From NCBI GenBank assembly GCA_902775025.1, contig CACYKP010000019.1:1-58428 (forward strand): a stretch of DNA of 58,428 nt, written 5' to 3'. Below the pieces are notes generated by a model that worked only from the letters and a program-made list of their open reading frames with translations, was not told where the DNA came from and made no database searches. Shown one piece after another: positions 1-58,428 of this stretch (its first letter is position 1; each line of letters begins with the position of its first letter). Both the position numbers and the translations under genes were made by a program. This DNA is from an uncultured bacterium (lineage in GTDB: Bacteria > Cyanobacteriota > Vampirovibrionia > Gastranaerophilales > Gastranaerophilaceae).

Positions 1-1
1 T

Positions 2-1768
2 GATACTGAAGTAACAGGGAAAATAAAAGAGGGCTCGAAAATCAATAATAAAAACGCACTCAGTGATTCTGAGATGGCGAACTTTGAAAGAAATGTAAAA
101 ATTTCACAACAAGTTGATGCTTTTATGGCAAAAGTTACGGTGCCAAATGTAATAAAAAATATTGGAAAAGATTCTGAGTGGATAAGTGAAGTTAAAGACG
201 GAATCCTAGAAAAAGCATTCAATTATGTTACCAAAAATAACTGTGAACTGACAGAAGATAATATTCAGCTGTTTTATGAACAAACTTATAGAAAATCAAC
301 TGCTTCTTTTTACGCTAATAACATAAAAGACAATATTGCTAAAGACTTGAACTTATTAGATGAAAACGGAAAACCTATATATAAATCAGGTTCAGATGAA
401 ATATTGACAAAATTAATAAATAATTATGTTAACAGTTTGGAGGGAGATACAACTACAAGCATAGAAGATATTATTAGTGCTGTAGACAAACTTATCGAAG
501 CTTATAAAGATACTGCTATAACAAACTCCAAGACTGATGAACTTAAAAATCATGGCTACAATCCTACAGGCCCGCTTAATGATTTACAAACAACAGTTTT
601 AACAAAAGACATTACGAAAATCATAACTGACTATGTAAAAACTAACTATAGTGATTTATACACAGGCGATAAATATATTGCGGCTGCTGATGCTACAATT
701 GCGCAATATGTAGAAGAATATTTAAGCGAACGTAATGCATCAGAATTTAATACATTGAAGAATTTTGATATTAGCAAAATAGATACAGAAAAACTTATTA
801 CTGATATAAAAAATGCACAAGCAGGAACAAGAGCAGCTGATGATGCAGCATCAAAAGCCGCAAACCAAAAATTATTCGGTGCACTTGCAAATAGTATAAA
901 TGATATTTCCGGTAACGAGCAGATAATGAATAAAATCTACAATAATACAACTAGGATACATACAGAATTCGGTATGAACGCTAATGGAGAAATTGTATTT
1001 GAACAACAAGAAACATCAGATGTATATGATAAATTAGTTTCAAATGTATTATATGAACTTCAACAAAAATGCCCTGAAGAATACGAAAAACTGGGCAAAG
1101 ATAAAATCAAAAAATTAATACAATCAGCATGGATAACAACATATAATACTTGGAACTCAAATTCTAGTTGGGCTACAAAAACATTTGTTGGAGAAGTATT
1201 TGAAAACCTTAAAAAGATATTATCAGCGGTAGTAGAAAAACCTGAATATCTAAGTATATATACAGATAGAACAGCTTATGCAAACAGTAATTTAACTACA
1301 GGGTTGGAATACTATGGCACAAAAACAACAGATGGTAGAGATTCTCAATGGTGGTACAGTCATAGCGGAGATTATGCAAATGTTTCAAGTGATGGGCTTC
1401 CTAATTGGAATGATACTAAAGATGCAGGAGAATATCAAAAGACAATGAACGCTCTGCTTGAAAGAATTAAAAATGCAGAACCATATAAGAGCCTTAATAA
1501 CAATGAATTAATAGAAAAAATATTTAGAGAAGCACAAAATGCTGCATTAAAAACATGTAGCGGCAATATTAATGATTGTCCGTACGGAACAACAAATGAT
1601 GTTGACGGAGATATTGCAGATATAAGCAGATCGCCTATAGCAACCCCAAATCAAGATTGGTCAGGACTGAGCAGAGAAGACGATGACTGGATTATTTCAC
1701 CAAAGGCACTCGTAGAATTAACTTTATACTATTTTGATAAACTTTTATATAAAGAATTGTTATCGTAA
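2..1768 (+). CDS. Large protein of unknown function, 5' end outside the window
   Basis: The frame is open from base 2, so the Met at 74 is probably internal and the true start lies upstream; 588 residues are visible. I recognise no domain. The protein is hydrophilic and rich in Asn, Lys, Thr and Asp, with an Ala-rich stretch near residue 275 (counted from base 2) and no transmembrane segment. It ends just before a strong hairpin terminator. Its style resembles the 877-residue protein encoded at 47058, so I infer a lineage-specific large protein; no sequence similarity between the two is obvious by eye. Confidence 0.8.
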   Translation, partial: DTEVTGKIKEGSKINNKNALSDSEMANFERNVKISQQVDAFMAKVTVPNVIKNIGKDSEWISEVKDGILEKAFNYVTKNNCELTEDNIQLFYEQTYRKSTASFYANNIKDNIAKDLNLLDENGKPIYKSGSDEILTKLINNYVNSLEGDTTTSIEDIISAVDKLIEAYKDTAITNSKTDELKNHGYNPTGPLNDLQTTVLTKDITKIITDYVKTNYSDLYTGDKYIAAADATIAQYVEEYLSERNASEFNTLKNFDISKIDTEKLITDIKNAQAGTRAADDAASKAANQKLFGALANSINDISGNEQIMNKIYNNTTRIHTEFGMNANGEIVFEQQETSDVYDKLVSNVLYELQQKCPEEYEKLGKDKIKKLIQSAWITTYNTWNSNSSWATKTFVGEVFENLKKILSAVVEKPEYLSIYTDRTAYANSNLTTGLEYYGTKTTDGRDSQWWYSHSGDYANVSSDGLPNWNDTKDAGEYQKTMNALLERIKNAEPYKSLNNNELIEKIFREAQNAALKTCSGNINDCPYGTTNDVDGDIADISRSPIATPNQDWSGLSREDDDWIISPKALVELTLYYFDKLLYKELLS

Positions 1769-1778
1769 AATACATAGA

Positions 1779-1807
1779 AATGGTGTGCATAATGCACACC
1801 ATTTTTT
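1779..1807 (+). terminator. Rho-independent terminator of the first gene
   Basis: A perfect palindrome (TGGTGTGCAT / ATGCACACCA) is followed by a T run. It starts 10 bases after the stop codon and probably also serves the convergent rubredoxin gene. Confidence 0.8.
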
Positions 1808-1831
1808 ATATTCTTATTTAGCCATGTAAAC

Positions 1832-2434
1832 CTATATTTTTTCAAAATCTGCAGCACCGTGCTTACACCACGGGCAGATAAAATCTGACGGAAGTTCTTC
1901 GCCTTCATATACATATCCGCATATCTTGCAGCGCCAGCCTGATTTTTTTGTTTCTTGCGGTTTTGGCTTAATATTTTTTTGATAATAATCGTAAGTAACA
2001 GTCGGAGCATCCGATAATGTTTCTGCACCAACCAACTGTGCTATAAACAATGTATGTGAACCTAAATCAATTTCTTGCTTTACATAAGCTGACATATATG
2101 CATTTGTGTCTTTTGTAATATAGTAAAGACCGTTTGGTGAACGCTTCACATCAGTATAATTTTCAAATTTATTAACACTTGCACCTGATTGGAATCCAAA
2201 GTGTTTAAATACATCAAATTTTACATTTTCTGATAGTACTGATACATTAAACTTCTTGTTAGTTTGTATCATTTTATTTGTATAATTCAATTTGTTTACA
2301 GCGATACCTATTTGACAAGGATTGGACGTAACTTGCATTACAGTATTTATAATACAACCGTTATCTTTAATACCATCGTTTGCAGTAAGAACATACAATC
2401 CGTATCCTATTTTAAATAAAGCTTTTGTATCCAT
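1832..2434 (-). CDS. Flavin reductase-like domain fused to rubredoxin
   Basis: The protein has about 200 residues. The first ~150 resemble the FMN-binding flavin reductase family (N-terminal motif around YVLTANDG). The C-terminus is a rubredoxin domain with CKICGYVYEG ... CPWCKHG, giving the two CxxC pairs that bind one iron. Such high-molecular-weight rubredoxins (Hrb) pass electrons from NAD(P)H to oxygen- or NO-reducing flavodiiron proteins, which suits an anaerobe coping with oxygen. I chose ATG at 2434 because AGGAG lies 8 bases upstream; the in-frame GTG at 2443 would overlap that site. It is monocistronic and convergent with the first gene. Confidence 0.88.
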   Translation of the reverse strand: MDTKALFKIGYGLYVLTANDGIKDNGCIINTVMQVTSNPCQIGIAVNKLNYTNKMIQTNKKFNVSVLSENVKFDVFKHFGFQSGASVNKFENYTDVKRSPNGLYYITKDTNAYMSAYVKQEIDLGSHTLFIAQLVGAETLSDAPTVTYDYYQKNIKPKPQETKKSGWRCKICGYVYEGEELPSDFICPWCKHGAADFEKI

Positions 2435-2581
2435 AATAAACACTCCTTTTATGATTTTAGAGTAACATTTATTTGATTGAAAGTAAATAACAATGACAAG
2501 ACTTGAAAGTTAGTCATAGCATGTCATTGCAACGATAAGACTTGCCTGTTTAAACAATACCAACATATTTGAACTTCTTTT

Positions 2582-2645
2582 CCTCTCCGGTTGGAGAGGT
2601 CGCAGCCGTAGGAACGTTAGTAACGTACGGATGCGTGTGAGGTTC
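2582..2645 (+). repeat. Modular GGTGAGG repeat, arm type A
   Basis: A CCTCTCCGGTTGGAGAGG palindrome is followed by an arm hairpin (CCGTA ... CGTTAGTAACG ... TACGG) and a GTGAGGTT end. The same arm occurs at 26531, where the inner stem reads GTC-AGT-GAC instead of GTT-AGT-AAC, a compensatory change. Confidence 0.7.
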
Positions 2646-2711
2646 AATATAAAATAAAATCCGGCTAACAAATAACTATTTTTATTTAATTAAAAATTAT
2701 TTCATACAGTA

Positions 2712-3219
2712 GTGTTAGCGTCAGCGAAGGAACTCTTTGTGTAGAAGATTTTTATAGAGATTCTTCGGGCTAAATTGCTATTCCCCTCAGAACGACGTGT
2801 TTGCTTGGCTTTCATCGTGCCGTCTTCCGAACGTTAGCGAAGGATCTTTTTTAGTGCAGAAGATTTTTATAGAGATTCTTCGGGCTAAATTGCTATTTCC
2901 CTCAGAACGACGTATTTGCTTGGCTTTCATCGTGCCGTCTTCCTGAGCGTTAGCGAAGGATCTTTTTTAGTGCAGAAGATTTTTATAGAGATTCTTCGGG
3001 CTAAATTGCTATTTCCCTCAGAACGACGTGTTTGCTTGGCTTTCATCGTGCCGTCTTCCTGAGCGTTAGCGAAGGAACTCTTTTTTAGTGCAGAAGATTT
3101 TATAGAGATTCTTCGGGCTAAATTGTTATTCCCTCAGAACGACGGCAAATTGCAAGTCAGGCAAGCTCACCATCCTAAGCTTTCATCGTGCCGTCTTCCT
3201 GAGCGTTAGCGAAGGATCT
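2712..3219. repeat. Tandem array, about four copies of a 115-118 bp unit
   Basis: The unit has a GCGTTAGCGAAGGA start, an AGAAGATTTTTATAGAGATT block, and a CTCAGAACGACG ... CATCGTGCCGTCTTCC end. The AGAAGAT block recurs at 2743, 2858, 2974 and 3092. The last copy diverges after about 3140. No open reading frame runs through it. The rest of the interval 2444-3343 shows only the type A repeat and AT-rich DNA. Confidence 0.85.
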
Positions 3220-3367
3220 AAAGATTATGATATATTGAGCATACTTATTAAAGTTTACATTAATTATTAAAAAATTAAATGTTTGTTGACATTGAAAATG
3301 CTTTATAATACATTATACTTAAGCCGAAGTATAGTGCTATGGTATGCCTTGCTCGGATTTTGTTAAT

Positions 3368-3391
3368 GTCGGATTAGTAAATCCGACCTAC
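3368..3391 (-). repeat. REP-like GTAG hairpin upstream of rpmI
   Basis: On the minus strand it reads GTAG followed by an 8-bp stem (GTCGGATT / AATCCGAC) with a TACT loop. It lies directly before the rpmI ribosome-binding site (AGAAAGGAG), so it would form in the mRNA leader. Confidence 0.65.
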
Positions 3392-3406
3392 AGAAAGGAG
3401 ATAAAA

Positions 3407-3616
3407 ATGCCAAAATTAAAAACACACCGTGCGGCAGCTAAAAGATACAAAGTTACCGGCACAGGTAAAATTACAAGAAGACATGCAGGTATCGGACACC
3501 TTCTTCAACACAAATCTGAAGGAAGAAAACGTAAAATCTTTGGAGATATTGCGGTTTCTGAAACTCATGTAGATTTAGTTTCAAAAGAGTTACCTTACAA
3601 GAAGTATGCAAGATAG
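3407..3616 (+). CDS. rpmI: 50S ribosomal protein L35
   Basis: 69 residues, beginning MPKLKTHRAAAKRYKVTGTG, the hallmark L35 start; the basic middle (RRHAGIGHLLQHKS) is also typical. AGAAAGGAG lies 7 bases before ATG 3407; the longer frame from 3344 runs through the upstream hairpin and is not credible. L35 sits in the large subunit. It is followed after 12 bases by rplT. infC, which leads this operon in many Firmicutes and Proteobacteria, is not directly upstream. Confidence 0.95.
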   Translation: MPKLKTHRAAAKRYKVTGTGKITRRHAGIGHLLQHKSEGRKRKIFGDIAVSETHVDLVSKELPYKKYAR

Positions 3617-3628
3617 GAGTGTTGAAAG

Positions 3629-3979
3629 ATGAGAATTAGACGTGGAAATGTATGTCGTAACAGACACAAAAAAATATTAAAGCTCGCTAAAGGATTTAAG
3701 GGCGCAAGAAGCAGAATATTTAAGGTAGCTAATATCGCTGTTATGAAAGCTCTTAAATACGCTTACAGAGACAGACGTGCTACAAAACGTAACATGAGAA
3801 GACTTTGGATTGTCAGAATTAACGCTGCAGTAAGAGAACAAGGTATGAGCTATTCAAGATTTGTTAATGCTTGCAAAAAAGCTAATATCATTGTTAACAG
3901 AAAAATGCTTGCAGACCTTGCAGTAAACGATAAAGAAGCTTTTGCTCTTGTTGTTGAAGCAGCTAAAGCAGCTTTATAA
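3629..3979 (+). CDS. rplT: 50S ribosomal protein L20
   Basis: 116 residues, full length for L20. Recognisable blocks are [11 protein letters not shown], the [16 protein letters not shown] core and the C-terminal [12 protein letters not shown] segment. L20 binds 23S rRNA early in large-subunit assembly and in several bacteria also represses its own operon. It is cotranscribed with rpmI (12-base gap) and ends at a terminator. Confidence 0.97.
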
Positions 3980-4003
3980 TTTGATATTGTCAAATGTTAA
4001 AAG

Positions 4004-4031
4004 AAAACCGCTTAAAAAAGCGGTTTTTTTA
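4004..4031 (+). terminator. Terminator after rpmI-rplT
   Basis: ACCGCTT / AAGCGGT stem with a run of seven T. It ends about 35 bases before the convergent gene that stops at 4067. Confidence 0.85.
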
Positions 4032-4066
4032 TTTTATATATAAAGAGAGAAAGAGAGAAATCTTTT

Positions 4067-4483
4067 TTACATGTCATAAACAAAGTTTTGACCGGCTTCA
4101 TTTGTTGAAGCCTCTTTTGCAAGTGCCATGTTTGTATAAAACATCTGTTTTGCATCAGCTTGAATTGCATTCGTAAACATATTTTCTGTATAATATATTT
4201 CATTTTCTTCAAGCCATTGTAAAAACGGATCAATTGCTCCCATTAATGTATTTACTGCAACATCTTGAAATTCTTGCAATACGCGTTCTGGAACCATTAT
4301 ATCTTTAATCTTTTCAGAAAGTGTTAATGATAAAAAGCTGCCTTGTGCGTCAATTGCTTTTTGAGCATTTTGAAGTTCTCTTTGCTCCATAGCAGCTTTA
4401 CCGTTTTCGCCTGATGTATATTTGCGATTAACGTAATCATTTTGTGCATTTAATACATTCTTTAAATTGAACGCTTCTGCCAT
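4067..4483 (-). CDS. Unknown protein with a sigma-28 promoter
   Basis: 138 residues starting MAEAFNLKNVLNAQNDYVNRKY. I chose ATG 4483 because GGGA lies about 9 bases upstream; the longer frame from 4522 runs through the promoter. There is no signal peptide or membrane segment; it is acidic and Gln/Asn-rich, likely helical. No family recognised. The upstream TAAAGTTT-N11-GCCGATAT is a textbook FliA/SigD promoter, as at the unrelated gene 6043-6411, so I infer that both belong to a sigma-28-type regulon. Confidence 0.75.
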   Translation of the reverse strand: MAEAFNLKNVLNAQNDYVNRKYTSGENGKAAMEQRELQNAQKAIDAQGSFLSLTLSEKIKDIMVPERVLQEFQDVAVNTLMGAIDPFLQWLEENEIYYTENMFTNAIQADAKQMFYTNMALAKEASTNEAGQNFVYDM

Positions 4484-4512
4484 TTGTTTGATCCCTTTGC
4501 TTTGTACTATAT

Positions 4513-4539
4513 ATATCGGCATTTTTTTGAAAAACTTTA
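4513..4539 (-). promoter_or_regulatory. Sigma-28 (FliA/SigD-type) promoter
   Basis: On the minus strand TAAAGTTT (4532-4539) and GCCGATAT (4513-4520) are separated by 11 bases, matching the flagellar sigma-28 consensus box for box. It drives the gene starting at 4483. Confidence 0.8.
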
Positions 4540-4587
4540 GGGTTTTAGAGAAAATCGTTACAAAAATTTACAAATAGATATTAATTA

Positions 4588-4659
4588 TACCTCACCCATT
4601 TTTCTAATACTCATGCAAAGCCTTCGTATTGAAAAATTACCCTCTCCAATTGGAGAGGG
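4588..4659 (-). repeat. Modular GGTGAGG repeat, arm type E
   Basis: On the minus strand: palindrome CCCTCTCCAATTGGAGAGGG, then an arm hairpin ATAC-GA-...-GA-GTAT, then GGGTGAGGT. The GA/GA mismatch pair matches arm types B, C and D. The rest of 4523-4878 contains a GCCTC-type hairpin at 4767 and AT-rich DNA, with no gene. Confidence 0.6.
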
Positions 4660-4766
4660 TACAGACATAGGAACGTGACTAGGCATCTTTGATGCCGTCG
4701 CACATCGGCTGCATCTATCTCCTTTAGTGTTCAACCAACTAAAATACATTTACCCCCAAAGAAAAA

Positions 4767-4787
4767 GCCTCTTTTTTTAAGAGAGGC
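4767..4787 (-). terminator. Possible terminator downstream of the 4879-5394 gene
   Basis: GCCTCTT / AAGAGGC-type stem with an internal T run and weak flanking T stretches. It lies about 90 bases past the stop of the minus-strand gene. Confidence 0.4.
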
Positions 4788-4878
4788 AGAGGGAATTTTA
4801 AGTTAATAGGTATACACATTTTCTACACACTAATTGTTTTTAGAGTTTATTTTTTTTATCGGTGAATTGATTAAATTA

Positions 4879-5394
4879 TCAACCTAGCCCGAACTTAGGT
4901 ACAAAGTTCTGAACTTGCTCTTTTAACAGATTCTCACAAGATTCTTTCATAGCTCGTTTTTGTTTTAATCTGGTTTCAATACTGTTAAGTTCAAGTTCGA
5001 TTTCCTTTTCAATTTCTGACATTGCATCAATCTCTTGTTGTTTCAATGCCTTCATTGATTGTTCTTTAAACTGAGCAAAGGCACTCATTTCATACTGCTG
5101 CTGCATCATAGGATTCATCAAATACGGAACCATTCCGCTTGCTTTCATCATCTGCAATTGCTGCATTGCATTCATTGAACTTGCCTGATCAGAAAACTGC
5201 GCAAACATTGTTGCTCTAGGTAAAAGTTCAGCAGACAAACCCGACACGTCATGCATTCTCATATATGCTGAACCGCCTAATTTACCCGCATACTTTTGGT
5301 AGTGCGTCAATCTTGTTCGCATTTGCATTGCTTGACGTTCTAATTCATGTATTTCACGTGTTAAACTCTGGACTTGCCAGTACGCCATGAACAT
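4879..5394 (-). CDS. Met/Gln-rich coiled-coil protein, unknown function
   Basis: 171 residues. The first ~45 and last ~70 residues are charged and heptad-like (around EIEKEIELELNSIETRLKQK), suggesting coiled coils. The middle is Met/Gln-rich (MNAMQQLQMM, MNPMMQQQYEM). No signal peptide, no family recognised; the overall look faintly recalls FliJ-type export chaperones, but this is only an impression. It has the GCAATT-N16-CTTTATATA promoter motif 46 bases upstream. Start 5394 is favoured by AGGTAGG six bases before. Confidence 0.75.
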   Translation of the reverse strand: MFMAYWQVQSLTREIHELERQAMQMRTRLTHYQKYAGKLGGSAYMRMHDVSGLSAELLPRATMFAQFSDQASSMNAMQQLQMMKASGMVPYLMNPMMQQQYEMSAFAQFKEQSMKALKQQEIDAMSEIEKEIELELNSIETRLKQKRAMKESCENLLKEQVQNFVPKFGLG

Positions 5395-5439
5395 AATAAA
5401 CCTACCTAACTTTTATCTAACCTTTTGTAACCTTACATG

Positions 5440-5470
5440 TATATAAAGTATTTTTGTTTTAAGAAATTGC
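5440..5470 (-). promoter_or_regulatory. GCAATT-N16-CTTTATATA promoter motif
   Basis: On the minus strand GCAATT (5465-5470), 16 bases, CTTTATATA (5440-5448). This is one of six sites with identical spacing in the window and lies upstream of the gene starting at 5394. Confidence 0.65.
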
Positions 5471-5539
5471 TATTTTTTGTAATATTTGTAAAGATATGTT
5501 AAGATATTTTTTGAAAATACGAAAAATGAGGATAAACAA

Positions 5540-5965
5540 ATGATTAAAGATAGTATTAAAAGAGCAGAAACTTATTACAATATTTCGGAGAATTTAAAAA
5601 AAGGGTTCGAATGGATTAAAAACAATGATTTAAAAAATATGCCTGACGGCAAATATCAATTAGACGATGTAAATTATGCTAATATACAAACGTACGATAC
5701 AAAAGATAATGCACCTTATGAAGCGCATAGAGATTATATTGATATTCAATATATGATTAGCGGAGAAGAATTATCAGGAGTTGTAGACTATACAAATTGC
5801 TCAACAAAAGAAAAATACGATAAAGAAAAAGATATTGAATTTTTGAACTGTAATACACCAGAAGAATTCCATAAAATTAAAGAGCCGCACGATGCACACA
5901 AACCTGCTATAAAAGTTGATATGAACAAAAAAGTAAAAAAAGTTATTGTAAAAATAAGCGTATAA
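5540..5965 (+). CDS. YhcH/YjgK/YiaL family protein with an internal deletion
   Basis: 141 residues against about 150 for this family (DUF386), a cupin-fold group linked to sugar or sialic acid metabolism. Recognisable parts are EAHRDYIDIQYMISG in the middle and the C-terminal KKVKKVIVKISV strand. The segment FHKIKEPHDAHKPAIK lacks the strand G-x-F-x-IFFP that normally precedes PxDAHxP, so about 7-8 residues appear to be missing in frame. It may be inactive. AGGATAA precedes ATG. It is followed by a perfect hairpin terminator. Confidence 0.8.
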   Translation: MIKDSIKRAETYYNISENLKKGFEWIKNNDLKNMPDGKYQLDDVNYANIQTYDTKDNAPYEAHRDYIDIQYMISGEELSGVVDYTNCSTKEKYDKEKDIEFLNCNTPEEFHKIKEPHDAHKPAIKVDMNKKVKKVIVKISV

Positions 5966-5977
5966 AAACAGATAATA

Positions 5978-6018
5978 AAATGGTGGCGGTAAGCAGATAT
6001 CTGCTTACCGCCACCATT
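5978..6018. terminator. Bidirectional terminator hairpin
   Basis: A perfect long palindrome (AAATGGTGGCGGTAAGCAGA and its complement) lies between two convergent genes. Confidence 0.75.
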
Positions 6019-6042
6019 TGGTATCACGAGGAGGAGTTTTTA

Positions 6043-6411
6043 TTATGCTGCAAATATATTTTTTGAATTATAATCAATTACTAAATCAACTAATTCTCCT
6101 TGATATTTAGTATTGCTATCAGGTAAAGCCTGCCATAATTCACCTAAAATATACTCTTTTTTTCTTTTGTCTTTAGCGTGTGCTTTTAAATAATTCAAAG
6201 TTTCACTTAATGATTTGTTCAATGTAACTTGAGTTGATGCTTTCAATACTGTAGAACCTAATGAATCCTCAACAAACTCATACCTAACTTGCTGAGCTGT
6301 TTTTTCAGCAGATTTAGAGTCGAGACCTTTTTTCTGCAATATATCTTTTGCAGCATTTTTTAAGAATTCTCGATTTTCAAAACCCATTGAGGTTGATACA
6401 TTGATACCCAT
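6043..6411 (-). CDS. Unknown protein with a sigma-28 promoter
   Basis: 122 residues starting MGINVSTSMGFENREF, lysine-rich and helical in appearance, with no signal peptide or membrane segment and no family recognised. Start chosen for AGGGA about 8 bases upstream. The promoter 90 bases upstream has the same sigma-28 boxes as the gene at 4067-4483, and the leader (TATATAGTACAAA) is also shared. The two proteins themselves are not similar, so shared control points to one programme. Confidence 0.75.
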   Translation of the reverse strand: MGINVSTSMGFENREFLKNAAKDILQKKGLDSKSAEKTAQQVRYEFVEDSLGSTVLKASTQVTLNKSLSETLNYLKAHAKDKRKKEYILGELWQALPDSNTKYQGELVDLVIDYNSKNIFAA

Positions 6412-6497
6412 TTTTGTAATCCCTTTATTTAGTTTTCCCTAAATGCCTTTTTTGCTATTTAATTTTCTTTGCTTCTTGTTTCCCTTTTGTACTATAT

Positions 6498-6524
6498 ATA
6501 TCGGCACAAATCTTAAAAACTTTA
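6498..6524 (-). promoter_or_regulatory. Sigma-28 (FliA/SigD-type) promoter
   Basis: TAAAGTTT (6517-6524), 11 bases, GCCGATAT (6498-6505) on the minus strand. It is identical in boxes and spacing to the site at 4513-4539. Confidence 0.8.
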
Positions 6525-6581
6525 GGATTTTTTAGTAAATTTATAAATATTGTTACATTAAATAATAGTTGGGAGGAAATA

Positions 6582-7366
6582 ATGTCAGTTGTTTTAGAAC
6601 AAAAACAGGGGTTGATAGCAGGTGATGGATTGTTACCTGTAAAAATGGCACAGTATGCAAAAGAGAATGGTTTTGATGTTGTTGCAATATCATTATCCGG
6701 AGATAATTATAAACAGTTAAAAAAATACTGTTCTAAGGTTTATTCATTCTGCCCCGGAGAAGCATTAAAAATTGAAAAAGTGCTTAAGGAGGAAGGAATT
6801 AAACAATTGACATTCTTAGGTAAAGTTAGTAAAACTGTTATTCTAAAACGATAAAAAAAGCAGTAAGGCTTAATGATGATAAAGTTATGCTTATGCTTAT
6901 CGAAGAACTGGAAGCAATCGGAATAACAATATTAGACCAGACATTGTTTATTAAAAATCTTATGATTCCTTCCGGTGTGTTAGGAAAAGTTCAACCTACA
7001 CAGGAACAAGTTGATGACGTAAATTATGGGTATTGGCTAGCCAAAGAAACAGGTAAACTTGATATCGGCCAATCCGTTGTTATAAAAGACAAAATGATTA
7101 TGGCTGTAGAAGCAATTGAAGGCACTGATAACTGTATAAAAAGAGGATGCAAAATTGCAAAGAAAAATTCAAGAATTATAAAAGTTGCAAAGCCATCTCA
7201 GGATAAAAGATTTGACATACCTGCAATTGGGCTGAAAACACTAAAAACAATGAAAAAATACAAAGCTGATTTAATAGCTGTTGAAGCAGGGGAAACTATT
7301 ATCGTTGATAAAGAAGATGTTATTAAATTTGCTGACAGGCATGGTATTGTCGTAATGGCTGTGTAA
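6582..7366 (+). pseudogene. lpxI: UDP-2,3-diacylglucosamine pyrophosphatase LpxI, broken by a short deletion and frameshift
   Basis: LpxI (DUF1009) cleaves UDP-2,3-diacylglucosamine to lipid X in the lipid A pathway. The N-terminal part (GLIAGDGLLPVKMAQYAK ... LTFLGKVSKTVILKR) stops at 6854. The C-terminal part resumes in another frame by 6851 (IKKAVRLNDDKVMLMLIEELE ... AVEAIEGTDNCIKRG ... VAKPSQDKRFDIPAIGL), family-typical to the end. The family normally has about ten more residues between KxxKxxxxK and the LNDDxxM block, so this looks like a short deletion, not a single-base slip. lpxB follows after 87 bases, supporting the pathway assignment. Confidence 0.85.
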
Positions 7367-7382
7367 AATATTTATTTCCATC

Positions 7383-7450
7383 GCCCCTTTGGAGAGAGGG
7401 GTAAAATTTCTTAATGAGTGTTTACGAATTTAGAGATTTAGGGTGAGGGG
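7383..7450 (+). repeat. Modular GGTGAGG repeat, arm type D, supplying the lpxB ribosome-binding site
   Basis: CCCCTTTGGAGAGAGGGG, then an arm AAT-GA-GT-GTTT-AC-GA-ATT with the GA/GA mismatch pair, then GGGTGAGGGG four bases before the lpxB ATG. Confidence 0.6.
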
Positions 7451-7453
7451 TTA

Positions 7454-8581
7454 ATGAAAAAAGTTTTTATTATTACAGGTGAATACTCAGGTGATATTCA
7501 CGGCGGAAAAGTTGCAGAACTTTTAAAAGAAAAGATATCAGATATCCAAATAGAAGGTATTGGCGGAGAAAATCTTAAAAATACAGGTGTAAAGTTGTTT
7601 TGCGATCATTCTAAAATGGCAGGTTTTGGACTAAGTATTAAAATGATTATTGACCATCTAAGCCTTGAAAAAAGAGTTTGCAATTATATTCTTAACGAAT
7701 ACAAACCGGACTTGGTTTTGTGCATAGACTACGGGACATTTAATTTAAGAGTAGCAAAAAGACTTAAAGGACATGGAATAAAAGTATTTCATTATATTCC
7801 GCCTCAAGTTTGGGCAAGCAGAAAATGGCGTATTAAAGGCATAAAAAAATACGTTGATAAAGTATTATGTATTTTTCCATTTGAAGAAGAAATGTACAAA
7901 AAATATGGGATAGATGTTCATTACTGCGGACACCCGCTAATTAAGCAGTTGCCTCAAAAAGCTGACAGAGAGGAATTTTTTACAAGACACGGACTTGATA
8001 TAAATAGACCATTAGTCTCAATATTTCCCGGTTCAAGACCTTTAGAGCTTAAATATCTTGCAAATACATTAATTGGCGGTGCAAAAATGTTACAAAAAAA
8101 ACATCCTGAACTTCAGTTTTGTATATCACATGCACCAAGTTTAAGCGATAACATATTTGATAAATATGTTAAAGATACTGATTTTAAAGTTATTAGAGGT
8201 GAAAATCAGGCTCTGTTAAGTGTTTCGGATTCCCTTATACTTGCATCAGGAACGGTAGCTTTGGAAGCATCTTTGTATCAAGTACCAATGATTATAGGGT
8301 ATGGCGGACCTTGGATAATTTATTTGGCTTATTTATTGTTTAGGTGCATAAAGAAAGTATCTCTGCCAAATATTGTAACGGGTGAAGACATTGTTCCGGA
8401 ACTTATTCAGACAAAATTTACAAAAGAAAATATTTGCTATGAAACAGAAAAACTTTTGTATGATAAGAAATATAGAGAAGAAACAATTGAAAAGCTGGGA
8501 CATGTAAGAACGAAGTTGTCTGATAAATACTCAGCAGAAGAAGTTGCAAATTGCATTACTGAAGAATTACAACAACAATAA
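7454..8581 (+). CDS. lpxB: Lipid-A-disaccharide synthase
   Basis: 375 residues, full length for LpxB, a GT19 membrane-associated glycosyltransferase that joins lipid X to UDP-diacylglucosamine. Typical blocks: ITGEYSGDIHGGK at the N-terminus, CIDYGTFNLRVAK, PPQVWASRKWRIK, FPFEEEMYKKYG, GHPL, IFPGSRPLELK, and SGTVALEAS ... VSLPNIVTGEDIVPELIQ. No gap is seen. Its Shine-Dalgarno sequence (GGGTGAGGGG) is the end of a dispersed repeat element. It lies downstream of the broken lpxI. Confidence 0.96.
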   Translation: MKKVFIITGEYSGDIHGGKVAELLKEKISDIQIEGIGGENLKNTGVKLFCDHSKMAGFGLSIKMIIDHLSLEKRVCNYILNEYKPDLVLCIDYGTFNLRVAKRLKGHGIKVFHYIPPQVWASRKWRIKGIKKYVDKVLCIFPFEEEMYKKYGIDVHYCGHPLIKQLPQKADREEFFTRHGLDINRPLVSIFPGSRPLELKYLANTLIGGAKMLQKKHPELQFCISHAPSLSDNIFDKYVKDTDFKVIRGENQALLSVSDSLILASGTVALEASLYQVPMIIGYGGPWIIYLAYLLFRCIKKVSLPNIVTGEDIVPELIQTKFTKENICYETEKLLYDKKYREETIEKLGHVRTKLSDKYSAEEVANCITEELQQQ

Positions 8582-8614
8582 TAATTTTATAGACCTATTT
8601 TTAATAAAGAGAAA

Positions 8615-8640
8615 CCCCGAGAATTTTCTCGGGGATTTGA
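8615..8640. terminator. Terminator hairpin between lpxB and the orphan promoter
   Basis: CCCCGAGAA / TTCTCGGGG stem. It would end lpxB transcripts and also any short minus-strand RNA from the promoter motif at 8671. Confidence 0.65.
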
Positions 8641-8670
8641 ATTTTCTACAACCTTATCTAACCTTACATA

Positions 8671-8701
8671 TATATAAAGTATTTTGTGAGTTAAAAATTG
8701 C
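8671..8701 (-). promoter_or_regulatory. Orphan GCAATT-N16-CTTTATATA motif
   Basis: GCAATT (8696-8701), 16 bases, CTTTATATA (8671-8679) on the minus strand. It points to the 3' end of lpxB with no minus-strand gene ahead, only a hairpin 36 bases on. The flanking ACCTTATCTAACCTTACAT resembles the leader of the gene at 4879-5394. Confidence 0.55.
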
Positions 8702-8729
8702 CTTTTACTAAATTATTTATTACAAAATC

Positions 8730-9296
8730 TTAAAAATGTTTCATTATTTCTTTTTTTGCGCAGTCAAACATTGAATTAACTAGCTCAGAATTAGCATAAA
8801 TATTCATACCGGCACTTTCTAAAGCCTGTCTCATTCTTGTTTCCCAAATTGAATACAATTCTTCTATAGGCATATTAAGTGTTTTTCCTATCAAATGCAT
8901 TTCTTTAAAATCAATAGGTAACGGAAGAGCTCCCCTCAATATATCAACCATATCGAGTCGTTTTTTTCTCGGAAAGGATTTTAAAAAAGAAACAACCGAC
9001 ATCCTGTTTTCTTTTAAATAATTTTTTATTGTTTCAATACTTTCATCGATCAATATAGGTTCTTGAGGTATTTTATATTCTTGAAATTCTTCAGGCTCAA
9101 TTTCCATAACAGTAGCAATACGCTCTATAGTAGTACCTCTGGTTGAGAAAGAAACTGTTTCATCAATAAGATTATAAACATAAGATAAAGTAACACCTAT
9201 CATTTCTGCAAAATCACGCTTATGCAGAGCATTTTTGTCTAAAAAATCAGCAACTTTTTCTGAACTTTTTTGGGGTATTATTTGTTTAGTTTTCAT
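8730..9296 (-). CDS. Helix-turn-helix regulator, Cro/C1 type
   Basis: 188 residues from ATG 9296, chosen because AGAGAGGA lies 6-7 bases upstream; the longer frame to 9362 lacks a binding site. Residues ~15-70 form an XRE-like HTH (RDFAEMIGVTLSYVYNLIDE ... IERIATVMEIEPEEF). The rest carries two further helical segments (SVVSFLKSFPRKKRLDMVDILRG; a C-terminal helical tail). Target unknown. It is divergent from recF. Confidence 0.75.
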   Translation of the reverse strand: MKTKQIIPQKSSEKVADFLDKNALHKRDFAEMIGVTLSYVYNLIDETVSFSTRGTTIERIATVMEIEPEEFQEYKIPQEPILIDESIETIKNYLKENRMSVVSFLKSFPRKKRLDMVDILRGALPLPIDFKEMHLIGKTLNMPIEELYSIWETRMRQALESAGMNIYANSELVNSMFDCAKKEIMKHF

Positions 9297-9433
9297 TTTT
9301 TTTCCTCTCTTTTTAATTAGGATTTGTACAATTCTAAAATAATAGATTGATATAATTTTCATAACCCCATATTTTCTGTCCGACAGATTAATTAGTGAAT
9401 AAAGTAAAATCAGAATTATGATATAATTATCTT

Positions 9434-10516
9434 ATGAAGATTAAGAGATTAGGGCTTAAAAATTACAGAAATTGCGAAAATACTGAGTTAGATTTTCCTA
9501 CAAAAAAAACTCTTGTTATCGGCAAGAATGCTCAAGGTAAAACAAATATTTTGGAAAGTATTTATTTTCTATCAGACCTAAAAAGCCCAAGAACTTCTAC
9601 TATTTCAGATTTAATTCAGTTCAACAAGCAACAATTTGAGATTAGTGCAGAGGTAAACAAAAATGATACTGATATTGAACTTGATTACTTATACACTCAG
9701 GAAAAAAAGCGTGAATTAAAAATTAACAAAGTTAAAACCTCGCCAAAAGACTTTAAGCTTGTGGTAAAAACAGTACTTTTTTCAACAAAAGATTTGCTTC
9801 TTTTAAGAGGAACTCCGGAAGACAGAAGGAATTGGCTTGATAGAGCCATATCTCAAATTTACCCTGCTTATGATGAAAGACTTTCAAAGTATGACAAAAT
9901 AAGAATACAAAAGAATAACCTTTTAAAACAGGAGGTTATAGACGAAGCTCTATATGATATTTATAATGAACAACTCGTTATCACGGGAGCAAATATAATA
10001 TTCCTTCGTAAAAAATTTTTAAAAGAGATAGAAAAAATTGCAGCTGAAAAACATCACACAATAAGCGAAACAGAAGAATTTTCGCTTAATTACACTTGCC
10101 CAAAAGATGAAGTTGAAGAAATATCAGAATACTTAAAACAGGAGTTATACGAACGCAGAAAGGAAGAATTTGCACGCAGACAGTCTTGCGTCGGACCGCA
10201 TAGAGATGATATTGAGTTTAAGATTAACGGAGCCGATGCAACAAAATTTGCTTCCCAAGGACAGCAGAGAACACTAGTTCTGTCGCTTAAGCTGTCCGAA
10301 TTAGAGATTATAAAGGAAAAAACAGGGTACTATCCGATTTTGCTTTTAGATGATGTTCTTGCTGAGCTTGATGATATTAGGCAAAATTATCTTTTAAAAT
10401 CAATAGATGAAAATACTCAAACAATAATAACCTCCGTTGATACATTATTGTTTGAACAAGATTTTCTAAAGGATGTTACAATATATAATATAGAAAATGG
10501 GAATATAAAAGATTAG
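9434..10516 (+). CDS. recF: DNA replication and repair protein RecF
   Basis: 360 residues, normal for RecF, which loads RecA at gaps with RecO and RecR. The Walker A motif is GKNAQGKTN (~residue 30). The middle has FSTKDLLLLRGTPEDRRNWLD; the signature is SQGQQRT and Walker B is ILLLDDVLAELD near the C-terminus. No gap is seen. It is followed after 9 bases by galE, so cotranscription is likely. Confidence 0.96.
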   Translation: MKIKRLGLKNYRNCENTELDFPTKKTLVIGKNAQGKTNILESIYFLSDLKSPRTSTISDLIQFNKQQFEISAEVNKNDTDIELDYLYTQEKKRELKINKVKTSPKDFKLVVKTVLFSTKDLLLLRGTPEDRRNWLDRAISQIYPAYDERLSKYDKIRIQKNNLLKQEVIDEALYDIYNEQLVITGANIIFLRKKFLKEIEKIAAEKHHTISETEEFSLNYTCPKDEVEEISEYLKQELYERRKEEFARRQSCVGPHRDDIEFKINGADATKFASQGQQRTLVLSLKLSELEIIKEKTGYYPILLLDDVLAELDDIRQNYLLKSIDENTQTIITSVDTLLFEQDFLKDVTIYNIENGNIKD

Positions 10517-10525
10517 AGGTAATAA

Positions 10526-11509
10526 ATGATATTAGTTACTGGCGGAGCAGGGTACATAGGAAGCCATTTGGTTATGGCATTGTTGGAAAAAGGTGAAAAC
10601 GTTATTGTTTTTGACAGTTTAGAACTTGGACATATCGAAACAATAGAAACGCTAAAACAATACGGAACTCTTAAATTCATAAAAGGAAATCTTAAAAACC
10701 TTGATGATATTAGAGGTGTGTTTATGTCAAATAAAGACATTGACTCTGTTGTCCACTTTGCAGCGTATTCACAGGTTGCAGAAAGTGTAAAAAATCCGCA
10801 AAAGTATTATTACAATAATGTTTATGGAACATTAAATCTACTTAATGCAATGCTTGAATTTGGAGTTAAAAAGATTGTATTTTCTTCTACTGCCGCAACT
10901 TATGGTGAACCGGTTTATACACCAATTGATGAGAAGCACCCGCAAAATCCGATAAATCCTTATGGCAATTCTAAACTAATGATAGAACGCATTATGGACG
11001 ACTATGACAGAGCTTACGGACTAAAATCAGTAAGACTCAGATATTTTAACGTAGCAGGAGCAGATTCAAAATCAAGAATAGGCGAATGGCACGAGCCTGA
11101 AACACACCTTATTCCAAACGTATTAAAAGCTACGAAAGACAAATCGTTTAAGATGTTTGGGACAGATTATGATACAGTTGACGGAACTTGCGTAAGAGAT
11201 TATATAAATGTGGAAGATTTAGCTAAGGCTCATATTTTAGCTTTGGAATACTTGAAAAATGGCAGTGAAACAAACTATTTTAATCTTGGTACAAAAACCG
11301 GCAATAGTGTAAAGGAAGTTTTTGCAGTCTGCGAAGAAGTAAAAGGTTCTAAAATTCCTTTAGAGATTTGCCCCAGACGAGAAGGAGATCCTGCAACACT
11401 AGTTGCAGATAATTCTAAAGCAAAAGAGGAACTGAATTGGACTCCTGTTAACGATTTAAAATATAGTGTTAAAACAGCTTTTGAGTGGGAAAAGGTTTTA
11501 AATAAATAG
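10526..11509 (+). CDS. galE: UDP-glucose 4-epimerase
   Basis: 327 residues, standard GalE length. Rossmann motif GGAGYIGSH at residues 6-14; catalytic SSTAATYG and YxxxK (YGNSKLMIE); RLRYFNVAGAD; VRDYINVEDLAKAHILAL. It interconverts UDP-glucose and UDP-galactose using bound NAD, supplying sugars for surface polymers. It lies between recF and a small unknown gene, all on the plus strand. Confidence 0.96.
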   Translation: MILVTGGAGYIGSHLVMALLEKGENVIVFDSLELGHIETIETLKQYGTLKFIKGNLKNLDDIRGVFMSNKDIDSVVHFAAYSQVAESVKNPQKYYYNNVYGTLNLLNAMLEFGVKKIVFSSTAATYGEPVYTPIDEKHPQNPINPYGNSKLMIERIMDDYDRAYGLKSVRLRYFNVAGADSKSRIGEWHEPETHLIPNVLKATKDKSFKMFGTDYDTVDGTCVRDYINVEDLAKAHILALEYLKNGSETNYFNLGTKTGNSVKEVFAVCEEVKGSKIPLEICPRREGDPATLVADNSKAKEELNWTPVNDLKYSVKTAFEWEKVLNK

Positions 11510-11522
11510 ATAGAGGATAATT

Positions 11523-11900
11523 ATGCATATCGAAAAAATTAACAACACAAATTTTATGGCAGGAGAAGTCAATTTACGAAGGCTTAATCCTGATAATATA
11601 ATTAACTACGATAAAATAAAAAAACTGGCTGAAGATACAAAACTTGATTTTTACATACAAAAAAATCAAGAATCAAAGTACCTTCCTTGCGAAAATTCAT
11701 TTATTGTTACAGTAAAAAAAGAGGAAAATAAATTTCCAACGCCAAGGTATGGCATGGGCTGCGCAATCGTAAGTAAAACTGCTACAAAAGAAAAGTTATC
11801 TGAAAAAATATATAATGCCATAACAGATGCCATGAAGAGACTTAATAATAAAATACTTAATAAAACAGGAAAAGAAGCAGATTTTATAAAATTTATTTAA
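11523..11900 (+). CDS. Small unknown protein with the PxN...F N-terminal peptide
   Basis: 125 residues starting MHIEKINNTNFMAGEVNLRR. I recognise no family. The N-terminus shares a short pattern (I-x-x-x-N ... F-x-[AG]) with the proteins encoded at 33377-33898 and 44631. The rest is lysine-rich and soluble, ending in a helical segment (EKLSEKIYNAITDAMKRL). It is the last gene of a likely recF-galE run and ends at a strong bidirectional terminator. Confidence 0.7.
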   Translation: MHIEKINNTNFMAGEVNLRRLNPDNIINYDKIKKLAEDTKLDFYIQKNQESKYLPCENSFIVTVKKEENKFPTPRYGMGCAIVSKTATKEKLSEKIYNAITDAMKRLNNKILNKTGKEADFIKFI

Positions 11901-11940
11901 AAAAAAAACGGTTTGAAAAATTTTTTCAAACCGTTTTTTA
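11901..11940. terminator. Bidirectional terminator
   Basis: AAAAAACGGTTTGAAAAA pairs with TTTTTTCAAACCGTTTTTT between two convergent genes. The A and T runs allow termination in both directions. Confidence 0.9.
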
Positions 11941-11949
11941 TCTATATTA

Positions 11950-13491
11950 CTATCCCTCTTGTTTTTTCAAAGTTGGGAATGCAATTACATCACGGATTGT
12001 AGGTGAGTTTGTAAGAAGCATTACAAGTCTATCAATACCCATACCCATACCGCCTGTAGGTGCAAGACCGTATTCAAGAGCATTGATGTAATCTTCATCA
12101 ATAGACATAGCTTCTTCATCACCGTTAGCCTTTGCTAACGCCTGTGCTTCAAATCTATGTCTTTGGTCAATCGGGTCTGTTAATTCAGAGAAAGCATTAG
12201 CAATTTCCCACCCGTTAACGCGAGTTTCAAATCTTTCTGTTAATCTGTCATTATCTCTGTGAACTTTTGCAAGCGGTGAAATCTCACGAGGATAATCAAT
12301 AATATGAACGGGTTGAATAAGGCTTGGTTCAACTTTTTCTTCAAAAACAGCTTCAACGATTTGTCCCCAATTCATTTGTTCATCAACTTCAACGTGCAAT
12401 TCTTTTGCTTTATCATAAGCTTCTTTTGCGGTATAGAATTCACCGAAGTCAATTCCTGTTTTTTCTTTAATTCCGCCTAACATAGTCTTTCTATCCCACG
12501 GAGGAGTTAAATCAATTAAGTTATCACCGTATTGAACCTTAGTTGTTCCCAACACCTCTTGAGCCACATAGGCTACAAGGTTTTCAGTGAGTGTCATCAT
12601 CTCATTATAATCAACAAATGATTGATAAAGCTCAATCATAGTAAACTCAGGATTATGACGAGTATCTATACCTTCATTTCTGAAACATCTTGATAATTCA
12701 AAAATCTTATCATTCAAACCGCCTACCATGAGTCTTTTTAAGTGCAACTCAGGAGCAATTCTTAATGTTAAATCCATATCAAGAGCGTTATGATGAGTAA
12801 TAAACGGTCTTGCGTTCGCACCTGATGCCTGAGTATGAAGCATAGGAGTTTCAACTTCTATAAAACCTTGTTTGAATAAGTATTCACGAACTTTTTGTAT
12901 AATTAAACTTCTTTTTCTTAAAGTATCACGAGTTGATTCATTTACGATTAGGTCCAAATATCTTTGACGATATTTAGTTTCTGTATCAGACATTGTGTGG
13001 TGGCTTTTAATCTGTTCTAACTTTTCTTCACTTATTTGTTTGTTAGGAAGCGGAAGAAGTGATTTAGAAAGCATTTTAAATTCTGTTGCTTTTATTGATA
13101 ATTCACCTCTTGGTGTTCTTCTTATTGTTCCTGTAAACCCTAAAATGTCTCCTATATCGACAAGTTTAAGAGTTTTAACCATATCAGGGTCCATATTTTC
13201 TTTGTGTGAAAAGATTTGGATTTTTCCTGTTGTATCCATAAGGTCAATAAACATGCCGGTATTTCTTATCGCCATAACCCTTCCTGCGACAGAATATTTA
13301 TCTTGAGTTTCTTCGCCTGCAGGTAAATCTTTGTACTTTTCTTGAAGCTCAGCAGCGTATGCATTTCTATCAAATACATAAGGATAAGGATTAATCCCTT
13401 TATCTGCAAGCTCAGTAAGCTTCTGTATTCTGGTTTGTCTAATCTGCTCTTTTGCAGAATTAATATGTTTAGCTTGTTCTTGTTCTGTCAT
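11950..13491 (-). CDS. lysS: Lysyl-tRNA synthetase, class II
   Basis: 513 residues, full length. The N-terminal OB-fold anticodon-binding domain covers about residues 55-165. The class II catalytic core follows: motif 2 FRNEGIDTRHNPEFT and motif 3 GMGMGIDRLVMLL near the C-terminus. It charges tRNA-Lys in the cytoplasm. It appears monocistronic, and no gap in conserved blocks is seen, in contrast to gltX in this window. Confidence 0.97.
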   Translation of the reverse strand: MTEQEQAKHINSAKEQIRQTRIQKLTELADKGINPYPYVFDRNAYAAELQEKYKDLPAGEETQDKYSVAGRVMAIRNTGMFIDLMDTTGKIQIFSHKENMDPDMVKTLKLVDIGDILGFTGTIRRTPRGELSIKATEFKMLSKSLLPLPNKQISEEKLEQIKSHHTMSDTETKYRQRYLDLIVNESTRDTLRKRSLIIQKVREYLFKQGFIEVETPMLHTQASGANARPFITHHNALDMDLTLRIAPELHLKRLMVGGLNDKIFELSRCFRNEGIDTRHNPEFTMIELYQSFVDYNEMMTLTENLVAYVAQEVLGTTKVQYGDNLIDLTPPWDRKTMLGGIKEKTGIDFGEFYTAKEAYDKAKELHVEVDEQMNWGQIVEAVFEEKVEPSLIQPVHIIDYPREISPLAKVHRDNDRLTERFETRVNGWEIANAFSELTDPIDQRHRFEAQALAKANGDEEAMSIDEDYINALEYGLAPTGGMGMGIDRLVMLLTNSPTIRDVIAFPTLKKQEG

Positions 13492-13569
13492 TATTTTTTC
13501 CTCTTTTTAAAAATTTTCTCTATATTGGCATGGTAACATAAACATATTTATGTTACTATTTAAAATGTT

Positions 13570-13926
13570 ATGAAGATTTTACCATTTACCAATAGTATAA
13601 AAGCAGATGTAGTATCGTCAGGAGCCAGAATAAAAAGAGCTTCTGTTTATGGTTATAAAGTCGCAACAAGAACTGCTCAAATATATAAGCAAAATGATGC
13701 AATGCGTATGTTAAATGTTGCACGATGTGTGAGTTCAAAAGTGATAAACGGAGCTACATTAAAAGAGTTACCGTATTTTGGAGGAGCAATCGGCTTAATC
13801 CTGCCGATTCCGTTTGCAAGTGTTATATTAATGGGAATCGGATTTTTGGCGCGTTTTATATCCGGTGGTGCCGATAACCTATACAAGCATCAAAATAAAG
13901 CTCATACAAATATTCCCATAGATTAA
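13570..13926 (+). CDS. Small protein with one hydrophobic segment, unknown function
   Basis: 118 residues. A hydrophobic stretch (residues ~72-98, GGAIGLILPIPFASVILMGIG) could span the membrane or form a hairpin in it. The first 65 residues are basic and helical. No family recognised. No clear binding site precedes the ATG. Convergent with the response-regulator cluster. Confidence 0.6.
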   Translation: MKILPFTNSIKADVVSSGARIKRASVYGYKVATRTAQIYKQNDAMRMLNVARCVSSKVINGATLKELPYFGGAIGLILPIPFASVILMGIGFLARFISGGADNLYKHQNKAHTNIPID

Positions 13927-13940
13927 ATAAAAGTATAAAT

Positions 13941-14324
13941 TTATTTTATTAAATTTTTATATATATCTTTAGATGCAGTTGCGTCTTGTTTACGGATATA
14001 ATTAACTCCCAGACGCTCTGCTATATGGCTGATAAATGGCGCCGCAGATACAATTATTATATTTGTCTTTTCATAAAAAGACATTCCTTTTGCCTGCTCA
14101 ACCAGCCATTCTCCTGCCGTTTTAGGCATATAATCATCTTCCATTTGTAAATCTGTTATTATATAGTCATAAGGATTTAAAATATTCTCTAAAAGTAAAT
14201 TATAAGCCTCTGTTCCTGAAGATGCAGTATGCAAAACAATGTTTTGACCCAAAATATCATTAACCATCACCGTATTAAACGTTATCCATGCCTGCTGATC
14301 ATCAACTATTAAAACTTTTTTCAT
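13941..14324 (-). CDS. Stand-alone response regulator receiver domain
   Basis: 127 residues, only a receiver domain. The acidic pocket is VDDQQ near the N-terminus, the phospho-acceptor is the Asp of IITDLQME, and the conserved Lys is in NYIRKQDA. No output domain, so it probably acts by protein contact. It is the last gene of a minus-strand cluster that starts with the histidine kinase at 15251; its start overlaps the end of the chorismate mutase gene by four bases. Confidence 0.88.
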   Translation of the reverse strand: MKKVLIVDDQQAWITFNTVMVNDILGQNIVLHTASSGTEAYNLLLENILNPYDYIITDLQMEDDYMPKTAGEWLVEQAKGMSFYEKTNIIIVSAAPFISHIAERLGVNYIRKQDATASKDIYKNLIK

Positions 14325-14671
14325 TTCCTTAAAACCTCTGCACCATCTAAGTATATAAATTCAGGTTCAAAATATTCACTACAATTCACTACAATTAAAA
14401 CCCTTAAACACTTTCTTAAACTATTCGGGACATCCAGCTCATTATAACACATCATTGGTACTTCTTTCCATTTTAAGTTTATTCTGGCATATTTAGCGGG
14501 AAAATCTGCATTCAAATCTTTTGTTAATGTAAAAATAGCATGGGATATTGAATCTATTTCAATATTGTTTTTTTCGACAATTGCTTGCAATAACTTTATA
14601 GTAGCAGCCCCAATTGCTTCCGACGTATTATCTTCTACTGTAATTGCACCTCTTATACCTCTTGTTATCAT
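14321..14671 (-). CDS. aroH: Chorismate mutase, AroH type
   Basis: 116 residues matching monofunctional AroH: the RGIRGAITVEDNT start, FPAKYARI, WKEVPMMCYNELDVPNSLRKCLRVL. It converts chorismate to prephenate for Phe/Tyr synthesis. Its embedding between a NUDIX hydrolase and a response regulator, with four-base overlaps on both sides, is unusual; no other aromatic pathway gene is nearby. Confidence 0.9.
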   Translation of the reverse strand: MITRGIRGAITVEDNTSEAIGAATIKLLQAIVEKNNIEIDSISHAIFTLTKDLNADFPAKYARINLKWKEVPMMCYNELDVPNSLRKCLRVLIVVNCSEYFEPEFIYLDGAEVLRK

Positions 14672-15276
14672 ACATTTTTCTCCTTATTATTCTCCTGTAA
14701 ATAAAATAAACCTGCTAATGTTTGAGCGGTTAAAGCGTACCCGTCTTTTTCTTTCTCTCTTAGCCAAGAATAAATATCTTCTATATTAACTAAAACTCTG
14801 TCAACAATTACGCCTCCATCACTAATAGGTTCAGCAGAAAGCTTGTATTCTTTAATATAAGCAATAGCGATTGTAACCGTTTCACTTACACAACCGGGAG
14901 AACTTGCTGTTTTGCGAGTCTTAATATCAATTTTATCTGCAACTAATCCTGCTTCTTCTAATAATTCCGCTCTTATGGCCTCTTCTATACTTTCATTTTT
15001 ACGTTCATCTCCAACCAACCCTGCGGGAACTGCTATCGAACGAATTGCAATTTGTTCAGCTTTTAAAGGCGGGCGCTCTTCTATAATAAACAAAACTTGT
15101 TTATTGTTTATTACAGGCACAATTACTACAACATCCTTAGCATTTGGTCTGTGAGCGTAAACCCAATCACTTCCGTTTCTGGATTTCGTACTTTTTAATT
15201 GAAGATATTTAGTATTACATAAAACTTTATTATCTGACAAGACATACTCCTTACTCACCATAATAAACATTTTCAT
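14668..15276 (-). CDS. NUDIX hydrolase, ADP-ribose pyrophosphatase-like
   Basis: Up to 202 residues. The NUDIX box is GLVGDERKNESIEEAIRAELLEEAG, fitting Gx5Ex7REUxEExGU with the insertion common in ADP-ribose pyrophosphatases; the downstream SSPGCVSETV also fits. The frame opens at 15276 inside the kinase gene. AAGGAG followed six bases later by a TTG codon suggests the real start may be near LSDNKV instead. It overlaps the kinase and AroH genes, implying translational coupling. Confidence 0.85.
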   Translation of the reverse strand: MKMFIMVSKEYVLSDNKVLCNTKYLQLKSTKSRNGSDWVYAHRPNAKDVVVIVPVINNKQVLFIIEERPPLKAEQIAIRSIAVPAGLVGDERKNESIEEAIRAELLEEAGLVADKIDIKTRKTASSPGCVSETVTIAIAYIKEYKLSAEPISDGGVIVDRVLVNIEDIYSWLREKEKDGYALTAQTLAGLFYLQENNKEKNV

Positions 15277-16594
15277 TCACTGCGACCGGAAGCTTTATAC
15301 AAAATTCTGTATATTCATTTTCTACACTGTCAACAGTTAAATTCCCGCCATGTGCTTTAGCTATTTGAAAAGATAAATATAATCCTAATCCTGTGCCAAT
15401 TTTTCTGAATTTTTTTGCTGCAGAATAGTACTTATTAAAAATCTTATTAATATCGGATTGTGAAATTCCTTTTCCATAATCTTTAACTTTTATTGTTATA
15501 TACTTCGGAATTTCACCAATTGTAATCTCTATAGGGGAGTTAGGTTTTCCGTATGATATAGCATTTTGAATTATATTTTTTACCACGCGTTTTAACTGGA
15601 TTCTATCAGCATAAACTCTAATATCACGAGGCAAGTTAAATTGAAAATCATTTTTTGTTTTGTCTGCAATGGGGGTCATTTCTGCTATTATTTCTTCAAT
15701 AAAGCTTTTAAGCATGATATTTTCTCTATACAGTCTAATTGTTTGACTCCTGAATTTATATGTTTCTAATACAATTTGAACCAAATCAAGCAATTCTCTG
15801 TTAGAAGATTGCATATTTTTTAATGCTATACCCTGTTTTTCTGTAACCTTACCAAAACTTCCGTTAAGGAATAATTCTAACATATTTGTTTCTGCAATAA
15901 TAGGTACTTTTAAATCATGTGTTAATGTTGCTACGAAATCTTCTTTTAAATTTTCTAATTCTTTTTGGTCGGTTATATTTCGAATAACAATAACATATCT
16001 TTTTTTCTTATCATCCATTTTGAGTTCAATACTATTTGCGATAAAATTGGAGGCTTTATCATTTAAAATTGAAATTTCTGTTTCATTTAAATCAGAAAAA
16101 TTTTTATTTTTAGGAATTGCAATATAATCAGTTAAAAAAGCACCCATTAATTTATTGCCGTTTATATTAAACCATTTACTTATTTGCGGAGTTGCTCTTA
16201 AAATCCGAAAATGTTCATCTATGATAACCAAGCCGTCTGAGAGAGAATTAATTACTGCTTCTAGTAGTTTATTTTGACGATGAAGTTCATTTTGATACTC
16301 ATCTACCATTTTTTCTCTATCATAGAGAGTTTCTATCATTCGATTTAAGCTTTCTGCTAATGGTCCGGAATTCGGAAGCTCTGCTTTCCCGATTTTTTTT
16401 GTTAAGTCGCCATATCGTACGGAATTAATCGTTTTTGTAATAGTTCCTAAATAATCATTAACTTTTAGCCATTGTCTGCTTGTTTTTCTGGCAATAACAA
16501 ATATAAATATCAATATTATAAGAACAAAAACATTCATAATATGAATAAATAATGTATTTTCTACTATAGCCGGACTAAAAAGCTCTGTATTCAT
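15251..16594 (-). CDS. Membrane sensor histidine kinase
   Basis: About 447 residues from ATG 16594, chosen for GGAAGG seven bases upstream. One N-terminal membrane segment (FIHIMNVFVLIILIFIFVIA), then a HAMP-like linker, a PAS domain (LSDGLVIIDEHFRILRATPQ), HisKA with the phospho-His in ATLTHDLKVP, and a HATPase with N box (NIIQNAISYG), G1 (DYGKGIS) and G2 (GTGLGLYLS). The short periplasmic part suggests an internal signal. Its likely partner is the receiver protein at 13941. Confidence 0.92.
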   Translation of the reverse strand: MNTELFSPAIVENTLFIHIMNVFVLIILIFIFVIARKTSRQWLKVNDYLGTITKTINSVRYGDLTKKIGKAELPNSGPLAESLNRMIETLYDREKMVDEYQNELHRQNKLLEAVINSLSDGLVIIDEHFRILRATPQISKWFNINGNKLMGAFLTDYIAIPKNKNFSDLNETEISILNDKASNFIANSIELKMDDKKKRYVIVIRNITDQKELENLKEDFVATLTHDLKVPIIAETNMLELFLNGSFGKVTEKQGIALKNMQSSNRELLDLVQIVLETYKFRSQTIRLYRENIMLKSFIEEIIAEMTPIADKTKNDFQFNLPRDIRVYADRIQLKRVVKNIIQNAISYGKPNSPIEITIGEIPKYITIKVKDYGKGISQSDINKIFNKYYSAAKKFRKIGTGLGLYLSFQIAKAHGGNLTVDSVENEYTEFCIKLPVAVNENVYYGE

Positions 16595-16699
16595 GTAACT
16601 GCCTTCCATCAGAATTTTTAAAAACGTAACAATTTAATAAAAATTATGTTACTGATAAATTTTATGGTATAATTATAACAAATAAATAAGGTAAATTAA

Positions 16700-17521
16700 A
16701 TGAAAAAGATTTTCGGAGTATTTTTGGGAGTACTATGTTGGATTAATGTCCTATCGTCCTATGCTGCCGAAAAATATGAAATTTTGCCGGATTTGCCTGA
16801 ACCATTAGCAGCCGCACAAGCTTCTTCTGCTATAACAGACACGAATTCGGCTCCGCTAACATCTAATATGGTTCAAACCGTTGGTCAAGAACCAAGTATA
16901 ATATCAGTAGTTTTTTCTTTGTTGTTTGTTATATTGCTTATTTATGCGACAGGGATTATATATACAAAACTTAATAAAGTAGGATTTAAAGCCTTAAAAA
17001 AACAAATCGGAGACAGTGACAGTTCAAGGGTATCTGTTATATCTACCACTCCGCTCGGCAGTAACAAAACTCTACATGTTGTCGAACTTGACGGAAAACG
17101 TATGCTGATTGGTGCATCTGCTAATTCTATTGATTTAATAAAAGATTTGGGAGCATATCCCCCTGCTGATATAGAAGAAGGTGAATTTTCCAAAATAGAA
17201 ATACCGAATATTCGTATACCTAAAATTGAAATTCCCAAAATAGAATTTCCTAATATTGGTTTTACTAAAGCTTCTAAAAAAGTAAATTCTGAGGATGATA
17301 ACTCTTATAAGAGTTCAGAAGAAAAAGGTATAAAAGAAGATGAGGACGGTTTTATTATATCCGATATTTATGAAGAAAGTCCGGATGGTATAATCGATAA
17401 ATTATTCACTCAACCTCAACAAAAACAAGATAAAGATGATTCTGCAAATAATGTTTCTAATGAAAAAAATATTCATAAAATAGATCCTGATGATTATGCA
17501 CTATACAAAAAATATTTGTAA
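16700..17521 (+). CDS. fliO: FliO-like flagellar biosynthesis protein
   Basis: 273 residues. N-terminal signal-like helix (ending about SYAAE), a second hydrophobic segment at ~75-98, then the FliO-type cytoplasmic block (VSVISTTPLGSNKTLHVVELDGKRMLIGASANSIDLIK). FliO helps assemble FliP in the flagellar export gate. After this comes a five-residue repeat (IPNIR-IPKIE-IPKIE-FPNIG) and a disordered acidic tail. No other flagellar gene is in the window, so a type III export system may be encoded elsewhere. Confidence 0.7.
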   Translation: MKKIFGVFLGVLCWINVLSSYAAEKYEILPDLPEPLAAAQASSAITDTNSAPLTSNMVQTVGQEPSIISVVFSLLFVILLIYATGIIYTKLNKVGFKALKKQIGDSDSSRVSVISTTPLGSNKTLHVVELDGKRMLIGASANSIDLIKDLGAYPPADIEEGEFSKIEIPNIRIPKIEIPKIEFPNIGFTKASKKVNSEDDNSYKSSEEKGIKEDEDGFIISDIYEESPDGIIDKLFTQPQQKQDKDDSANNVSNEKNIHKIDPDDYALYKKYL

Positions 17522-17548
17522 AAAGCCTGTTAAGGAGGAGTTATCAGC

Positions 17549-18421
17549 ATGACAAAAGCTATCGTAATTGGAAACAATATTATAGGGGACGGTCATCCTT
17601 GTTTTATTATTGCTGAAATAGGTATAAATCATAATGGTTCTGTCGGACTTGCAAAGAAAATGATTGACATAGCGGTTACAACCGGTTGTGATGCTGTTAA
17701 ATTTCAAAAAAGAACTGTTGATATCGTTTATACACAGGAAGAACTTGCAAAGGAAAGAAAAAGTGTATTTGGAAATACTAACGGCGACTTAAAAAGAGGC
17801 TTAGAATTCGGAGAAAATGAATATAAAGAAATAGATTCTTATTGTAAAGAAAAAGGAATTATGTGGTTTGCATCATGCTGGGATGAGCAAGCTGTTGATT
17901 TTATAGATAAATTTAACCCTCCATGTTATAAGATAGCTTCTGCTTCACTTACTGATGATAATTTATTAAAATATACAAAGTCAAAAGGTAAGCCTATTTT
18001 GTTATCAACAGGTATGAGTACAATGGAACAAATCAGACACGCAGTTTCAATATTAGGTGAAGATAATTTAGTTATTATGCATTGCACATCTACATATCCA
18101 TCTAATGCAGATGAGATGAATCTAAGAGTTATAGAAACTCTTAAGAATGAATTTAATTGCCCTATAGGATATTCAGGTCATGAAAGAGGAATCACACCTT
18201 CTGTCCTTGCGGTTGCAATTGGTGCTTCTGTTGTTGAAAGACATATTACAACAGATAGAACCAATTGGGGCTCTGATCAAGCAGCAAGTTTGGAAACAGC
18301 AGGTTTGTATCACATGGTTCGTGATATCAGACAAACACCTGTATTATTAGGCGACGGTGTAAAAGTCGTTTACCCGAGAGAATTGCCTATTATAGAAAAA
18401 CTTAGAAGAGTAAAGGGGTAA
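17549..18421 (+). CDS. neuB: N-acetylneuraminate synthase family protein (NeuB), no SAF domain
   Basis: 290 residues covering only the NeuB TIM barrel: FIIAEIGINHNGS, AVKFQKRT, FASCWDE, YKIASASL, LLSTGMSTMEQI, HCTSTYP, IGYSGHERGI and ERHITTDR. Classical sialic acid synthases add a C-terminal antifreeze-like SAF domain (total ~350), absent here as in a shorter group of the family. It condenses phosphoenolpyruvate with an amino sugar to a nonulosonic acid. AAGGAGGAG precedes the ATG. The KdsC-like phosphatase follows. Confidence 0.88.
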   Translation: MTKAIVIGNNIIGDGHPCFIIAEIGINHNGSVGLAKKMIDIAVTTGCDAVKFQKRTVDIVYTQEELAKERKSVFGNTNGDLKRGLEFGENEYKEIDSYCKEKGIMWFASCWDEQAVDFIDKFNPPCYKIASASLTDDNLLKYTKSKGKPILLSTGMSTMEQIRHAVSILGEDNLVIMHCTSTYPSNADEMNLRVIETLKNEFNCPIGYSGHERGITPSVLAVAIGASVVERHITTDRTNWGSDQAASLETAGLYHMVRDIRQTPVLLGDGVKVVYPRELPIIEKLRRVKG

Positions 18422-18449
18422 ATGGGTAAAGGGGTAAGTATAGTTAGTT

Positions 18450-18932
18450 ATGGCAATTAAATTACCAAAAACTATAAAATTTGTAATAACCGATTTTGAC
18501 GGAGTTTGTACAGATAATTGTGTTTATATAGACGTAAACGGCAATATGTCCAGAAAAGTCAATTTTAAAGATATAATGGGCTTCAGTCTTTTAAAAAAGA
18601 ACGGTTATAAAGTCGGAATTATATCAGGAGAAAAGAATTCTGCCATAGAAAAAATTAAAGAAACTTTTAAGATAGATGAAGTTCACCAAGATATAAGAAT
18701 AAAAATTGATGTAATAAAATCTATTATTGAAAAATACAATCTTTCAGAAGACGAATACTTGTATATAGGTGATGACGTTAATGACTATGATACACTTTGT
18801 TTTGTAAAACATAAAATTACTGTTCCTGATGCAGTCAAGAAAATAAAAAATATAGAGGGAATACAAGTAACTGATACAAGAGGAGGCGAAGGGGCTTTTA
18901 GGGAAGTCGTAGATTCAATTTTAAACTTGTGA
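18450..18932 (+). CDS. KdsC-like HAD phosphatase
   Basis: 160 residues, HAD superfamily without a cap, KdsC type. Motif I is VITDFDGVCTD, motif II ISGEKNS, motif III IGDDVNDYDTL; the C-terminal GGEGAFREVV fits the family. KdsC removes the 8-phosphate of Kdo-8-P; adjacent to neuB it more likely acts on a nonulosonic acid phosphate or in CMP-sugar supply. Ends with TGA, so TGA serves as a normal stop here. Confidence 0.88.
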   Translation: MAIKLPKTIKFVITDFDGVCTDNCVYIDVNGNMSRKVNFKDIMGFSLLKKNGYKVGIISGEKNSAIEKIKETFKIDEVHQDIRIKIDVIKSIIEKYNLSEDEYLYIGDDVNDYDTLCFVKHKITVPDAVKKIKNIEGIQVTDTRGGEGAFREVVDSILNL

Positions 18933-18947
18933 TATTCCTAATATCTA

Positions 18948-19319
18948 TTAAAACTCTTCCAAATAGTCTGAATAATCCAGCAAATCAGCAAACTCTATTT
19001 GATTCGCATCAGATTCTATTTTTATAAGCCATTTATTTTCATAATTTTCATCATTTAAAAGTTTTGGATTTTCCGCAACTTCTTCGTTTAATGCAACAAC
19101 TATTCCTGATATTGGCATGTAAAGCTCTTTAGCAGACATTGCTGATTCAATGGTTGCAAAAACTTCCCCCTTTGAAAATTTTGTATTTAGATCAGGAAGT
19201 TCAATAAATATAATATCTCCCAAATTACTTATTTCATAATCAGTAATACCAACCTCATAGTTACTTTCTTTTTCTAAAACGTATTCATGAGTCATTGTGC
19301 ATAAAACATTTTCATCCAT
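18948..19319 (-). CDS. GcvH-like lipoyl-domain protein lacking the canonical lysine
   Basis: 123 residues with the glycine cleavage H fold: MTHEYV, YEVGITDYEISNLGDIIFIELP, MPISGIVVALNEEVAENPKLLNDENYENKWLIKI. In GcvH the lipoylated Lys lies in ES-V-K-x-x-S-[DE]-[LI]-Y; here the same place reads ESAMSAKELY, with Met at the Lys position and a Lys three residues later. It may be lipoylated at the shifted Lys, or be an unlipoylated GcvH-like protein. No gcvP or gcvT nearby. Ends convergently with the KdsC-like gene. Confidence 0.8.
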   Translation of the reverse strand: MDENVLCTMTHEYVLEKESNYEVGITDYEISNLGDIIFIELPDLNTKFSKGEVFATIESAMSAKELYMPISGIVVALNEEVAENPKLLNDENYENKWLIKIESDANQIEFADLLDYSDYLEEF

Positions 19320-19430
19320 ATTTTTATCCTTGAATCAGTAATAAATCAGTTCTGAATAATTATATTAATTTATACGGATATATTATGTCAAGAGGGAAGT
19401 TTTTATTGACAAATAAATTAAGCAATAATA

Positions 19431-20555
19431 TTATATAATACTCAATACTTCTTCAAAATCTTCCAGCCTGCAATCTGATGTTAAAGAGATTCTTAGCCTT
19501 GAAGTACCTTCCGGAACAGTTGGCGGACGAATTGCAGGAATATAATATCCCATTGATTTCAGTTTTTCCGACACTTTTACGGTTTTTTCATTATCTCCGA
19601 TTACAAGAGGGATGATATGGGTTTTTGAAGGAGTGTCCACACCTCTTAATCTCAATGATGCATGAACTGCTTTTACAAGATGCTCTAACTTTCTTTTTTG
19701 TAATTTTATATAATCCTTTTTTTCTGTTAATAACCAATTCGACCAAGCTATGTTTATTGGAGGAATTGAAGTAGAGAAAATAAAAGAACGAGCCTTATTA
19801 ATTAAATATGATATTATCTGCCCATTTGAAACACAAAATGCGCCAAATGAACCAACTGCCTTACCCAGCGTTGCAGTAATTATATCAACGTCTTTACCGT
19901 AACTCTCTCCAGCAAGAGTATTTCCATAAGAACAAAAAGCGTGTGCTTCATCTATCATTAAAAGACAATTATATTTATTTTTTAGCTCTATAAGTTTATC
20001 AATATCCGCAACATCACCGTCCATGCTAAATACTGATTCTGAAATAATCAAAGCTCGTTTATATTCAGAACGTTTTTTCTTAAGCAAATTTTCCAAGTTA
20101 TCATAATCCAGATGTTTGTATCGAAAAAAATTACCCCTCGATAATAGCATGCCATCAATTATACTGGCATGGTTAAGTTTATCTGAAAATACAACGTCTT
20201 CCTTTCCTATAAGAGCAGATACAACTCCCAAGTTTGCTTGATAACCTGTATTAAATATAAGTGCTTTTTCTTTACCGAAAATATCAGATAAAGTTTTTTC
20301 TAAATTGTTATATTCCGGAGAAGAACCGGTCAAAAGTCTTGCTGAAGCAGATGATAAAAAAGAATCATTCAGTTCTAAAAATTCTTTGCGCAAATCTTCC
20401 TTTGTGCTTATGCCCAAATAATCATTTGATGCAAAATTTATGTATTCAACTCCATCAACAACAATTTTGCCGTCTGATTTTGATTCAATGTTTGGAATTG
20501 TTCTATGCTGATTATTTTGTCTTAATCGTTCAAGTTCTTCAGCTATTCTATCCAT
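19431..20555 (-). CDS. bioF: 8-amino-7-oxononanoate synthase-type PLP enzyme
   Basis: 374 residues, alpha-oxoamine synthase family. Motifs: FASNDYLG, GSSPEYNNLEK, NTGYQANLGV, DEAHAFCSYG and the PLP lysine in ATLGKAVGSFGAF. BioF condenses pimeloyl-ACP or -CoA with alanine in biotin synthesis; 2-amino-3-ketobutyrate ligase is a close relative, so the substrate is inferred. No other bio genes nearby. Its ribosome-binding site (GGGTGAGGGG, 8 bases before ATG) is the end of a dispersed repeat. Confidence 0.85.
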   Translation of the reverse strand: MDRIAEELERLRQNNQHRTIPNIESKSDGKIVVDGVEYINFASNDYLGISTKEDLRKEFLELNDSFLSSASARLLTGSSPEYNNLEKTLSDIFGKEKALIFNTGYQANLGVVSALIGKEDVVFSDKLNHASIIDGMLLSRGNFFRYKHLDYDNLENLLKKKRSEYKRALIISESVFSMDGDVADIDKLIELKNKYNCLLMIDEAHAFCSYGNTLAGESYGKDVDIITATLGKAVGSFGAFCVSNGQIISYLINKARSFIFSTSIPPINIAWSNWLLTEKKDYIKLQKRKLEHLVKAVHASLRLRGVDTPSKTHIIPLVIGDNEKTVKVSEKLKSMGYYIPAIRPPTVPEGTSRLRISLTSDCRLEDFEEVLSII

Positions 20556-20563
20556 TGACTATA

Positions 20564-20603
20564 CCCCTCACCCTAACCCTCTCCCGCAAGGGGCGAGGGA
20601 AAA
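20564..20603 (-). repeat. CCCTCACCC/CCCTCTCCC repeat element giving the bioF ribosome-binding site
   Basis: CCCCTCACCC TAA CCCTCTCCCGC followed by AAGGGGCGAGGGA. The minus-strand GGGTGAGGGG acts as Shine-Dalgarno for bioF. Confidence 0.55.
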
Positions 20604-20650
20604 GTTTCAATATATATTTACTAACCTCGCAAATAAAGTAAAAATAATTC

Positions 20651-21877
20651 TTATTTTTTATTCAAAATTTCTTTTGCTTTTTCCAACTGGATATCTTTTT
20701 TATTTTCAATCATAAAATCAATATCATTACCAATCTCAATATCAGGTTTTATGCCAAGTTTATTAATATCAGTTCCGTTAGGTGTCAAATATCTTGCAAT
20801 AGTAACATTTACCCCGGTACTGTTAGGAAGAGGAACAACTTTTTGAACAAGTCCTTTTCCAAAAGTTTTGTTACCGACAAGTGTTGCCTTATGTGCGTCT
20901 TTTAATGCTCCCGAAAGTATTTCACTGGCGCTCGCACTAACTCCGTTAACTAAAACAATAACAGGCTTATCTAACGCATCTCCTTCATCTTTTGCCCTGA
21001 TTGTCTTTTTATACCCATTTCTATAAATAATATCAACTATTGTTCCTTGGTTTATAAACCGGTCTGCTATAAACACGGCATTATCTAATAACCCACCTGT
21101 ATTACCTCTTAAGTCGATTATTAAAGAATCTGTATCCTTTGTATTGTTTAAAGCATCAATAAATTCATTTGGGGTTGAACCGCTCATAAAACTTGTTATT
21201 TTTATATATCCAATGTGATTATCCAGAACGGAACTTTTTACGGATTTTATTTTAATTTCTTTTCTTTTAATTATTTTATTAAATTTTTTCCCGCTACGAA
21301 GTATAGTTAACTCTACCATACTATTTTCAGGACCTCTTACGAGTGAAGCTACCTCAGATATATTCATACCGGAAATGTCTTTCCCGTCAACATGAGTAAT
21401 AGTATCACCTTGCTTTAATCCGGCAAAATCAGCAGGAGTACCTTGCATTACATTAAAAATTTCCGTTTTCCCTGAATTAGAATAAATATTAACTCCTATT
21501 CCATATATTTTCGAAGTTATTGAAGTAGTCAATTCTTCAAAATCCTTTTTGGGCATAAATCTTGTATAGGGCTCATCAAGACTTGCTATCATGCTGTCTA
21601 TAGCAACTTTCGCATCATCTTCAGTCTTAATTTTACCGTGATATCGGTTTTTCCATCTACTCCAATTTTGATGATTTAAGCTAGGCTCATAATATTCCTT
21701 GCTTATAACTCTCCATGTTCTGTCAAACAAGCGTTGAGCAGAAACTTCATCACTATTTACCAACTCTTGTTTTAGAAAATAAGAATTAGTCTTGGTAAAT
21801 GTTGACATAAAGACATTGTTAAAAATTACCAAAATTAATACTGACAATATAAAAATTATTAGATGTTTTTTCTTCAT
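20651..21877 (-). CDS. ctpA: Carboxyl-terminal processing protease, S41 family
   Basis: 408 residues. N-terminal membrane anchor (LIIFILSVLILVIFNNVF), then the S41 N-terminal region, a PDZ domain (~125-205, GIGVNIYSNSG ... VRGPENSMVELTILR) and the protease core. Catalytic Ser lies in NGVSASASEI and Lys in GNKTFGKGLVQ. CtpA-type proteases trim periplasmic or envelope proteins. Complete. Minus-strand neighbour of bioF and of a secreted zincin-like protein. Confidence 0.94.
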   Translation of the reverse strand: MKKKHLIIFILSVLILVIFNNVFMSTFTKTNSYFLKQELVNSDEVSAQRLFDRTWRVISKEYYEPSLNHQNWSRWKNRYHGKIKTEDDAKVAIDSMIASLDEPYTRFMPKKDFEELTTSITSKIYGIGVNIYSNSGKTEIFNVMQGTPADFAGLKQGDTITHVDGKDISGMNISEVASLVRGPENSMVELTILRSGKKFNKIIKRKEIKIKSVKSSVLDNHIGYIKITSFMSGSTPNEFIDALNNTKDTDSLIIDLRGNTGGLLDNAVFIADRFINQGTIVDIIYRNGYKKTIRAKDEGDALDKPVIVLVNGVSASASEILSGALKDAHKATLVGNKTFGKGLVQKVVPLPNSTGVNVTIARYLTPNGTDINKLGIKPDIEIGNDIDFMIENKKDIQLEKAKEILNKK

Positions 21878-21965
21878 AACTCAATTTAACATCAAGGAGT
21901 AAATATAAGCAATATGCTTTTTATGTTTTAGCATGCTTATTTGAACAGATTTAAAATTTGAATTT

Positions 21966-22634
21966 TTATTTATTTTCAAATCCGGGGGAAGTTAAAGGAA
22001 GATTTTTGTAGCCGTTATTTGCAAAAACGGTTTTCTTTATATACTTGTTTGTATAATTTCCCTTCTCTAATAATTGTTTTAAAATATTTTCTCTCGTTAC
22101 TAAAGATGACTCTAAATTGTTTGACTCAGGATATTGCTTGAGTATTTCTGTCCAAACTTTAGCTTCCATAGTCCAAGCATAAGTTTCTTCACTCAAAGAA
22201 TTATACTCGTCCTGATGTAAAGCTTCGTGTGCAAGTAATGCAGCCAGCGCCCCCGGAGGTGCATACTCGTGTTTTGGATTTATAAATATATACAGTTTTC
22301 CTCTCTTTTTCCACCCTATAGCATCAAATGTTGAATAAGCTTGATCAATTTCAGATAAATCCTTGAACTGAATTTTTACGGGATACTGGGTAATGTTATA
22401 TCCCAGAATTGCCTTTCTGGAAAAATCACCGGAAGTACCTTTTAGCATATCAAGAGCAACATGGAAAATCTGTTCATTAGAAACTTTTTTGTACTCGGGT
22501 GAGATACTGTCTATATAGCTTTGAGTATATTTTGCAGGTAGTTTTACATTGCTTGGTACAGGTTCAAATCCTCTTGCCTGAACGGTAGAAAATGTAATTA
22601 TATATGCTATTAAAAGAGAAAATACTTTTTTCAT
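21966..22634 (-). CDS. Secreted zincin-like protein
   Basis: 222 residues with a signal peptide (first ~20, KKVFSLLIAYIITFSTVQA). The stretch LLAHEALHQDEYNSLSEE carries HExxH near residue 135 and an acidic residue downstream that could complete a zinc site. I recognise no named family. The protein is probably periplasmic; the function, metalloprotease or degenerate, is open. Confidence 0.7.
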   Translation of the reverse strand: MKKVFSLLIAYIITFSTVQARGFEPVPSNVKLPAKYTQSYIDSISPEYKKVSNEQIFHVALDMLKGTSGDFSRKAILGYNITQYPVKIQFKDLSEIDQAYSTFDAIGWKKRGKLYIFINPKHEYAPPGALAALLAHEALHQDEYNSLSEETYAWTMEAKVWTEILKQYPESNNLESSLVTRENILKQLLEKGNYTNKYIKKTVFANNGYKNLPLTSPGFENK

Positions 22635-22734
22635 ACATTATCCTCACTATTACTATATTATATAATTTCCATTTATTAAAAGTCAAAATACATTTACACG
22701 AAAACATTTAACCCTATATGTATCTTCCTCTTAT

Positions 22735-22790
22735 TCCCCCAATATTTACCCCCAATATTTACCCCCACATATTTACCCCCCCTTGACTTT
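22735..22790. repeat. TATTTACCCCC motif cluster
   Basis: Three spaced copies of ATATTTACCCCC (GGGGGTAAATAT on the other strand), the densest example of a motif dispersed in intergenic DNA of this window. Confidence 0.6.
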
Positions 22791-22822
22791 TTATTTTGTC
22801 CTTGATAACATCAATACATAAT
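22791..22822 (+). promoter_or_regulatory. Promoter of the rplJ-rplL operon
   Basis: TTGACT, 17 bases, TAACAT ahead of the L10 leader. No competing site is obvious. Confidence 0.5.
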
Positions 22823-22990
22823 CGCAGACAGTTAGTATCCTGTTAGGATTTAAATCTACTTAAGAGCTAGCCTAGATTACAAGGGGTGCGATAGAACAGC
22901 CCAAAATCTTAAAAATATAAATAGCTTTAAGATGATGTAGATTTTGCGATTAAGAAAAAGGTTGCGAAATCTTTTTTGTATGAAAAAAGG
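22820..22990 (+). ncRNA. Ribosomal protein L10 leader (autoregulatory mRNA element)
   Basis: A long untranslated, structured-looking leader precedes rplJ. It has a GCAGACAG...TCCTGTTAGGA stem and paired AAATCTAC / GTAGATTT segments, placed where the L10-(L12) complex binds its own mRNA in many bacteria. Assigned by position and general appearance, not by a covariance search. The exact ends are uncertain. Confidence 0.6.
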
Positions 22991-23045
22991 TCGAACGGAA
23001 TATAATCCGATAAATTATATAAATAGATAAATAAAGGAGCAAAAA

Positions 23046-23567
23046 ATGTCAACAAAAGCTTTCAAAGACGATAAGATTAAACTTATCAAAGAAAAGATTG
23101 ATAAAGCTCAAGTTGCTATTGTTACCGAATACAAAGGTCTAAGCGTTGAAGAAATTACCAAATTAAGAAGAGCTCTTCAAAAAGATGGCGGTGATTACAT
23201 GGTTACTAAAAATACCCTTGCAAAAATCGCTATCAAAGGAACTCCATACGAAGTATTGGCAGATTCTTTAAAAGGACCAATCGCTTTGGCTTTTGGCTTC
23301 GAAGATCAGGTAGCACCTGCAAAAGCTTTATCTAAATTTATTAAAGACACTAAGAAAGGTGAAATCTTAGGAGCTGCTCTTGACGGTCAATTGTTAAGTG
23401 CAGAAGAAGCAAAAGCATTAGCAAATATTCCTTCAAGAGAAGAAATGTACGCAAAAATGCTTGGCTGTATCAATTCACCTGCTACCGGTATTGTTGGCGG
23501 TATCAACGGCGTTATGTCAGCTCTTGTCAGAGCTATCGCAGCTGTCAGAGATCAAAAATCTGCTTAA
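23046..23567 (+). CDS. rplJ: 50S ribosomal protein L10
   Basis: 173 residues, normal for L10, the base of the L12 stalk. Typical blocks: VTEYKGLSVEEITKLRRALQ, YMVTKNTLAKIA, GPIALAFGFED and the C-terminal helix that binds L12. AAGGAG lies 7 bases before the ATG. Cotranscribed with rplL (58-base gap). rplK-rplA are not upstream; the neighbour is a divergent gene. Confidence 0.97.
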   Translation: MSTKAFKDDKIKLIKEKIDKAQVAIVTEYKGLSVEEITKLRRALQKDGGDYMVTKNTLAKIAIKGTPYEVLADSLKGPIALAFGFEDQVAPAKALSKFIKDTKKGEILGAALDGQLLSAEEAKALANIPSREEMYAKMLGCINSPATGIVGGINGVMSALVRAIAAVRDQKSA

Positions 23568-23625
23568 AATGCGCATAATGCAAATTAATATGTAACTAAA
23601 CAAAAAAAATAAAAAGGAGAAAATC

Positions 23626-24003
23626 ATGAGTGTAGAAGCTATTTTAGAATCAATTGAAAAATTAACTTTGTTAGAAGCTGCTGAATTAGTAAAAGCTATG
23701 GAAGAAAAATTCGGCGTATCTGCTGCTGCTCCTGTTGCTGTAGCTGCTGCTCCGGCTGCTGCAGGTGCTGCTCCTGCAGAAGAAGCTGCTTCTGAAGTAA
23801 ACGTAATCTTAGCATCAGTTCCTGCTGATAAGAAGATTGCTGTTCTTAAAGAAGTTCGTGCTATCACAGGTCTTGGCTTAAAAGAAGCTAAAGATTTAGT
23901 TGATGGTGCTCCTAAAGCTATTAAAGAACAAGTTAAGAAAGAAGATGCTGAAGCTATCAAGAAACAACTTGAAGCTGCTGGCGCTACTGTTGAAATCAAG
24001 TAG
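23626..24003 (+). CDS. rplL: 50S ribosomal protein L7/L12
   Basis: 125 residues. N-terminal dimerisation helix pair ([26 protein letters not shown]), Ala-rich hinge (~36-58) and the C-terminal factor-binding domain ([28 protein letters not shown]). It is followed by a strong terminator. Confidence 0.98.
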
Positions 24004-24022
24004 TTTGACATTATTTGTAAAC

Positions 24023-24061
24023 AAAAAGACCGATTTGGATTGCCCGAATCGGTCTTTTTTA
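24023..24061 (+). terminator. Terminator of rplJ-rplL
   Basis: AAAAAGACCGATT pairs with AATCGGTCTTTTTT. Convergent with fba. Confidence 0.9.
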
Positions 24062-24140
24062 GTATTAATTATATAAAACAAGCCCTTGTTTAATATAATA
24101 AACAAGGACTTGAAATTACTATTTATGGTTTTATTGAACC

Positions 24141-25100
24141 CTAGTCGTCAGCGTGTCCTGCGGTACCTAAAACGTCACGCATTTTGTGCATAACCATTTC
24201 TTTAACAGCAGTTCTACCAGGTCCCATATATTCACGTGGGTCAAATTTTTCAGGGTGTTCAACAAAGAATTCTCTGATTGTTGAAGTCATTGCTAATCTT
24301 AAGTCTGTATCGATATTAATCTTAGCAACACCGTGTTTAGAAGCATAGTTAAGCATATCTTCAGGAACACCTTGTGCATCAGGAAGATTGCCGCCGAATT
24401 TATTACATTTAGCAACAAATTCAGCAGGAACTGATGAAGAACCGTGAAGAACGATTGGGTAATCACCAAAACCAGCTTCTTTAAGAGCATCTTTAATTTC
24501 TTTAAGTCTTTCAAAGTCTAATTTAGCTTCGCCTTTGAATTTGTATGCACCGTGAGAAGTGCCGATAGCAATAGCTAAAGAGTCACAGCCTGTTCTTTTT
24601 ACAAATTCAACAGCTTCTTTTACGTTAGTGTATTTAGCATCTTTGTCTGATACATTAACGTCATCTTCAACACCTGCTAATTTACCTAACTCAGCTTCTA
24701 CTGAAACTCCTCTTTCGTGAGCGTATTCAACAACTTTCTTAGTTACTGCTACGTTTTCTTCAAACGGGAATCTTGAACCGTCTATCATAACTGATGAGAA
24801 ACCGCCATCGATACAAGCTTTACAAATTTCAAAATCAGCACCGTGATCTAAGTGAAGTGCTATAGGAACTGTAGTTGTAGCAAGTGCTGCTTCAACTAAC
24901 TTAATAAGATAAGTTTGGTTAGCATATTTTCTTGCACCTGCTGAAACTTGAAGAATGATAGGTGATCTTGTTTCTTCAGCAGCTTCTGCAATACCTTGTA
25001 AAATTTCCATGTTGTTAACATTGTAAGCACCGATAGCGTAACCGCCTGCTAATGCTTTACGGAACATCTCTCCTGTTCCAACTAATTTTCTTTCACTCAT
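24141..25100 (-). CDS. fba: Class II fructose-bisphosphate aldolase
   Basis: 319 residues. Zinc ligands are in LHLDHGAD and SHGAY; the substrate region includes LHGSSSVP and KINIDTDLRLA; MIDGSRFPFEEN and VEAELGKLAG are also family hallmarks. It splits fructose 1,6-bisphosphate in glycolysis. Monocistronic, with a good AGGAG site 8 bases upstream. Confidence 0.97.
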   Translation of the reverse strand: MSERKLVGTGEMFRKALAGGYAIGAYNVNNMEILQGIAEAAEETRSPIILQVSAGARKYANQTYLIKLVEAALATTTVPIALHLDHGADFEICKACIDGGFSSVMIDGSRFPFEENVAVTKKVVEYAHERGVSVEAELGKLAGVEDDVNVSDKDAKYTNVKEAVEFVKRTGCDSLAIAIGTSHGAYKFKGEAKLDFERLKEIKDALKEAGFGDYPIVLHGSSSVPAEFVAKCNKFGGNLPDAQGVPEDMLNYASKHGVAKINIDTDLRLAMTSTIREFFVEHPEKFDPREYMGPGRTAVKEMVMHKMRDVLGTAGHADD

Positions 25101-25225
25101 GTTGAGTTCTCCTTCTTTTTCTACCTTGAGGTAATAACCTCATACATGGTAAAAATACAACAAACAGGGGTAAATGTAAAGTTGAAGAAATGGAAAATGG
25201 AAAATGGAAAATAAATTTTTATCCA

Positions 25226-25291
25226 CTCCGGTTGGAGAGGGTGCAGTTGTGTTTGAGAACGTGAGTTCGAAAACTACAAATGCAGGTGAGG
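25226..25291 (+). repeat. Modular GGTGAGG repeat, arm type C
   Basis: CTCCGGTTGGAGAGGG, arm TTT-GA-GAAC-GTGA-GTTC-GA-AAA, then GGTGAGG. Faces the element at 25351 across 59 AT-rich bases. Interval 25101-25578 holds no gene, only these repeats and two REP hairpins. Confidence 0.7.
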
Positions 25292-25350
25292 ATTGAACCT
25301 ACATTAAACTAATTTAACAAATTTATTTTCAAAATTTTTCAAAAATTAAA

Positions 25351-25423
25351 CCTCACCCGAAATTCTAACTTTCGAAACACAGTTTCTCAAGTTGAATTCC
25401 TACCCTCTCCAGTTGGAGAGGGT
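25351..25423 (-). repeat. Modular GGTGAGG repeat, arm type B
   Basis: Read on the minus strand: CTCTCC palindrome, arm CTT-GA-GAAAC-TGT-GTTTC-GA-AAG inside a GAATT / AATTTC stem, then CGGGTGAGGT. Nearly identical to the copies at 26653 and 27127. Confidence 0.75.
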
Positions 25424-25444
25424 AATTAGTTTGATATTAAGCAA

Positions 25445-25468
25445 GGTGCGTCAAACGACGCACCCTAC
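25445..25468 (-). repeat. REP-like GTAG hairpin
   Basis: GTAG, then stem GGTGCGTC / GACGCACC with a GTTT loop, on the minus strand. Same sequence as the pair at 37286 and 37333. Confidence 0.7.
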
Positions 25469-25534
25469 TTTACTATTTTATTAAAGGTGGACATACATTT
25501 GTTTTGCCCACCTAACGTTACTTTTGAAATATTT

Positions 25535-25556
25535 GGTGCGTTTATACGCACCCTAT
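25535..25556 (-). repeat. REP-like hairpin, degenerate foot
   Basis: ATAG foot instead of GTAG, then stem GGTGCGT / ACGCACC with an ATAA loop. Confidence 0.55.
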
Positions 25557-25578
25557 GTTACTTACTTTTTTACAAAGA

Positions 25579-25989
25579 TTAGAAATCATTTTCTGTAAAT
25601 TCAATTTCCTTTATCCAAGCAACTCTGGCATCTTCAATTAATTTACTGCCCCATTCGAGTGGTAATTTACGGGTATCTATAACTTCTTTACCATTTCTGA
25701 GCCTAGTTCTTGTATGCATATCTAATTTTCCGTCTCCGTTATCATCTATTCGTTGTTCTATTACGGTAATTTGATTTTCATTTGCCGATTTATATGATGA
25801 ATAATTCTCAATTTTATAAACTTCATTTTCAGTAATAAAACCGTCCCCATTAAAATCTTTGTATGTTACACTGATTTTTTTATCAGTTTTGACAAAGATA
25901 CTGCCTTCTTGTTTCTCTTTTTCTGTTCGTTGATGTAAAACCCTGTAATTTGGGTGATTTTCTGATTGTTGTAATTTTTGTACTGACAT
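25579..25989 (-). CDS. EF-hand-like calcium-binding protein
   Basis: 136 residues, no signal peptide. Residues ~45-56 DFNGDGFITENE match the canonical EF-hand loop (D-x-N-x-D-G-x-I-x-x-x-E); a second, partial loop is DDNGDGKLDMHT around residue 84. The C-terminal 45 residues are unassigned. No family name recognised. A GCAATT-N16-CTTTATATA motif precedes it, as for the EF-hand protein at 35689, suggesting common control. Confidence 0.75.
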   Translation of the reverse strand: MSVQKLQQSENHPNYRVLHQRTEKEKQEGSIFVKTDKKISVTYKDFNGDGFITENEVYKIENYSSYKSANENQITVIEQRIDDNGDGKLDMHTRTRLRNGKEVIDTRKLPLEWGSKLIEDARVAWIKEIEFTENDF

Positions 25990-26037
25990 TGTTTTTCTCC
26001 TTTTCTACTCGTGTAATGTTGTTAAAACTTTTATACG

Positions 26038-26068
26038 TATATAAAGTATTTTTCTATTCATAAATTGC
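26038..26068 (-). promoter_or_regulatory. GCAATT-N16-CTTTATATA promoter motif
   Basis: GCAATT (26063-26068), 16 bases, CTTTATATA (26038-26046) on the minus strand, 49 bases before the ATG at 25989. Confidence 0.65.
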
Positions 26069-26199
26069 TTAATTTTTACAATTCAAAATGCTAAATCACC
26101 AAGACGTAGTATTTACAATGTATGTAGAGTTTACAAAACTTAATATAAAATACATGTAAATACTAAATTGAGAATTTTAAGAACTTTAAATAGTAAATT

Positions 26200-26520
26200 A
26201 TGGGTATAAAAAAAGAACTAGGAAAAAAAATTAAACAACTTAGAATTGAAAGAGGATACACTCAAGAAAAGCTATCTGAATTAGCTGATATTTCTCAACG
26301 GGCACTTAGCAGCATAGAGATAGGCGAAAATTTTGTAACTTCTGAAACTCTTGATAAGCTTCTTGCTGCACTTGATATTACTGCAGAAGACTTGTTTTCA
26401 ACCAACGATGTAAAAGAACCTGCTGAACTTTTAAAGATGATTAATCAAAATCTTGCATCAATAGGAGATGATGCACAAAAGTTAGAGATCATTTACAACC
26501 TGACAAAAAGCCTAAAATAA
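26200..26520 (+). CDS. XRE-family HTH regulator
   Basis: 106 residues. HTH at residues ~8-62 (LGKKIKQLRIERGYTQEKLSELADISQRALSSIEIGENF ... LLAALDITAEDLF), typical of Cro/C1 proteins. The C-terminal ~35 residues are helical and could dimerise. No partner toxin adjacent. Target unknown. Confidence 0.85.
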   Translation: MGIKKELGKKIKQLRIERGYTQEKLSELADISQRALSSIEIGENFVTSETLDKLLAALDITAEDLFSTNDVKEPAELLKMINQNLASIGDDAQKLEIIYNLTKSLK

Positions 26521-26530
26521 AAACAATCCT

Positions 26531-26596
26531 TTCCCTCTCAAGATGGAGAGGAAAACAGCCGTAGGAACGTCAGTGACATACGGATGTAGGTGAGGT
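26531..26596 (+). repeat. Modular GGTGAGG repeat, arm type A
   Basis: CCCTCTCAAGATGGAGAGG, arm CCGTAGGAACGTC-AGT-GACATACGG, GGTGAGGT. Directly follows the HTH gene stop and faces the element at 26653 across 56 AT-rich bases. Confidence 0.7.
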
Positions 26597-26652
26597 ACAA
26601 ACCCTGATGTAAGTAAATTAACAATTTTTGTATAATAGTTTTTATTAATTAA

Positions 26653-26725
26653 ACCTCACCCGAAATTCTAACTTTCGAAACACAGTTTCTCAAGTTGAAT
26701 TTCTACCCTCTCCAACCGGAGAGGG
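26653..26725 (-). repeat. Modular GGTGAGG repeat, arm type B
   Basis: Same sequence as 25351 apart from the palindrome, which it shares (26706-26725) with the next element so that the two form one ~125-bp palindromic unit. Confidence 0.75.
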
Positions 26726-26777
26726 TGAAGTTGTGTTTGAGAACGTAAGTTCGAAAACTACAAATGCGGGTGAGGTT
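26706..26777 (+). repeat. Modular GGTGAGG repeat, arm type C, left boundary of the DUF559 gene
   Basis: Arm GTTT-GA-GAAC-GTAA-GTTC-GA-AAAC and CGGGTGAGGTT end. The stop codon of the minus-strand DUF559 gene overlaps the last base of this element. Confidence 0.75.
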
Positions 26778-27121
26778 CAATCTGCGTCCAGATTTTTTCT
26801 TATAACTTCAAATACACCTTCTATATTGTTATCAATATCATTGTTCCAAAATCTTATTACTTTATATCCTTTTGATTTTAAAAACTCTGTTCTTTCTTTA
26901 TCGTACTTTATATTATTCGGTTCATTATGCTGACCGCCATCTAATTCTATTATCAACCTTTTTTCTCTACAAATAAAATCAACAATATAATTCCCTATTG
27001 GATATTGCCTGCGAAACTTATAGTTTTTATACTGACGATTTCTTAACAATGTCCATAGCATTATTTCTTGTGGGGTTGAATTTTGTCTCAGTTCTCTTGC
27101 TTTACTATATTTTTCATTCAT
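26777..27121 (-). CDS. DUF559 endonuclease-like protein inside a repeat pair
   Basis: 114 residues, complete DUF559 (Vsr-like, PD-(D/E)xK nuclease fold): LRQNSTPQEIMLWTLLRNRQ, KFRRQYPIGNYIVDFICREKRLIIELDGGQH, KSKGYKVIRFWNNDI. The IVDF...IIELDGGQH stretch holds the likely catalytic Asp, Glu and His. The ORF fills the space between two inward-facing repeats: its ribosome-binding site GGTGAGGT is one repeat end and its stop codon touches the other. I infer a mobile cassette or a homing-type gene. Confidence 0.88.
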   Translation of the reverse strand: MNEKYSKARELRQNSTPQEIMLWTLLRNRQYKNYKFRRQYPIGNYIVDFICREKRLIIELDGGQHNEPNNIKYDKERTEFLKSKGYKVIRFWNNDIDNNIEGVFEVIRKNLDAD

Positions 27122-27126
27122 TGTTA

Positions 27127-27200
27127 AACCTCACCCGAAATTCTAACTTTCGAAACAAAGTTTCTCAAGTTGAATTTCTACCCTCTCCAATTGGAGAGGG
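27127..27200 (-). repeat. Modular GGTGAGG repeat, arm type B, right boundary of the DUF559 gene
   Basis: Third near-identical type B copy, with palindrome CCCTCTCCAATTGGAGAGGG. Its GGGTGAGGTT end lies 6 bases before the DUF559 ATG. Confidence 0.78.
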
Positions 27201-27216
27201 TTTGTTATATTTACCC

Positions 27217-27651
27217 CTATTTTGCTCGGTATTCAAGAACGATTTGAGCTTTTACGCTGTCTTTTTTATATGATAGAGGTAATGGTTGATAAGGGGCTCC
27301 TGATTTTACGGCATTCAAAACAGACGTGTTTGCATTAGGGTAATTTGTTCCGATTATTTGTAAATCAGATATTGAGCCATTTCGATGAACTGTGAACTGC
27401 ACTGTTACTTCATAGTTTACATTAGCTTTATAAGGTGTCCAATGTCTGTGAACCTCAGCAGGAAGATAACGAAAATATTCGGTTAAATTTTTTATCTCTC
27501 TCATCTCAGGCTGAGCAGCCTGCTCTGTTTTTTTATTGTTCAAAACCTTATTTCCAAAAGGATCCGCATCGGTATTTTTTGGAACATAATCAAACGCAAA
27601 TGCCATCAAGCCAAAACATAATACAGTTAATAATATTAAAGTCTTTTTCAT
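27217..27651 (-). CDS. TonB C-terminal domain protein with signal peptide
   Basis: 144 residues. N-terminal signal-like segment (KTLILLTVLCFGLMAFAFD), then a ~45-residue linker and a TonB-like C-terminal domain (TPYKANVNYEVTVQFTVHRNGSISDLQIIGTNYPNANTSVLNAVKSGAPYQPLP). Unlike true TonB it has no long proline-rich spacer, so it may act in the periplasm rather than span it. No exbBD nearby. Confidence 0.82.
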   Translation of the reverse strand: MKKTLILLTVLCFGLMAFAFDYVPKNTDADPFGNKVLNNKKTEQAAQPEMREIKNLTEYFRYLPAEVHRHWTPYKANVNYEVTVQFTVHRNGSISDLQIIGTNYPNANTSVLNAVKSGAPYQPLPLSYKKDSVKAQIVLEYRAK

Positions 27652-27669
27652 TGTTATTCCTTTTTATTT

Positions 27670-27691
27670 GTCGGGTTAAACCCCAACCTAC
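27670..27691 (-). repeat. REP-like GTAG hairpin
   Basis: Minus strand GTAG then GTTGGG / CCCGAC stem with a GTTTAA loop. Confidence 0.6.
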
Positions 27692-27707
27692 ATTCTTTTT
27701 AATTTTT

Positions 27708-27728
27708 GTCAGGTAAAACCTGACCTAC
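27708..27728 (-). repeat. REP-like GTAG hairpin
   Basis: Minus strand GTAG then GTCAGGT / ACCTGAC stem. Identical to the copy at 50074. Confidence 0.65.
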
Positions 27729-27815
27729 AAATTTTATTTTGTTGTTATAGCAACCCCAAGCTGCAATTATTTTTTATTTATAAATAATTTTCCATTTTCC
27801 ATTTTCAATTTTCCA

Positions 27816-28937
27816 TTATCTCACATAGACTCTCGGCAGTCTAACTTTTAGTCTGCAAGTGAGTTCATAATTTATAGTATGTAATATTTCTGCCCAAGAA
27901 TCAAGGGTTAAATTTTCTTCATCTAATAAAGTTATTACATCTCCTACTTGAGCTTCAACTTCACCCAAATCAAACATCATCTGATCCATTGTAATATTTC
28001 CGATTTGTTTAATTTTTTTACCGTTAATCATTCCGTATATCTTATTGGATAAACCTCTTGAAACACCATCTGCATATCCGATAGGAATAGTCGCAACTCT
28101 TGTCTGTTTATCAGCAATAAAGGTATGGGCATAGCTTACGCCCTCACCGGCTTTAACCTCGTGTATATTTGTAATACGTCCTTTTAAACCCATAACCTGC
28201 TTAATTTTCGGTTTATAGTTATATTTCGGTGGTAAATCAGGATACAAACCGTACAATGAAATTCCGACACGCACCATATTCGACTTGATATCATAAGCAA
28301 AAGTTGCTGCTGTGTTTTGGATATGGATTAATAAACCTGTTGTATCAATATTATCAATAACGCTATTCCACCGGTCTATTTGTTTTTTTGTTTCGTCAGG
28401 TTCTTCCGCGGCGGCTAGATGAGTAAACACACCCTCAAACCGTAAATAGTCTGCATTCTTAACTTTATCTATATAATTTACTCCATCTTCCGAGCGAACA
28501 CCTATTCTGTTCATACCTGTATCAAGTTTTACATGTACTTTTGGCTTTATTCCTGTTCTTTCATAAACATCTTTACAAGCTTCCAAATGTTCATCATTAA
28601 AAACAGAAAAAGCTATATCATTTGTTGCAGCCGTCTCTACCGCCCAAGTAGGAATTGCACCGACTACCAAAATAGGAGCCTTTATTTTTACGTTTCTTAA
28701 GTCCAACCCTTCATCAACAGAAGAAACACCAAACATATCAACACCTGAAGCGAGCATTGTTTGAGCAATCATTTGAGAACCATGACCGTAAGCGTCAGCT
28801 TTAACTATTCCAAGCATTTTTTTGTTTTTTGGAATTCCCTTTTTTATCTCAATAATATTTTGTGCTAAAGATTCAAGGTTAATCTCAACCCAAGCATCTT
28901 TATGTGTATTTACGTTTGATTGTCTTATGTTTTTCAT
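27816..28937 (-). CDS. alr: Alanine racemase
   Basis: 373 residues, full length. The PLP lysine is in GIVKADAYGHG; further blocks are VHVKLDTGMNRIG, FTHLAAAEE, MVRVGISLYGL, the catalytic Tyr in GEGVSYAHTF, and IPIGYADG. It makes D-alanine for peptidoglycan. Its upstream region contains a CCCCTCTCCAATTGGAGAGGGG palindrome. Confidence 0.96.
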   Translation of the reverse strand: MKNIRQSNVNTHKDAWVEINLESLAQNIIEIKKGIPKNKKMLGIVKADAYGHGSQMIAQTMLASGVDMFGVSSVDEGLDLRNVKIKAPILVVGAIPTWAVETAATNDIAFSVFNDEHLEACKDVYERTGIKPKVHVKLDTGMNRIGVRSEDGVNYIDKVKNADYLRFEGVFTHLAAAEEPDETKKQIDRWNSVIDNIDTTGLLIHIQNTAATFAYDIKSNMVRVGISLYGLYPDLPPKYNYKPKIKQVMGLKGRITNIHEVKAGEGVSYAHTFIADKQTRVATIPIGYADGVSRGLSNKIYGMINGKKIKQIGNITMDQMMFDLGEVEAQVGDVITLLDEENLTLDSWAEILHTINYELTCRLKVRLPRVYVR

Positions 28938-29002
28938 TATTCTATTTCCTTCCCCTCTCCAATTGGAGAGGGGTATGTTTATTTACTAGTAATTCTATCC
29001 TG

Positions 29003-30278
29003 CTAAATTAACTCTCCATTCAAGTACCAAGTTCTAGCATTTGTTATTTTTACATTTACAAATTCTCCAGTCAAATCTCTCTCACATGGTATATGAACAA
29101 TTTTGTTATTTCTTGTTCTGCCTGTTATAACCTTATCCCCGTTTTTGCGAACCTCAAAATTCTCTACCAATACTTCCATCTCTCTGCCTAAATATTTTTT
29201 ATTGGATGCAAGACAGCAAGCTCTATTGTGTTCGTTTAACCTTGCAAGGCGTTCTGTTTTGACATCTTCAGGAATATACAAATCAACCCATTTTGCAGCA
29301 ACTGTTTTTTCTCTTGGGGAATAAGATGCCGTATTTGAGTAATCTAATTCTAATTCTGTCATAGCTTTCAAAGTGTTTTCAAACTGTTCTTCGGTTTCTA
29401 GTTACATCTTTAACTCTCGAACGGATATGGTCGCAAATCTTTTTATAAGTTGCATAATCGTATCTTCTGTTCATTTTCTTTAAAATATAATCATCACCCG
29501 ACTGCATAGGAATATGAAAATATTCGCAAACTTTATCAAGCTCGATAACCGTATCAATAACTTCATCAGTTATATCAGTAGGATAATTTGTAACAAATCT
29601 AATCCTAAATTTGCCTTCAATTGCATTAATTTGTCTTAAAAGCCAAGATAAATTCTGCCCCTCAGGTAAATCTTTTCCATACGAGTCTACATTTTGTCCA
29701 AGAAGTGTAATTTCCTTAAACCCTTCCGATAAAGCCTTTTTTACTTCTGCTATTATAAGTTCGGGCTTTCTTGAACGTTCACGACCTCTTGTATAAGGTA
29801 CGATACAATATGTACAAAAGTTTACACGATTAATTTGAATCTCACTTTCTTCATATGGTTTTTCTTCAATAGAAACAACTCTTTCGCCTGCTTCAATTCT
29901 TTTAACAAGGTTAGGAAGTTCATAAAGTCTTTGAGTACCCAATACCAAATCTACATAAGGCGCACGTCTGAAAAGTTTTTCTCCTGCTTGTTGTGCTACA
30001 CAACCGGCAAAAACAATTTTTGGATAAGGATTGTAAACTCTTGTACCTTTTTCATTTACATTTACCCCTTTCCATTTCCCCCAGACACCAATTTGGCTGT
30101 AAGCTTTGTCTTCAGATAATTGTCTTATTGAACAAGTATTAATAATAAGCATATCTGCCTCTTTAGGCTCATCAGTCTGAGTATAACCAATATGTTCAAG
30201 CATACCGTACATTCTCTCAGCATCAGACTTGTTCATTTGGCATCCAAGTGTTTCTATATAAACTTTTTTATTTTCCAT
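29003..30278 (-). pseudogene. miaB: tRNA methylthiotransferase MiaB, two short deletions
   Basis: MiaB is a radical SAM enzyme converting i6A37 to ms2i6A37 in tRNA. N-terminal UPF0004 domain: ETLGCQMNKSDAERM, NTCSIRQ, FAGCVAQQ. The radical SAM loop reads RVNFCTYCIVPYTRGRERSR, so the first Cys of CxxxCxxC and about 13 residues before it are missing in frame. After VKDVT the frame breaks (RNRRTV stop), and ETEEQFENTLKAM resumes in another frame, dropping the TTDIIVGFPG segment. The TRAM end (29003-29371) follows. It also has an unusual GVNVNEKGTRVYNPY insert before FAGC. Confidence 0.88.
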
Positions 30279-30307
30279 TTTGCTACTCCCTTTCTCTATT
30301 TTATTAC

Positions 30308-30348
30308 AAAAAAAGGCGGGTGCGCATTATGCGCACCCGCCTTTTTTT
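30308..30348. terminator. Terminator between miaB and the next minus-strand gene
   Basis: AAAAAAAGGCGGGTGCGCAT pairs with ATGCGCACCCGCCTTTTTTT; perfect and bidirectional. Confidence 0.88.
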
Positions 30349-30354
30349 GTAAAC

Positions 30355-31080
30355 TTATTTATTGCATAAATCTATTTCTTCTAACACCAAAGCATAAACC
30401 TGTTCGCCTTTTTTGGCTTTATAATGACAGCCGGGGGTTATTATACCAATCAAGAAACCGACACCACAGCCTACTGAAACTCCGGCTGCAATACCAGTTC
30501 CGATTTTTGCAGGAGTAGGAATAAATCCAAATCCGACACCTGCGCCGGTACCGATTATACCAAGAGATAATGTTGAAATAGCAACCTTACCAAAGGTTAT
30601 CCAAGGACCTTCTTTTAACTTGTAATCCTTTGTAAAAGGTTTTGCTTTTATATCTATACAAGTTCCGTCAGGCAAAATTATTTGTCTGAAGATCAAGCTA
30701 ACACGAGCATTTTTGTTAAACCATTTTGGTTTTTCTATCTTTGTAACTTCTGCAGTAACTTTTGTTTCCGCAGGAAAAACTAATGTTCCTTCTGTTGTAT
30801 ATAGGGCCTCAGGAACGGTAAAATGAACTATTGTTCCTGCTTTTTCACATTTTGAATAAAACTTTTCATCAAAACCGAAAACTAAAACATTTCCTTGTTC
30901 TATTGTTTTTTTAGTAGTTTTTATTGTAACAACATTACATGGTGCTTTTTTATGAACATCTAAGTGTTCAATTGCTACTGTTTTATCGCTGCATGGAGCT
31001 GCGCAAGCAGAAAATGCAGGGGTTATATTTAAGCCGATAAACGACAAAATACAAATAAGTGATAGTGATTTTTTAAACAT
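30355..31080 (-). CDS. Secreted or envelope protein, unknown
   Basis: 241 residues. Signal peptide (KKSLSLICILSFIGLNITPAFSA), Cys-containing mature N-terminus (CAAPCSD), a soluble middle, and near the C-terminus a glycine-rich hydrophobic stretch (GIIGTGAGVGFGFIPTP ... GVGFLIGI) that may enter a membrane. No family recognised. Confidence 0.72.
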   Translation of the reverse strand: MFKKSLSLICILSFIGLNITPAFSACAAPCSDKTVAIEHLDVHKKAPCNVVTIKTTKKTIEQGNVLVFGFDEKFYSKCEKAGTIVHFTVPEALYTTEGTLVFPAETKVTAEVTKIEKPKWFNKNARVSLIFRQIILPDGTCIDIKAKPFTKDYKLKEGPWITFGKVAISTLSLGIIGTGAGVGFGFIPTPAKIGTGIAAGVSVGCGVGFLIGIITPGCHYKAKKGEQVYALVLEEIDLCNK

Positions 31081-31143
31081 TTTTATACTCCTAATATAAA
31101 TTTATACTAGAAGTATAACTCGTTTTTTTATCAATCGCAACAT

Positions 31144-31554
31144 CTAAGCTAAATAATCTAATATAGCACCGCCAATTTCCTCTGTAGGATCAAAATGAGC
31201 ATCTTTAGGAGGATTTATGGAGTCCTGTATAAGCATTTTTACCAGTGGTCCAAACGCATCCGGAATTTTTGTTTTTCTGTAAATTCCGGCTAAAAATGTC
31301 TGTATGTTTGGCGATTTTGAATCATTATATTTTGATAATTCGGGATAAATATTACTTACTTTTTGTTTATCCATTCCGTCATCAAGCATCAAGTTTAAGA
31401 TAAATAAGTCCTCTATTACCTGTTCATAATCTTTGGGATTACTCAGTTCATCTCGAATAACAAGGAGTTCATTTTCTCCTTGCTTTGCCCTGTCATAAAC
31501 ATTTTTATTAAACACACAATAATTTTGATATTGATTAGGAAACGATACTGTCAT
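31144..31554 (-). CDS. Hypothetical protein
   Basis: 136 residues starting MTVSFPNQYQNYCVFNK. Acidic and mostly helical; no signal peptide or membrane segment. No family recognised. It lies 49 bases downstream of the prepilin peptidase gene, across a run of TTTACCCC motifs, so cotranscription is uncertain. Confidence 0.65.
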   Translation of the reverse strand: MTVSFPNQYQNYCVFNKNVYDRAKQGENELLVIRDELSNPKDYEQVIEDLFILNLMLDDGMDKQKVSNIYPELSKYNDSKSPNIQTFLAGIYRKTKIPDAFGPLVKMLIQDSINPPKDAHFDPTEEIGGAILDYLA

Positions 31555-31602
31555 ATATTTACCCCTAAGTTTACCCTTTGCCCTTTATATTTACCCCTTA
31601 AT
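31554..31602. repeat. TTTACCCC motif cluster
   Basis: TATTTACCCC, GTTTACCC and TATTTACCCC copies between two genes. Confidence 0.5.
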
Positions 31603-31603
31603 T

Positions 31604-32506
31604 CTAAATTACAAAAAATATATAATATAAAGCTGAAACAGCAAGAGCCGGAACGTACGGAAGATAATTCCTGTTTTCTTCTGTTTTTATGCCTTTCATT
31701 ATAAAATATGCTAACAACAACCCTGTTATTGCCAGTATTCCTAATGTCCAATAGTTTTGCCATTTTGCATAATATACAACAGCGGATAGGGTGAATAATA
31801 TCGCCATTATACAAGTTGGTTTATCATTTGCTTTGTACTTGTTATACAAAAATACCGGAACAACAAAAATCATAGAAGCAAACAAGCTAATTAACAGAAC
31901 TTTAACTATGCTGAATATTCCAAAAATCGCACCTAACGCTCCTGCTACATAAGTATCAGCTTCACCCATAGCCCTTGTTTTTGCAATTACAAAACCTGCT
32001 CTTGCAATCAATTCCATTATCAAAGCACCTGCAATCAACCCTAGTACAGAAAGCAAAACACCATGCCTGCCTGCTGATATCCCTGCGAATACAACTCCAC
32101 CTATAGCCATAGCGATTGCAAGATTGCAATCAACAAGCTTCTCTTTTATATCAGTAACTGTCATTATAAGCAGGCAAGATATCCAAAAAATCACAAACAA
32201 AGTAGTATAGCTTATACCGAATTTTAAATATGAAAATCCGAATAAAACCATTGTTAAAAGTTCTATGATTGGATATTGAATACTTATTTTTTCTTTACAA
32301 AAATGGCACTTCCCTCTTAAAAATATATAAGACAGAACAGGAATATTATGCCAAGGCTTTAATCGATTACCACACTTTGGACACTTTGAAGGGGGAAATA
32401 TAATACTCTCATTTGATAAAGAACGTAGAATTACTACATTGTAAAAACTACCCAAACAAAGTCCAAATACACACACCCAAATCAAAATATAAGTATTCAA
32501 ATCCAT
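31604..32506 (-). CDS. pilD: Prepilin peptidase (type IV leader peptidase)
   Basis: 300 residues, integral membrane aspartic protease. N-terminal methylase-type region with zinc-binding CPKC ... CHFC; catalytic aspartates in TDIKEKLVD and MGEADTYV (family GxGD; here GEAD). About eight membrane segments, including a longer C-terminus than usual. It cleaves and may N-methylate type IV pilin-like proteins. Its ATG overlaps the sigma factor stop by one base (TAATG), so the two are translationally coupled. Confidence 0.92.
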   Translation of the reverse strand: MDLNTYILIWVCVFGLCLGSFYNVVILRSLSNESIIFPPSKCPKCGNRLKPWHNIPVLSYIFLRGKCHFCKEKISIQYPIIELLTMVLFGFSYLKFGISYTTLFVIFWISCLLIMTVTDIKEKLVDCNLAIAMAIGGVVFAGISAGRHGVLLSVLGLIAGALIMELIARAGFVIAKTRAMGEADTYVAGALGAIFGIFSIVKVLLISLFASMIFVVPVFLYNKYKANDKPTCIMAILFTLSAVVYYAKWQNYWTLGILAITGLLLAYFIMKGIKTEENRNYLPYVPALAVSALYYIFFVI

Positions 32507-33318
32507 TATATAATCTCCGGCAAAGATGAACCCAATTGAGAATCAGCAATCATCTCATGCAGCATAGAGAAAGCCTTTTTTAGTTTTCTTGAAACTTGCA
32601 TTTGATTTATACTCAACTTTTCAGATATTTCCTTTTGACTTAAATCATCATAATAATACAATTCAACAATTTTTCTATATTCCTTGGGAAGTCTTACTAT
32701 TACAAGCTCAATAATTAATCTCGCATCTTCTAACTCTGCTTTTTCTTTATAATTATCCCGAGCTATAACCTCTTCATACCCCAAATTATTCGCATCAGCT
32801 TTATACATCTCGTCAAGTGATAATGTATTTTTTCTTCTGTCAGCCTGAAGTGCAAAGTCAACATCTTCTTTAGTAACATTCAATGCATCTGCTACATATT
32901 CATTTGTTAAATCATTCAATTCATCTGCGGTTAATGTTGATATAAAGGAATTTATACGAAAAGAAAGCTCTTGTATATGTCTAGGAACTTTAATCGTATT
33001 CATTTTATCTCGGATATAATGCTTCATCTCACCAATTATAAGACTACCTGCATAATATTTGAAATTATCACTTATATCTGAAGAAAAGCTGTCAATTGCT
33101 TTTAATAAACCTATAGATCCTGCTTGTACAAGATCGTCAATAGGGTCATAAGAACGTCTTGCAATTGTTCTTGCAATTCTTTTAACAATAGGAAGCATAC
33201 GAGATACAATAAGAGCCTTTGCTTTTGATTTTTCATGCTGATTTCTCGCAGAACGATAACTTGAAAGCCACTCTGCTATAAGCTCATACATCTTTTGCTC
33301 TTGTTGTTTATCCTGCAA
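32506..33318 (-). CDS. Alternative sigma factor, SigF/FliA type
   Basis: 270 residues with regions 2, 3 and 4 but no region 1.1. Region 2: DDLVQAGSIGLLKAID ... NFKYYAGSLIIGEMKHYIRDK; region 3: VPRHIQELSFRI; region 4: LPKEYRKIVELYYYDDLSQKEISEKLSINQMQVSRKLKKAF. It fits the SigB/F/G-FliA group. In cyanobacteria the SigF group controls pili and motility, which suits coupling to pilD here. It is the best local candidate for the TAAAGTTT-N11-GCCGATAT promoters. Confidence 0.92.
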   Translation of the reverse strand: MQDKQQEQKMYELIAEWLSSYRSARNQHEKSKAKALIVSRMLPIVKRIARTIARRSYDPIDDLVQAGSIGLLKAIDSFSSDISDNFKYYAGSLIIGEMKHYIRDKMNTIKVPRHIQELSFRINSFISTLTADELNDLTNEYVADALNVTKEDVDFALQADRRKNTLSLDEMYKADANNLGYEEVIARDNYKEKAELEDARLIIELVIVRLPKEYRKIVELYYYDDLSQKEISEKLSINQMQVSRKLKKAFSMLHEMIADSQLGSSLPEII

Positions 33319-33376
33319 AACTAATCTCCCGCTTCTAAACTATAATAACACGAGATAAGGGGATAATCAATTTAAT

Positions 33377-33898
33377 TTACTTTACATCATTAAATATAAT
33401 CTTTTTTGCTTGTTCAAACTCTGATTTTAATCTTTCACTGTAACGCATTTTTGCTTCATCCAATAAACGTTGAGCATCCTCTACACGTGTTTTTAGAATA
33501 TCTAAATAAGAAAGTTCTGCAGGTTCTGCAACTTCGCTATGTTCTGAACTTTTCAAACGTGCAGCATATTTTTTTGTTCCTTCTACAACCAAATAAGAAT
33601 CCTGTAAATATGGAAAGCTCTCATTGGAGCCGCCGCTTACACGACGTCCGTTAATTTTGGTATATGTATGGCCAGGACGTCTTTTGTCAATCTCTATTTT
33701 AAAATTATCAATCTTTTTTGATTCACTTATTTCTGCAATACTGTTAAGAAAATCTTTAGCATAATCCATATCTTTTGTTATAATTGAATTCACACTTCTT
33801 TCAATCATATTGAATCCATCTTTTAAAGATTGTGTTGGTTGAATATTTGCTTTAAATGTTGTTAAACTATTGATCGTGTTGATTGGATTTACTTTCAT
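33377..33898 (-). CDS. Hypothetical protein with the PIN...FKA N-terminal peptide
   Basis: 173 residues beginning MKVNPINTINSLTTFKANI, similar in pattern to the proteins starting at 11523 and 44631. A soluble middle and a charged C-terminal helix (LKTRVEDAQRLLDEAKMRYSERLKSEFEQAKKI). No family recognised. It sits between mlaE and the sigma factor on the same strand. Confidence 0.7.
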   Translation of the reverse strand: MKVNPINTINSLTTFKANIQPTQSLKDGFNMIERSVNSIITKDMDYAKDFLNSIAEISESKKIDNFKIEIDKRRPGHTYTKINGRRVSGGSNESFPYLQDSYLVVEGTKKYAARLKSSEHSEVAEPAELSYLDILKTRVEDAQRLLDEAKMRYSERLKSEFEQAKKIIFNDVK

Positions 33899-33913
33899 AT
33901 TTTCACCCTTTCT

Positions 33914-34645
33914 CTATAAATAAAATATCAAATTTATTACGAAATCTGCTGTCAACATATAAACTGTTGATAAAACCGCAGCTTTTGTTGTCGACTCACC
34001 TACGTCTTTTGCACCGCCTTTTGTTTCATATCCTTGAGTTGCACAAACTAATGCTATCAAAATACCAAATACAAATGCTTTAAATAAGCTGATATACACA
34101 TCTCTTGCATTAAGCCATAACCAAACCGAATTGATATATCTAGCAGGATGCAGTCCTATTGTTGCATGAGATACTAGCAGACCACCTGCAATACCAACCA
34201 CTTCTGCGAGCATAACAACCATAGGAACTGTAATAGCTGCAGCCAAAATTCTTGGCGTAAAATAATATCCCACAGGATCAACCTTTAATGTTTTTATAGC
34301 ATCAACTTGTGATGTAACTTGCATATTTGCAATCTCCGCAGAAATTGCAGTACCTGCTCTTGCGCCGATTGCAAGAGCTACAAACCCCGGAGCGATTTCT
34401 CTTATCATAACAATAGCGATTGAACCTCCAATATAAGCTTCTGCTCCTGACATTAAAAATTGTTTTGATACTTGTATTGCTATAACCGCCGCTGACACAA
34501 ATGCAATAACAAGAGAAATAACAAGTGAATCAAAGCTTATAGATGCTGCCTGAGAAATTGAATGAGAAAATCTTGAACTACCGCTTAATAAATAGCGGAT
34601 ACTTATCCAAAGATTTGTCATGCATTTTCCTAAAAACTTAATCAT
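33914..34645 (-). CDS. mlaE: MlaE-family ABC transporter permease
   Basis: 243 residues. Contains the MlaE signature (FVALAIGARAGTAISAEIANMQVTSQVDAIKTL) and about five membrane segments. Works with an MlaF ATPase and an MlaD substrate-binding protein to move phospholipids between membranes; those partners are not adjacent. Overlaps the upstream ilvE by eight bases. Confidence 0.93.
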   Translation of the reverse strand: MIKFLGKCMTNLWISIRYLLSGSSRFSHSISQAASISFDSLVISLVIAFVSAAVIAIQVSKQFLMSGAEAYIGGSIAIVMIREIAPGFVALAIGARAGTAISAEIANMQVTSQVDAIKTLKVDPVGYYFTPRILAAAITVPMVVMLAEVVGIAGGLLVSHATIGLHPARYINSVWLWLNARDVYISLFKAFVFGILIALVCATQGYETKGGAKDVGESTTKAAVLSTVYMLTADFVINLIFYL

Positions 34646-35552
34646 ATATTGGTGTACACCATCCCTTAAACTTTTCTGCCTTACCTCTAACTACATCAAA
34701 ATATAAATCTTGAATTTGTTTTGTTATAGTTCCCGTTTTACCGTTACCTATAACTCTATGATCAATACTTTCAACAGGAACAATCTGTGCTCCTGTCCCA
34801 CAACAGAAACATTCTTCAGCATTATATATTTCAGTTCTGTCTATAGGTCTTTCACAAACAGGTATATTTAATTCTTTCGCCAGTTCAATTACCGTATTTC
34901 TTGTAACACCAATTAATATATCATCAGTAATACTTGTAGTAGTAAGAACACCGTTGAACACAAAAAATATGTTCATTGCAGAACCTTCCGTAACTTTTCC
35001 TGATTCTGATAAAACAACCGCATCATCAAATCCCATCTCATGTGCATCTGTTTTTATAAGAGCAGAATTTGCATAAGCCCCGCTTACTTTTGCTCTTGGT
35101 GGAATTGCATTATCTGATGTTCTTCTCCAAGATGATACACATAGTTTTAAACCTCTTTCTGCATCAAAATAATTACCAAACGGTGTTGTAAAAATTAAAA
35201 AGGAATCTTCGTTATCAGTCAAAGTTGGACCAACTTTTATAGCTGATTTATAAAGTGTTGGTCTTATATATGCATCTGTTTTGTAATTATTTTTCTTTAA
35301 TAAATCTATTGTAATCTGTTCGTACTCATCTAATGTATATGGAGATTGCATCCACATAACTTTAGCACTTGCCAGAAGCCTTTTATAATGGTCTTTTACG
35401 CGAAACGCATACATCTGCCCTTCTTCTTGATTATAATAAGCTCTTATACCTTCAAAAACGGAAGTTCCGTATAAAAAAGCGTGAGTCCTTACCGGCAAAA
35501 CTGCCTTATCCGCTTCAACGTATTCTCCGTTCATATATACATATTCATTCAT
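34638..35552 (-). CDS. ilvE: Branched-chain amino acid aminotransferase
   Basis: 304 residues, fold-type IV PLP enzyme. Motifs: FLYGTSVFEGIRAY, the PLP Lys in RAKVSGAYANSALIK, VLSESGKVTEGSAMNIFFV, ITRxxxIELAKEL-like segment and CFCCGTGAQIVPV. It makes Val, Leu and Ile from their keto acids. Translationally coupled to mlaE. Confidence 0.95.
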   Translation of the reverse strand: MNEYVYMNGEYVEADKAVLPVRTHAFLYGTSVFEGIRAYYNQEEGQMYAFRVKDHYKRLLASAKVMWMQSPYTLDEYEQITIDLLKKNNYKTDAYIRPTLYKSAIKVGPTLTDNEDSFLIFTTPFGNYFDAERGLKLCVSSWRRTSDNAIPPRAKVSGAYANSALIKTDAHEMGFDDAVVLSESGKVTEGSAMNIFFVFNGVLTTTSITDDILIGVTRNTVIELAKELNIPVCERPIDRTEIYNAEECFCCGTGAQIVPVESIDHRVIGNGKTGTITKQIQDLYFDVVRGKAEKFKGWCTPIYD

Positions 35553-35632
35553 TCCCTAATCACCTATCCAAATTATTATACTACAAGATTTTTATTCGGT
35601 TTCAGTTTTGTTAAAGATTGTAACAATAAAAA

Positions 35633-35663
35633 GCAATTTTTTTTATTAAAAATACTTTATATA
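35633..35663 (+). promoter_or_regulatory. GCAATT-N16-CTTTATATA promoter motif
   Basis: GCAATT (35633-35638), 16 bases, CTTTATATA (35655-35663), 25 bases before the ATG at 35689. Confidence 0.65.
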
Positions 35664-35688
35664 AATATAAAGTGTGTGGAGGTAATAT

Positions 35689-36354
35689 ATGTTTGAAGTA
35701 AATAATAGTGTTGCTAAAATAAACGGTATCAGCAATAAACGTGATGATAAAAATGTTACTAATCCGTCTGCTAACTATGGTAAAAATGCAATTCAAAATT
35801 ACTATTCATATTTAGAACAACCGCTTATTAAAGACAATAACGCTACTCCCCCTATATTAGACTTTAGCACAAATCCAAACGCTCAAGAAAAAAATATTGA
35901 GTCAATGAACAAATACGTTGAGGCTAATGATAATTATTTAAAATCTCTTCCGCCATTGGAATTTGAATACCGATATATGCCAAATATTCACAAAAAAGGA
36001 GAAATAGATACAAATGCCCTATTCGGAACAGCTTATGAAGAGATGGGAAGAAGAAAAGAAATAAACGTCAAAGAAATGAATGATGTTCTGGGGGTTAATT
36101 CAAATCCTATAGATATTAACAAAAACGGAAAAATAGATATAGCAGAATACAGTACAACAATATTAACTGCTGACATGCTATCTAAATCTGATACTCCAGA
36201 TATTAACAACATTGACGGAACAATCAACAACAAAGGTTTGAGCAAAGTATATGAATATACTCAAAAAAGCAACGCTCAAGCAGCAACACAACTCTACAGT
36301 TCATTGTACAATCAATTTAATTTAGGAGAAGAAGCTAAAAAGTTTAATCCTTAA
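35689..36354 (+). CDS. EF-hand-like protein, unknown
   Basis: 221 residues, no signal peptide. Residues ~143-154 DINKNGKIDIAE match an EF-hand calcium loop (D-x-N-x-N-G-x-I-x-x-x-E). The N-terminal half is low in hydrophobics and Asn-rich; the C-terminal ends with TQLYSSLYNQFNLGEEAKKFNP. GGAGG precedes the ATG. Convergent with rph, the 3' ends overlapping by four bases. Shares its promoter motif with the other EF-hand gene at 25579. Confidence 0.75.
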   Translation: MFEVNNSVAKINGISNKRDDKNVTNPSANYGKNAIQNYYSYLEQPLIKDNNATPPILDFSTNPNAQEKNIESMNKYVEANDNYLKSLPPLEFEYRYMPNIHKKGEIDTNALFGTAYEEMGRRKEINVKEMNDVLGVNSNPIDINKNGKIDIAEYSTTILTADMLSKSDTPDINNIDGTINNKGLSKVYEYTQKSNAQAATQLYSSLYNQFNLGEEAKKFNP

Positions 36355-37046
36355 TACATCTCAATAATTTTATTTATTCCTTCTTTTGCAGTATTAAATA
36401 ATTCGATCATTCTATTAAACTCATAAGGTTCACCCTCAGATGTCGTTTGAAAATCCACTATCTTACCGCTCTTTGTTAAAATAACATTTGAATCAACCTG
36501 AGCGTGAGAATCCTCTTCATAATTTAAATCCAACTTTATCTCGCCATCAACTATGCCGATAGAAATCGCTGCAATTGGCTCAATAATAGGGCTCTCTTTT
36601 ATATCGTCTGATTCCATAAGTTTTTCTACCGCATCCTTTAGTGCCAAAAAGCCGCCGCAAATGCTTGCCGTTCTTGTTCCGCCATCTGCTTGGATGACAT
36701 CAGCATCGATTGTAATTGTCATATTGGGCATTTTTTCTAAATCTACGCAAGCTCTTAAGCTTCTTCCTATTAGTCTTTGTATCTCGTGAGTCCTTCCTGA
36801 AACCTTCTCTCTCTCTCGCTTACATCTTGTATTTGTAGATGCGGGGAGTAAAGAATATTCAGCAGTTACCCAACCTCTGTTATCATCTTCTGCCATCCAT
36901 TTTGGCTTTTTTAAATCAACAGAAGCTGTCGTTATAACCTTTGTATCTCCAAACTCTACCAAAACAGAGCCTAGCGCATGTTTTGTAAAATTGTGTGTAA
37001 ATTTAATTTCTCTTAATTGATTATTTTTTCTTCCGTCTTTTCTCAT
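36351..37046 (-). CDS. rph: Ribonuclease PH
   Basis: 231 residues. Blocks: RKNNQLREIKFTHNFTKHALGSVLVEFGDTKV, GWVTAEYSLLPAST, SGRTHEIQRLIGRSLRACVDL, DADVIQADGGTRTASICG. A phosphorolytic 3'-5' exonuclease that trims tRNA 3' ends. GGAG precedes the ATG, within the stop region of a 37-codon ORF. Confidence 0.95.
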   Translation of the reverse strand: MRKDGRKNNQLREIKFTHNFTKHALGSVLVEFGDTKVITTASVDLKKPKWMAEDDNRGWVTAEYSLLPASTNTRCKREREKVSGRTHEIQRLIGRSLRACVDLEKMPNMTITIDADVIQADGGTRTASICGGFLALKDAVEKLMESDDIKESPIIEPIAAISIGIVDGEIKLDLNYEEDSHAQVDSNVILTKSGKIVDFQTTSEGEPYEFNRMIELFNTAKEGINKIIEMY

Positions 37047-37054
37047 GTATGCTC

Positions 37055-37168
37055 CTATATTTTTGAATATGTTTCATCATTTCTGTTATTTATATGCATA
37101 TCATACATGCGTTTAAATAACTCAAATGCTCTGTTAAAATTATCAATTCTTTCTTCTAATTTTGACAT
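37055..37168 (-). CDS. Small ORF upstream of rph (37 residues)
   Basis: Starts MSKLEERIDNFNRAFELFKR, preceded by AAAGAGG, and stops at TAG which itself is part of the TAGGAG site used by rph. The heptad-like N-terminus recalls the start of HI0074-type nucleotidyltransferase partner proteins (xxRLxNFxKAxxxL), so it may be a truncated remnant. Organisation suggests translational coupling to rph. Confidence 0.5.
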   Translation of the reverse strand: MSKLEERIDNFNRAFELFKRMYDMHINNRNDETYSKI

Positions 37169-37244
37169 AAAACAAACCTCTTTTTATATAATATCACATT
37201 TTGTGAAGGGTAAATGTAACAATATATTACGGATTGTTAAGCAG

Positions 37245-37268
37245 GTAGGTTGGGGTTTCTACCCCAAC
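37245..37268 (+). repeat. REP-like GTAG hairpin
   Basis: GTAG then GTTGGGG / CCCCAAC stem with a TTTCTA loop. Confidence 0.7.
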
Positions 37269-37285
37269 AATAAATTTTGAGATTT

Positions 37286-37309
37286 GTAGGGTGCGTCGTT
37301 TGACGCACC
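37286..37309 (+). repeat. REP-like GTAG hairpin, left half of an inverted pair
   Basis: GTAG then GGTGCGTC / GACGCACC with a GTTT loop. Confidence 0.75.
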
Positions 37310-37332
37310 AAAGATTTTAAAAATAAAAATAA

Positions 37333-37356
37333 GGTGCGTCAAACGACGCACCCTAC
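37333..37356 (-). repeat. REP-like GTAG hairpin, right half of an inverted pair
   Basis: Exact inverse of the copy at 37286, 23 AT-rich bases apart, as in BIME pairs. It ends 27 bases after the tuf stop and could act as its terminator. Confidence 0.75.
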
Positions 37357-37382
37357 TTTTTGTTATTTGCTTATATTGTTAA

Positions 37383-38591
37383 CTATTCAGTAATTTTGTC
37401 AACAACACCGGCACCAACTGTTCTACCGCCTTCACGGATAGCGAATCTCATACCTTGTTCGATAGCTACAGGAGCGATTAATTCAACGTCCATAACTACG
37501 TTATCACCAGGCATTACCATTTCGCCGTCAAATTTGATAGAACCGGTAACGTCAGTTGTTCTGATATAGAATTGTGGTCTGTAACCAGGGAAGAATGGAG
37601 TATGACGTCCGCCTTCATCTTTTGTCAAAACGTAAACGTTAGCAGTGAATTTAGTGTGTGGGTGAATTGAACCAGGTTTTGCAAGAACTTGACCACGTTG
37701 GATTTCAGTCTTATCAATACCTCTTAACAAAGCACCAATGTTATCACCTGCTTGACCTTGATCAAGAGATTTTCTGAACATTTCAACACCGGTTACTGTA
37801 GTTTTCTTAGTTTCGCCTAAACCAACCAATTCAACTTCATCACCAACTTTAACAATACCTCTTTCAACTCTACCTGTAGCAACTGTACCACGACCTGTGA
37901 TAGAGAAGATATCTTCGATAGGCATCAAGAATGGTTTGTCTAAGTCTCTTTCAGGAGTTGGAATGTAGCTGTCGATAGCATCCATTAATTCCCAAATCTT
38001 ATCAACCCATTTGTCTTCGCCTCTAGCGATGTTTGGATTAGCTTGAACAGCTTCCAAAGCTTTAAGAGCTGAACCATGGATGAATGGAATGTTGTCTCCA
38101 TCAAATTCATAAGATGAAAGAAGTTCTCTAACTTCCATTTCAACTAATTCTAATAATTCAGGGTCATCAACCATATCACATTTGTTCAAGAATACAACTA
38201 GTTTAGGAACACCAACTTGTCTAGCAAGAAGAATGTGTTCACGAGTTTGAGGCATAGCACCGTCTGTAGCTGCAACAACTAAGATTGCGCCGTCCATTTG
38301 AGCTGCACCTGTGATCATGTTTTTAACATAGTCAGCGTGGCCTGGGCAGTCTACGTGTGCATAGTGTCTAGCGTCTGTTTCGTATTCAATGTGAGCTGTA
38401 GAGATGGTTATACCTCTTGCTCTTTCTTCTGGAGCAGCATCGATTTCATCGAATTTTTTAGCATCTGCTTTACCAGCTGCAGCTAAAACGCCTGAAATAG
38501 CTGCTGTTAATGTTGTTTTACCGTGGTCAACGTGGCCTATTGTACCTACGTTAACGTGTGGTTTCGTACGTTCATACTTTTCACGTGCCAT
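37383..38591 (-). CDS. tuf: Elongation factor Tu
   Basis: 402 residues, full length. G1 GHVDHGKTT, the switch region [28 protein letters not shown]. Delivers aminoacyl-tRNA to the ribosome. It stands alone, not next to fusA or rpsL in this window. Good AGGAG site upstream. Codon use is more GC-rich than neighbours, as expected for a highly expressed gene. Confidence 0.99.
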
Positions 38592-38724
38592 GAGATTAAT
38601 CTCCTTCTTTGATTAAATATACTACGTTAACTTATACCTTACTAAGTTATAATACAATTTTATACAATAAAGATGTATTGTCAATCAGTATATACATGAC
38701 TAACAACTACCTTCCTTATTTTTT

Positions 38725-38913
38725 CTACTTTACATCACCTTTTATAACAATCAGATTTTTAACGATTTTCATTGCGCAAGTCGGTAGAACTATTTCGTCT
38801 AATCCGTCTGCAACACTGAGAATTCCGCCGGCTTTTAAAGTAACATCTTCACCTTTATATTGAAATGTATAGTCAGTATCTCTGTCTGATCTGATTGTGA
38901 TTTGATTTGACAT
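38725..38913 (-). CDS. Small protein, unknown
   Basis: 62 residues starting MSNQITIRSDRDTDYTFQYKGE. Predicted beta-rich; no family recognised. AGGAG lies about seven bases before ATG. It lies upstream of tuf on the same strand, separated by 133 bases. Confidence 0.6.
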   Translation of the reverse strand: MSNQITIRSDRDTDYTFQYKGEDVTLKAGGILSVADGLDEIVLPTCAMKIVKNLIVIKGDVK

Positions 38914-38934
38914 TATTTTCTCCTAAATTTTGTT

Positions 38935-38956
38935 CGTGGGGCAATACCCACGCTAC
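38935..38956 (-). repeat. REP-like GTAG hairpin
   Basis: Minus strand GTAG then CGTGGG / CCCACG stem with a TATTGC loop. Confidence 0.6.
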
Positions 38957-39086
38957 TTGCTACTTGCTTACTTTAAATAATGGAAAATTGAAAATGGATA
39001 ATGGAAAATTGTTTTAATAAATTAATTTTCCATTTTCAACTTTCCATTTTCAATTCTAAATTCCATATAACTTTATGTATCTGACA

Positions 39087-39320
39087 TTAGTCAAAAACAT
39101 AACTGATGATTGCAGCTTCTCTTGCTCTTTTGATAGCAGTTGTAATCATTCTTTGATGTCTTGCACAATTGCCTGTAACACGTCTTGGAATAATTTTTCC
39201 TGCTTCAGTTAAGTATCTTTTAAGCTTTGCTGCGTCTTTGTAATCGATAGAATCAACATGTTCAGCGCAGAAACTGCATGTTTTCTTTTTCTTTCTATCT
39301 GCTGCATCTTGTTTTGCCAT
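39087..39320 (-). CDS. rpsR: 30S ribosomal protein S18
   Basis: 77 residues: [43 protein letters not shown] is the S18 core. Third gene of rpsF-ssb-rpsR, a standard bacterial order; 95 bases separate it from ssb, and a CCCTCTC-type palindrome lies in that gap. Confidence 0.97.
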
Positions 39321-39415
39321 TGTTTTATTTTGCCTTTCTAGCCTTCTGTTATATACTCCCTCTCATTGTGGAGAGGGCTGGGATGAGGTGTGAACCGGCA
39401 CCCAATATTTTTGTT

Positions 39416-39817
39416 CTAAAACGGTATTTCATCTTCGCCGATTAGTTCATCAGCAAATTCTTCATCTTTTGCGAATTTAACGATTTCTTCATTTGAAGAA
39501 GCCATTGAACCGGAACCGGTTGTAGCATTTATAGGTTCAACAGCGTTTGCATCTATCTCAAAGATTTTTCTGTCTGCACCGTTTTCGTTTTTTACTGTTG
39601 TAATTTGCAGTCTGCCTTCAACAAGAACTCTGTCATCCTTTCCTAATGCAGAGACTATTTCATCTAGAGCCTGTCGTTTAGATATTACTCTTAATAACAT
39701 TTCTTCCCTATCACCAATGTTTAGAACAAAGGATGATATAGGAACATTATTTTGAGTGAAACGTTTTTCCGGAGTTCTATATACAGAACCTGTAACAACT
39801 GCTTTTGCTAATGCCAT
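39416..39817 (-). CDS. ssb: Single-stranded DNA-binding protein
   Basis: 133 residues, somewhat divergent. OB-fold about residues 3-95 (AVVTGSVYRTPEKRFTQNNVPISSFVL ... DDRVLVEGRLQI) and an acidic tail ending DEIPF, the tip that binds partner proteins. Between rpsF and rpsR as is usual. Confidence 0.9.
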   Translation of the reverse strand: MALAKAVVTGSVYRTPEKRFTQNNVPISSFVLNIGDREEMLLRVISKRQALDEIVSALGKDDRVLVEGRLQITTVKNENGADRKIFEIDANAVEPINATTGSGSMASSNEEIVKFAKDEEFADELIGEDEIPF

Positions 39818-39828
39818 AAATTAAACCT

Positions 39829-40131
39829 CTAAACTGTTTGAGCTTTGCTTGCAACTTCCATAAACATAAATCTTAAAATATTATCATTTAATTTAAGATT
39901 TCTTTTAAATTCAACGATAGCATCCGCAGGAAGTGAAACGATCATTGTTGTAAAGAAACCGTCACGATATCCTTGAAGTGCATAAGCCAGTTTCTTTCTT
40001 CCCATTTTGTCAACTGATGAAACTTCACCCTTTGCAGATTTAATATCTGAAGAGATTTTATCAACAGCTTTGTCTAACTCTTCAGAGTCAAGACTTGGTT
40101 TAAAAATTGTTAATAATTCATAATTTTTCAT
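39829..40131 (-). CDS. rpsF: 30S ribosomal protein S6
   Basis: 100 residues: NYELLTIFKPSLDSEELDKAVDKI, KMGRKKLAYALQGYRDGFF, LKLNDNILRFMFM. S6 pairs with S18. First gene of the operon, with an AGGAG site upstream. Confidence 0.96.
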   Translation of the reverse strand: MKNYELLTIFKPSLDSEELDKAVDKISSDIKSAKGEVSSVDKMGRKKLAYALQGYRDGFFTTMIVSLPADAIVEFKRNLKLNDNILRFMFMEVASKAQTV

Positions 40132-40304
40132 AATAATATTTCTCCTTATGTATCCATGCTAACATAAACAAATATCTAAGCAAGTGGGGAAGTGCGTACA
40201 TTAAAAAAGTTTAAAGTATTAATGACGAATTCAAATGGTGCGTGTTATTGATAATTTGTGTTAATATTAAGAAACGATATTATAATGTTTGAGAGGTAAA
40301 ACAT

Positions 40305-41246
40305 TTGAGTACAAAAGAATTTGTAATATTTGGTACAAGACATCTTGGTGATACTTTAGTTCTATCAGAGCTAATATATAATATAAAGTTGGCTTATGAA
40401 GATTCTAAAGTTTGTCTTGTTGTATATCCTCAGTGGGAATATATTGCAAAACTGATGAATAATATTGATAAAATTGTAGTTTTGGATAAGCGAGGTAAAC
40501 ATAAAGGTATAACGGGAACTTTAAAATTAAAAGAAGAAATCGGTTACAAAGATATTTATGCTTCTATAATTCCATTCAGGCGCCAACGTCATATTTGGAT
40601 TTCTATTGCTTTAGGCAGTAAATATATTTTATTTAACGATATAAATTTTTTCTTTGATAGATTTATAAGGCATTCAAAATATAAAATTACTACAAATCCA
40701 AAACTTCACATAACAACAGATACAGCAGGCTTGCTAAAAGGAATAACAGAACATGAAATCGTACATATTCCTATAAAGTTGAATAAATCAAATGTAATAA
40801 AAAAATCTTTTGATATAAATTTGACCGAGTGTGTTGCTATTAATCCAATTGGTGATGGAGATTATAAAGATTTACCGTTAGAAAACTTAATTGATTTAAT
40901 ATCGTTTTTTAATAAAAAAAGTCAAAAAATAATTTTATTAGGCAAAGGTGGAAAAGCACAAAATTATGCTGAAGCTTTGCGTCAAAACAATATTCCTTTT
41001 ATAGATTTTGTTAATAAAACAAGCATAGAGGACTTAACATCATTATTGTGTGATATAAAATGTTTGCTGACCGTAGATACAGGGACTGCTCATTTAGCAA
41101 CTTATTTGGGAACAAAAACTTTATGGTTGACTTATCAAAATAATATATGGGCAGCTGACAGCATTTATAAAAATTCTGATTGGGTTTCAAAAAACGAATC
41201 ATCGGAAGTTATTTATAAAAAAATGACTGACTTGATAAGTGTTTAG
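40305..41246 (+). CDS. Glycosyltransferase family 9 (heptosyltransferase-like)
   Basis: 313 residues from a TTG start (GAGAGG eight bases upstream). GT9 features: TRHLGDTLVLSELIYNIK at the N-terminus, INPIGDGDYKDLPLENLIDLI, IILLGKGGKAQN, and VDTGTAHLATYLGTKTLWL, the C-terminal donor-binding block. Likely adds a heptose or related sugar to the LPS core. Confidence 0.87.
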   Translation: MSTKEFVIFGTRHLGDTLVLSELIYNIKLAYEDSKVCLVVYPQWEYIAKLMNNIDKIVVLDKRGKHKGITGTLKLKEEIGYKDIYASIIPFRRQRHIWISIALGSKYILFNDINFFFDRFIRHSKYKITTNPKLHITTDTAGLLKGITEHEIVHIPIKLNKSNVIKKSFDINLTECVAINPIGDGDYKDLPLENLIDLISFFNKKSQKIILLGKGGKAQNYAEALRQNNIPFIDFVNKTSIEDLTSLLCDIKCLLTVDTGTAHLATYLGTKTLWLTYQNNIWAADSIYKNSDWVSKNESSEVIYKKMTDLISV

Positions 41247-41253
41247 GGTGCAG

Positions 41254-41577
41254 TTATGCCCATTTCTTAGGATCAAATCTTAAGTCCGAAACTTTCATTT
41301 TTAAACTTTGAAGATATGGCTGGAATTTTTGTAACAATAAGACTTTTCTTAGAGACAATTCTTGCGCAATAACAGGATTTTCGCAGGCTATTACCATTGT
41401 TCCCTGCGGCAGCATTGAAAAAGGTCTTGATTTTTTCTTAAATTTTTCAGGCAGAATTTTGTCCCACATATTAAAAAGGTTTGTTCTTGCAACAGCTTTT
41501 TTTAATTGCGGATTATCCATCATTGCTTCTATAATGGAGTCAACTCCTTCGAAATCTGTATATAAAACCTTTCCCAA
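41254..41577 (-). CDS. DciA-like protein (DUF721)
   Basis: 107 residues: LKKAVARTNLFNMWDKILPEKFKKKSRPFSMLPQGTMVIACENPVIAQELSLRKVLLLQKF, matching the DUF721/DciA domain, which in many bacteria loads the replicative helicase. Short, with little beyond the domain. Divergent from nrnA, convergent with the GT9 gene. Confidence 0.8.
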   Translation of the reverse strand: MGKVLYTDFEGVDSIIEAMMDNPQLKKAVARTNLFNMWDKILPEKFKKKSRPFSMLPQGTMVIACENPVIAQELSLRKVLLLQKFQPYLQSLKMKVSDLRFDPKKWA

Positions 41578-41654
41578 AACAATCTCCTAAATTGAATTTA
41601 ATAATGTACTTATCTAAAATTTACTATTATAACTCTTTATGTTAATATGCATTT

Positions 41655-42602
41655 ATGATTTGCAATTTAGATGATATCATAAAAAATTCAAAAAAGATAC
41701 TTCTTATATCTCATATGAATCCCGACGGTGATACATTGGGTTCCATGTGTGCAATGTATAGCATGATTTATCATAGGTTTAAGAAAAAAGCTGATATGAA
41801 CATTGTTTCAAATGTTCCATACAACTATAAGTTTTTACCTAATATTGAAAATGCACAAAGATATTTTGATAAATCTCTTGTGTATGATTTAGTTATAACG
41901 CTTGATGTTGCTGCTATAGACCGAATTTTGGACTCCAAAATATTTTACGAGAAAGCAAAATGCACAGTTAATATCGACCATCATAAAACAAACCCTAAGT
42001 TTGGCGATTATCAGATTATAGAGGCTAATGCAAGCTCGTGTGGCGAAGTTTTGTATAATTATTTTAAGGCTAATAAGTGGAGTATAGATAAAGAATCCGC
42101 TATTTGTCTTTATACTGCAATAATGACGGATACAGGGAATTTCAAATTTGAAAACACTTCCTCAAATTCATTTAGAGCTGTAGCGGATTTAGTTGATGCA
42201 GGAGCAAATCCGAATTATATATATAAACAATGTTATGAAACAAAGACAAAGAATTTTGTATTATTCCAGAATTATTGTGTTAATAAAGCGGAGTTTTTAG
42301 AGGATAATAAAATTGCGTATACAACAGTTTATAAAAAAGATTTAGAAAAATTTTCAGCAGGTGATGATTATACAGATGGAATCGCTGAAACTTTAAGGGC
42401 TATAGATACAACAGAGGTTGCATTTGTTGCAAAAGAAGTTGATACTAAGCTAACAAAAATATCTATGCGGAGCAAAAAAACAGATGTTGCCGAAATTTGT
42501 ACAAAATTTGGCGGAGGCGGCCATACATTTGCTGCGGGTTGTACTATAACAGCATCAGTTAAAGACTCTATAGAAAAATTGTTGAAAGAAATAAAATTGT
42601 GA
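41655..42602 (+). CDS. nrnA: DHH/DHHA1 phosphoesterase, NrnA family
   Basis: 315 residues. DHH motifs: ISHMNPDGDTLGS, TLDVAA, NIDHHKTN, TAIMTDTGNF; DHHA1 end with GGGGHTFAAGC. It degrades nanoRNAs and pAp, and in related families cyclic dinucleotide products. Complete. Stops with TGA overlapping the GTG start of the next gene (GTGA). Confidence 0.93.
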   Translation: MICNLDDIIKNSKKILLISHMNPDGDTLGSMCAMYSMIYHRFKKKADMNIVSNVPYNYKFLPNIENAQRYFDKSLVYDLVITLDVAAIDRILDSKIFYEKAKCTVNIDHHKTNPKFGDYQIIEANASSCGEVLYNYFKANKWSIDKESAICLYTAIMTDTGNFKFENTSSNSFRAVADLVDAGANPNYIYKQCYETKTKNFVLFQNYCVNKAEFLEDNKIAYTTVYKKDLEKFSAGDDYTDGIAETLRAIDTTEVAFVAKEVDTKLTKISMRSKKTDVAEICTKFGGGGHTFAAGCTITASVKDSIEKLLKEIKL

Positions 42603-43483
42603 AAGAAAAATTTGGGACAATCAAAAATATAATAAAAGCTGTAGTTAACAACGACCTTTTCGGTATGGCTGCCGAGATGGGGTTTACGCTGGTTATTGGA
42701 TTCTTCCCGTTTATGTTGTTTTTAACAGGTTTGTTCGGCTGGCTTGGAAAACATTCGTTTATGATTCCGCTTATGGATTTTTCTTATAAGGTTATACCGG
42801 GTGATGTTTTAAATCTTTTACAGATAGTAATGAACGATATTTGGTTTTTCTCAAAAGGCGGATTAGTAGCAGCTTTAGGTTTTACTATTACTGTTGTATT
42901 GTCTACAAATGCTATTGCTATTGTTGCAAAAGGTTTAAACAGAGCTTATAAACTGGAAGATTCACGTTCTTGGATCTATAACAGGATTCTTGCTTTAGTA
43001 ATGGTATTTGTTAATGCTCTAATATTGTTTTTAAGTATAGACTTAATTGTATTTGGTAAAGTTATAATAAAATTCTTAACTACATATCTCGGTTTAACGG
43101 CCCATGCGGGTAACATTATATTATTTATAAGATGGCCAATAGCCTTTATTGCTTTATTTATCATGGCTTATTTGCATTATTATATATTGCCGGATTTACA
43201 GTGTCATGAAATATTAAGACGCAAAAGTGCATTACCAGGGGCTTTTTTCTTTACTATATCTTGGTTAATCGGTTCTTGGGGATTTTCTATATATATTAAT
43301 AACCTTCATACCTATAACTTTGTATATGGTACGATTGCAGGTTTTGCAATTCTTATGATTTGGTTGTATTATACGTCAATTCTTATTTTGGTAGGCGGGC
43401 AAATTAATTCTCAGTTATTTGATAAACTTGAAAGAAAAGAAGAATTATTGGAAAAAAGGCACAAGGTTACAAATAATGATTAA
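42599..43483 (+). CDS. YihY/BrkB family membrane protein
   Basis: 294 residues from GTG 42599. About six membrane segments: FGMAAEMGFTLVIGFFPFMLFLTGLFG, then a long loop, then four more; the end YGTIAGFAILMIWLYYTSILILVGGQINSQL is the family hallmark. Once thought to be RNase BN, now of unknown function, possibly lipid- or envelope-related. Coupled at both ends: overlap of 4 bases with nrnA and 8 bases with the next gene. Confidence 0.92.
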   Translation: MKEKFGTIKNIIKAVVNNDLFGMAAEMGFTLVIGFFPFMLFLTGLFGWLGKHSFMIPLMDFSYKVIPGDVLNLLQIVMNDIWFFSKGGLVAALGFTITVVLSTNAIAIVAKGLNRAYKLEDSRSWIYNRILALVMVFVNALILFLSIDLIVFGKVIIKFLTTYLGLTAHAGNIILFIRWPIAFIALFIMAYLHYYILPDLQCHEILRRKSALPGAFFFTISWLIGSWGFSIYINNLHTYNFVYGTIAGFAILMIWLYYTSILILVGGQINSQLFDKLERKEELLEKRHKVTNND

Positions 43484-44051
43484 CCGATACAAAAAGTATT
43501 TAGAGATAGTTGATGCCGGTTTTAAAAACATTTTAAAAGAACAAGCACCATTTATAAAATGTAAAAAAGGATGCTCTTATTGTTGTAAAGAGGGTGAATA
43601 TCCTCTTTCAGAATTAGAATATGTGTATTTAATGTTTTATTATACAACGTTGTCAGATGATATAAGAGCTATAATTAATCAAAACATTGATAACCTTTTA
43701 AAACAAAATCGTCAGAAATTTTACTCTTGTCCGTTTCTTATAAATGACGAATGCTCTGTATATGCAGCAAGACCTCTTATTTGCAGAACATTTGGTCTTA
43801 TATCAATTGGTAAACAAAAGTCAAAAATTCCATTTTGTGTAGATTTAGGTTTAAATTATGCGAGTGTATATGATAAAGAACGTAACGCCTTTATTTGGGA
43901 TGAAAATGATGCAGTGGTTCCAAAAGCATATAATATTGATAGAACCGTACTGCGTAATAATGAAAAAGCAGAATTATTTGATATAAATTTTGGTGAAGAT
44001 AAAGCTTTGGTAGAGTGGCTAAGGGAAGATTATGCCGATAAAGCTCTATAA
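43476..44051 (+). CDS. YkgJ-family cysteine cluster protein
   Basis: 191 residues from ATG 43476, inside the end of the YihY gene; the frame is open further upstream to 43419 but would overlap more. Cysteine pattern KKGCSYCCKEG ... CPFLINDECSVYAARPLICRTFGL, the YkgJ (UPF0153) Cys cluster thought to bind Zn or Fe-S. Last gene of a three-gene coupled run. Confidence 0.85.
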   Translation: MINRYKKYLEIVDAGFKNILKEQAPFIKCKKGCSYCCKEGEYPLSELEYVYLMFYYTTLSDDIRAIINQNIDNLLKQNRQKFYSCPFLINDECSVYAARPLICRTFGLISIGKQKSKIPFCVDLGLNYASVYDKERNAFIWDENDAVVPKAYNIDRTVLRNNEKAELFDINFGEDKALVEWLREDYADKAL

Positions 44052-44057
44052 AAGCGG

Positions 44058-44201
44058 GCGGCTAAAAAGCAAATGAATTAACGAGATACTTCGCTTATGC
44101 TAATAGTGATAGCAAGCCTAAAGTGAAGCAAATACGTTATTCTGAGCTCATTATTTATGGACGAAGAATCTCTGACAAATGAAAATTTGATTTTTAGCCG
44201 C
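44058..44201. mobile_element. MITE-like element, about 144 bp
   Basis: Terminal inverted repeats GCGGCTAAAAAGCAAAT and ATTTGATTTTTAGCCGC (one mismatch in 17). Internal AACGAGATACTTCGCTTA is shared, inverted, with the element at 56183. Confidence 0.65.
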
Positions 44202-44219
44202 TCTTAATGTTTCCCTTCC

Positions 44220-44512
44220 CTATTTAACTAAAGTAGAGATAAATTTGATAGAATCATCAGCTAATTCTCTGACAAATTCTTTAGCGATTTTAGAAAGAGG
44301 TCTGCTGTCTAATTTATCGAAAATAGCGTAAATAGGATCTCCGCCATTGTTGAATCTCATTTGTCTGTCTTTTTTATTTAAGTAGTAGCAATTAAAATCA
44401 GCAGGGATTTCTAAAGTTCCAACCGGTTTTTTGTTTAATGTCTTTTGTTAAGTTTTGTAAAATTGAATTTTATTTTTCTTATTTTTTGTTACATTTAATC
44501 TCCTTTGTTTCG
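44220..44512 (-). pseudogene. Degenerate small gene
   Basis: The minus strand codes KKPVGTLEIPADFNCYYLNKKD, then RQMRFNNGGDPIYAIFDKLD, then SRPLSKIAKEFVRELADD with a natural TAG end. The upstream in-frame part (VTKNKKNKIQFYKT) is separated from it by a TAA. An AAGGAG site sits before an out-of-frame ATG directly followed by TAA. It looks like a ~90-residue gene with at least two lesions at the 5' end. Family unknown; function of the intact form unknown. Confidence 0.5.
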
Positions 44513-44630
44513 TCTTGTTGAAATGCTGTAAATCAATAATAATGTATATTTTACACTTATTTGCCACTTTACAAATTGTTACGATTGAGTTAACATGTGT
44601 GCATAGAGAAAATATAGAAAGTGTGTGATT

Positions 44631-45038
44631 ATGATTCAACCTGTAAATGCCTTGACCCCTAAGGTATTATTTAGGGGCGAAACAATTAATGATCCGAAAG
44701 AGTATGAAAAAAAGGAAACAAGAAAAAGACTTGCTCTTGCAAATGCTGCCGGTATTTCTGTCGTATTAGGTGCCGCAACAACCGCAATCGCCAGAAGTAA
44801 TACTTCTTCTTGGCGTCATGCTGGTTATTTTGGTATTGGTGCTGCATTAATATCTATGATGTTTCTTGGTCCGGGGTTTTTATATAAATCCGGCATAAAT
44901 ACGACAAAAAAGGCTGATAATGATGTGTTTGCCAAAGAAATAGAGATGCCGAAAAAGTTTGTATCTGACGCGGGAGATTTATCAACTGCAGCAAAAAATT
45001 CAACAAAAGCTGTTATTAAAAATATGCCAAAAGTTTAG
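44631..45038 (+). CDS. Hypothetical protein with the PVN...FRG N-terminal peptide and hydrophobic segments
   Basis: 135 residues starting MIQPVNALTPKVLFRGETI; a GTG at 44625 is an alternative start. The N-terminal pattern parallels 33377-33898 (NPIN...FKAN) and 11523. Residues ~40-65 and ~75-90 are hydrophobic (LALANAAGISVVLGAATTAIA; YFGIGAALISMMFLGPGFLY). No family recognised. Convergent, 2 bases apart, with the next minus-strand gene. Confidence 0.68.
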   Translation: MIQPVNALTPKVLFRGETINDPKEYEKKETRKRLALANAAGISVVLGAATTAIARSNTSSWRHAGYFGIGAALISMMFLGPGFLYKSGINTTKKADNDVFAKEIEMPKKFVSDAGDLSTAAKNSTKAVIKNMPKV

Positions 45039-45040
45039 TT

Positions 45041-45481
45041 TTATTCATCAACCGGTGCCGTTTTACCCATGCCGAATCCTTCTTTCGCAACAATATATGC
45101 TCCGTAAATGCCAAGTCCCCATGCTCCTGCCTTTTGCATTGCTCCTTTGGCAGCTAATGCAATTGATGATAAAGCAATAGGTACAATATTGTCTCCCAGT
45201 GAGCTAAAGAAGCCTTCTGCAAAACCTTTCATTTTACCAAAAATCGGTACTATGGGGTTTTTCATTCTCAAGTCTGCAACTTTTTGCTGCATAGCATTGG
45301 TAACAGCACTTGCATTGCTATTTGATCTTTCTGCCGCAATAATTGATTCAAATGTATCTGCGGAGGTTTTTGTGGTTTCTGCATCTGCGTGATGTTTAGC
45401 CATTGCAAATGCATCATAAGCTGCAATACTTAGTCCTGCAACACCTGCTGTTTTACATACTATGTTAGATACTATTGTCAT
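45041..45481 (-). CDS. Ala-rich protein with hydrophobic helices, unknown
   Basis: 146 residues, Ala-rich, with moderately hydrophobic stretches (VCKTAGVAGLSIAAYDAFAMA; IVPIALSSIALAAKGAMQKAGAWGLGIYGAYIVA). No family recognised. It follows the 340-residue gene after 11 bases on the same strand and so belongs to the transcript driven by the motif at 46543. Confidence 0.68.
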   Translation of the reverse strand: MTIVSNIVCKTAGVAGLSIAAYDAFAMAKHHADAETTKTSADTFESIIAAERSNSNASAVTNAMQQKVADLRMKNPIVPIFGKMKGFAEGFFSSLGDNIVPIALSSIALAAKGAMQKAGAWGLGIYGAYIVAKEGFGMGKTAPVDE

Positions 45482-45492
45482 ATTTATTGCCT

Positions 45493-46515
45493 TTACTGTT
45501 GTTTAGTTTCTTTGACTTTCGGGTTCGGAATATTTTTAACTTCTACACCGGCAGACATTTTTAGTAATATATCGGCGGCTTGAAGAACATCTTCTTTATC
45601 TGCATTCGGATTTGATTGAATATTGTGTAACAATTTTACGGTATAGTCGTTGCCGCTTGCAAGTTGTGATGCAAATGCCGAAAGTGCGGATATTCGTACA
45701 AGTTTGTTAGGATCTTGAAGCATTTTATTTAATAATGCATTTAAAGCAGCATCATCATATCTGTCTTTGTCTTCATCTAATCTTGTTAATATTTCTTTAG
45801 ATGCCATTAACCTGATTTCGTCATTAGGATTGTTTAAATAATTTTCTAGAGATTTAATATATTCATCTGTAAGTGCAACTATTTTTGTTTCTTTGGTATT
45901 TTTCTTTTCTTCTTGAATATCTGCTTCACGTTTTGCTATATCTTCAATAATATTTTGAGATTTTGTCATATCATTTTCTTGTTGTTTAATACTCTCAGAA
46001 GCATAAATTCTGTATGAATTTGTACCATTATATCCTTTTTTTTGATTTTGTTTGATTAAATTATCTTGTGAAGGATAGTTTTCTGCAAAATTTTCAATAT
46101 TGTTATTTTGGGGGTCATTTGTACTTGAATTATTTTGTGGTAAATTTCTGTTTAATTCGTCATTATTTATACCTGCGTTATTATTATAATTATAGTTATT
46201 TAAATAATATTGTGCAGGATAAGCATTCTGGTATCCTGATTGCGGAATTGTGTTTGATATAGCAGGTTGATTGGAAACAGATTGCCTGTTCACATTATTC
46301 ATGTCTAAGTTATTTGTTGCATAAACGTTATATGTTCCTTGCGGATAATTAGTATAATTTTGGTTGTTTGGTAAGTTGTTGTTTACGCCAATTTGTCCGG
46401 AATTCATATATGGCATGCTTTTTTCATTGCATTGTCCTGTATAAACTGCGGGATTTGATATTTGAATTGTAACTCCAGAATAATTAGGCTGTGGATTAAA
46501 TATTGGATTAGTCAT
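45493..46515 (-). CDS. Asn/Gln/Tyr-rich protein with C-terminal HEAT-like repeats
   Basis: 340 residues. The first ~165 are low-complexity, rich in Asn, Gln, Tyr and Pro (MNSGQIGVNNNLPNNQNYTN). Residues ~215-330 form HEAT-like helical repeats (YIKSLENYLNNPNDEIRLMASKEILTRL; LNALLNKMLQDPNKLVRISALSAFASQL). No signal peptide. Looks like an adaptor with a disordered arm. Has the GCAATT-N16-CTTTATATT motif 28 bases before its ATG. Confidence 0.72.
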   Translation of the reverse strand: MTNPIFNPQPNYSGVTIQISNPAVYTGQCNEKSMPYMNSGQIGVNNNLPNNQNYTNYPQGTYNVYATNNLDMNNVNRQSVSNQPAISNTIPQSGYQNAYPAQYYLNNYNYNNNAGINNDELNRNLPQNNSSTNDPQNNNIENFAENYPSQDNLIKQNQKKGYNGTNSYRIYASESIKQQENDMTKSQNIIEDIAKREADIQEEKKNTKETKIVALTDEYIKSLENYLNNPNDEIRLMASKEILTRLDEDKDRYDDAALNALLNKMLQDPNKLVRISALSAFASQLASGNDYTVKLLHNIQSNPNADKEDVLQAADILLKMSAGVEVKNIPNPKVKETKQQ

Positions 46516-46542
46516 ACAATTACCTTCTATTTCACACTATAT

Positions 46543-46573
46543 TAATATAAAGTAAAAATCCACAAAAAAATTG
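46543..46573 (-). promoter_or_regulatory. GCAATT-N16-CTTTATATT promoter motif
   Basis: GCAATT (46568-46573), 16 bases, CTTTATATT (46543-46551) on the minus strand. One mismatch at the last base of the second box. Confidence 0.62.
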
Positions 46574-46677
46574 CCTTATGTATGTTATTTTGTTAAGTTT
46601 TATTAAAATTATGAACGACAAAAACAAATAAGGCGTAAAAACCTTATTTAAACAATGAATAAAACTGACAGTTGAAT

Positions 46678-46866
46678 TTATCCTAACAATTCTGTTAGAA
46701 GAGTTGCATTTTCTTCGGCTTTTAGGTTGTTAGATATTTTATTTCTTTTTATATAAACACGGAGAGCTTCCCTAATCAATTCACTTCTTGTTCTTTGTTC
46801 AGAAGAAGCTACGTTGTCTACTCTGCTTAAAAAATCGTTTGACATTGAAATTAAGACTCTAGCCAT
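46678..46866 (-). CDS. Ribbon-helix-helix (CopG-type) regulator
   Basis: 62 residues: RVLISMSNDFLSRVDNVASSEQRTRSELIREALRVYIKR is a complete ribbon-helix-helix fold, as found in antitoxins and CopG repressors. The short C-terminal tail could bind a partner, but no toxin gene is adjacent. GGAGGGAAT upstream. Confidence 0.85.
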   Translation of the reverse strand: MARVLISMSNDFLSRVDNVASSEQRTRSELIREALRVYIKRNKISNNLKAEENATLLTELLG

Positions 46867-46998
46867 ATTCCCTCCATATCACGTGTCTATTATATCATAT
46901 AAAGAACTTATTACAAGAGTATATCTAATTTATATTTATCAAAACTTTACAATTAACAAAAATAATGTAAAGTTTTGTAAAGAGTTGTTTATAATAAG

Positions 46999-47029
46999 GC
47001 AATTCTAATAAAGATATCATCTTTATATA
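46999..47029 (+). promoter_or_regulatory. GCAATT-N16-CTTTATATA promoter motif
   Basis: GCAATT (46999-47004), 16 bases, CTTTATATA (47021-47029), 28 bases before the ATG at 47058. The adjacent bases (AAGGCAATT) match other sites. Confidence 0.65.
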
Positions 47030-47057
47030 TATAGGATAATAACACAGAGGTATAAAA

Positions 47058-49691
47058 ATGAATCCATTATTTATGATGTTTGGACCAATTGGCTTTATGG
47101 GCGGCGGATGCGGCTGTGGAGTCAATATGCCTTTTTATGGACAGAACGATATGTTAACGTTCATGAATTTTCCTGTGTTTAGAAATACAAGTATGGATTA
47201 TCTTTTGGATCCACGTCTTGCGATGATGCAAGCTCAACAATCATTTTATTATGGCGGAGGAAGTATTTTTGGAAATACAATGCTTCCGATGTTTAATAAT
47301 TTCCCCGGAATGAATAATATGCCTTGGTCTAATAATATGGCACCTTGGTGGACTCAACAGAATTCAGAAACTCCGGAACAAAGAAAAGCAAGAGAAGCAA
47401 GAGAAAAAGAAGAAAATAAACCTGAAAATGCTGCAAAGAAAGCGCAAATAGACGATTGTAAAGAATGTTTTAATAAGTTTAAATCAATTATAGATGAAGA
47501 TATAAAAAACAGTACAGAGTTTAAACAGTTAGAAGCAGACTTCAAAAAAGCTTTGGAAGAAGAAAAAATTGATGACAGATTAGCAAAATTAAAAGAAGTA
47601 ATGTCAAGTATTGATGATGAAAAGTTTATACAAATAGCTTTGTCAGATAGTGATATAGATACAAAGCTATATAAAATCGGATATAATTTTTCATCAGGAA
47701 AATATAATCATAAGCAATCAGAATTAGAAACTACAATAAATAATTTTATAGTAGAATTGAAGTTATCAGATTCTGTTGCTGTAGGTAAATTAGCAAGTGT
47801 TGTAAAAGACCATAAAGATTATATTTTAAATATTGTAAGCACTTTGAATGATACGCACAAAACAGATGCAAAAGGTATCTTAAGAGGTTTAGCTAAAAAT
47901 CTGCCTGATGATGACAAACAAGTAAGTTATAATACTTGTATAGAAGCTATAACTAATGCATTAATCGTTAAAGCTGATTCATTTATTAGAGAAAACGGTG
48001 GTGCAGCTTCATTCCCTAAATTAAGCGCACAACTAAATGCCGTAGAAAAAGCTATAACATCTGATGTGTATAAAAATTTAAGCTTTAGTGCTAAAAAATC
48101 AAAAATAAATGCTCTTGCAGATGAATTTGATAAACTTTATGCAATGTTAAGAGTTCAAGAGGCAAAAGTTTTAAATAAAAAAGTTGTTTCAAAATACGCA
48201 GAAAAAATGAATGCTATGAAAGAAGGTGTAATCCCTGAAGATATAATTATCAAAGAAACAACAGAAGATTTAAAATCTGAAAATATAGCTGTTCCTACAG
48301 ATGAACAGCTTGATGAACTTCCTAAAAAAGGCAGAGGATTTACCGTAAAAATACAACAAGAAGATATTGATAAAAAATATAAAGATAATCCCCAAGGACT
48401 TCTTGATGAATACTTAGCAAAAGACAATAAATATTTAACAAAGACAGAAAATTCTGAAATTTATCAGACAAAAGCTTATGACCAAAATGGTTCAGGAATA
48501 AAATATTTTACAGTTAAAGATAAAAAATTAGTAGAAGTAGTAAAGAACGACGATGGATTATTTGATTCTGTAAATGATGATGAGTCCGTAAGTGCAAAAT
48601 CAATAGAAGCGTATGATAGTACAATAACAAGAATAAATAATCTTCTAAATACAAATGCTATAGAACCGGTTGAAAAAATTCCTAATCTGTTTAAGTCAAC
48701 CGGTGCCGATGAATATTATGCTCTGGTTGGTAATACATTTGGTAAAGTTAAATCTTCTGTAGATTTAGCTACTGCAAATGAAATAAAAGAAAGTGATTTA
48801 GAAGCTTTCAATGATGATGATGTTAAATCAAAAGAAAAAGTAAAGAAAGAAGAAGCTAAAAAAGCAGATCTAGAAAAAAATGAAAAAGCAGCAATTCACA
48901 AAATAGAACAAGAAACATTTGGTAGCCTTACAGAAGCAAAGGATAGAGCTAAAGAATTAGGATATAGAGAAACTTGTTTGGCGGATTATTTTGTCATAGA
49001 CGGAAAAAATGGTCAAAGATATTATCTAAGATATCAAGACGGAAAGCTTGTTTTACAAGAAGGCGTAACCGGAGTAAAATCAAACGGACAAATTAAAAAG
49101 AACGGAGTTTGGACCGCAGCCGAAACAGATTTATCACCATCGGACTTAGGTGTCGAATTAAGAAGAAAATTGAGAAATGACACAACTTCTGATGAATATG
49201 ACAGAATCGATCAAATTTTAAGCGTTTTTGAAACATATACAAAAGCTGATGACATAATAGAATTTATTGAAGCATATACAAAGCAAAAAGATAGCGAATC
49301 TCCTTGGACTTGGAATAATAGTTTATGTTCTCAAATATCAAGTGAAAATGATTATGGTGCTGAAAGAAAAACAAGAGCTTTGCAAATAATCGCAAAACAA
49401 GTTAAACGTGTAATGGAAATGCATAGCAGTGCACTTGGCGGATACGGAATAACAAGTGAAGAATATGAAGATATGAAGTTTGCAGCAGAAAGTACAAACT
49501 CTGATTCTACGTCTTGGAGAAAGGATGGCAACCGTTTCTTAGGATTAAATTGGTTTGGCAAAGGTTGGTCTTTCTTCAATTCATCAAGAACGGGTTTTGC
49601 TAATCATATGGACGATATAATTGACAGATTAGTTGCGGATTACAACGAAAAGGTCAAAGGTAAGTCGCCCCATATAAATGAAGAAGCATAG
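47058..49691 (+). CDS. 877-residue protein of unknown function
   Basis: Residues 1-100 are Met/Phe/Gly/Asn-rich with a GGGCGCG cluster near residue 16 and no clear signal peptide. Residues ~105-140 are charged (KAREAREKEENKPENAAKKAQ), then a long helical, Lys/Asp-rich region to ~620, a repeated beta-like segment (EIYQTKAYDQNGSGIKYFTVKDKKLVEV and ADYFVIDGKNGQRYYLRYQDGKLVLQEG resemble each other), and a C-terminal helical domain. No family recognised. It is the largest gene here, has its own GCAATT-N16 promoter motif and a terminator, and is likely a lineage-specific structural or surface protein. Confidence 0.8.
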   Translation: MNPLFMMFGPIGFMGGGCGCGVNMPFYGQNDMLTFMNFPVFRNTSMDYLLDPRLAMMQAQQSFYYGGGSIFGNTMLPMFNNFPGMNNMPWSNNMAPWWTQQNSETPEQRKAREAREKEENKPENAAKKAQIDDCKECFNKFKSIIDEDIKNSTEFKQLEADFKKALEEEKIDDRLAKLKEVMSSIDDEKFIQIALSDSDIDTKLYKIGYNFSSGKYNHKQSELETTINNFIVELKLSDSVAVGKLASVVKDHKDYILNIVSTLNDTHKTDAKGILRGLAKNLPDDDKQVSYNTCIEAITNALIVKADSFIRENGGAASFPKLSAQLNAVEKAITSDVYKNLSFSAKKSKINALADEFDKLYAMLRVQEAKVLNKKVVSKYAEKMNAMKEGVIPEDIIIKETTEDLKSENIAVPTDEQLDELPKKGRGFTVKIQQEDIDKKYKDNPQGLLDEYLAKDNKYLTKTENSEIYQTKAYDQNGSGIKYFTVKDKKLVEVVKNDDGLFDSVNDDESVSAKSIEAYDSTITRINNLLNTNAIEPVEKIPNLFKSTGADEYYALVGNTFGKVKSSVDLATANEIKESDLEAFNDDDVKSKEKVKKEEAKKADLEKNEKAAIHKIEQETFGSLTEAKDRAKELGYRETCLADYFVIDGKNGQRYYLRYQDGKLVLQEGVTGVKSNGQIKKNGVWTAAETDLSPSDLGVELRRKLRNDTTSDEYDRIDQILSVFETYTKADDIIEFIEAYTKQKDSESPWTWNNSLCSQISSENDYGAERKTRALQIIAKQVKRVMEMHSSALGGYGITSEEYEDMKFAAESTNSDSTSWRKDGNRFLGLNWFGKGWSFFNSSRTGFANHMDDIIDRLVADYNEKVKGKSPHINEEA

Positions 49692-49725
49692 TTAAATAAG
49701 ATGTAAGATGGTTATTTAAGAAAAC

Positions 49726-49755
49726 TGCCGAGTTAACCCTCGGCTTTTCTTTTTA
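49726..49755. terminator. Terminator between convergent genes
   Basis: GCCGAGTTAACCCTCGGC stem followed by TTTTCTTTTT. Confidence 0.75.
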
Positions 49756-49760
49756 CAAAT

Positions 49761-49997
49761 CTATATATTTATTTTTGTGATATCAACCAAGTCGTGTAAT
49801 TCAATATTTAAAGCAGTTGCTATTTTGTAGAGTGTTTCAATTGTTGGTGATATCTCTCCACGTTCAATTGTGCCGATAGTATTACGATTTACATCTGCAA
49901 ATTCAGCAAGTTTTTCTTGTGATATTTTTTTATCTAAACGAGCAATTCTTATCCTTATTCCGATTTTTCTGTTAATTTCACACATTTTATTGTTCAT
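49761..49997 (-). CDS. Small XRE-family HTH regulator
   Basis: 78 residues, nearly all HTH: IGIRIRIARLDKKISQEKLAEFADVNRNTIGTIERGEISPTIETLYKIATALNIELHDLV. Resembles short Cro-like repressors. Upstream the symmetric ATATGCATATGCATAT (about 50044-50059) could be an operator shared with the divergent gene at 50125. Confidence 0.87.
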   Translation of the reverse strand: MNNKMCEINRKIGIRIRIARLDKKISQEKLAEFADVNRNTIGTIERGEISPTIETLYKIATALNIELHDLVDITKINI

Positions 49998-50073
49998 ATA
50001 ACTATTATAAACACTATTGACTTATTACTAACAATCCTTTAGAATATGCATATGCATATTTAACTATGCAATA

Positions 50074-50094
50074 GTAGGTCAGGTTTTACCTGAC
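50074..50094 (+). repeat. REP-like GTAG hairpin
   Basis: GTAG then GTCAGGT / ACCTGAC. Same unit as at 27708. Confidence 0.65.
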
Positions 50095-50124
50095 AAAAAC
50101 TAAAAAATTAAGGAAAATATTAAA

Positions 50125-50400
50125 ATGGATTTAGAAAGCTATTTAATCGAGCAAAAATATCAAATTATTGCAATAAGCAGAATTAGTCAAATAATAGAGC
50201 AGTCCTTGTCAGAAAATTATTACAAAATTATAAAAGGAAGAATTGATAAATCTTATTTAGATAATATTAGAGCATTAAATAATGCAATACAATTAATAGC
50301 ATTTGGGATGAGAAGCTTTAGACAAGAGTGTTATCAAGAAATAGATGAAAGTTATAATGATGACTTTACGTTTTCTTCGGTTGTATTAGAGGATTTATAA
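50125..50400 (+). CDS. Hypothetical protein
   Basis: 91 residues starting MDLESYLIEQKYQIIAISRISQIIEQ, helical with an acidic C-terminus (YQEIDESYNDDFTFSSVVLEDL). No family recognised. Divergent from the small HTH regulator across a symmetric ATGCAT-rich site, so it may be its target. Confidence 0.6.
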   Translation: MDLESYLIEQKYQIIAISRISQIIEQSLSENYYKIIKGRIDKSYLDNIRALNNAIQLIAFGMRSFRQECYQEIDESYNDDFTFSSVVLEDL

Positions 50401-50476
50401 AATAGTCTGTTTTTGGCTAAATATTAATTGCCAATAAACATGACGATTGGGCATGATATTTTATGATAAAACATAA

Positions 50477-50545
50477 AGTACATTTACCCCAAAGTACATT
50501 TACCCCAAATAAATTTACCCCTTTACCCCATTACCCCCTTTTTTA
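50477..50545. repeat. TACATTTACCCC motif cluster upstream of gltX
   Basis: Two copies of AAGTACATTTACCCCAAA, then AAATTTACCCC and CTTTACCCC variants. Rest of 50401-50597 is AT-rich with the gltX ribosome-binding site (AAGGAAGGA). Confidence 0.65.
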
Positions 50546-50570
50546 TTTTTATGCAATAATAAATGGGTAA

Positions 50571-52028
<1,458 letters not shown>

Positions 52029-52045
52029 ATGTAATCATACAGATA

Positions 52046-52086
52046 TAAAAAAGGCTTTTGTGAAAAATCACAAAAGCCTTTTTTAT
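52046..52086. terminator. Bidirectional terminator after gltX
   Basis: AAAAAAGGCTTTTGTG pairs with CACAAAAGCCTTTTTT. Confidence 0.9.
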
Positions 52087-52088
52087 AT

Positions 52089-52442
52089 TTATCCGACATG
52101 CTTTCCTATTTTTAAATCGCCATTTTTTATACGCATGTATCTGGCACACTGTTTTACTCTATCATATCCGAGCAAAATTCCAAGTATAAAATCTTCTTCA
52201 GCTGTAAGTCGGGTAAGATTTGGGTTTAGAGTTTTTACTACATCAACACATTCCTCCGCACCAAAATAGACATTTATATTTTTTCCGTTCACATCGTCTA
52301 TTTTATATGCAATTTTTTCTTTCTCAAGTCTTTCTTTTATTGCATCTTTGTATTCAGCTTTTTCTGTTGTGAGGATAAGATTTCTGATTCCTTTTTGGTA
52401 TTCGTAAACGTGATGGTAGAATACCCTTAAATCAGTTGCCAT
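52089..52442 (-). CDS. DUF2023 family protein
   Basis: 117 residues: LRVFYHHVYEYQKGIRNLILTTEK ... INVYFGAEECVDVV ... LTAEEDFILGILLGYDRVKQCARYM, matching DUF2023 along its length. Function unknown; found near flavodoxin genes in some bacteria. Stops right at the gltX terminator. Confidence 0.82.
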   Translation of the reverse strand: MATDLRVFYHHVYEYQKGIRNLILTTEKAEYKDAIKERLEKEKIAYKIDDVNGKNINVYFGAEECVDVVKTLNPNLTRLTAEEDFILGILLGYDRVKQCARYMRIKNGDLKIGKHVG

Positions 52443-52638
52443 TTTTTTTATTAACTCTGCCTTGAAAATTAATTACGTAATTATTTTGTTTTTGTGATTG
52501 GAAATGGGGTGTTTTAGATATATTTACCCCTGATATACTATATATTTTCATATTAATCCCTTATCGAACAACTTAGCACTGCACCCTCGCCCTGTGGGAT
52601 AGGGCTGGGGTGAGGGGGCAGCCCCTTTATTATTTAGT

Positions 52639-53640
52639 CTAATACATTTTTACTAACTTTCTTACTTCTGCAAGAACTTTTTGAGCTTCTACTCTTGCTT
52701 TTTCAGAACCTTCTTTGATTATTCTTTCAACTTCTTCAGGGTGTTGTTCATAGTGAGTTCTTCGTTCACGAATTTCTTTCATGCGTTCGTTAATTCTTTC
52801 ACCTAACAAACGTTTACATTGAGCACAGCCTCTTGCAGCTGTTTCGCACTCACATCTTGTTGTTTGAATATCTTCTTCGCTGCCGAAAATTGTCCAATAT
52901 TTGAATGCGACTTCACACTCATCAGGGTGTCCTATATCATCCTTTTTGATACGACTTCTGTCGGTTATTGCAGTCATAACTTTTTTAGCAGTAACTTCTG
53001 ACGAATCGGAAATTTTTATATCATTGTGGAATGATTTACCCATTTTATTCCCGTCTAATCCGCAAATTAGCGAACAGTTATTAAGTTTTGGCTGCGGTTC
53101 TTTGAAGAAGTCAGTATTATATATATTGTTAAATCTTCTTACAATATCTCTTGTAAGTTCAACGTGAGCAACCTGATCAATTCCTACTGGAACTAAATCT
53201 GCATTAAAAGTTAAAATATCCGCAGTCATAAGAACCGGATATCCCATTAAACCGTAATTTATTTGAGAAGCCATGCCTTCTTTTGATTTAAGAATTTTAG
53301 CCATATCTTTTAAGGTTGGATCACGTTCAACCCAGTTTTGCGGAGTAATCATGCTTAAATATATATGAAGTTCAGCTGTCTCAGGAACAAGTGATTGAAC
53401 GTATATTGTTGCCTTGTTTGGATCAATTCCGCAAGCGAGCCAATCCGTAACAACATCAATTGTATCTTGTCTTAAATTTTCCGTTTTATCATATTTTGTT
53501 GTTAGAGCATGCCAATCTGCAACAGAGAAATAGCAATCGTATTCATCTTGCAGTTTTACCCAATTATCAATAACTCCAAGATAGTGTCCTAAATGCAGCC
53601 TCCCTGTCGGGCGCATACCTGACATAATTTTTTGCTTCAT
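52639..53640 (-). CDS. trpS: Tryptophanyl-tRNA synthetase
   Basis: 333 residues. HIGH motif in RPTGRLHLGHYLG, KMSKS as KMGKS, tryptophan pocket around YPVLMTADILTFNADLVPVGIDQ. The C-terminal part carries several cysteines (CECETAARGCAQC), which suggests a metal-binding insert. Complete and on its own transcript. Confidence 0.95.
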   Translation of the reverse strand: MKQKIMSGMRPTGRLHLGHYLGVIDNWVKLQDEYDCYFSVADWHALTTKYDKTENLRQDTIDVVTDWLACGIDPNKATIYVQSLVPETAELHIYLSMITPQNWVERDPTLKDMAKILKSKEGMASQINYGLMGYPVLMTADILTFNADLVPVGIDQVAHVELTRDIVRRFNNIYNTDFFKEPQPKLNNCSLICGLDGNKMGKSFHNDIKISDSSEVTAKKVMTAITDRSRIKKDDIGHPDECEVAFKYWTIFGSEEDIQTTRCECETAARGCAQCKRLLGERINERMKEIRERRTHYEQHPEEVERIIKEGSEKARVEAQKVLAEVRKLVKMY

Positions 53641-53692
53641 ACTTAAATTCCTTATTATTAATATATAAATTAATTATATTATAAACAATGTG

Positions 53693-55231
53693 CTATTTAG
53701 AGATTTTAGCAATTTCAATTTCTCCGGGCGTAAGAGAAGTTGTAAGCTTTCTTTTGTGAATTTGCATACTTCCGTCGCCTTGAACTAGCTCTATAAAATC
53801 GTCTTTATGTAATCTAGGAAGTTTTACACAAATATCATCTTTTGTATTTTTAAAATCTAAGTTCCCAAGTACAATTATCCTTTCGGGATGTTTTTCTTTT
53901 GAACTTATCATAAATGCGAATATTTTTTCATCGTCTGTTTTAAGCGGTGTAAATTCTCCTTTAGTAATCAAGTCAATGTTTTCGTCTCTAAATTTATATG
54001 CATTTTTAAAATTATTTAAAACTTGCTCGTTAATTCCCTTTTGTCCGCCTTTTGGTGTTCTGGAGAAGTTGAATATATCAAGCTTTCCTCTGTGAACAAA
54101 ATATGTTTCGTCATCTGTTTGAGTGTATTTTGCTTTACCGTTTGCCCAAGGGTATATGTATTCATCGCCATAAGGGAACCCGTCGATTGAATACGGATTG
54201 TATGGCAATACGGCTTCAAGCCATGATATCATAACTGAGAAATCAGCACCGTGAAGAATAACAGGGCTTACTTCATCATGGGTTGTAAAACTCATTATTA
54301 CACTTTTGGGTTCATTGTATGATTTTAATAATTTGTTATTAAATTTAATGTGTTCAATAAATTCATTAGCATTCCAATCCTTTAGATTAAAAAAGCTACC
54401 GTAATAGCCGTCAAATCCTGATTTTAACAGTTCGTCATAGGGCGTAAATTCTGCATACTTACTGGGAGGTTCTCTCCATGAGTCGGAAGCTTCTGCAAGG
54501 AACAAGAATTCGGAATCTTTTTCTCTTGCATATTTAGTAATCTCTTCCCAAAATTTGGAAGGTTTTATTGTTGCAACGTCGGCTCTTATACCGTCAGCAC
54601 CAAGAGCTATTATCATATCAATAAATTTTTTATGCTCATCAAGTACGTCTTGGTTAAGTTTATCGTTATTACCGGCATTTAAAAGTCTTACATCTGTCCA
54701 ATCCGTTGGGACAATAGAAATGTTTTTATCATCTTTTATAAACAATTCAGGACGTTTTAAAAATAAATCATAAGAGCCGCAGCTTGGTAAATCTATAACC
54801 ACTTTTATACCTCTTTTGTGGCATTCATCAATAAATTTTTTTGCCTGATCTTTAGGGGATAAATTGGAAGTTTTATCAACAAGCTGTTCATTAATTTTAT
54901 CAAAACCGGATATAGCATATAAAGAGCCTGCAGTTCCTAGTGCTTTTAGTTTCCCGACCGGAGTAATCGGAAGAACGTGTATTGTATTTATGCCTAGCTC
55001 TTTAATTTCATCAAGTCTTTCTATTGCATTAATGAAGTTTCCGCTTACTTCGTTTTCATCAATAATTTCGTTTCCGTTTGTATCTTGAGCATTAAATGTT
55101 CTTATATTTATTCCCAAAATATTTGCTTGATTGTTAAGAAACTTCGTTCTTAAATCATTATTTTCTCCTGCAAAAGAACTTCCCATAAAAGAAACTAACA
55201 GTGCTAAAACTAAAGCGGTTCTTTTTATCAT
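53693..55231 (-). CDS. Secreted GH13 alpha-amylase-family enzyme with an EF-hand-like loop
   Basis: 512 residues with a signal peptide (RTALVLALLVSFMGSSFA). TIM barrel with the GH13 residues: nucleophile Asp in GIRADVAT (~218), acid Glu in FLAEASDSW (~248), third Asp in TTHDE (~320), and VVIDLPSCG. Near the mature N-terminus DTNGNEIIDENE (~49-60) looks like an EF-hand calcium loop. Substrate (alpha-glucan, sucrose or trehalose) cannot be read from sequence; likely periplasmic or extracellular. Confidence 0.88.
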   Translation of the reverse strand: MIKRTALVLALLVSFMGSSFAGENNDLRTKFLNNQANILGINIRTFNAQDTNGNEIIDENEVSGNFINAIERLDEIKELGINTIHVLPITPVGKLKALGTAGSLYAISGFDKINEQLVDKTSNLSPKDQAKKFIDECHKRGIKVVIDLPSCGSYDLFLKRPELFIKDDKNISIVPTDWTDVRLLNAGNNDKLNQDVLDEHKKFIDMIIALGADGIRADVATIKPSKFWEEITKYAREKDSEFLFLAEASDSWREPPSKYAEFTPYDELLKSGFDGYYGSFFNLKDWNANEFIEHIKFNNKLLKSYNEPKSVIMSFTTHDEVSPVILHGADFSVMISWLEAVLPYNPYSIDGFPYGDEYIYPWANGKAKYTQTDDETYFVHRGKLDIFNFSRTPKGGQKGINEQVLNNFKNAYKFRDENIDLITKGEFTPLKTDDEKIFAFMISSKEKHPERIIVLGNLDFKNTKDDICVKLPRLHKDDFIELVQGDGSMQIHKRKLTTSLTPGEIEIAKISK

Positions 55232-55299
55232 GCTCTACTCCTTATTTTAATTATTTTTATATTGTAACAAATAAATAGGATTTATGCTATTATTCAAAT

Positions 55300-55782
55300 A
55301 TGTATTATTATACAAGGCAAACATATCTAAGGTTGATAACTATAACTGAACAAAGAGGATTTATAACCTCATTAAGTTTTGGGAATTATAAGAATGCAGG
55401 TAAGGTTCTGCCTGACAAAAAATTTTTAACTGAAACAATAAATCAAGCTTTTTCTCAACTGGAAGAATACTTAAATGGAAAAAGAAAAGAGTTTAGTTTG
55501 CCCCTTAATCCAAAAGGAACACCTTTTCAGCAAAAGGTATGGTCTGCTCTTTTAACAATTCCTTATGGAGAAACAAGAAGCTATAAAGATGTTGCAATGC
55601 AAATAGGAAAACCTAATGCGAGCAGGGCAATCGGTATGGCAAACCATGAAAATCCTATTCCTATATTTATTCCATGCCATAGAGTAGTATCATCAGATTG
55701 TACGCTTGGCGGATATTCCGGCAGCTTAGATGTAAAAATGCAGCTTTTACAAATAGAGAATGGGGTAGTGGTAAAGAAGTAA
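55300..55782 (+). CDS. ogt: Methylated-DNA--protein-cysteine methyltransferase
   Basis: 160 residues. GTPFQQKVWSALLTIPYGETRSYKDVA is the HTH part; active site Cys in IPIFIPCHRVV; end GGYSGSLDVKMQLL. Removes alkyl groups from O6-guanine. No clear ribosome-binding site before ATG 55300. Confidence 0.94.
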   Translation: MYYYTRQTYLRLITITEQRGFITSLSFGNYKNAGKVLPDKKFLTETINQAFSQLEEYLNGKRKEFSLPLNPKGTPFQQKVWSALLTIPYGETRSYKDVAMQIGKPNASRAIGMANHENPIPIFIPCHRVVSSDCTLGGYSGSLDVKMQLLQIENGVVVKK

Positions 55783-56182
55783 AAGGGTAAATCAAGATTA
55801 AGTTTTTCCGTAAAAAGCACAAAAAGTTGTCATTCATGTATATGTTACATAATTCGGAGACAAAATATTTTGCCGATTACAGGTTATGTAATAATCCGTC
55901 ATTCAGAGCGGGTCGTTTGCAAAATCATATTTAGTTGCATAAGATATCAGCAAAGAATCGCCATAACTTATGCAAAGAAACAATTATGGCGATACTGTCT
56001 TGAATTTGCTCCACGTTCAAATAGTAGAGTATGGTGGAGCTTGCTCTACCAATAAAAACAAGTAGTAACGGTAGACAAAACGAATGTGTGCCACACCTTT
56101 TTTGTAAGTTTAAAATAAGATAAAACCTCAGCCGAATTTCCAGTATTCGAGCGAAGCTCTCATGTTGAAATTCAATAGGGTT

Positions 56183-56324
56183 ACTAAAAGTCATATTTTA
56201 CTTTGTATGCAATTCTTCGCCCTCAAATTGATAACAGGCTCAGAAAGACGAGATTACTTATTTTAGACTTGCTCGTCATGCTGGGAGTAAGCGAAGTATC
56301 TCGTTATAAATTTGACTTTTTAGT
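56183..56324. mobile_element. MITE-like element, about 142 bp
   Basis: Ends ACTAAAAGTCA and TGACTTTTTAGT are inverted repeats. TAAGCGAAGTATCTCGTT inside is the inverse of a segment in the element at 44058. Region 55783-56375 also has a degenerate CCTCA...GAATTC arm near 56125 and a weak GTAGGGTGC hairpin at 56340; no gene seen. Confidence 0.6.
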
Positions 56325-56375
56325 CCCCTTCGAAAGTCTGTAGGGTGCAATTTTGTGTACCTTATACATTTATCC

Positions 56376-56780
56376 CTATTCTTTAATCTGAAACACACAT
56401 TTTGTACAATGAGCTTTAGGTTGCAAAACAAGATTATCGTCTAAGTCATACATTTTAGCAATTCTTGTAACCAGCGGTTCTCCGCACATTGGGCAGTGCA
56501 AATCTGTTTTATGATTAAGAATTTGTGTTTTTATATTATCAATTACTTCGTCTGAAATTTCTTGAAATTCGTAACTTCTTTCGTATTCTTTTAATTCTTT
56601 TGGTGAAATTTTAAGAACTCTGGCTATTTGTTGGCGTTGAGTTACGGATAAAAATAATTCTTTTCCGGACTCAATATCTTCTAATATTTCTAATTTAATA
56701 TTAGTTTTGTTTGCAAGTCCTACTGTAGACAATCCTGCTTTTTCTCTTTTTTGTATAATAAATTCTGCTAAACTTTCCAT
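56376..56780 (-). CDS. XRE HTH protein with C-terminal zinc ribbon
   Basis: 134 residues. HTH at ~8-60 (IIQKREKAGLSTVGLANKTNIKLEILEDIESGKEL). The C-terminus has CPMCGEP ... CTKCVFQ, four Cys that would bind zinc. Fusion of a Cro-like domain with a zinc ribbon suggests a regulator with a structural or sensing site. Divergent from the glycosyltransferase gene at 56841. Confidence 0.83.
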   Translation of the reverse strand: MESLAEFIIQKREKAGLSTVGLANKTNIKLEILEDIESGKELFLSVTQRQQIARVLKISPKELKEYERSYEFQEISDEVIDNIKTQILNHKTDLHCPMCGEPLVTRIAKMYDLDDNLVLQPKAHCTKCVFQIKE

Positions 56781-56840
56781 AATAATTATTATATACTAAA
56801 ATAATATATAGTTATCTATAAAATAATATTGGAGTAGAAG

Positions 56841-57941
56841 ATGGATAAAACAAAATTTGTTCTGCACATGGCAAAAACTTCGCTTGCAGGCGCACCATTA
56901 AGAATAGTAGACGCATTAAATAAATATACTAAATATAGTGCAAGGCTTGCAGTATATTTGCCGATTACACTGCCGGATAACAATTACATGTACCGTGAAG
57001 ATATAGTGTGGCAAAATCCTGAACAAAGAAAAGAAATTGCACAATTGGTAAAAAAAGCTGATATAATTCATTTACATCATTATATGAATACTGATTTGAC
57101 AAATCCTTTTATGATAGATTTAGTAAAGACATCAAAGCCTGATTGCAAAATTTTGCGTCATTTTCATTCGGATAAAGAGTATATTTCTAAAACCGAAATC
57201 AGATTTAATGAAAATTTTGCAAAAGATGATTTACCTAAGGTTGTTATACCTCATTATCCGGAGAGAACTTTTTTGAATTTGGATATTGTACCAAATATAA
57301 TTCCTATTAATGATGAATTGTATTTACCAAAAGAAACTAGTAATCAAAAATTAAAAATAGTTTTTTCTGCTTCAAATAAGGCTTCTTATAAGAAAAATCG
57401 CTGGGCTACAAAAGGATATCCCGAAGTTAGTACATTGTTAAGAAGATTAAGCGAAAAGTATAATTTCGAATACATAGAAATAAATGATATAGCATTTAGC
57501 GATGCAATGAAAATAAAACAGAATGCAGACATCGTAATAGGGGATGTAGTTACGGGGAGCTACCACTTAACAGAATTAGAAGCCTTATCCCAAGGTAAGC
57601 CAACTATTACTTATATGGATGGAAGAAGTGTTATGACGTTTATGAATACATTCAAAACAAAAGACATTCCATTTGTCAATGTTAATATAGACGGTTTAGA
57701 ACAAGCAATTTTAGATTTAACAAAAAATTCTGAGTTAAGAGTTCAAATAGGTAAGTTTTCACGCAGCTGGATAGAGAAACATTATGATGATTCTCAATTG
57801 ATTCAAAAATTTGTTCAAATTTATGATGACATATTAGCAAATAAAGATATTGACCGAGAAGCATGTAACGAATATTTATTAGCAAAAGATTATTTGTATA
57901 AGCAAGTATACAATTACAAATGGGAGCGTGAAGCTAAGTAA
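56841..57941 (+). CDS. Glycosyltransferase, GT4-like
   Basis: 366 residues in two Rossmann halves. N-terminal: FVLHMAKTSLAGAPLRIVDALNK, DIIHLHHYMNTD. C-terminal: IVFSASNKASYKKNRWATKGY, ADIVIGDVVTGSYHLTELEALSQGKPTITYMDG, the donor-binding E(x7)E-like region, and WIEKHYDD. Likely acts on a surface polysaccharide; sugar not readable. GGAG 8 bases before ATG. Confidence 0.83.
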   Translation: MDKTKFVLHMAKTSLAGAPLRIVDALNKYTKYSARLAVYLPITLPDNNYMYREDIVWQNPEQRKEIAQLVKKADIIHLHHYMNTDLTNPFMIDLVKTSKPDCKILRHFHSDKEYISKTEIRFNENFAKDDLPKVVIPHYPERTFLNLDIVPNIIPINDELYLPKETSNQKLKIVFSASNKASYKKNRWATKGYPEVSTLLRRLSEKYNFEYIEINDIAFSDAMKIKQNADIVIGDVVTGSYHLTELEALSQGKPTITYMDGRSVMTFMNTFKTKDIPFVNVNIDGLEQAILDLTKNSELRVQIGKFSRSWIEKHYDDSQLIQKFVQIYDDILANKDIDREACNEYLLAKDYLYKQVYNYKWEREAK

Positions 57942-57984
57942 TAACGCAAATGTAAACTTAAGTAAAAGTTTTTTAACATTTCAC

Positions 57985-58013
57985 TTGACATAAAAATTTT
58001 TTCTGTTTATAAT
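57985..58013 (+). promoter_or_regulatory. Consensus sigma-70 promoter
   Basis: TTGACA (57985-57990), 17 bases, TATAAT (58008-58013): a perfect match in both boxes and spacing, the only one seen in this window. Start predicted near 58020. Confidence 0.85.
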
Positions 58014-58019
58014 TGATAA

Positions 58020-58428
58020 TGCGCGTTGAAATGATGCGTAAAGAAATTGATTTACACTTAGGTACAAACGGTAGCCGCCAAAAAGCGGAAGGACACTACT
58101 GAAAAGCCGAAATATAACATTAGCACTTTAAAAGAATTAAGATTTGCACTTATATCAGCGATGTAACGAAATGTAAATAGTTTTTTAAAACATGTTGATT
58201 TTATTACTTGATGATATAAGATGTAGAATGTGGTTGAAAAGCCCTGTGAACGAAGCCAGTAAATAGCAGCTGAAGGAAGTTTTAGTATTTCAGTCGTTTG
58301 CAAAAATAAAAGAACTTTAAATAGCATTCGAACCTTGACAATAGAATAGTGACACATTTAAGCGATTAAATGTAAAAAAAGACGAAAGAAAACTTGTTAA
58401 TTCTAGTAAGAATGAACGGACAATAAAA
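58020..58428 (+). ncRNA. Candidate structured non-coding RNA, runs past the window edge
   Basis: No ORF of note follows the consensus promoter for over 400 bases, yet the sequence folds locally. There is a 5' hairpin GCGUU-GAAAU-GAUGC. A two-part stem follows: CGGUAG (58069-58074) pairs with CUACUG (58096-58101), enclosing CCGC / GCGG. At 58354-58373 an 8-bp stem ACAUUUAA / UUAAAUGU is closed by the GNRA loop GCGA. It lacks the RNase P P4, tmRNA, 6S and SRP signatures I know. Class unknown. Confidence 0.5.

Follow-up and report, generated by a model that had tools for sequence, protein, structure and literature searches.

When a nuclease gene fits exactly between two copies of a dispersed repeat, does the enzyme act on the repeats, serve the host by repairing them, or simply ride between them? 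The DUF559 locus considered here raises this question, and a preliminary description made from its sequence had read it as an autonomous cassette beside empty ones, a possible homing or REP-like element carried by a Vsr-fold nuclease. The core of that description is well supported by the anatomy of the locus and by its recurrence, and its wider reading holds in part; the kinship of the repeats with the BoxC/PIT/TM family, the spread of the pairing through bacteria and its occurrence in frame inside genes go beyond it. With somewhat better than even confidence, we favor an autonomous element in which the DUF559 nuclease acts on its own repeats, with solo and paired TM repeats as the non-autonomous members.

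A DUF559 gene fits exactly between two inward-facing repeats

The window is the whole stretch of DNA that was analysed, 58,428 nt long, and forms contig C19 of a 2.29-Mb genome of Gastranaerophilales type. Within it, the DUF559 gene fits exactly between two inward-facing repeats of 72-80 nt each (Table 1), and its stop codon touches the left repeat as had been described: TGA occupies 26777-26779 and the downstream arm (ACCTCACC) begins directly after it. Arms in the window are built from a palindrome (CCCTCTCC-loop-GGAGAGGG), a second hairpin of ~45 nt and an inward-facing GGGTGAGG tail. In the upstream arm, GGTGAGG at 27129-27135 (minus strand) lies 7 nt before the DUF559 ATG, which positions the tail (GGTGAGGT) as the ribosome-binding site of the gene. 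That the right repeat can supply this signal is correct for the window copy, and does not extend to a general rule, as the tail takes this role in 10/34 intergenic relatives; an extended -10 promoter (TGnTAnAAT) stands directly before the ATG in 20/34, so that signals for expression come with the unit.

The window contains 11 copies of GGTGAGG where 1.27 are expected, a roughly ninefold excess that none of 100 shuffles reached. The two small inward-facing pairs noted earlier are present, and their payloads, given before as 56-59 bases, are exactly 59 nt (tails at 25285/25351) and 58 nt (tails at 26589/26654). The palindrome at 26706-26725 is common to the left arm of DUF559 and the right arm of the neighboring empty pair, and the overall order is cassette, pair, HTH gene, EF-hand gene, pair.

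Table 1 Features of the cassette region and of associated short repeats (window coordinates unless another locus is named).
Feature	Position	Strand	Details	Basis
DUF559 nuclease gene	26777..27121	-	114 aa	ORF list and PF04480
Upstream arm	27124..27201	-		repeat family D1, genome-wide copies, hairpin covariation
Upstream arm palindrome	27181-27200		CCCTCTCCAATTGGAGAGGG; second hairpin next	
Upstream arm tail	27129-27136		GGGTGAGG; can act as ribosome-binding site	
Downstream arm	26705..26776	+		inverted pairs I5/I6, direct family D5, GGTGAGG scan
Downstream arm palindrome	26706-26725		CCCTCTCCAACCGGAGAGGG; hairpin next	
Downstream arm tail	26769-26775	+	GGTGAGG; touches DUF559 stop codon	
Empty inward-facing pair	26529..26726	.	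58-nt payload, 26596-26653	sequence, GGTGAGG scan, repeats
Second empty inward-facing pair	25219..25425	.	59-nt payload, 25292-25350	
HTH gene	26200..26520	+	Cro/C1-type	Pfam; G007 locus
TonB-like gene	27217..27651	-	adjoins alr; edge of occupied site	orthologues in relatives
Short dispersed repeat	27703-27735; L007 ~1600; L013 ~1430; L016 ~1465; L020 ~1630		TTTGTCAGG-N5-CCTGACCTAC	
Intergenic motif	~27204-27216; L010; L016; L022		GGGGTAAATAT (TATATTTACCCCT in the window)	

Other repeats lie in the same region. A second dispersed repeat, AATGGAAAATGGAAAATGGAAAAT, and its inverse (25188-25217 and 27782-27811, 90% complementary) stand inverted around the cassette region. The short repeat TTTGTCAGG-N5-CCTGACCTAC often occurs close to TM-like repeats in the genome of the window, and the motif GGGGTAAATAT recurs in its intergenic regions, often near repeats.

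The enzyme has a predicted Vsr-like fold

The window protein belongs to the Pfam family PF04480 (E=3.2e-42; 143.3 bits against a gathering cut-off of 20.6) and matches the sequence of structure 3hrl with E=3e-23. Its AF2 model (pLDDT 89.8) resembles NGO0050 (Z 15.4), the homing nuclease I-Bth0305I (Z 12.3; Foldseek E 1e-5; rmsd 2.5 over 93 residues) and Vsr (Z 11.0; rmsd 1.8 over 99 residues of 1cw0), which places it in the PD-(D/E)xK Vsr-like fold and, at the level of a predicted structure, upholds the earlier assignment. The predicted active-site residues E19, D48, E59, D61 and H65 are invariant in 80 diverse loci, so the predicted activity appears to be under selection; one copy in the genus has V at position 48. 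An ordinary transposase or a RAYT as the linked enzyme was considered and rejected, the payload matching in Pfam only DUF559 and a related nuclease model.

Proteins of the same Pfam family or fold include VsrA of Caulobacter and YcjD of Escherichia coli. VsrA elicits a DNA-damage response in vivo in cells without the methyltransferase ScmA and is read as a mismatch-repair nuclease (PMC12907096), and YcjD has been assigned to PD-(D/E)xK by profile comparison (PMC1189080). A link to flanking repeats or to mobility was not found in the parts of the two papers that were consulted, nor was a cutting assay of any DUF559 protein on these repeats found in the literature searched.

The repeats are variants of the BoxC/PIT/TM family

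Knowledge of BoxC/PIT/TM repeats goes back to the 1990s; their triplexes are stable in vitro, and the genome regions that they mark are unstable. BoxC, the PIT element and TM are names of one intrastrand-triplex repeat, of which E. coli MG1655 has 23 copies. In E. coli it is described as intergenic, with five inverted pairs reported; it is numerous in Neisseria and Microcystis and occurs in >260 bacteria, its origin was called unclear, and no mobility function was reported nearby (Holder et al. 2015, PMC4666352). Judged from their sequence, the window repeats appear to be variants of this family, with which they share a C-rich hairpin followed by a putative G-rich third strand (GGGTGAGG) and a dispersed distribution as single copies or inverted pairs. 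They depart from the E. coli consensus CCCTCNCCCN3-6GGGNGAGGGN3GGGNGAGGG in having CCCTCTCCAATTGGAGAGGG and, between stem and tail, a second hairpin that puts ~45 nt before GGGTGAGG where the consensus has 3 nt; because of this extra hairpin we class them as a variant and not as strict TM, whereas a second cassette of the same genome, on contig C11, comes close to the consensus. The families differ further in their associations: no linked mobility gene has been described for BoxC/PIT/TM, and the window-type repeats are tied to DUF559 and also lie in frame in genes.

The second hairpin itself is borne out by covariation. Across 11 arm variants, 93% of cells pair and 11/15 pairs show changes on both sides, a level reached by 0/500 shuffles, and sliding the pairing partner abolishes the signal, from which we conclude that this hairpin is real. 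The hairpin and G-rich third-strand layout is present in the window arms, with triplex formation itself putative.

In E. coli K-12, the DUF559 gene ycjD sits between sapF and fabI, and a degenerate TM repeat touches its 3' end, on that one side only. The repeat listed as TM_ECO no. 9 in the published table (PMC4666352) is letter for letter the one farther downstream of ycjD, before fabI. A 56-nt query around this repeat hits a median of 19 places per E. coli genome, and the presence of ycjD varies in the species, with 3332/5426 genomes covering at least 80% of the ycjD query. A simple empty allele for ycjD was looked for and set aside: the three ycjD-less strains inspected have an efflux locus beside sapF.

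Repeats and DUF559 recur together from genus to phylum and beyond

The source genome holds three DUF559 genes, each bracketed by its own repeat variety, namely the window type (C19), CCCTCTCCTTTTGAGGAGAGGGTTGGGGTGAGG (C11) and a CCCTCCC type in direct order (C18). One 79-nt window arm has 33 blastn matches in this genome. Its palindromes of this general type number 36, and a relaxed pattern (0-8 nt before the tail) picks out 31 TM-like motifs; set against three DUF559 genes, these numbers mean that most repeat copies are gene-less.

DUF559 is patchy in the genus, being found in 40/58 genomes with 0-4 copies each (39 without a weak match in G030). A search of the clade for DUF559 genes lacking such repeats, as the preliminary description had proposed, left its reading standing: among genus copies with enough flank, 28/35 have inverted arms above the 99% control and 34/35 have inverted or direct arms, and the corresponding counts at other loci of the genus and family are 40/45 and 43/45.

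Repeat number is tightly linked to DUF559. Genomes of the genus with DUF559 have a median of 18 palindromes vs 4 in those without (p=5e-4; Spearman 0.59), and among 386 genomes of the phylum, TM-like repeats occur in 122/157 with DUF559 vs 45/229 without (odds ratio 14, Fisher p=1e-30). Since each DUF559 gene brings its own flanks, we subtracted two repeats per copy, which left p=2.5e-10 in the family of the window and 1.3e-4 elsewhere; all these p values are too small, because species are not phylogenetically independent, and the effect is seen at all three levels, genus, family and remaining phylum. Some genomes have many TM repeats and no strong DUF559 match (G363 with 44 and G066 with 27).

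The association reaches well beyond the phylum. A cross-phylum scan, in which each species was represented by a single genome, gave 80 loci. These are the nearest relatives of the query and span Proteobacteria, Chloroflexi, Bacteroidota, Nitrospirota, candidate phyla and others. Inverted flanks score no lower than the 99th percentile of the 846 control pairs in 63/78 of them, a count that leaves out L223 (an N-run artefact) and L247 (too little flank). The arms share a common grammar across phyla, a C-rich hairpin with GGGTGAGG or GGGTGGGG facing the gene, and the best match of the left arm among the 78 right arms is that of its own locus in 31/78 cases where about one is expected, indicating that arms and gene travel together. 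DUF559 proteins more distant than these 80 loci may not follow the flanking rule; inverted scores are weak or absent at the DUF559 loci of Neisseria, Synechocystis and Klebsiella.

Such arms are also seen in 4/6 of the best six viral contigs. On a 7652-nt contig of the source genome (C78 of G000, L033), several window-type repeats at 1845-1959, 3476-3533 and 4243-4501 sit between short genes that, judged by eye, have a phage-structural look, which suggests that a prophage or phage-like contig carries the repeats; the 2015 study reported no association of TM repeats with phages (PMC4666352). On a plasmid of Synechocystis sp. B12 (L303), a DUF559 frame with CCTCACC...CTCTCC arms lies just upstream of BREX pglX and is apparently inserted in pglX, the frames being annotated as separate proteins.

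The presence of TM copies and of DUF559 genes with TM flanks on phage-like and viral contigs is among the points that would fit a role in defence or addiction, in which DUF559 restricts DNA carrying foreign repeat varieties or makes repeat loss costly, its flanking repeats serving as self-recognition or regulatory sites. Restriction enzymes are found among the related PD-(D/E)xK folds, and VsrA harms cells without ScmA (PMC12907096). DUF559 stands alone between its arms, with no partner methyltransferase or antitoxin in the cassette, and we regard this role as very improbable.

DUF559 also lies in frame inside host genes

Among the copies studied, 21 carry the DUF559 domain within the reading frame of a host protein. 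Hosts in the genus, named from their sequences, are HydF, PrmA, MurD, a helicase, a radical-SAM protein and an epimerase; at the other loci, named in the same way, they are PriA, IspE, HydF, PrmA and a peptidase-like protein. Only inserts that keep the frame are expected to survive in coding regions, and accordingly translation of the arms yields linkers, among them PPLEGGSKSLISGWG and TLPQGEG. In a helicase gene (L079, genome G020), the in-frame DUF559 is followed by an arm-derived linker that has itself undergone in-frame duplication (CVQAESNLHQACDYSPLVGESKSLISERG...), which implies that arms go on multiplying within the gene.

Most of the 58 genomes have an uninterrupted PrmA, and several carry PrmA inserts of differing length at one site; full, short and no insert are found at one site in both MurD and PrmA. 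The closest pair compared for insertion or loss was MurD of G018 and G058, which are near-identical and differ by a 495-bp in-frame deletion between 6-bp CCGGAG repeats. We therefore rejected nuclease excision or insertion as the source of this difference, which is a loss by deletion between these repeats. At MurD (L161, L163), a TTCACTATTCACTACTCACTATTCACT repeat codes for the host residues that follow the insert, its translation being DSLFTTHYSLI; the same repeat is found in a nuclease-less relative (L130), a different in-frame repeat at the same MurD spot.

These positions bear on whether DUF559 could be a caretaker, that is, a Vsr-like host nuclease for repair or resolution, acting on lesions or stalled forks that arise from triplex-forming repeats. 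Repeat-rich genomes would then need DUF559, accounting for the co-occurrence, and recombination hot spots would account for its place between arms. The Vsr fold suits such a role, as do the mismatch-repair interpretation of VsrA (PMC12907096) and the instability of TM loci in E. coli (PMC4666352). Yet nothing in a caretaker's role calls for a place between inverted repeats of its own variety, for in-frame insertion in essential genes at scattered sites, or for 3-8 divergent copies per genome, each with matched arms, so that we consider this explanation unlikely.

Occupied, empty and unoccupied states of the site

Orthologous sites without the cassette, a further check proposed at the outset, were found in several relatives. 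G007 shows the tonB-HTH-EF-hand order of the window and has no repeats or DUF559; in G017 and G005, fba comes next after tonB, again without repeats or DUF559 at this site; and G023 has one empty inverted pair between tonB and fba. The cassette is therefore not present everywhere. Occupied and unoccupied alleles coexist at the window site, as for a homing gene, and likewise at the PrmA and MurD sites. The outer flanks of the G023 pair match the outermost arms of the window, and the second empty pair of the window is homologous to this single G023 pair.

That the HTH and EF-hand genes are cargo was rejected as the simplest view, since they stand in the same order in G007, where repeats are absent; the HTH gene is a pre-existing neighbor of the tonB-like gene, and a cargo role for it is not evident. 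A clean target-site duplication or a fresh insertion was not seen in genomes compared at one per species; at the window site, inverted arms are present, and the flanks of the unoccupied orthologues are too diverged for target-site-duplication comparison.

Recombination between direct arm copies, which are 80-88% identical, can connect the window state with that of G023, and recombination between repeats could also have produced the window state. Such interconversion, the MurD loss by deletion and the empty pairs without a gene are what one would look for if DUF559 were a passenger, with replication slippage or an unlinked enzyme spreading the TM repeats and the gene a cargo caught between them and moved by repeat recombination. 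A passenger would have no call to be a predicted nuclease with invariant catalytic residues; nor would one expect arms adjoining the gene with single-base precision, a single gene family recurring between such arms in many phyla, or a repeat number that tracks DUF559, and we find this account rather unlikely.

Discussion

Under the favored reading of an autonomous element, the nuclease would recognize its own repeats by their structure of hairpin and G-tail, probably while replication leaves one strand exposed at the fork, and would nick or break DNA there; repair using another copy as template would then spread the unit. Solo repeats and empty inverted pairs would be either non-autonomous copies or vacant sites able to gain or lose the gene. 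In this proposal, DUF559 would cut the repeats, cutting would drive copying, and the unit would be selfish, not a servant of the host.

The earlier comparison with homing and REP-like elements captures the layout and the site states, and fails on the enzyme and its setting. As in REPIN/REP-RAYT systems, short palindromic repeats occur as inverted pairs and solo copies around a single nuclease gene; unlike RAYT (TnpA-REP), an HUH (Y1) nuclease, DUF559 has a predicted PD-(D/E)xK Vsr fold, and the window repeat is a predicted triplex motif and not a REP. The homing endonuclease I-Bth0305I (EDxHD family) is among the closest characterized folds, and in both cases occupied and unoccupied alleles coexist; the DUF559 cassette differs in being without intron or intein and in having its gene bracketed by multicopy repeats, and cleavage of the unoccupied allele by DUF559 is putative. 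With an enzyme that is not HUH and with no intron or intein, the unit falls outside both systems. Rickettsia palindromic elements likewise consist of palindromic repeats inserted in frame and translated inside conserved genes. To our knowledge, these elements carry no gene, whereas relatives of the window DUF559 place an entire nuclease domain in the frame of a host gene; the copy in the window lies between genes and so is not an in-frame insertion of the Rickettsia type.

The repeats and DUF559 were both already known, and the link between them appears new as far as the literature searched goes: a paper linking BoxC/PIT/TM repeats to DUF559 was not found there, preprints and most subscription papers lying outside that search. 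There is a real chance that the DUF559-repeat unit is a separate class. The broadest form of the proposal is a new class of bacterial mobile element, in which a Vsr-fold nuclease copies itself together with triplex-forming repeats across many phyla and persists in frame inside essential genes, the BoxC repeats of E. coli being gene-less copies and YcjD the matching, possibly relict, enzyme; to us its chances look evenly balanced.

DUF559 is a large family whose function is unassigned, with members in E. coli (YcjD) and Neisseria (structure 3hrl), and linking TM repeats to it gives both a testable role. DUF559 is the best candidate so far for the mover of the long-unexplained BoxC repeats, and it supplies a definite enzyme with which to examine an older puzzle, the entry of palindromic repeats into reading frames that leaves the gene alive.
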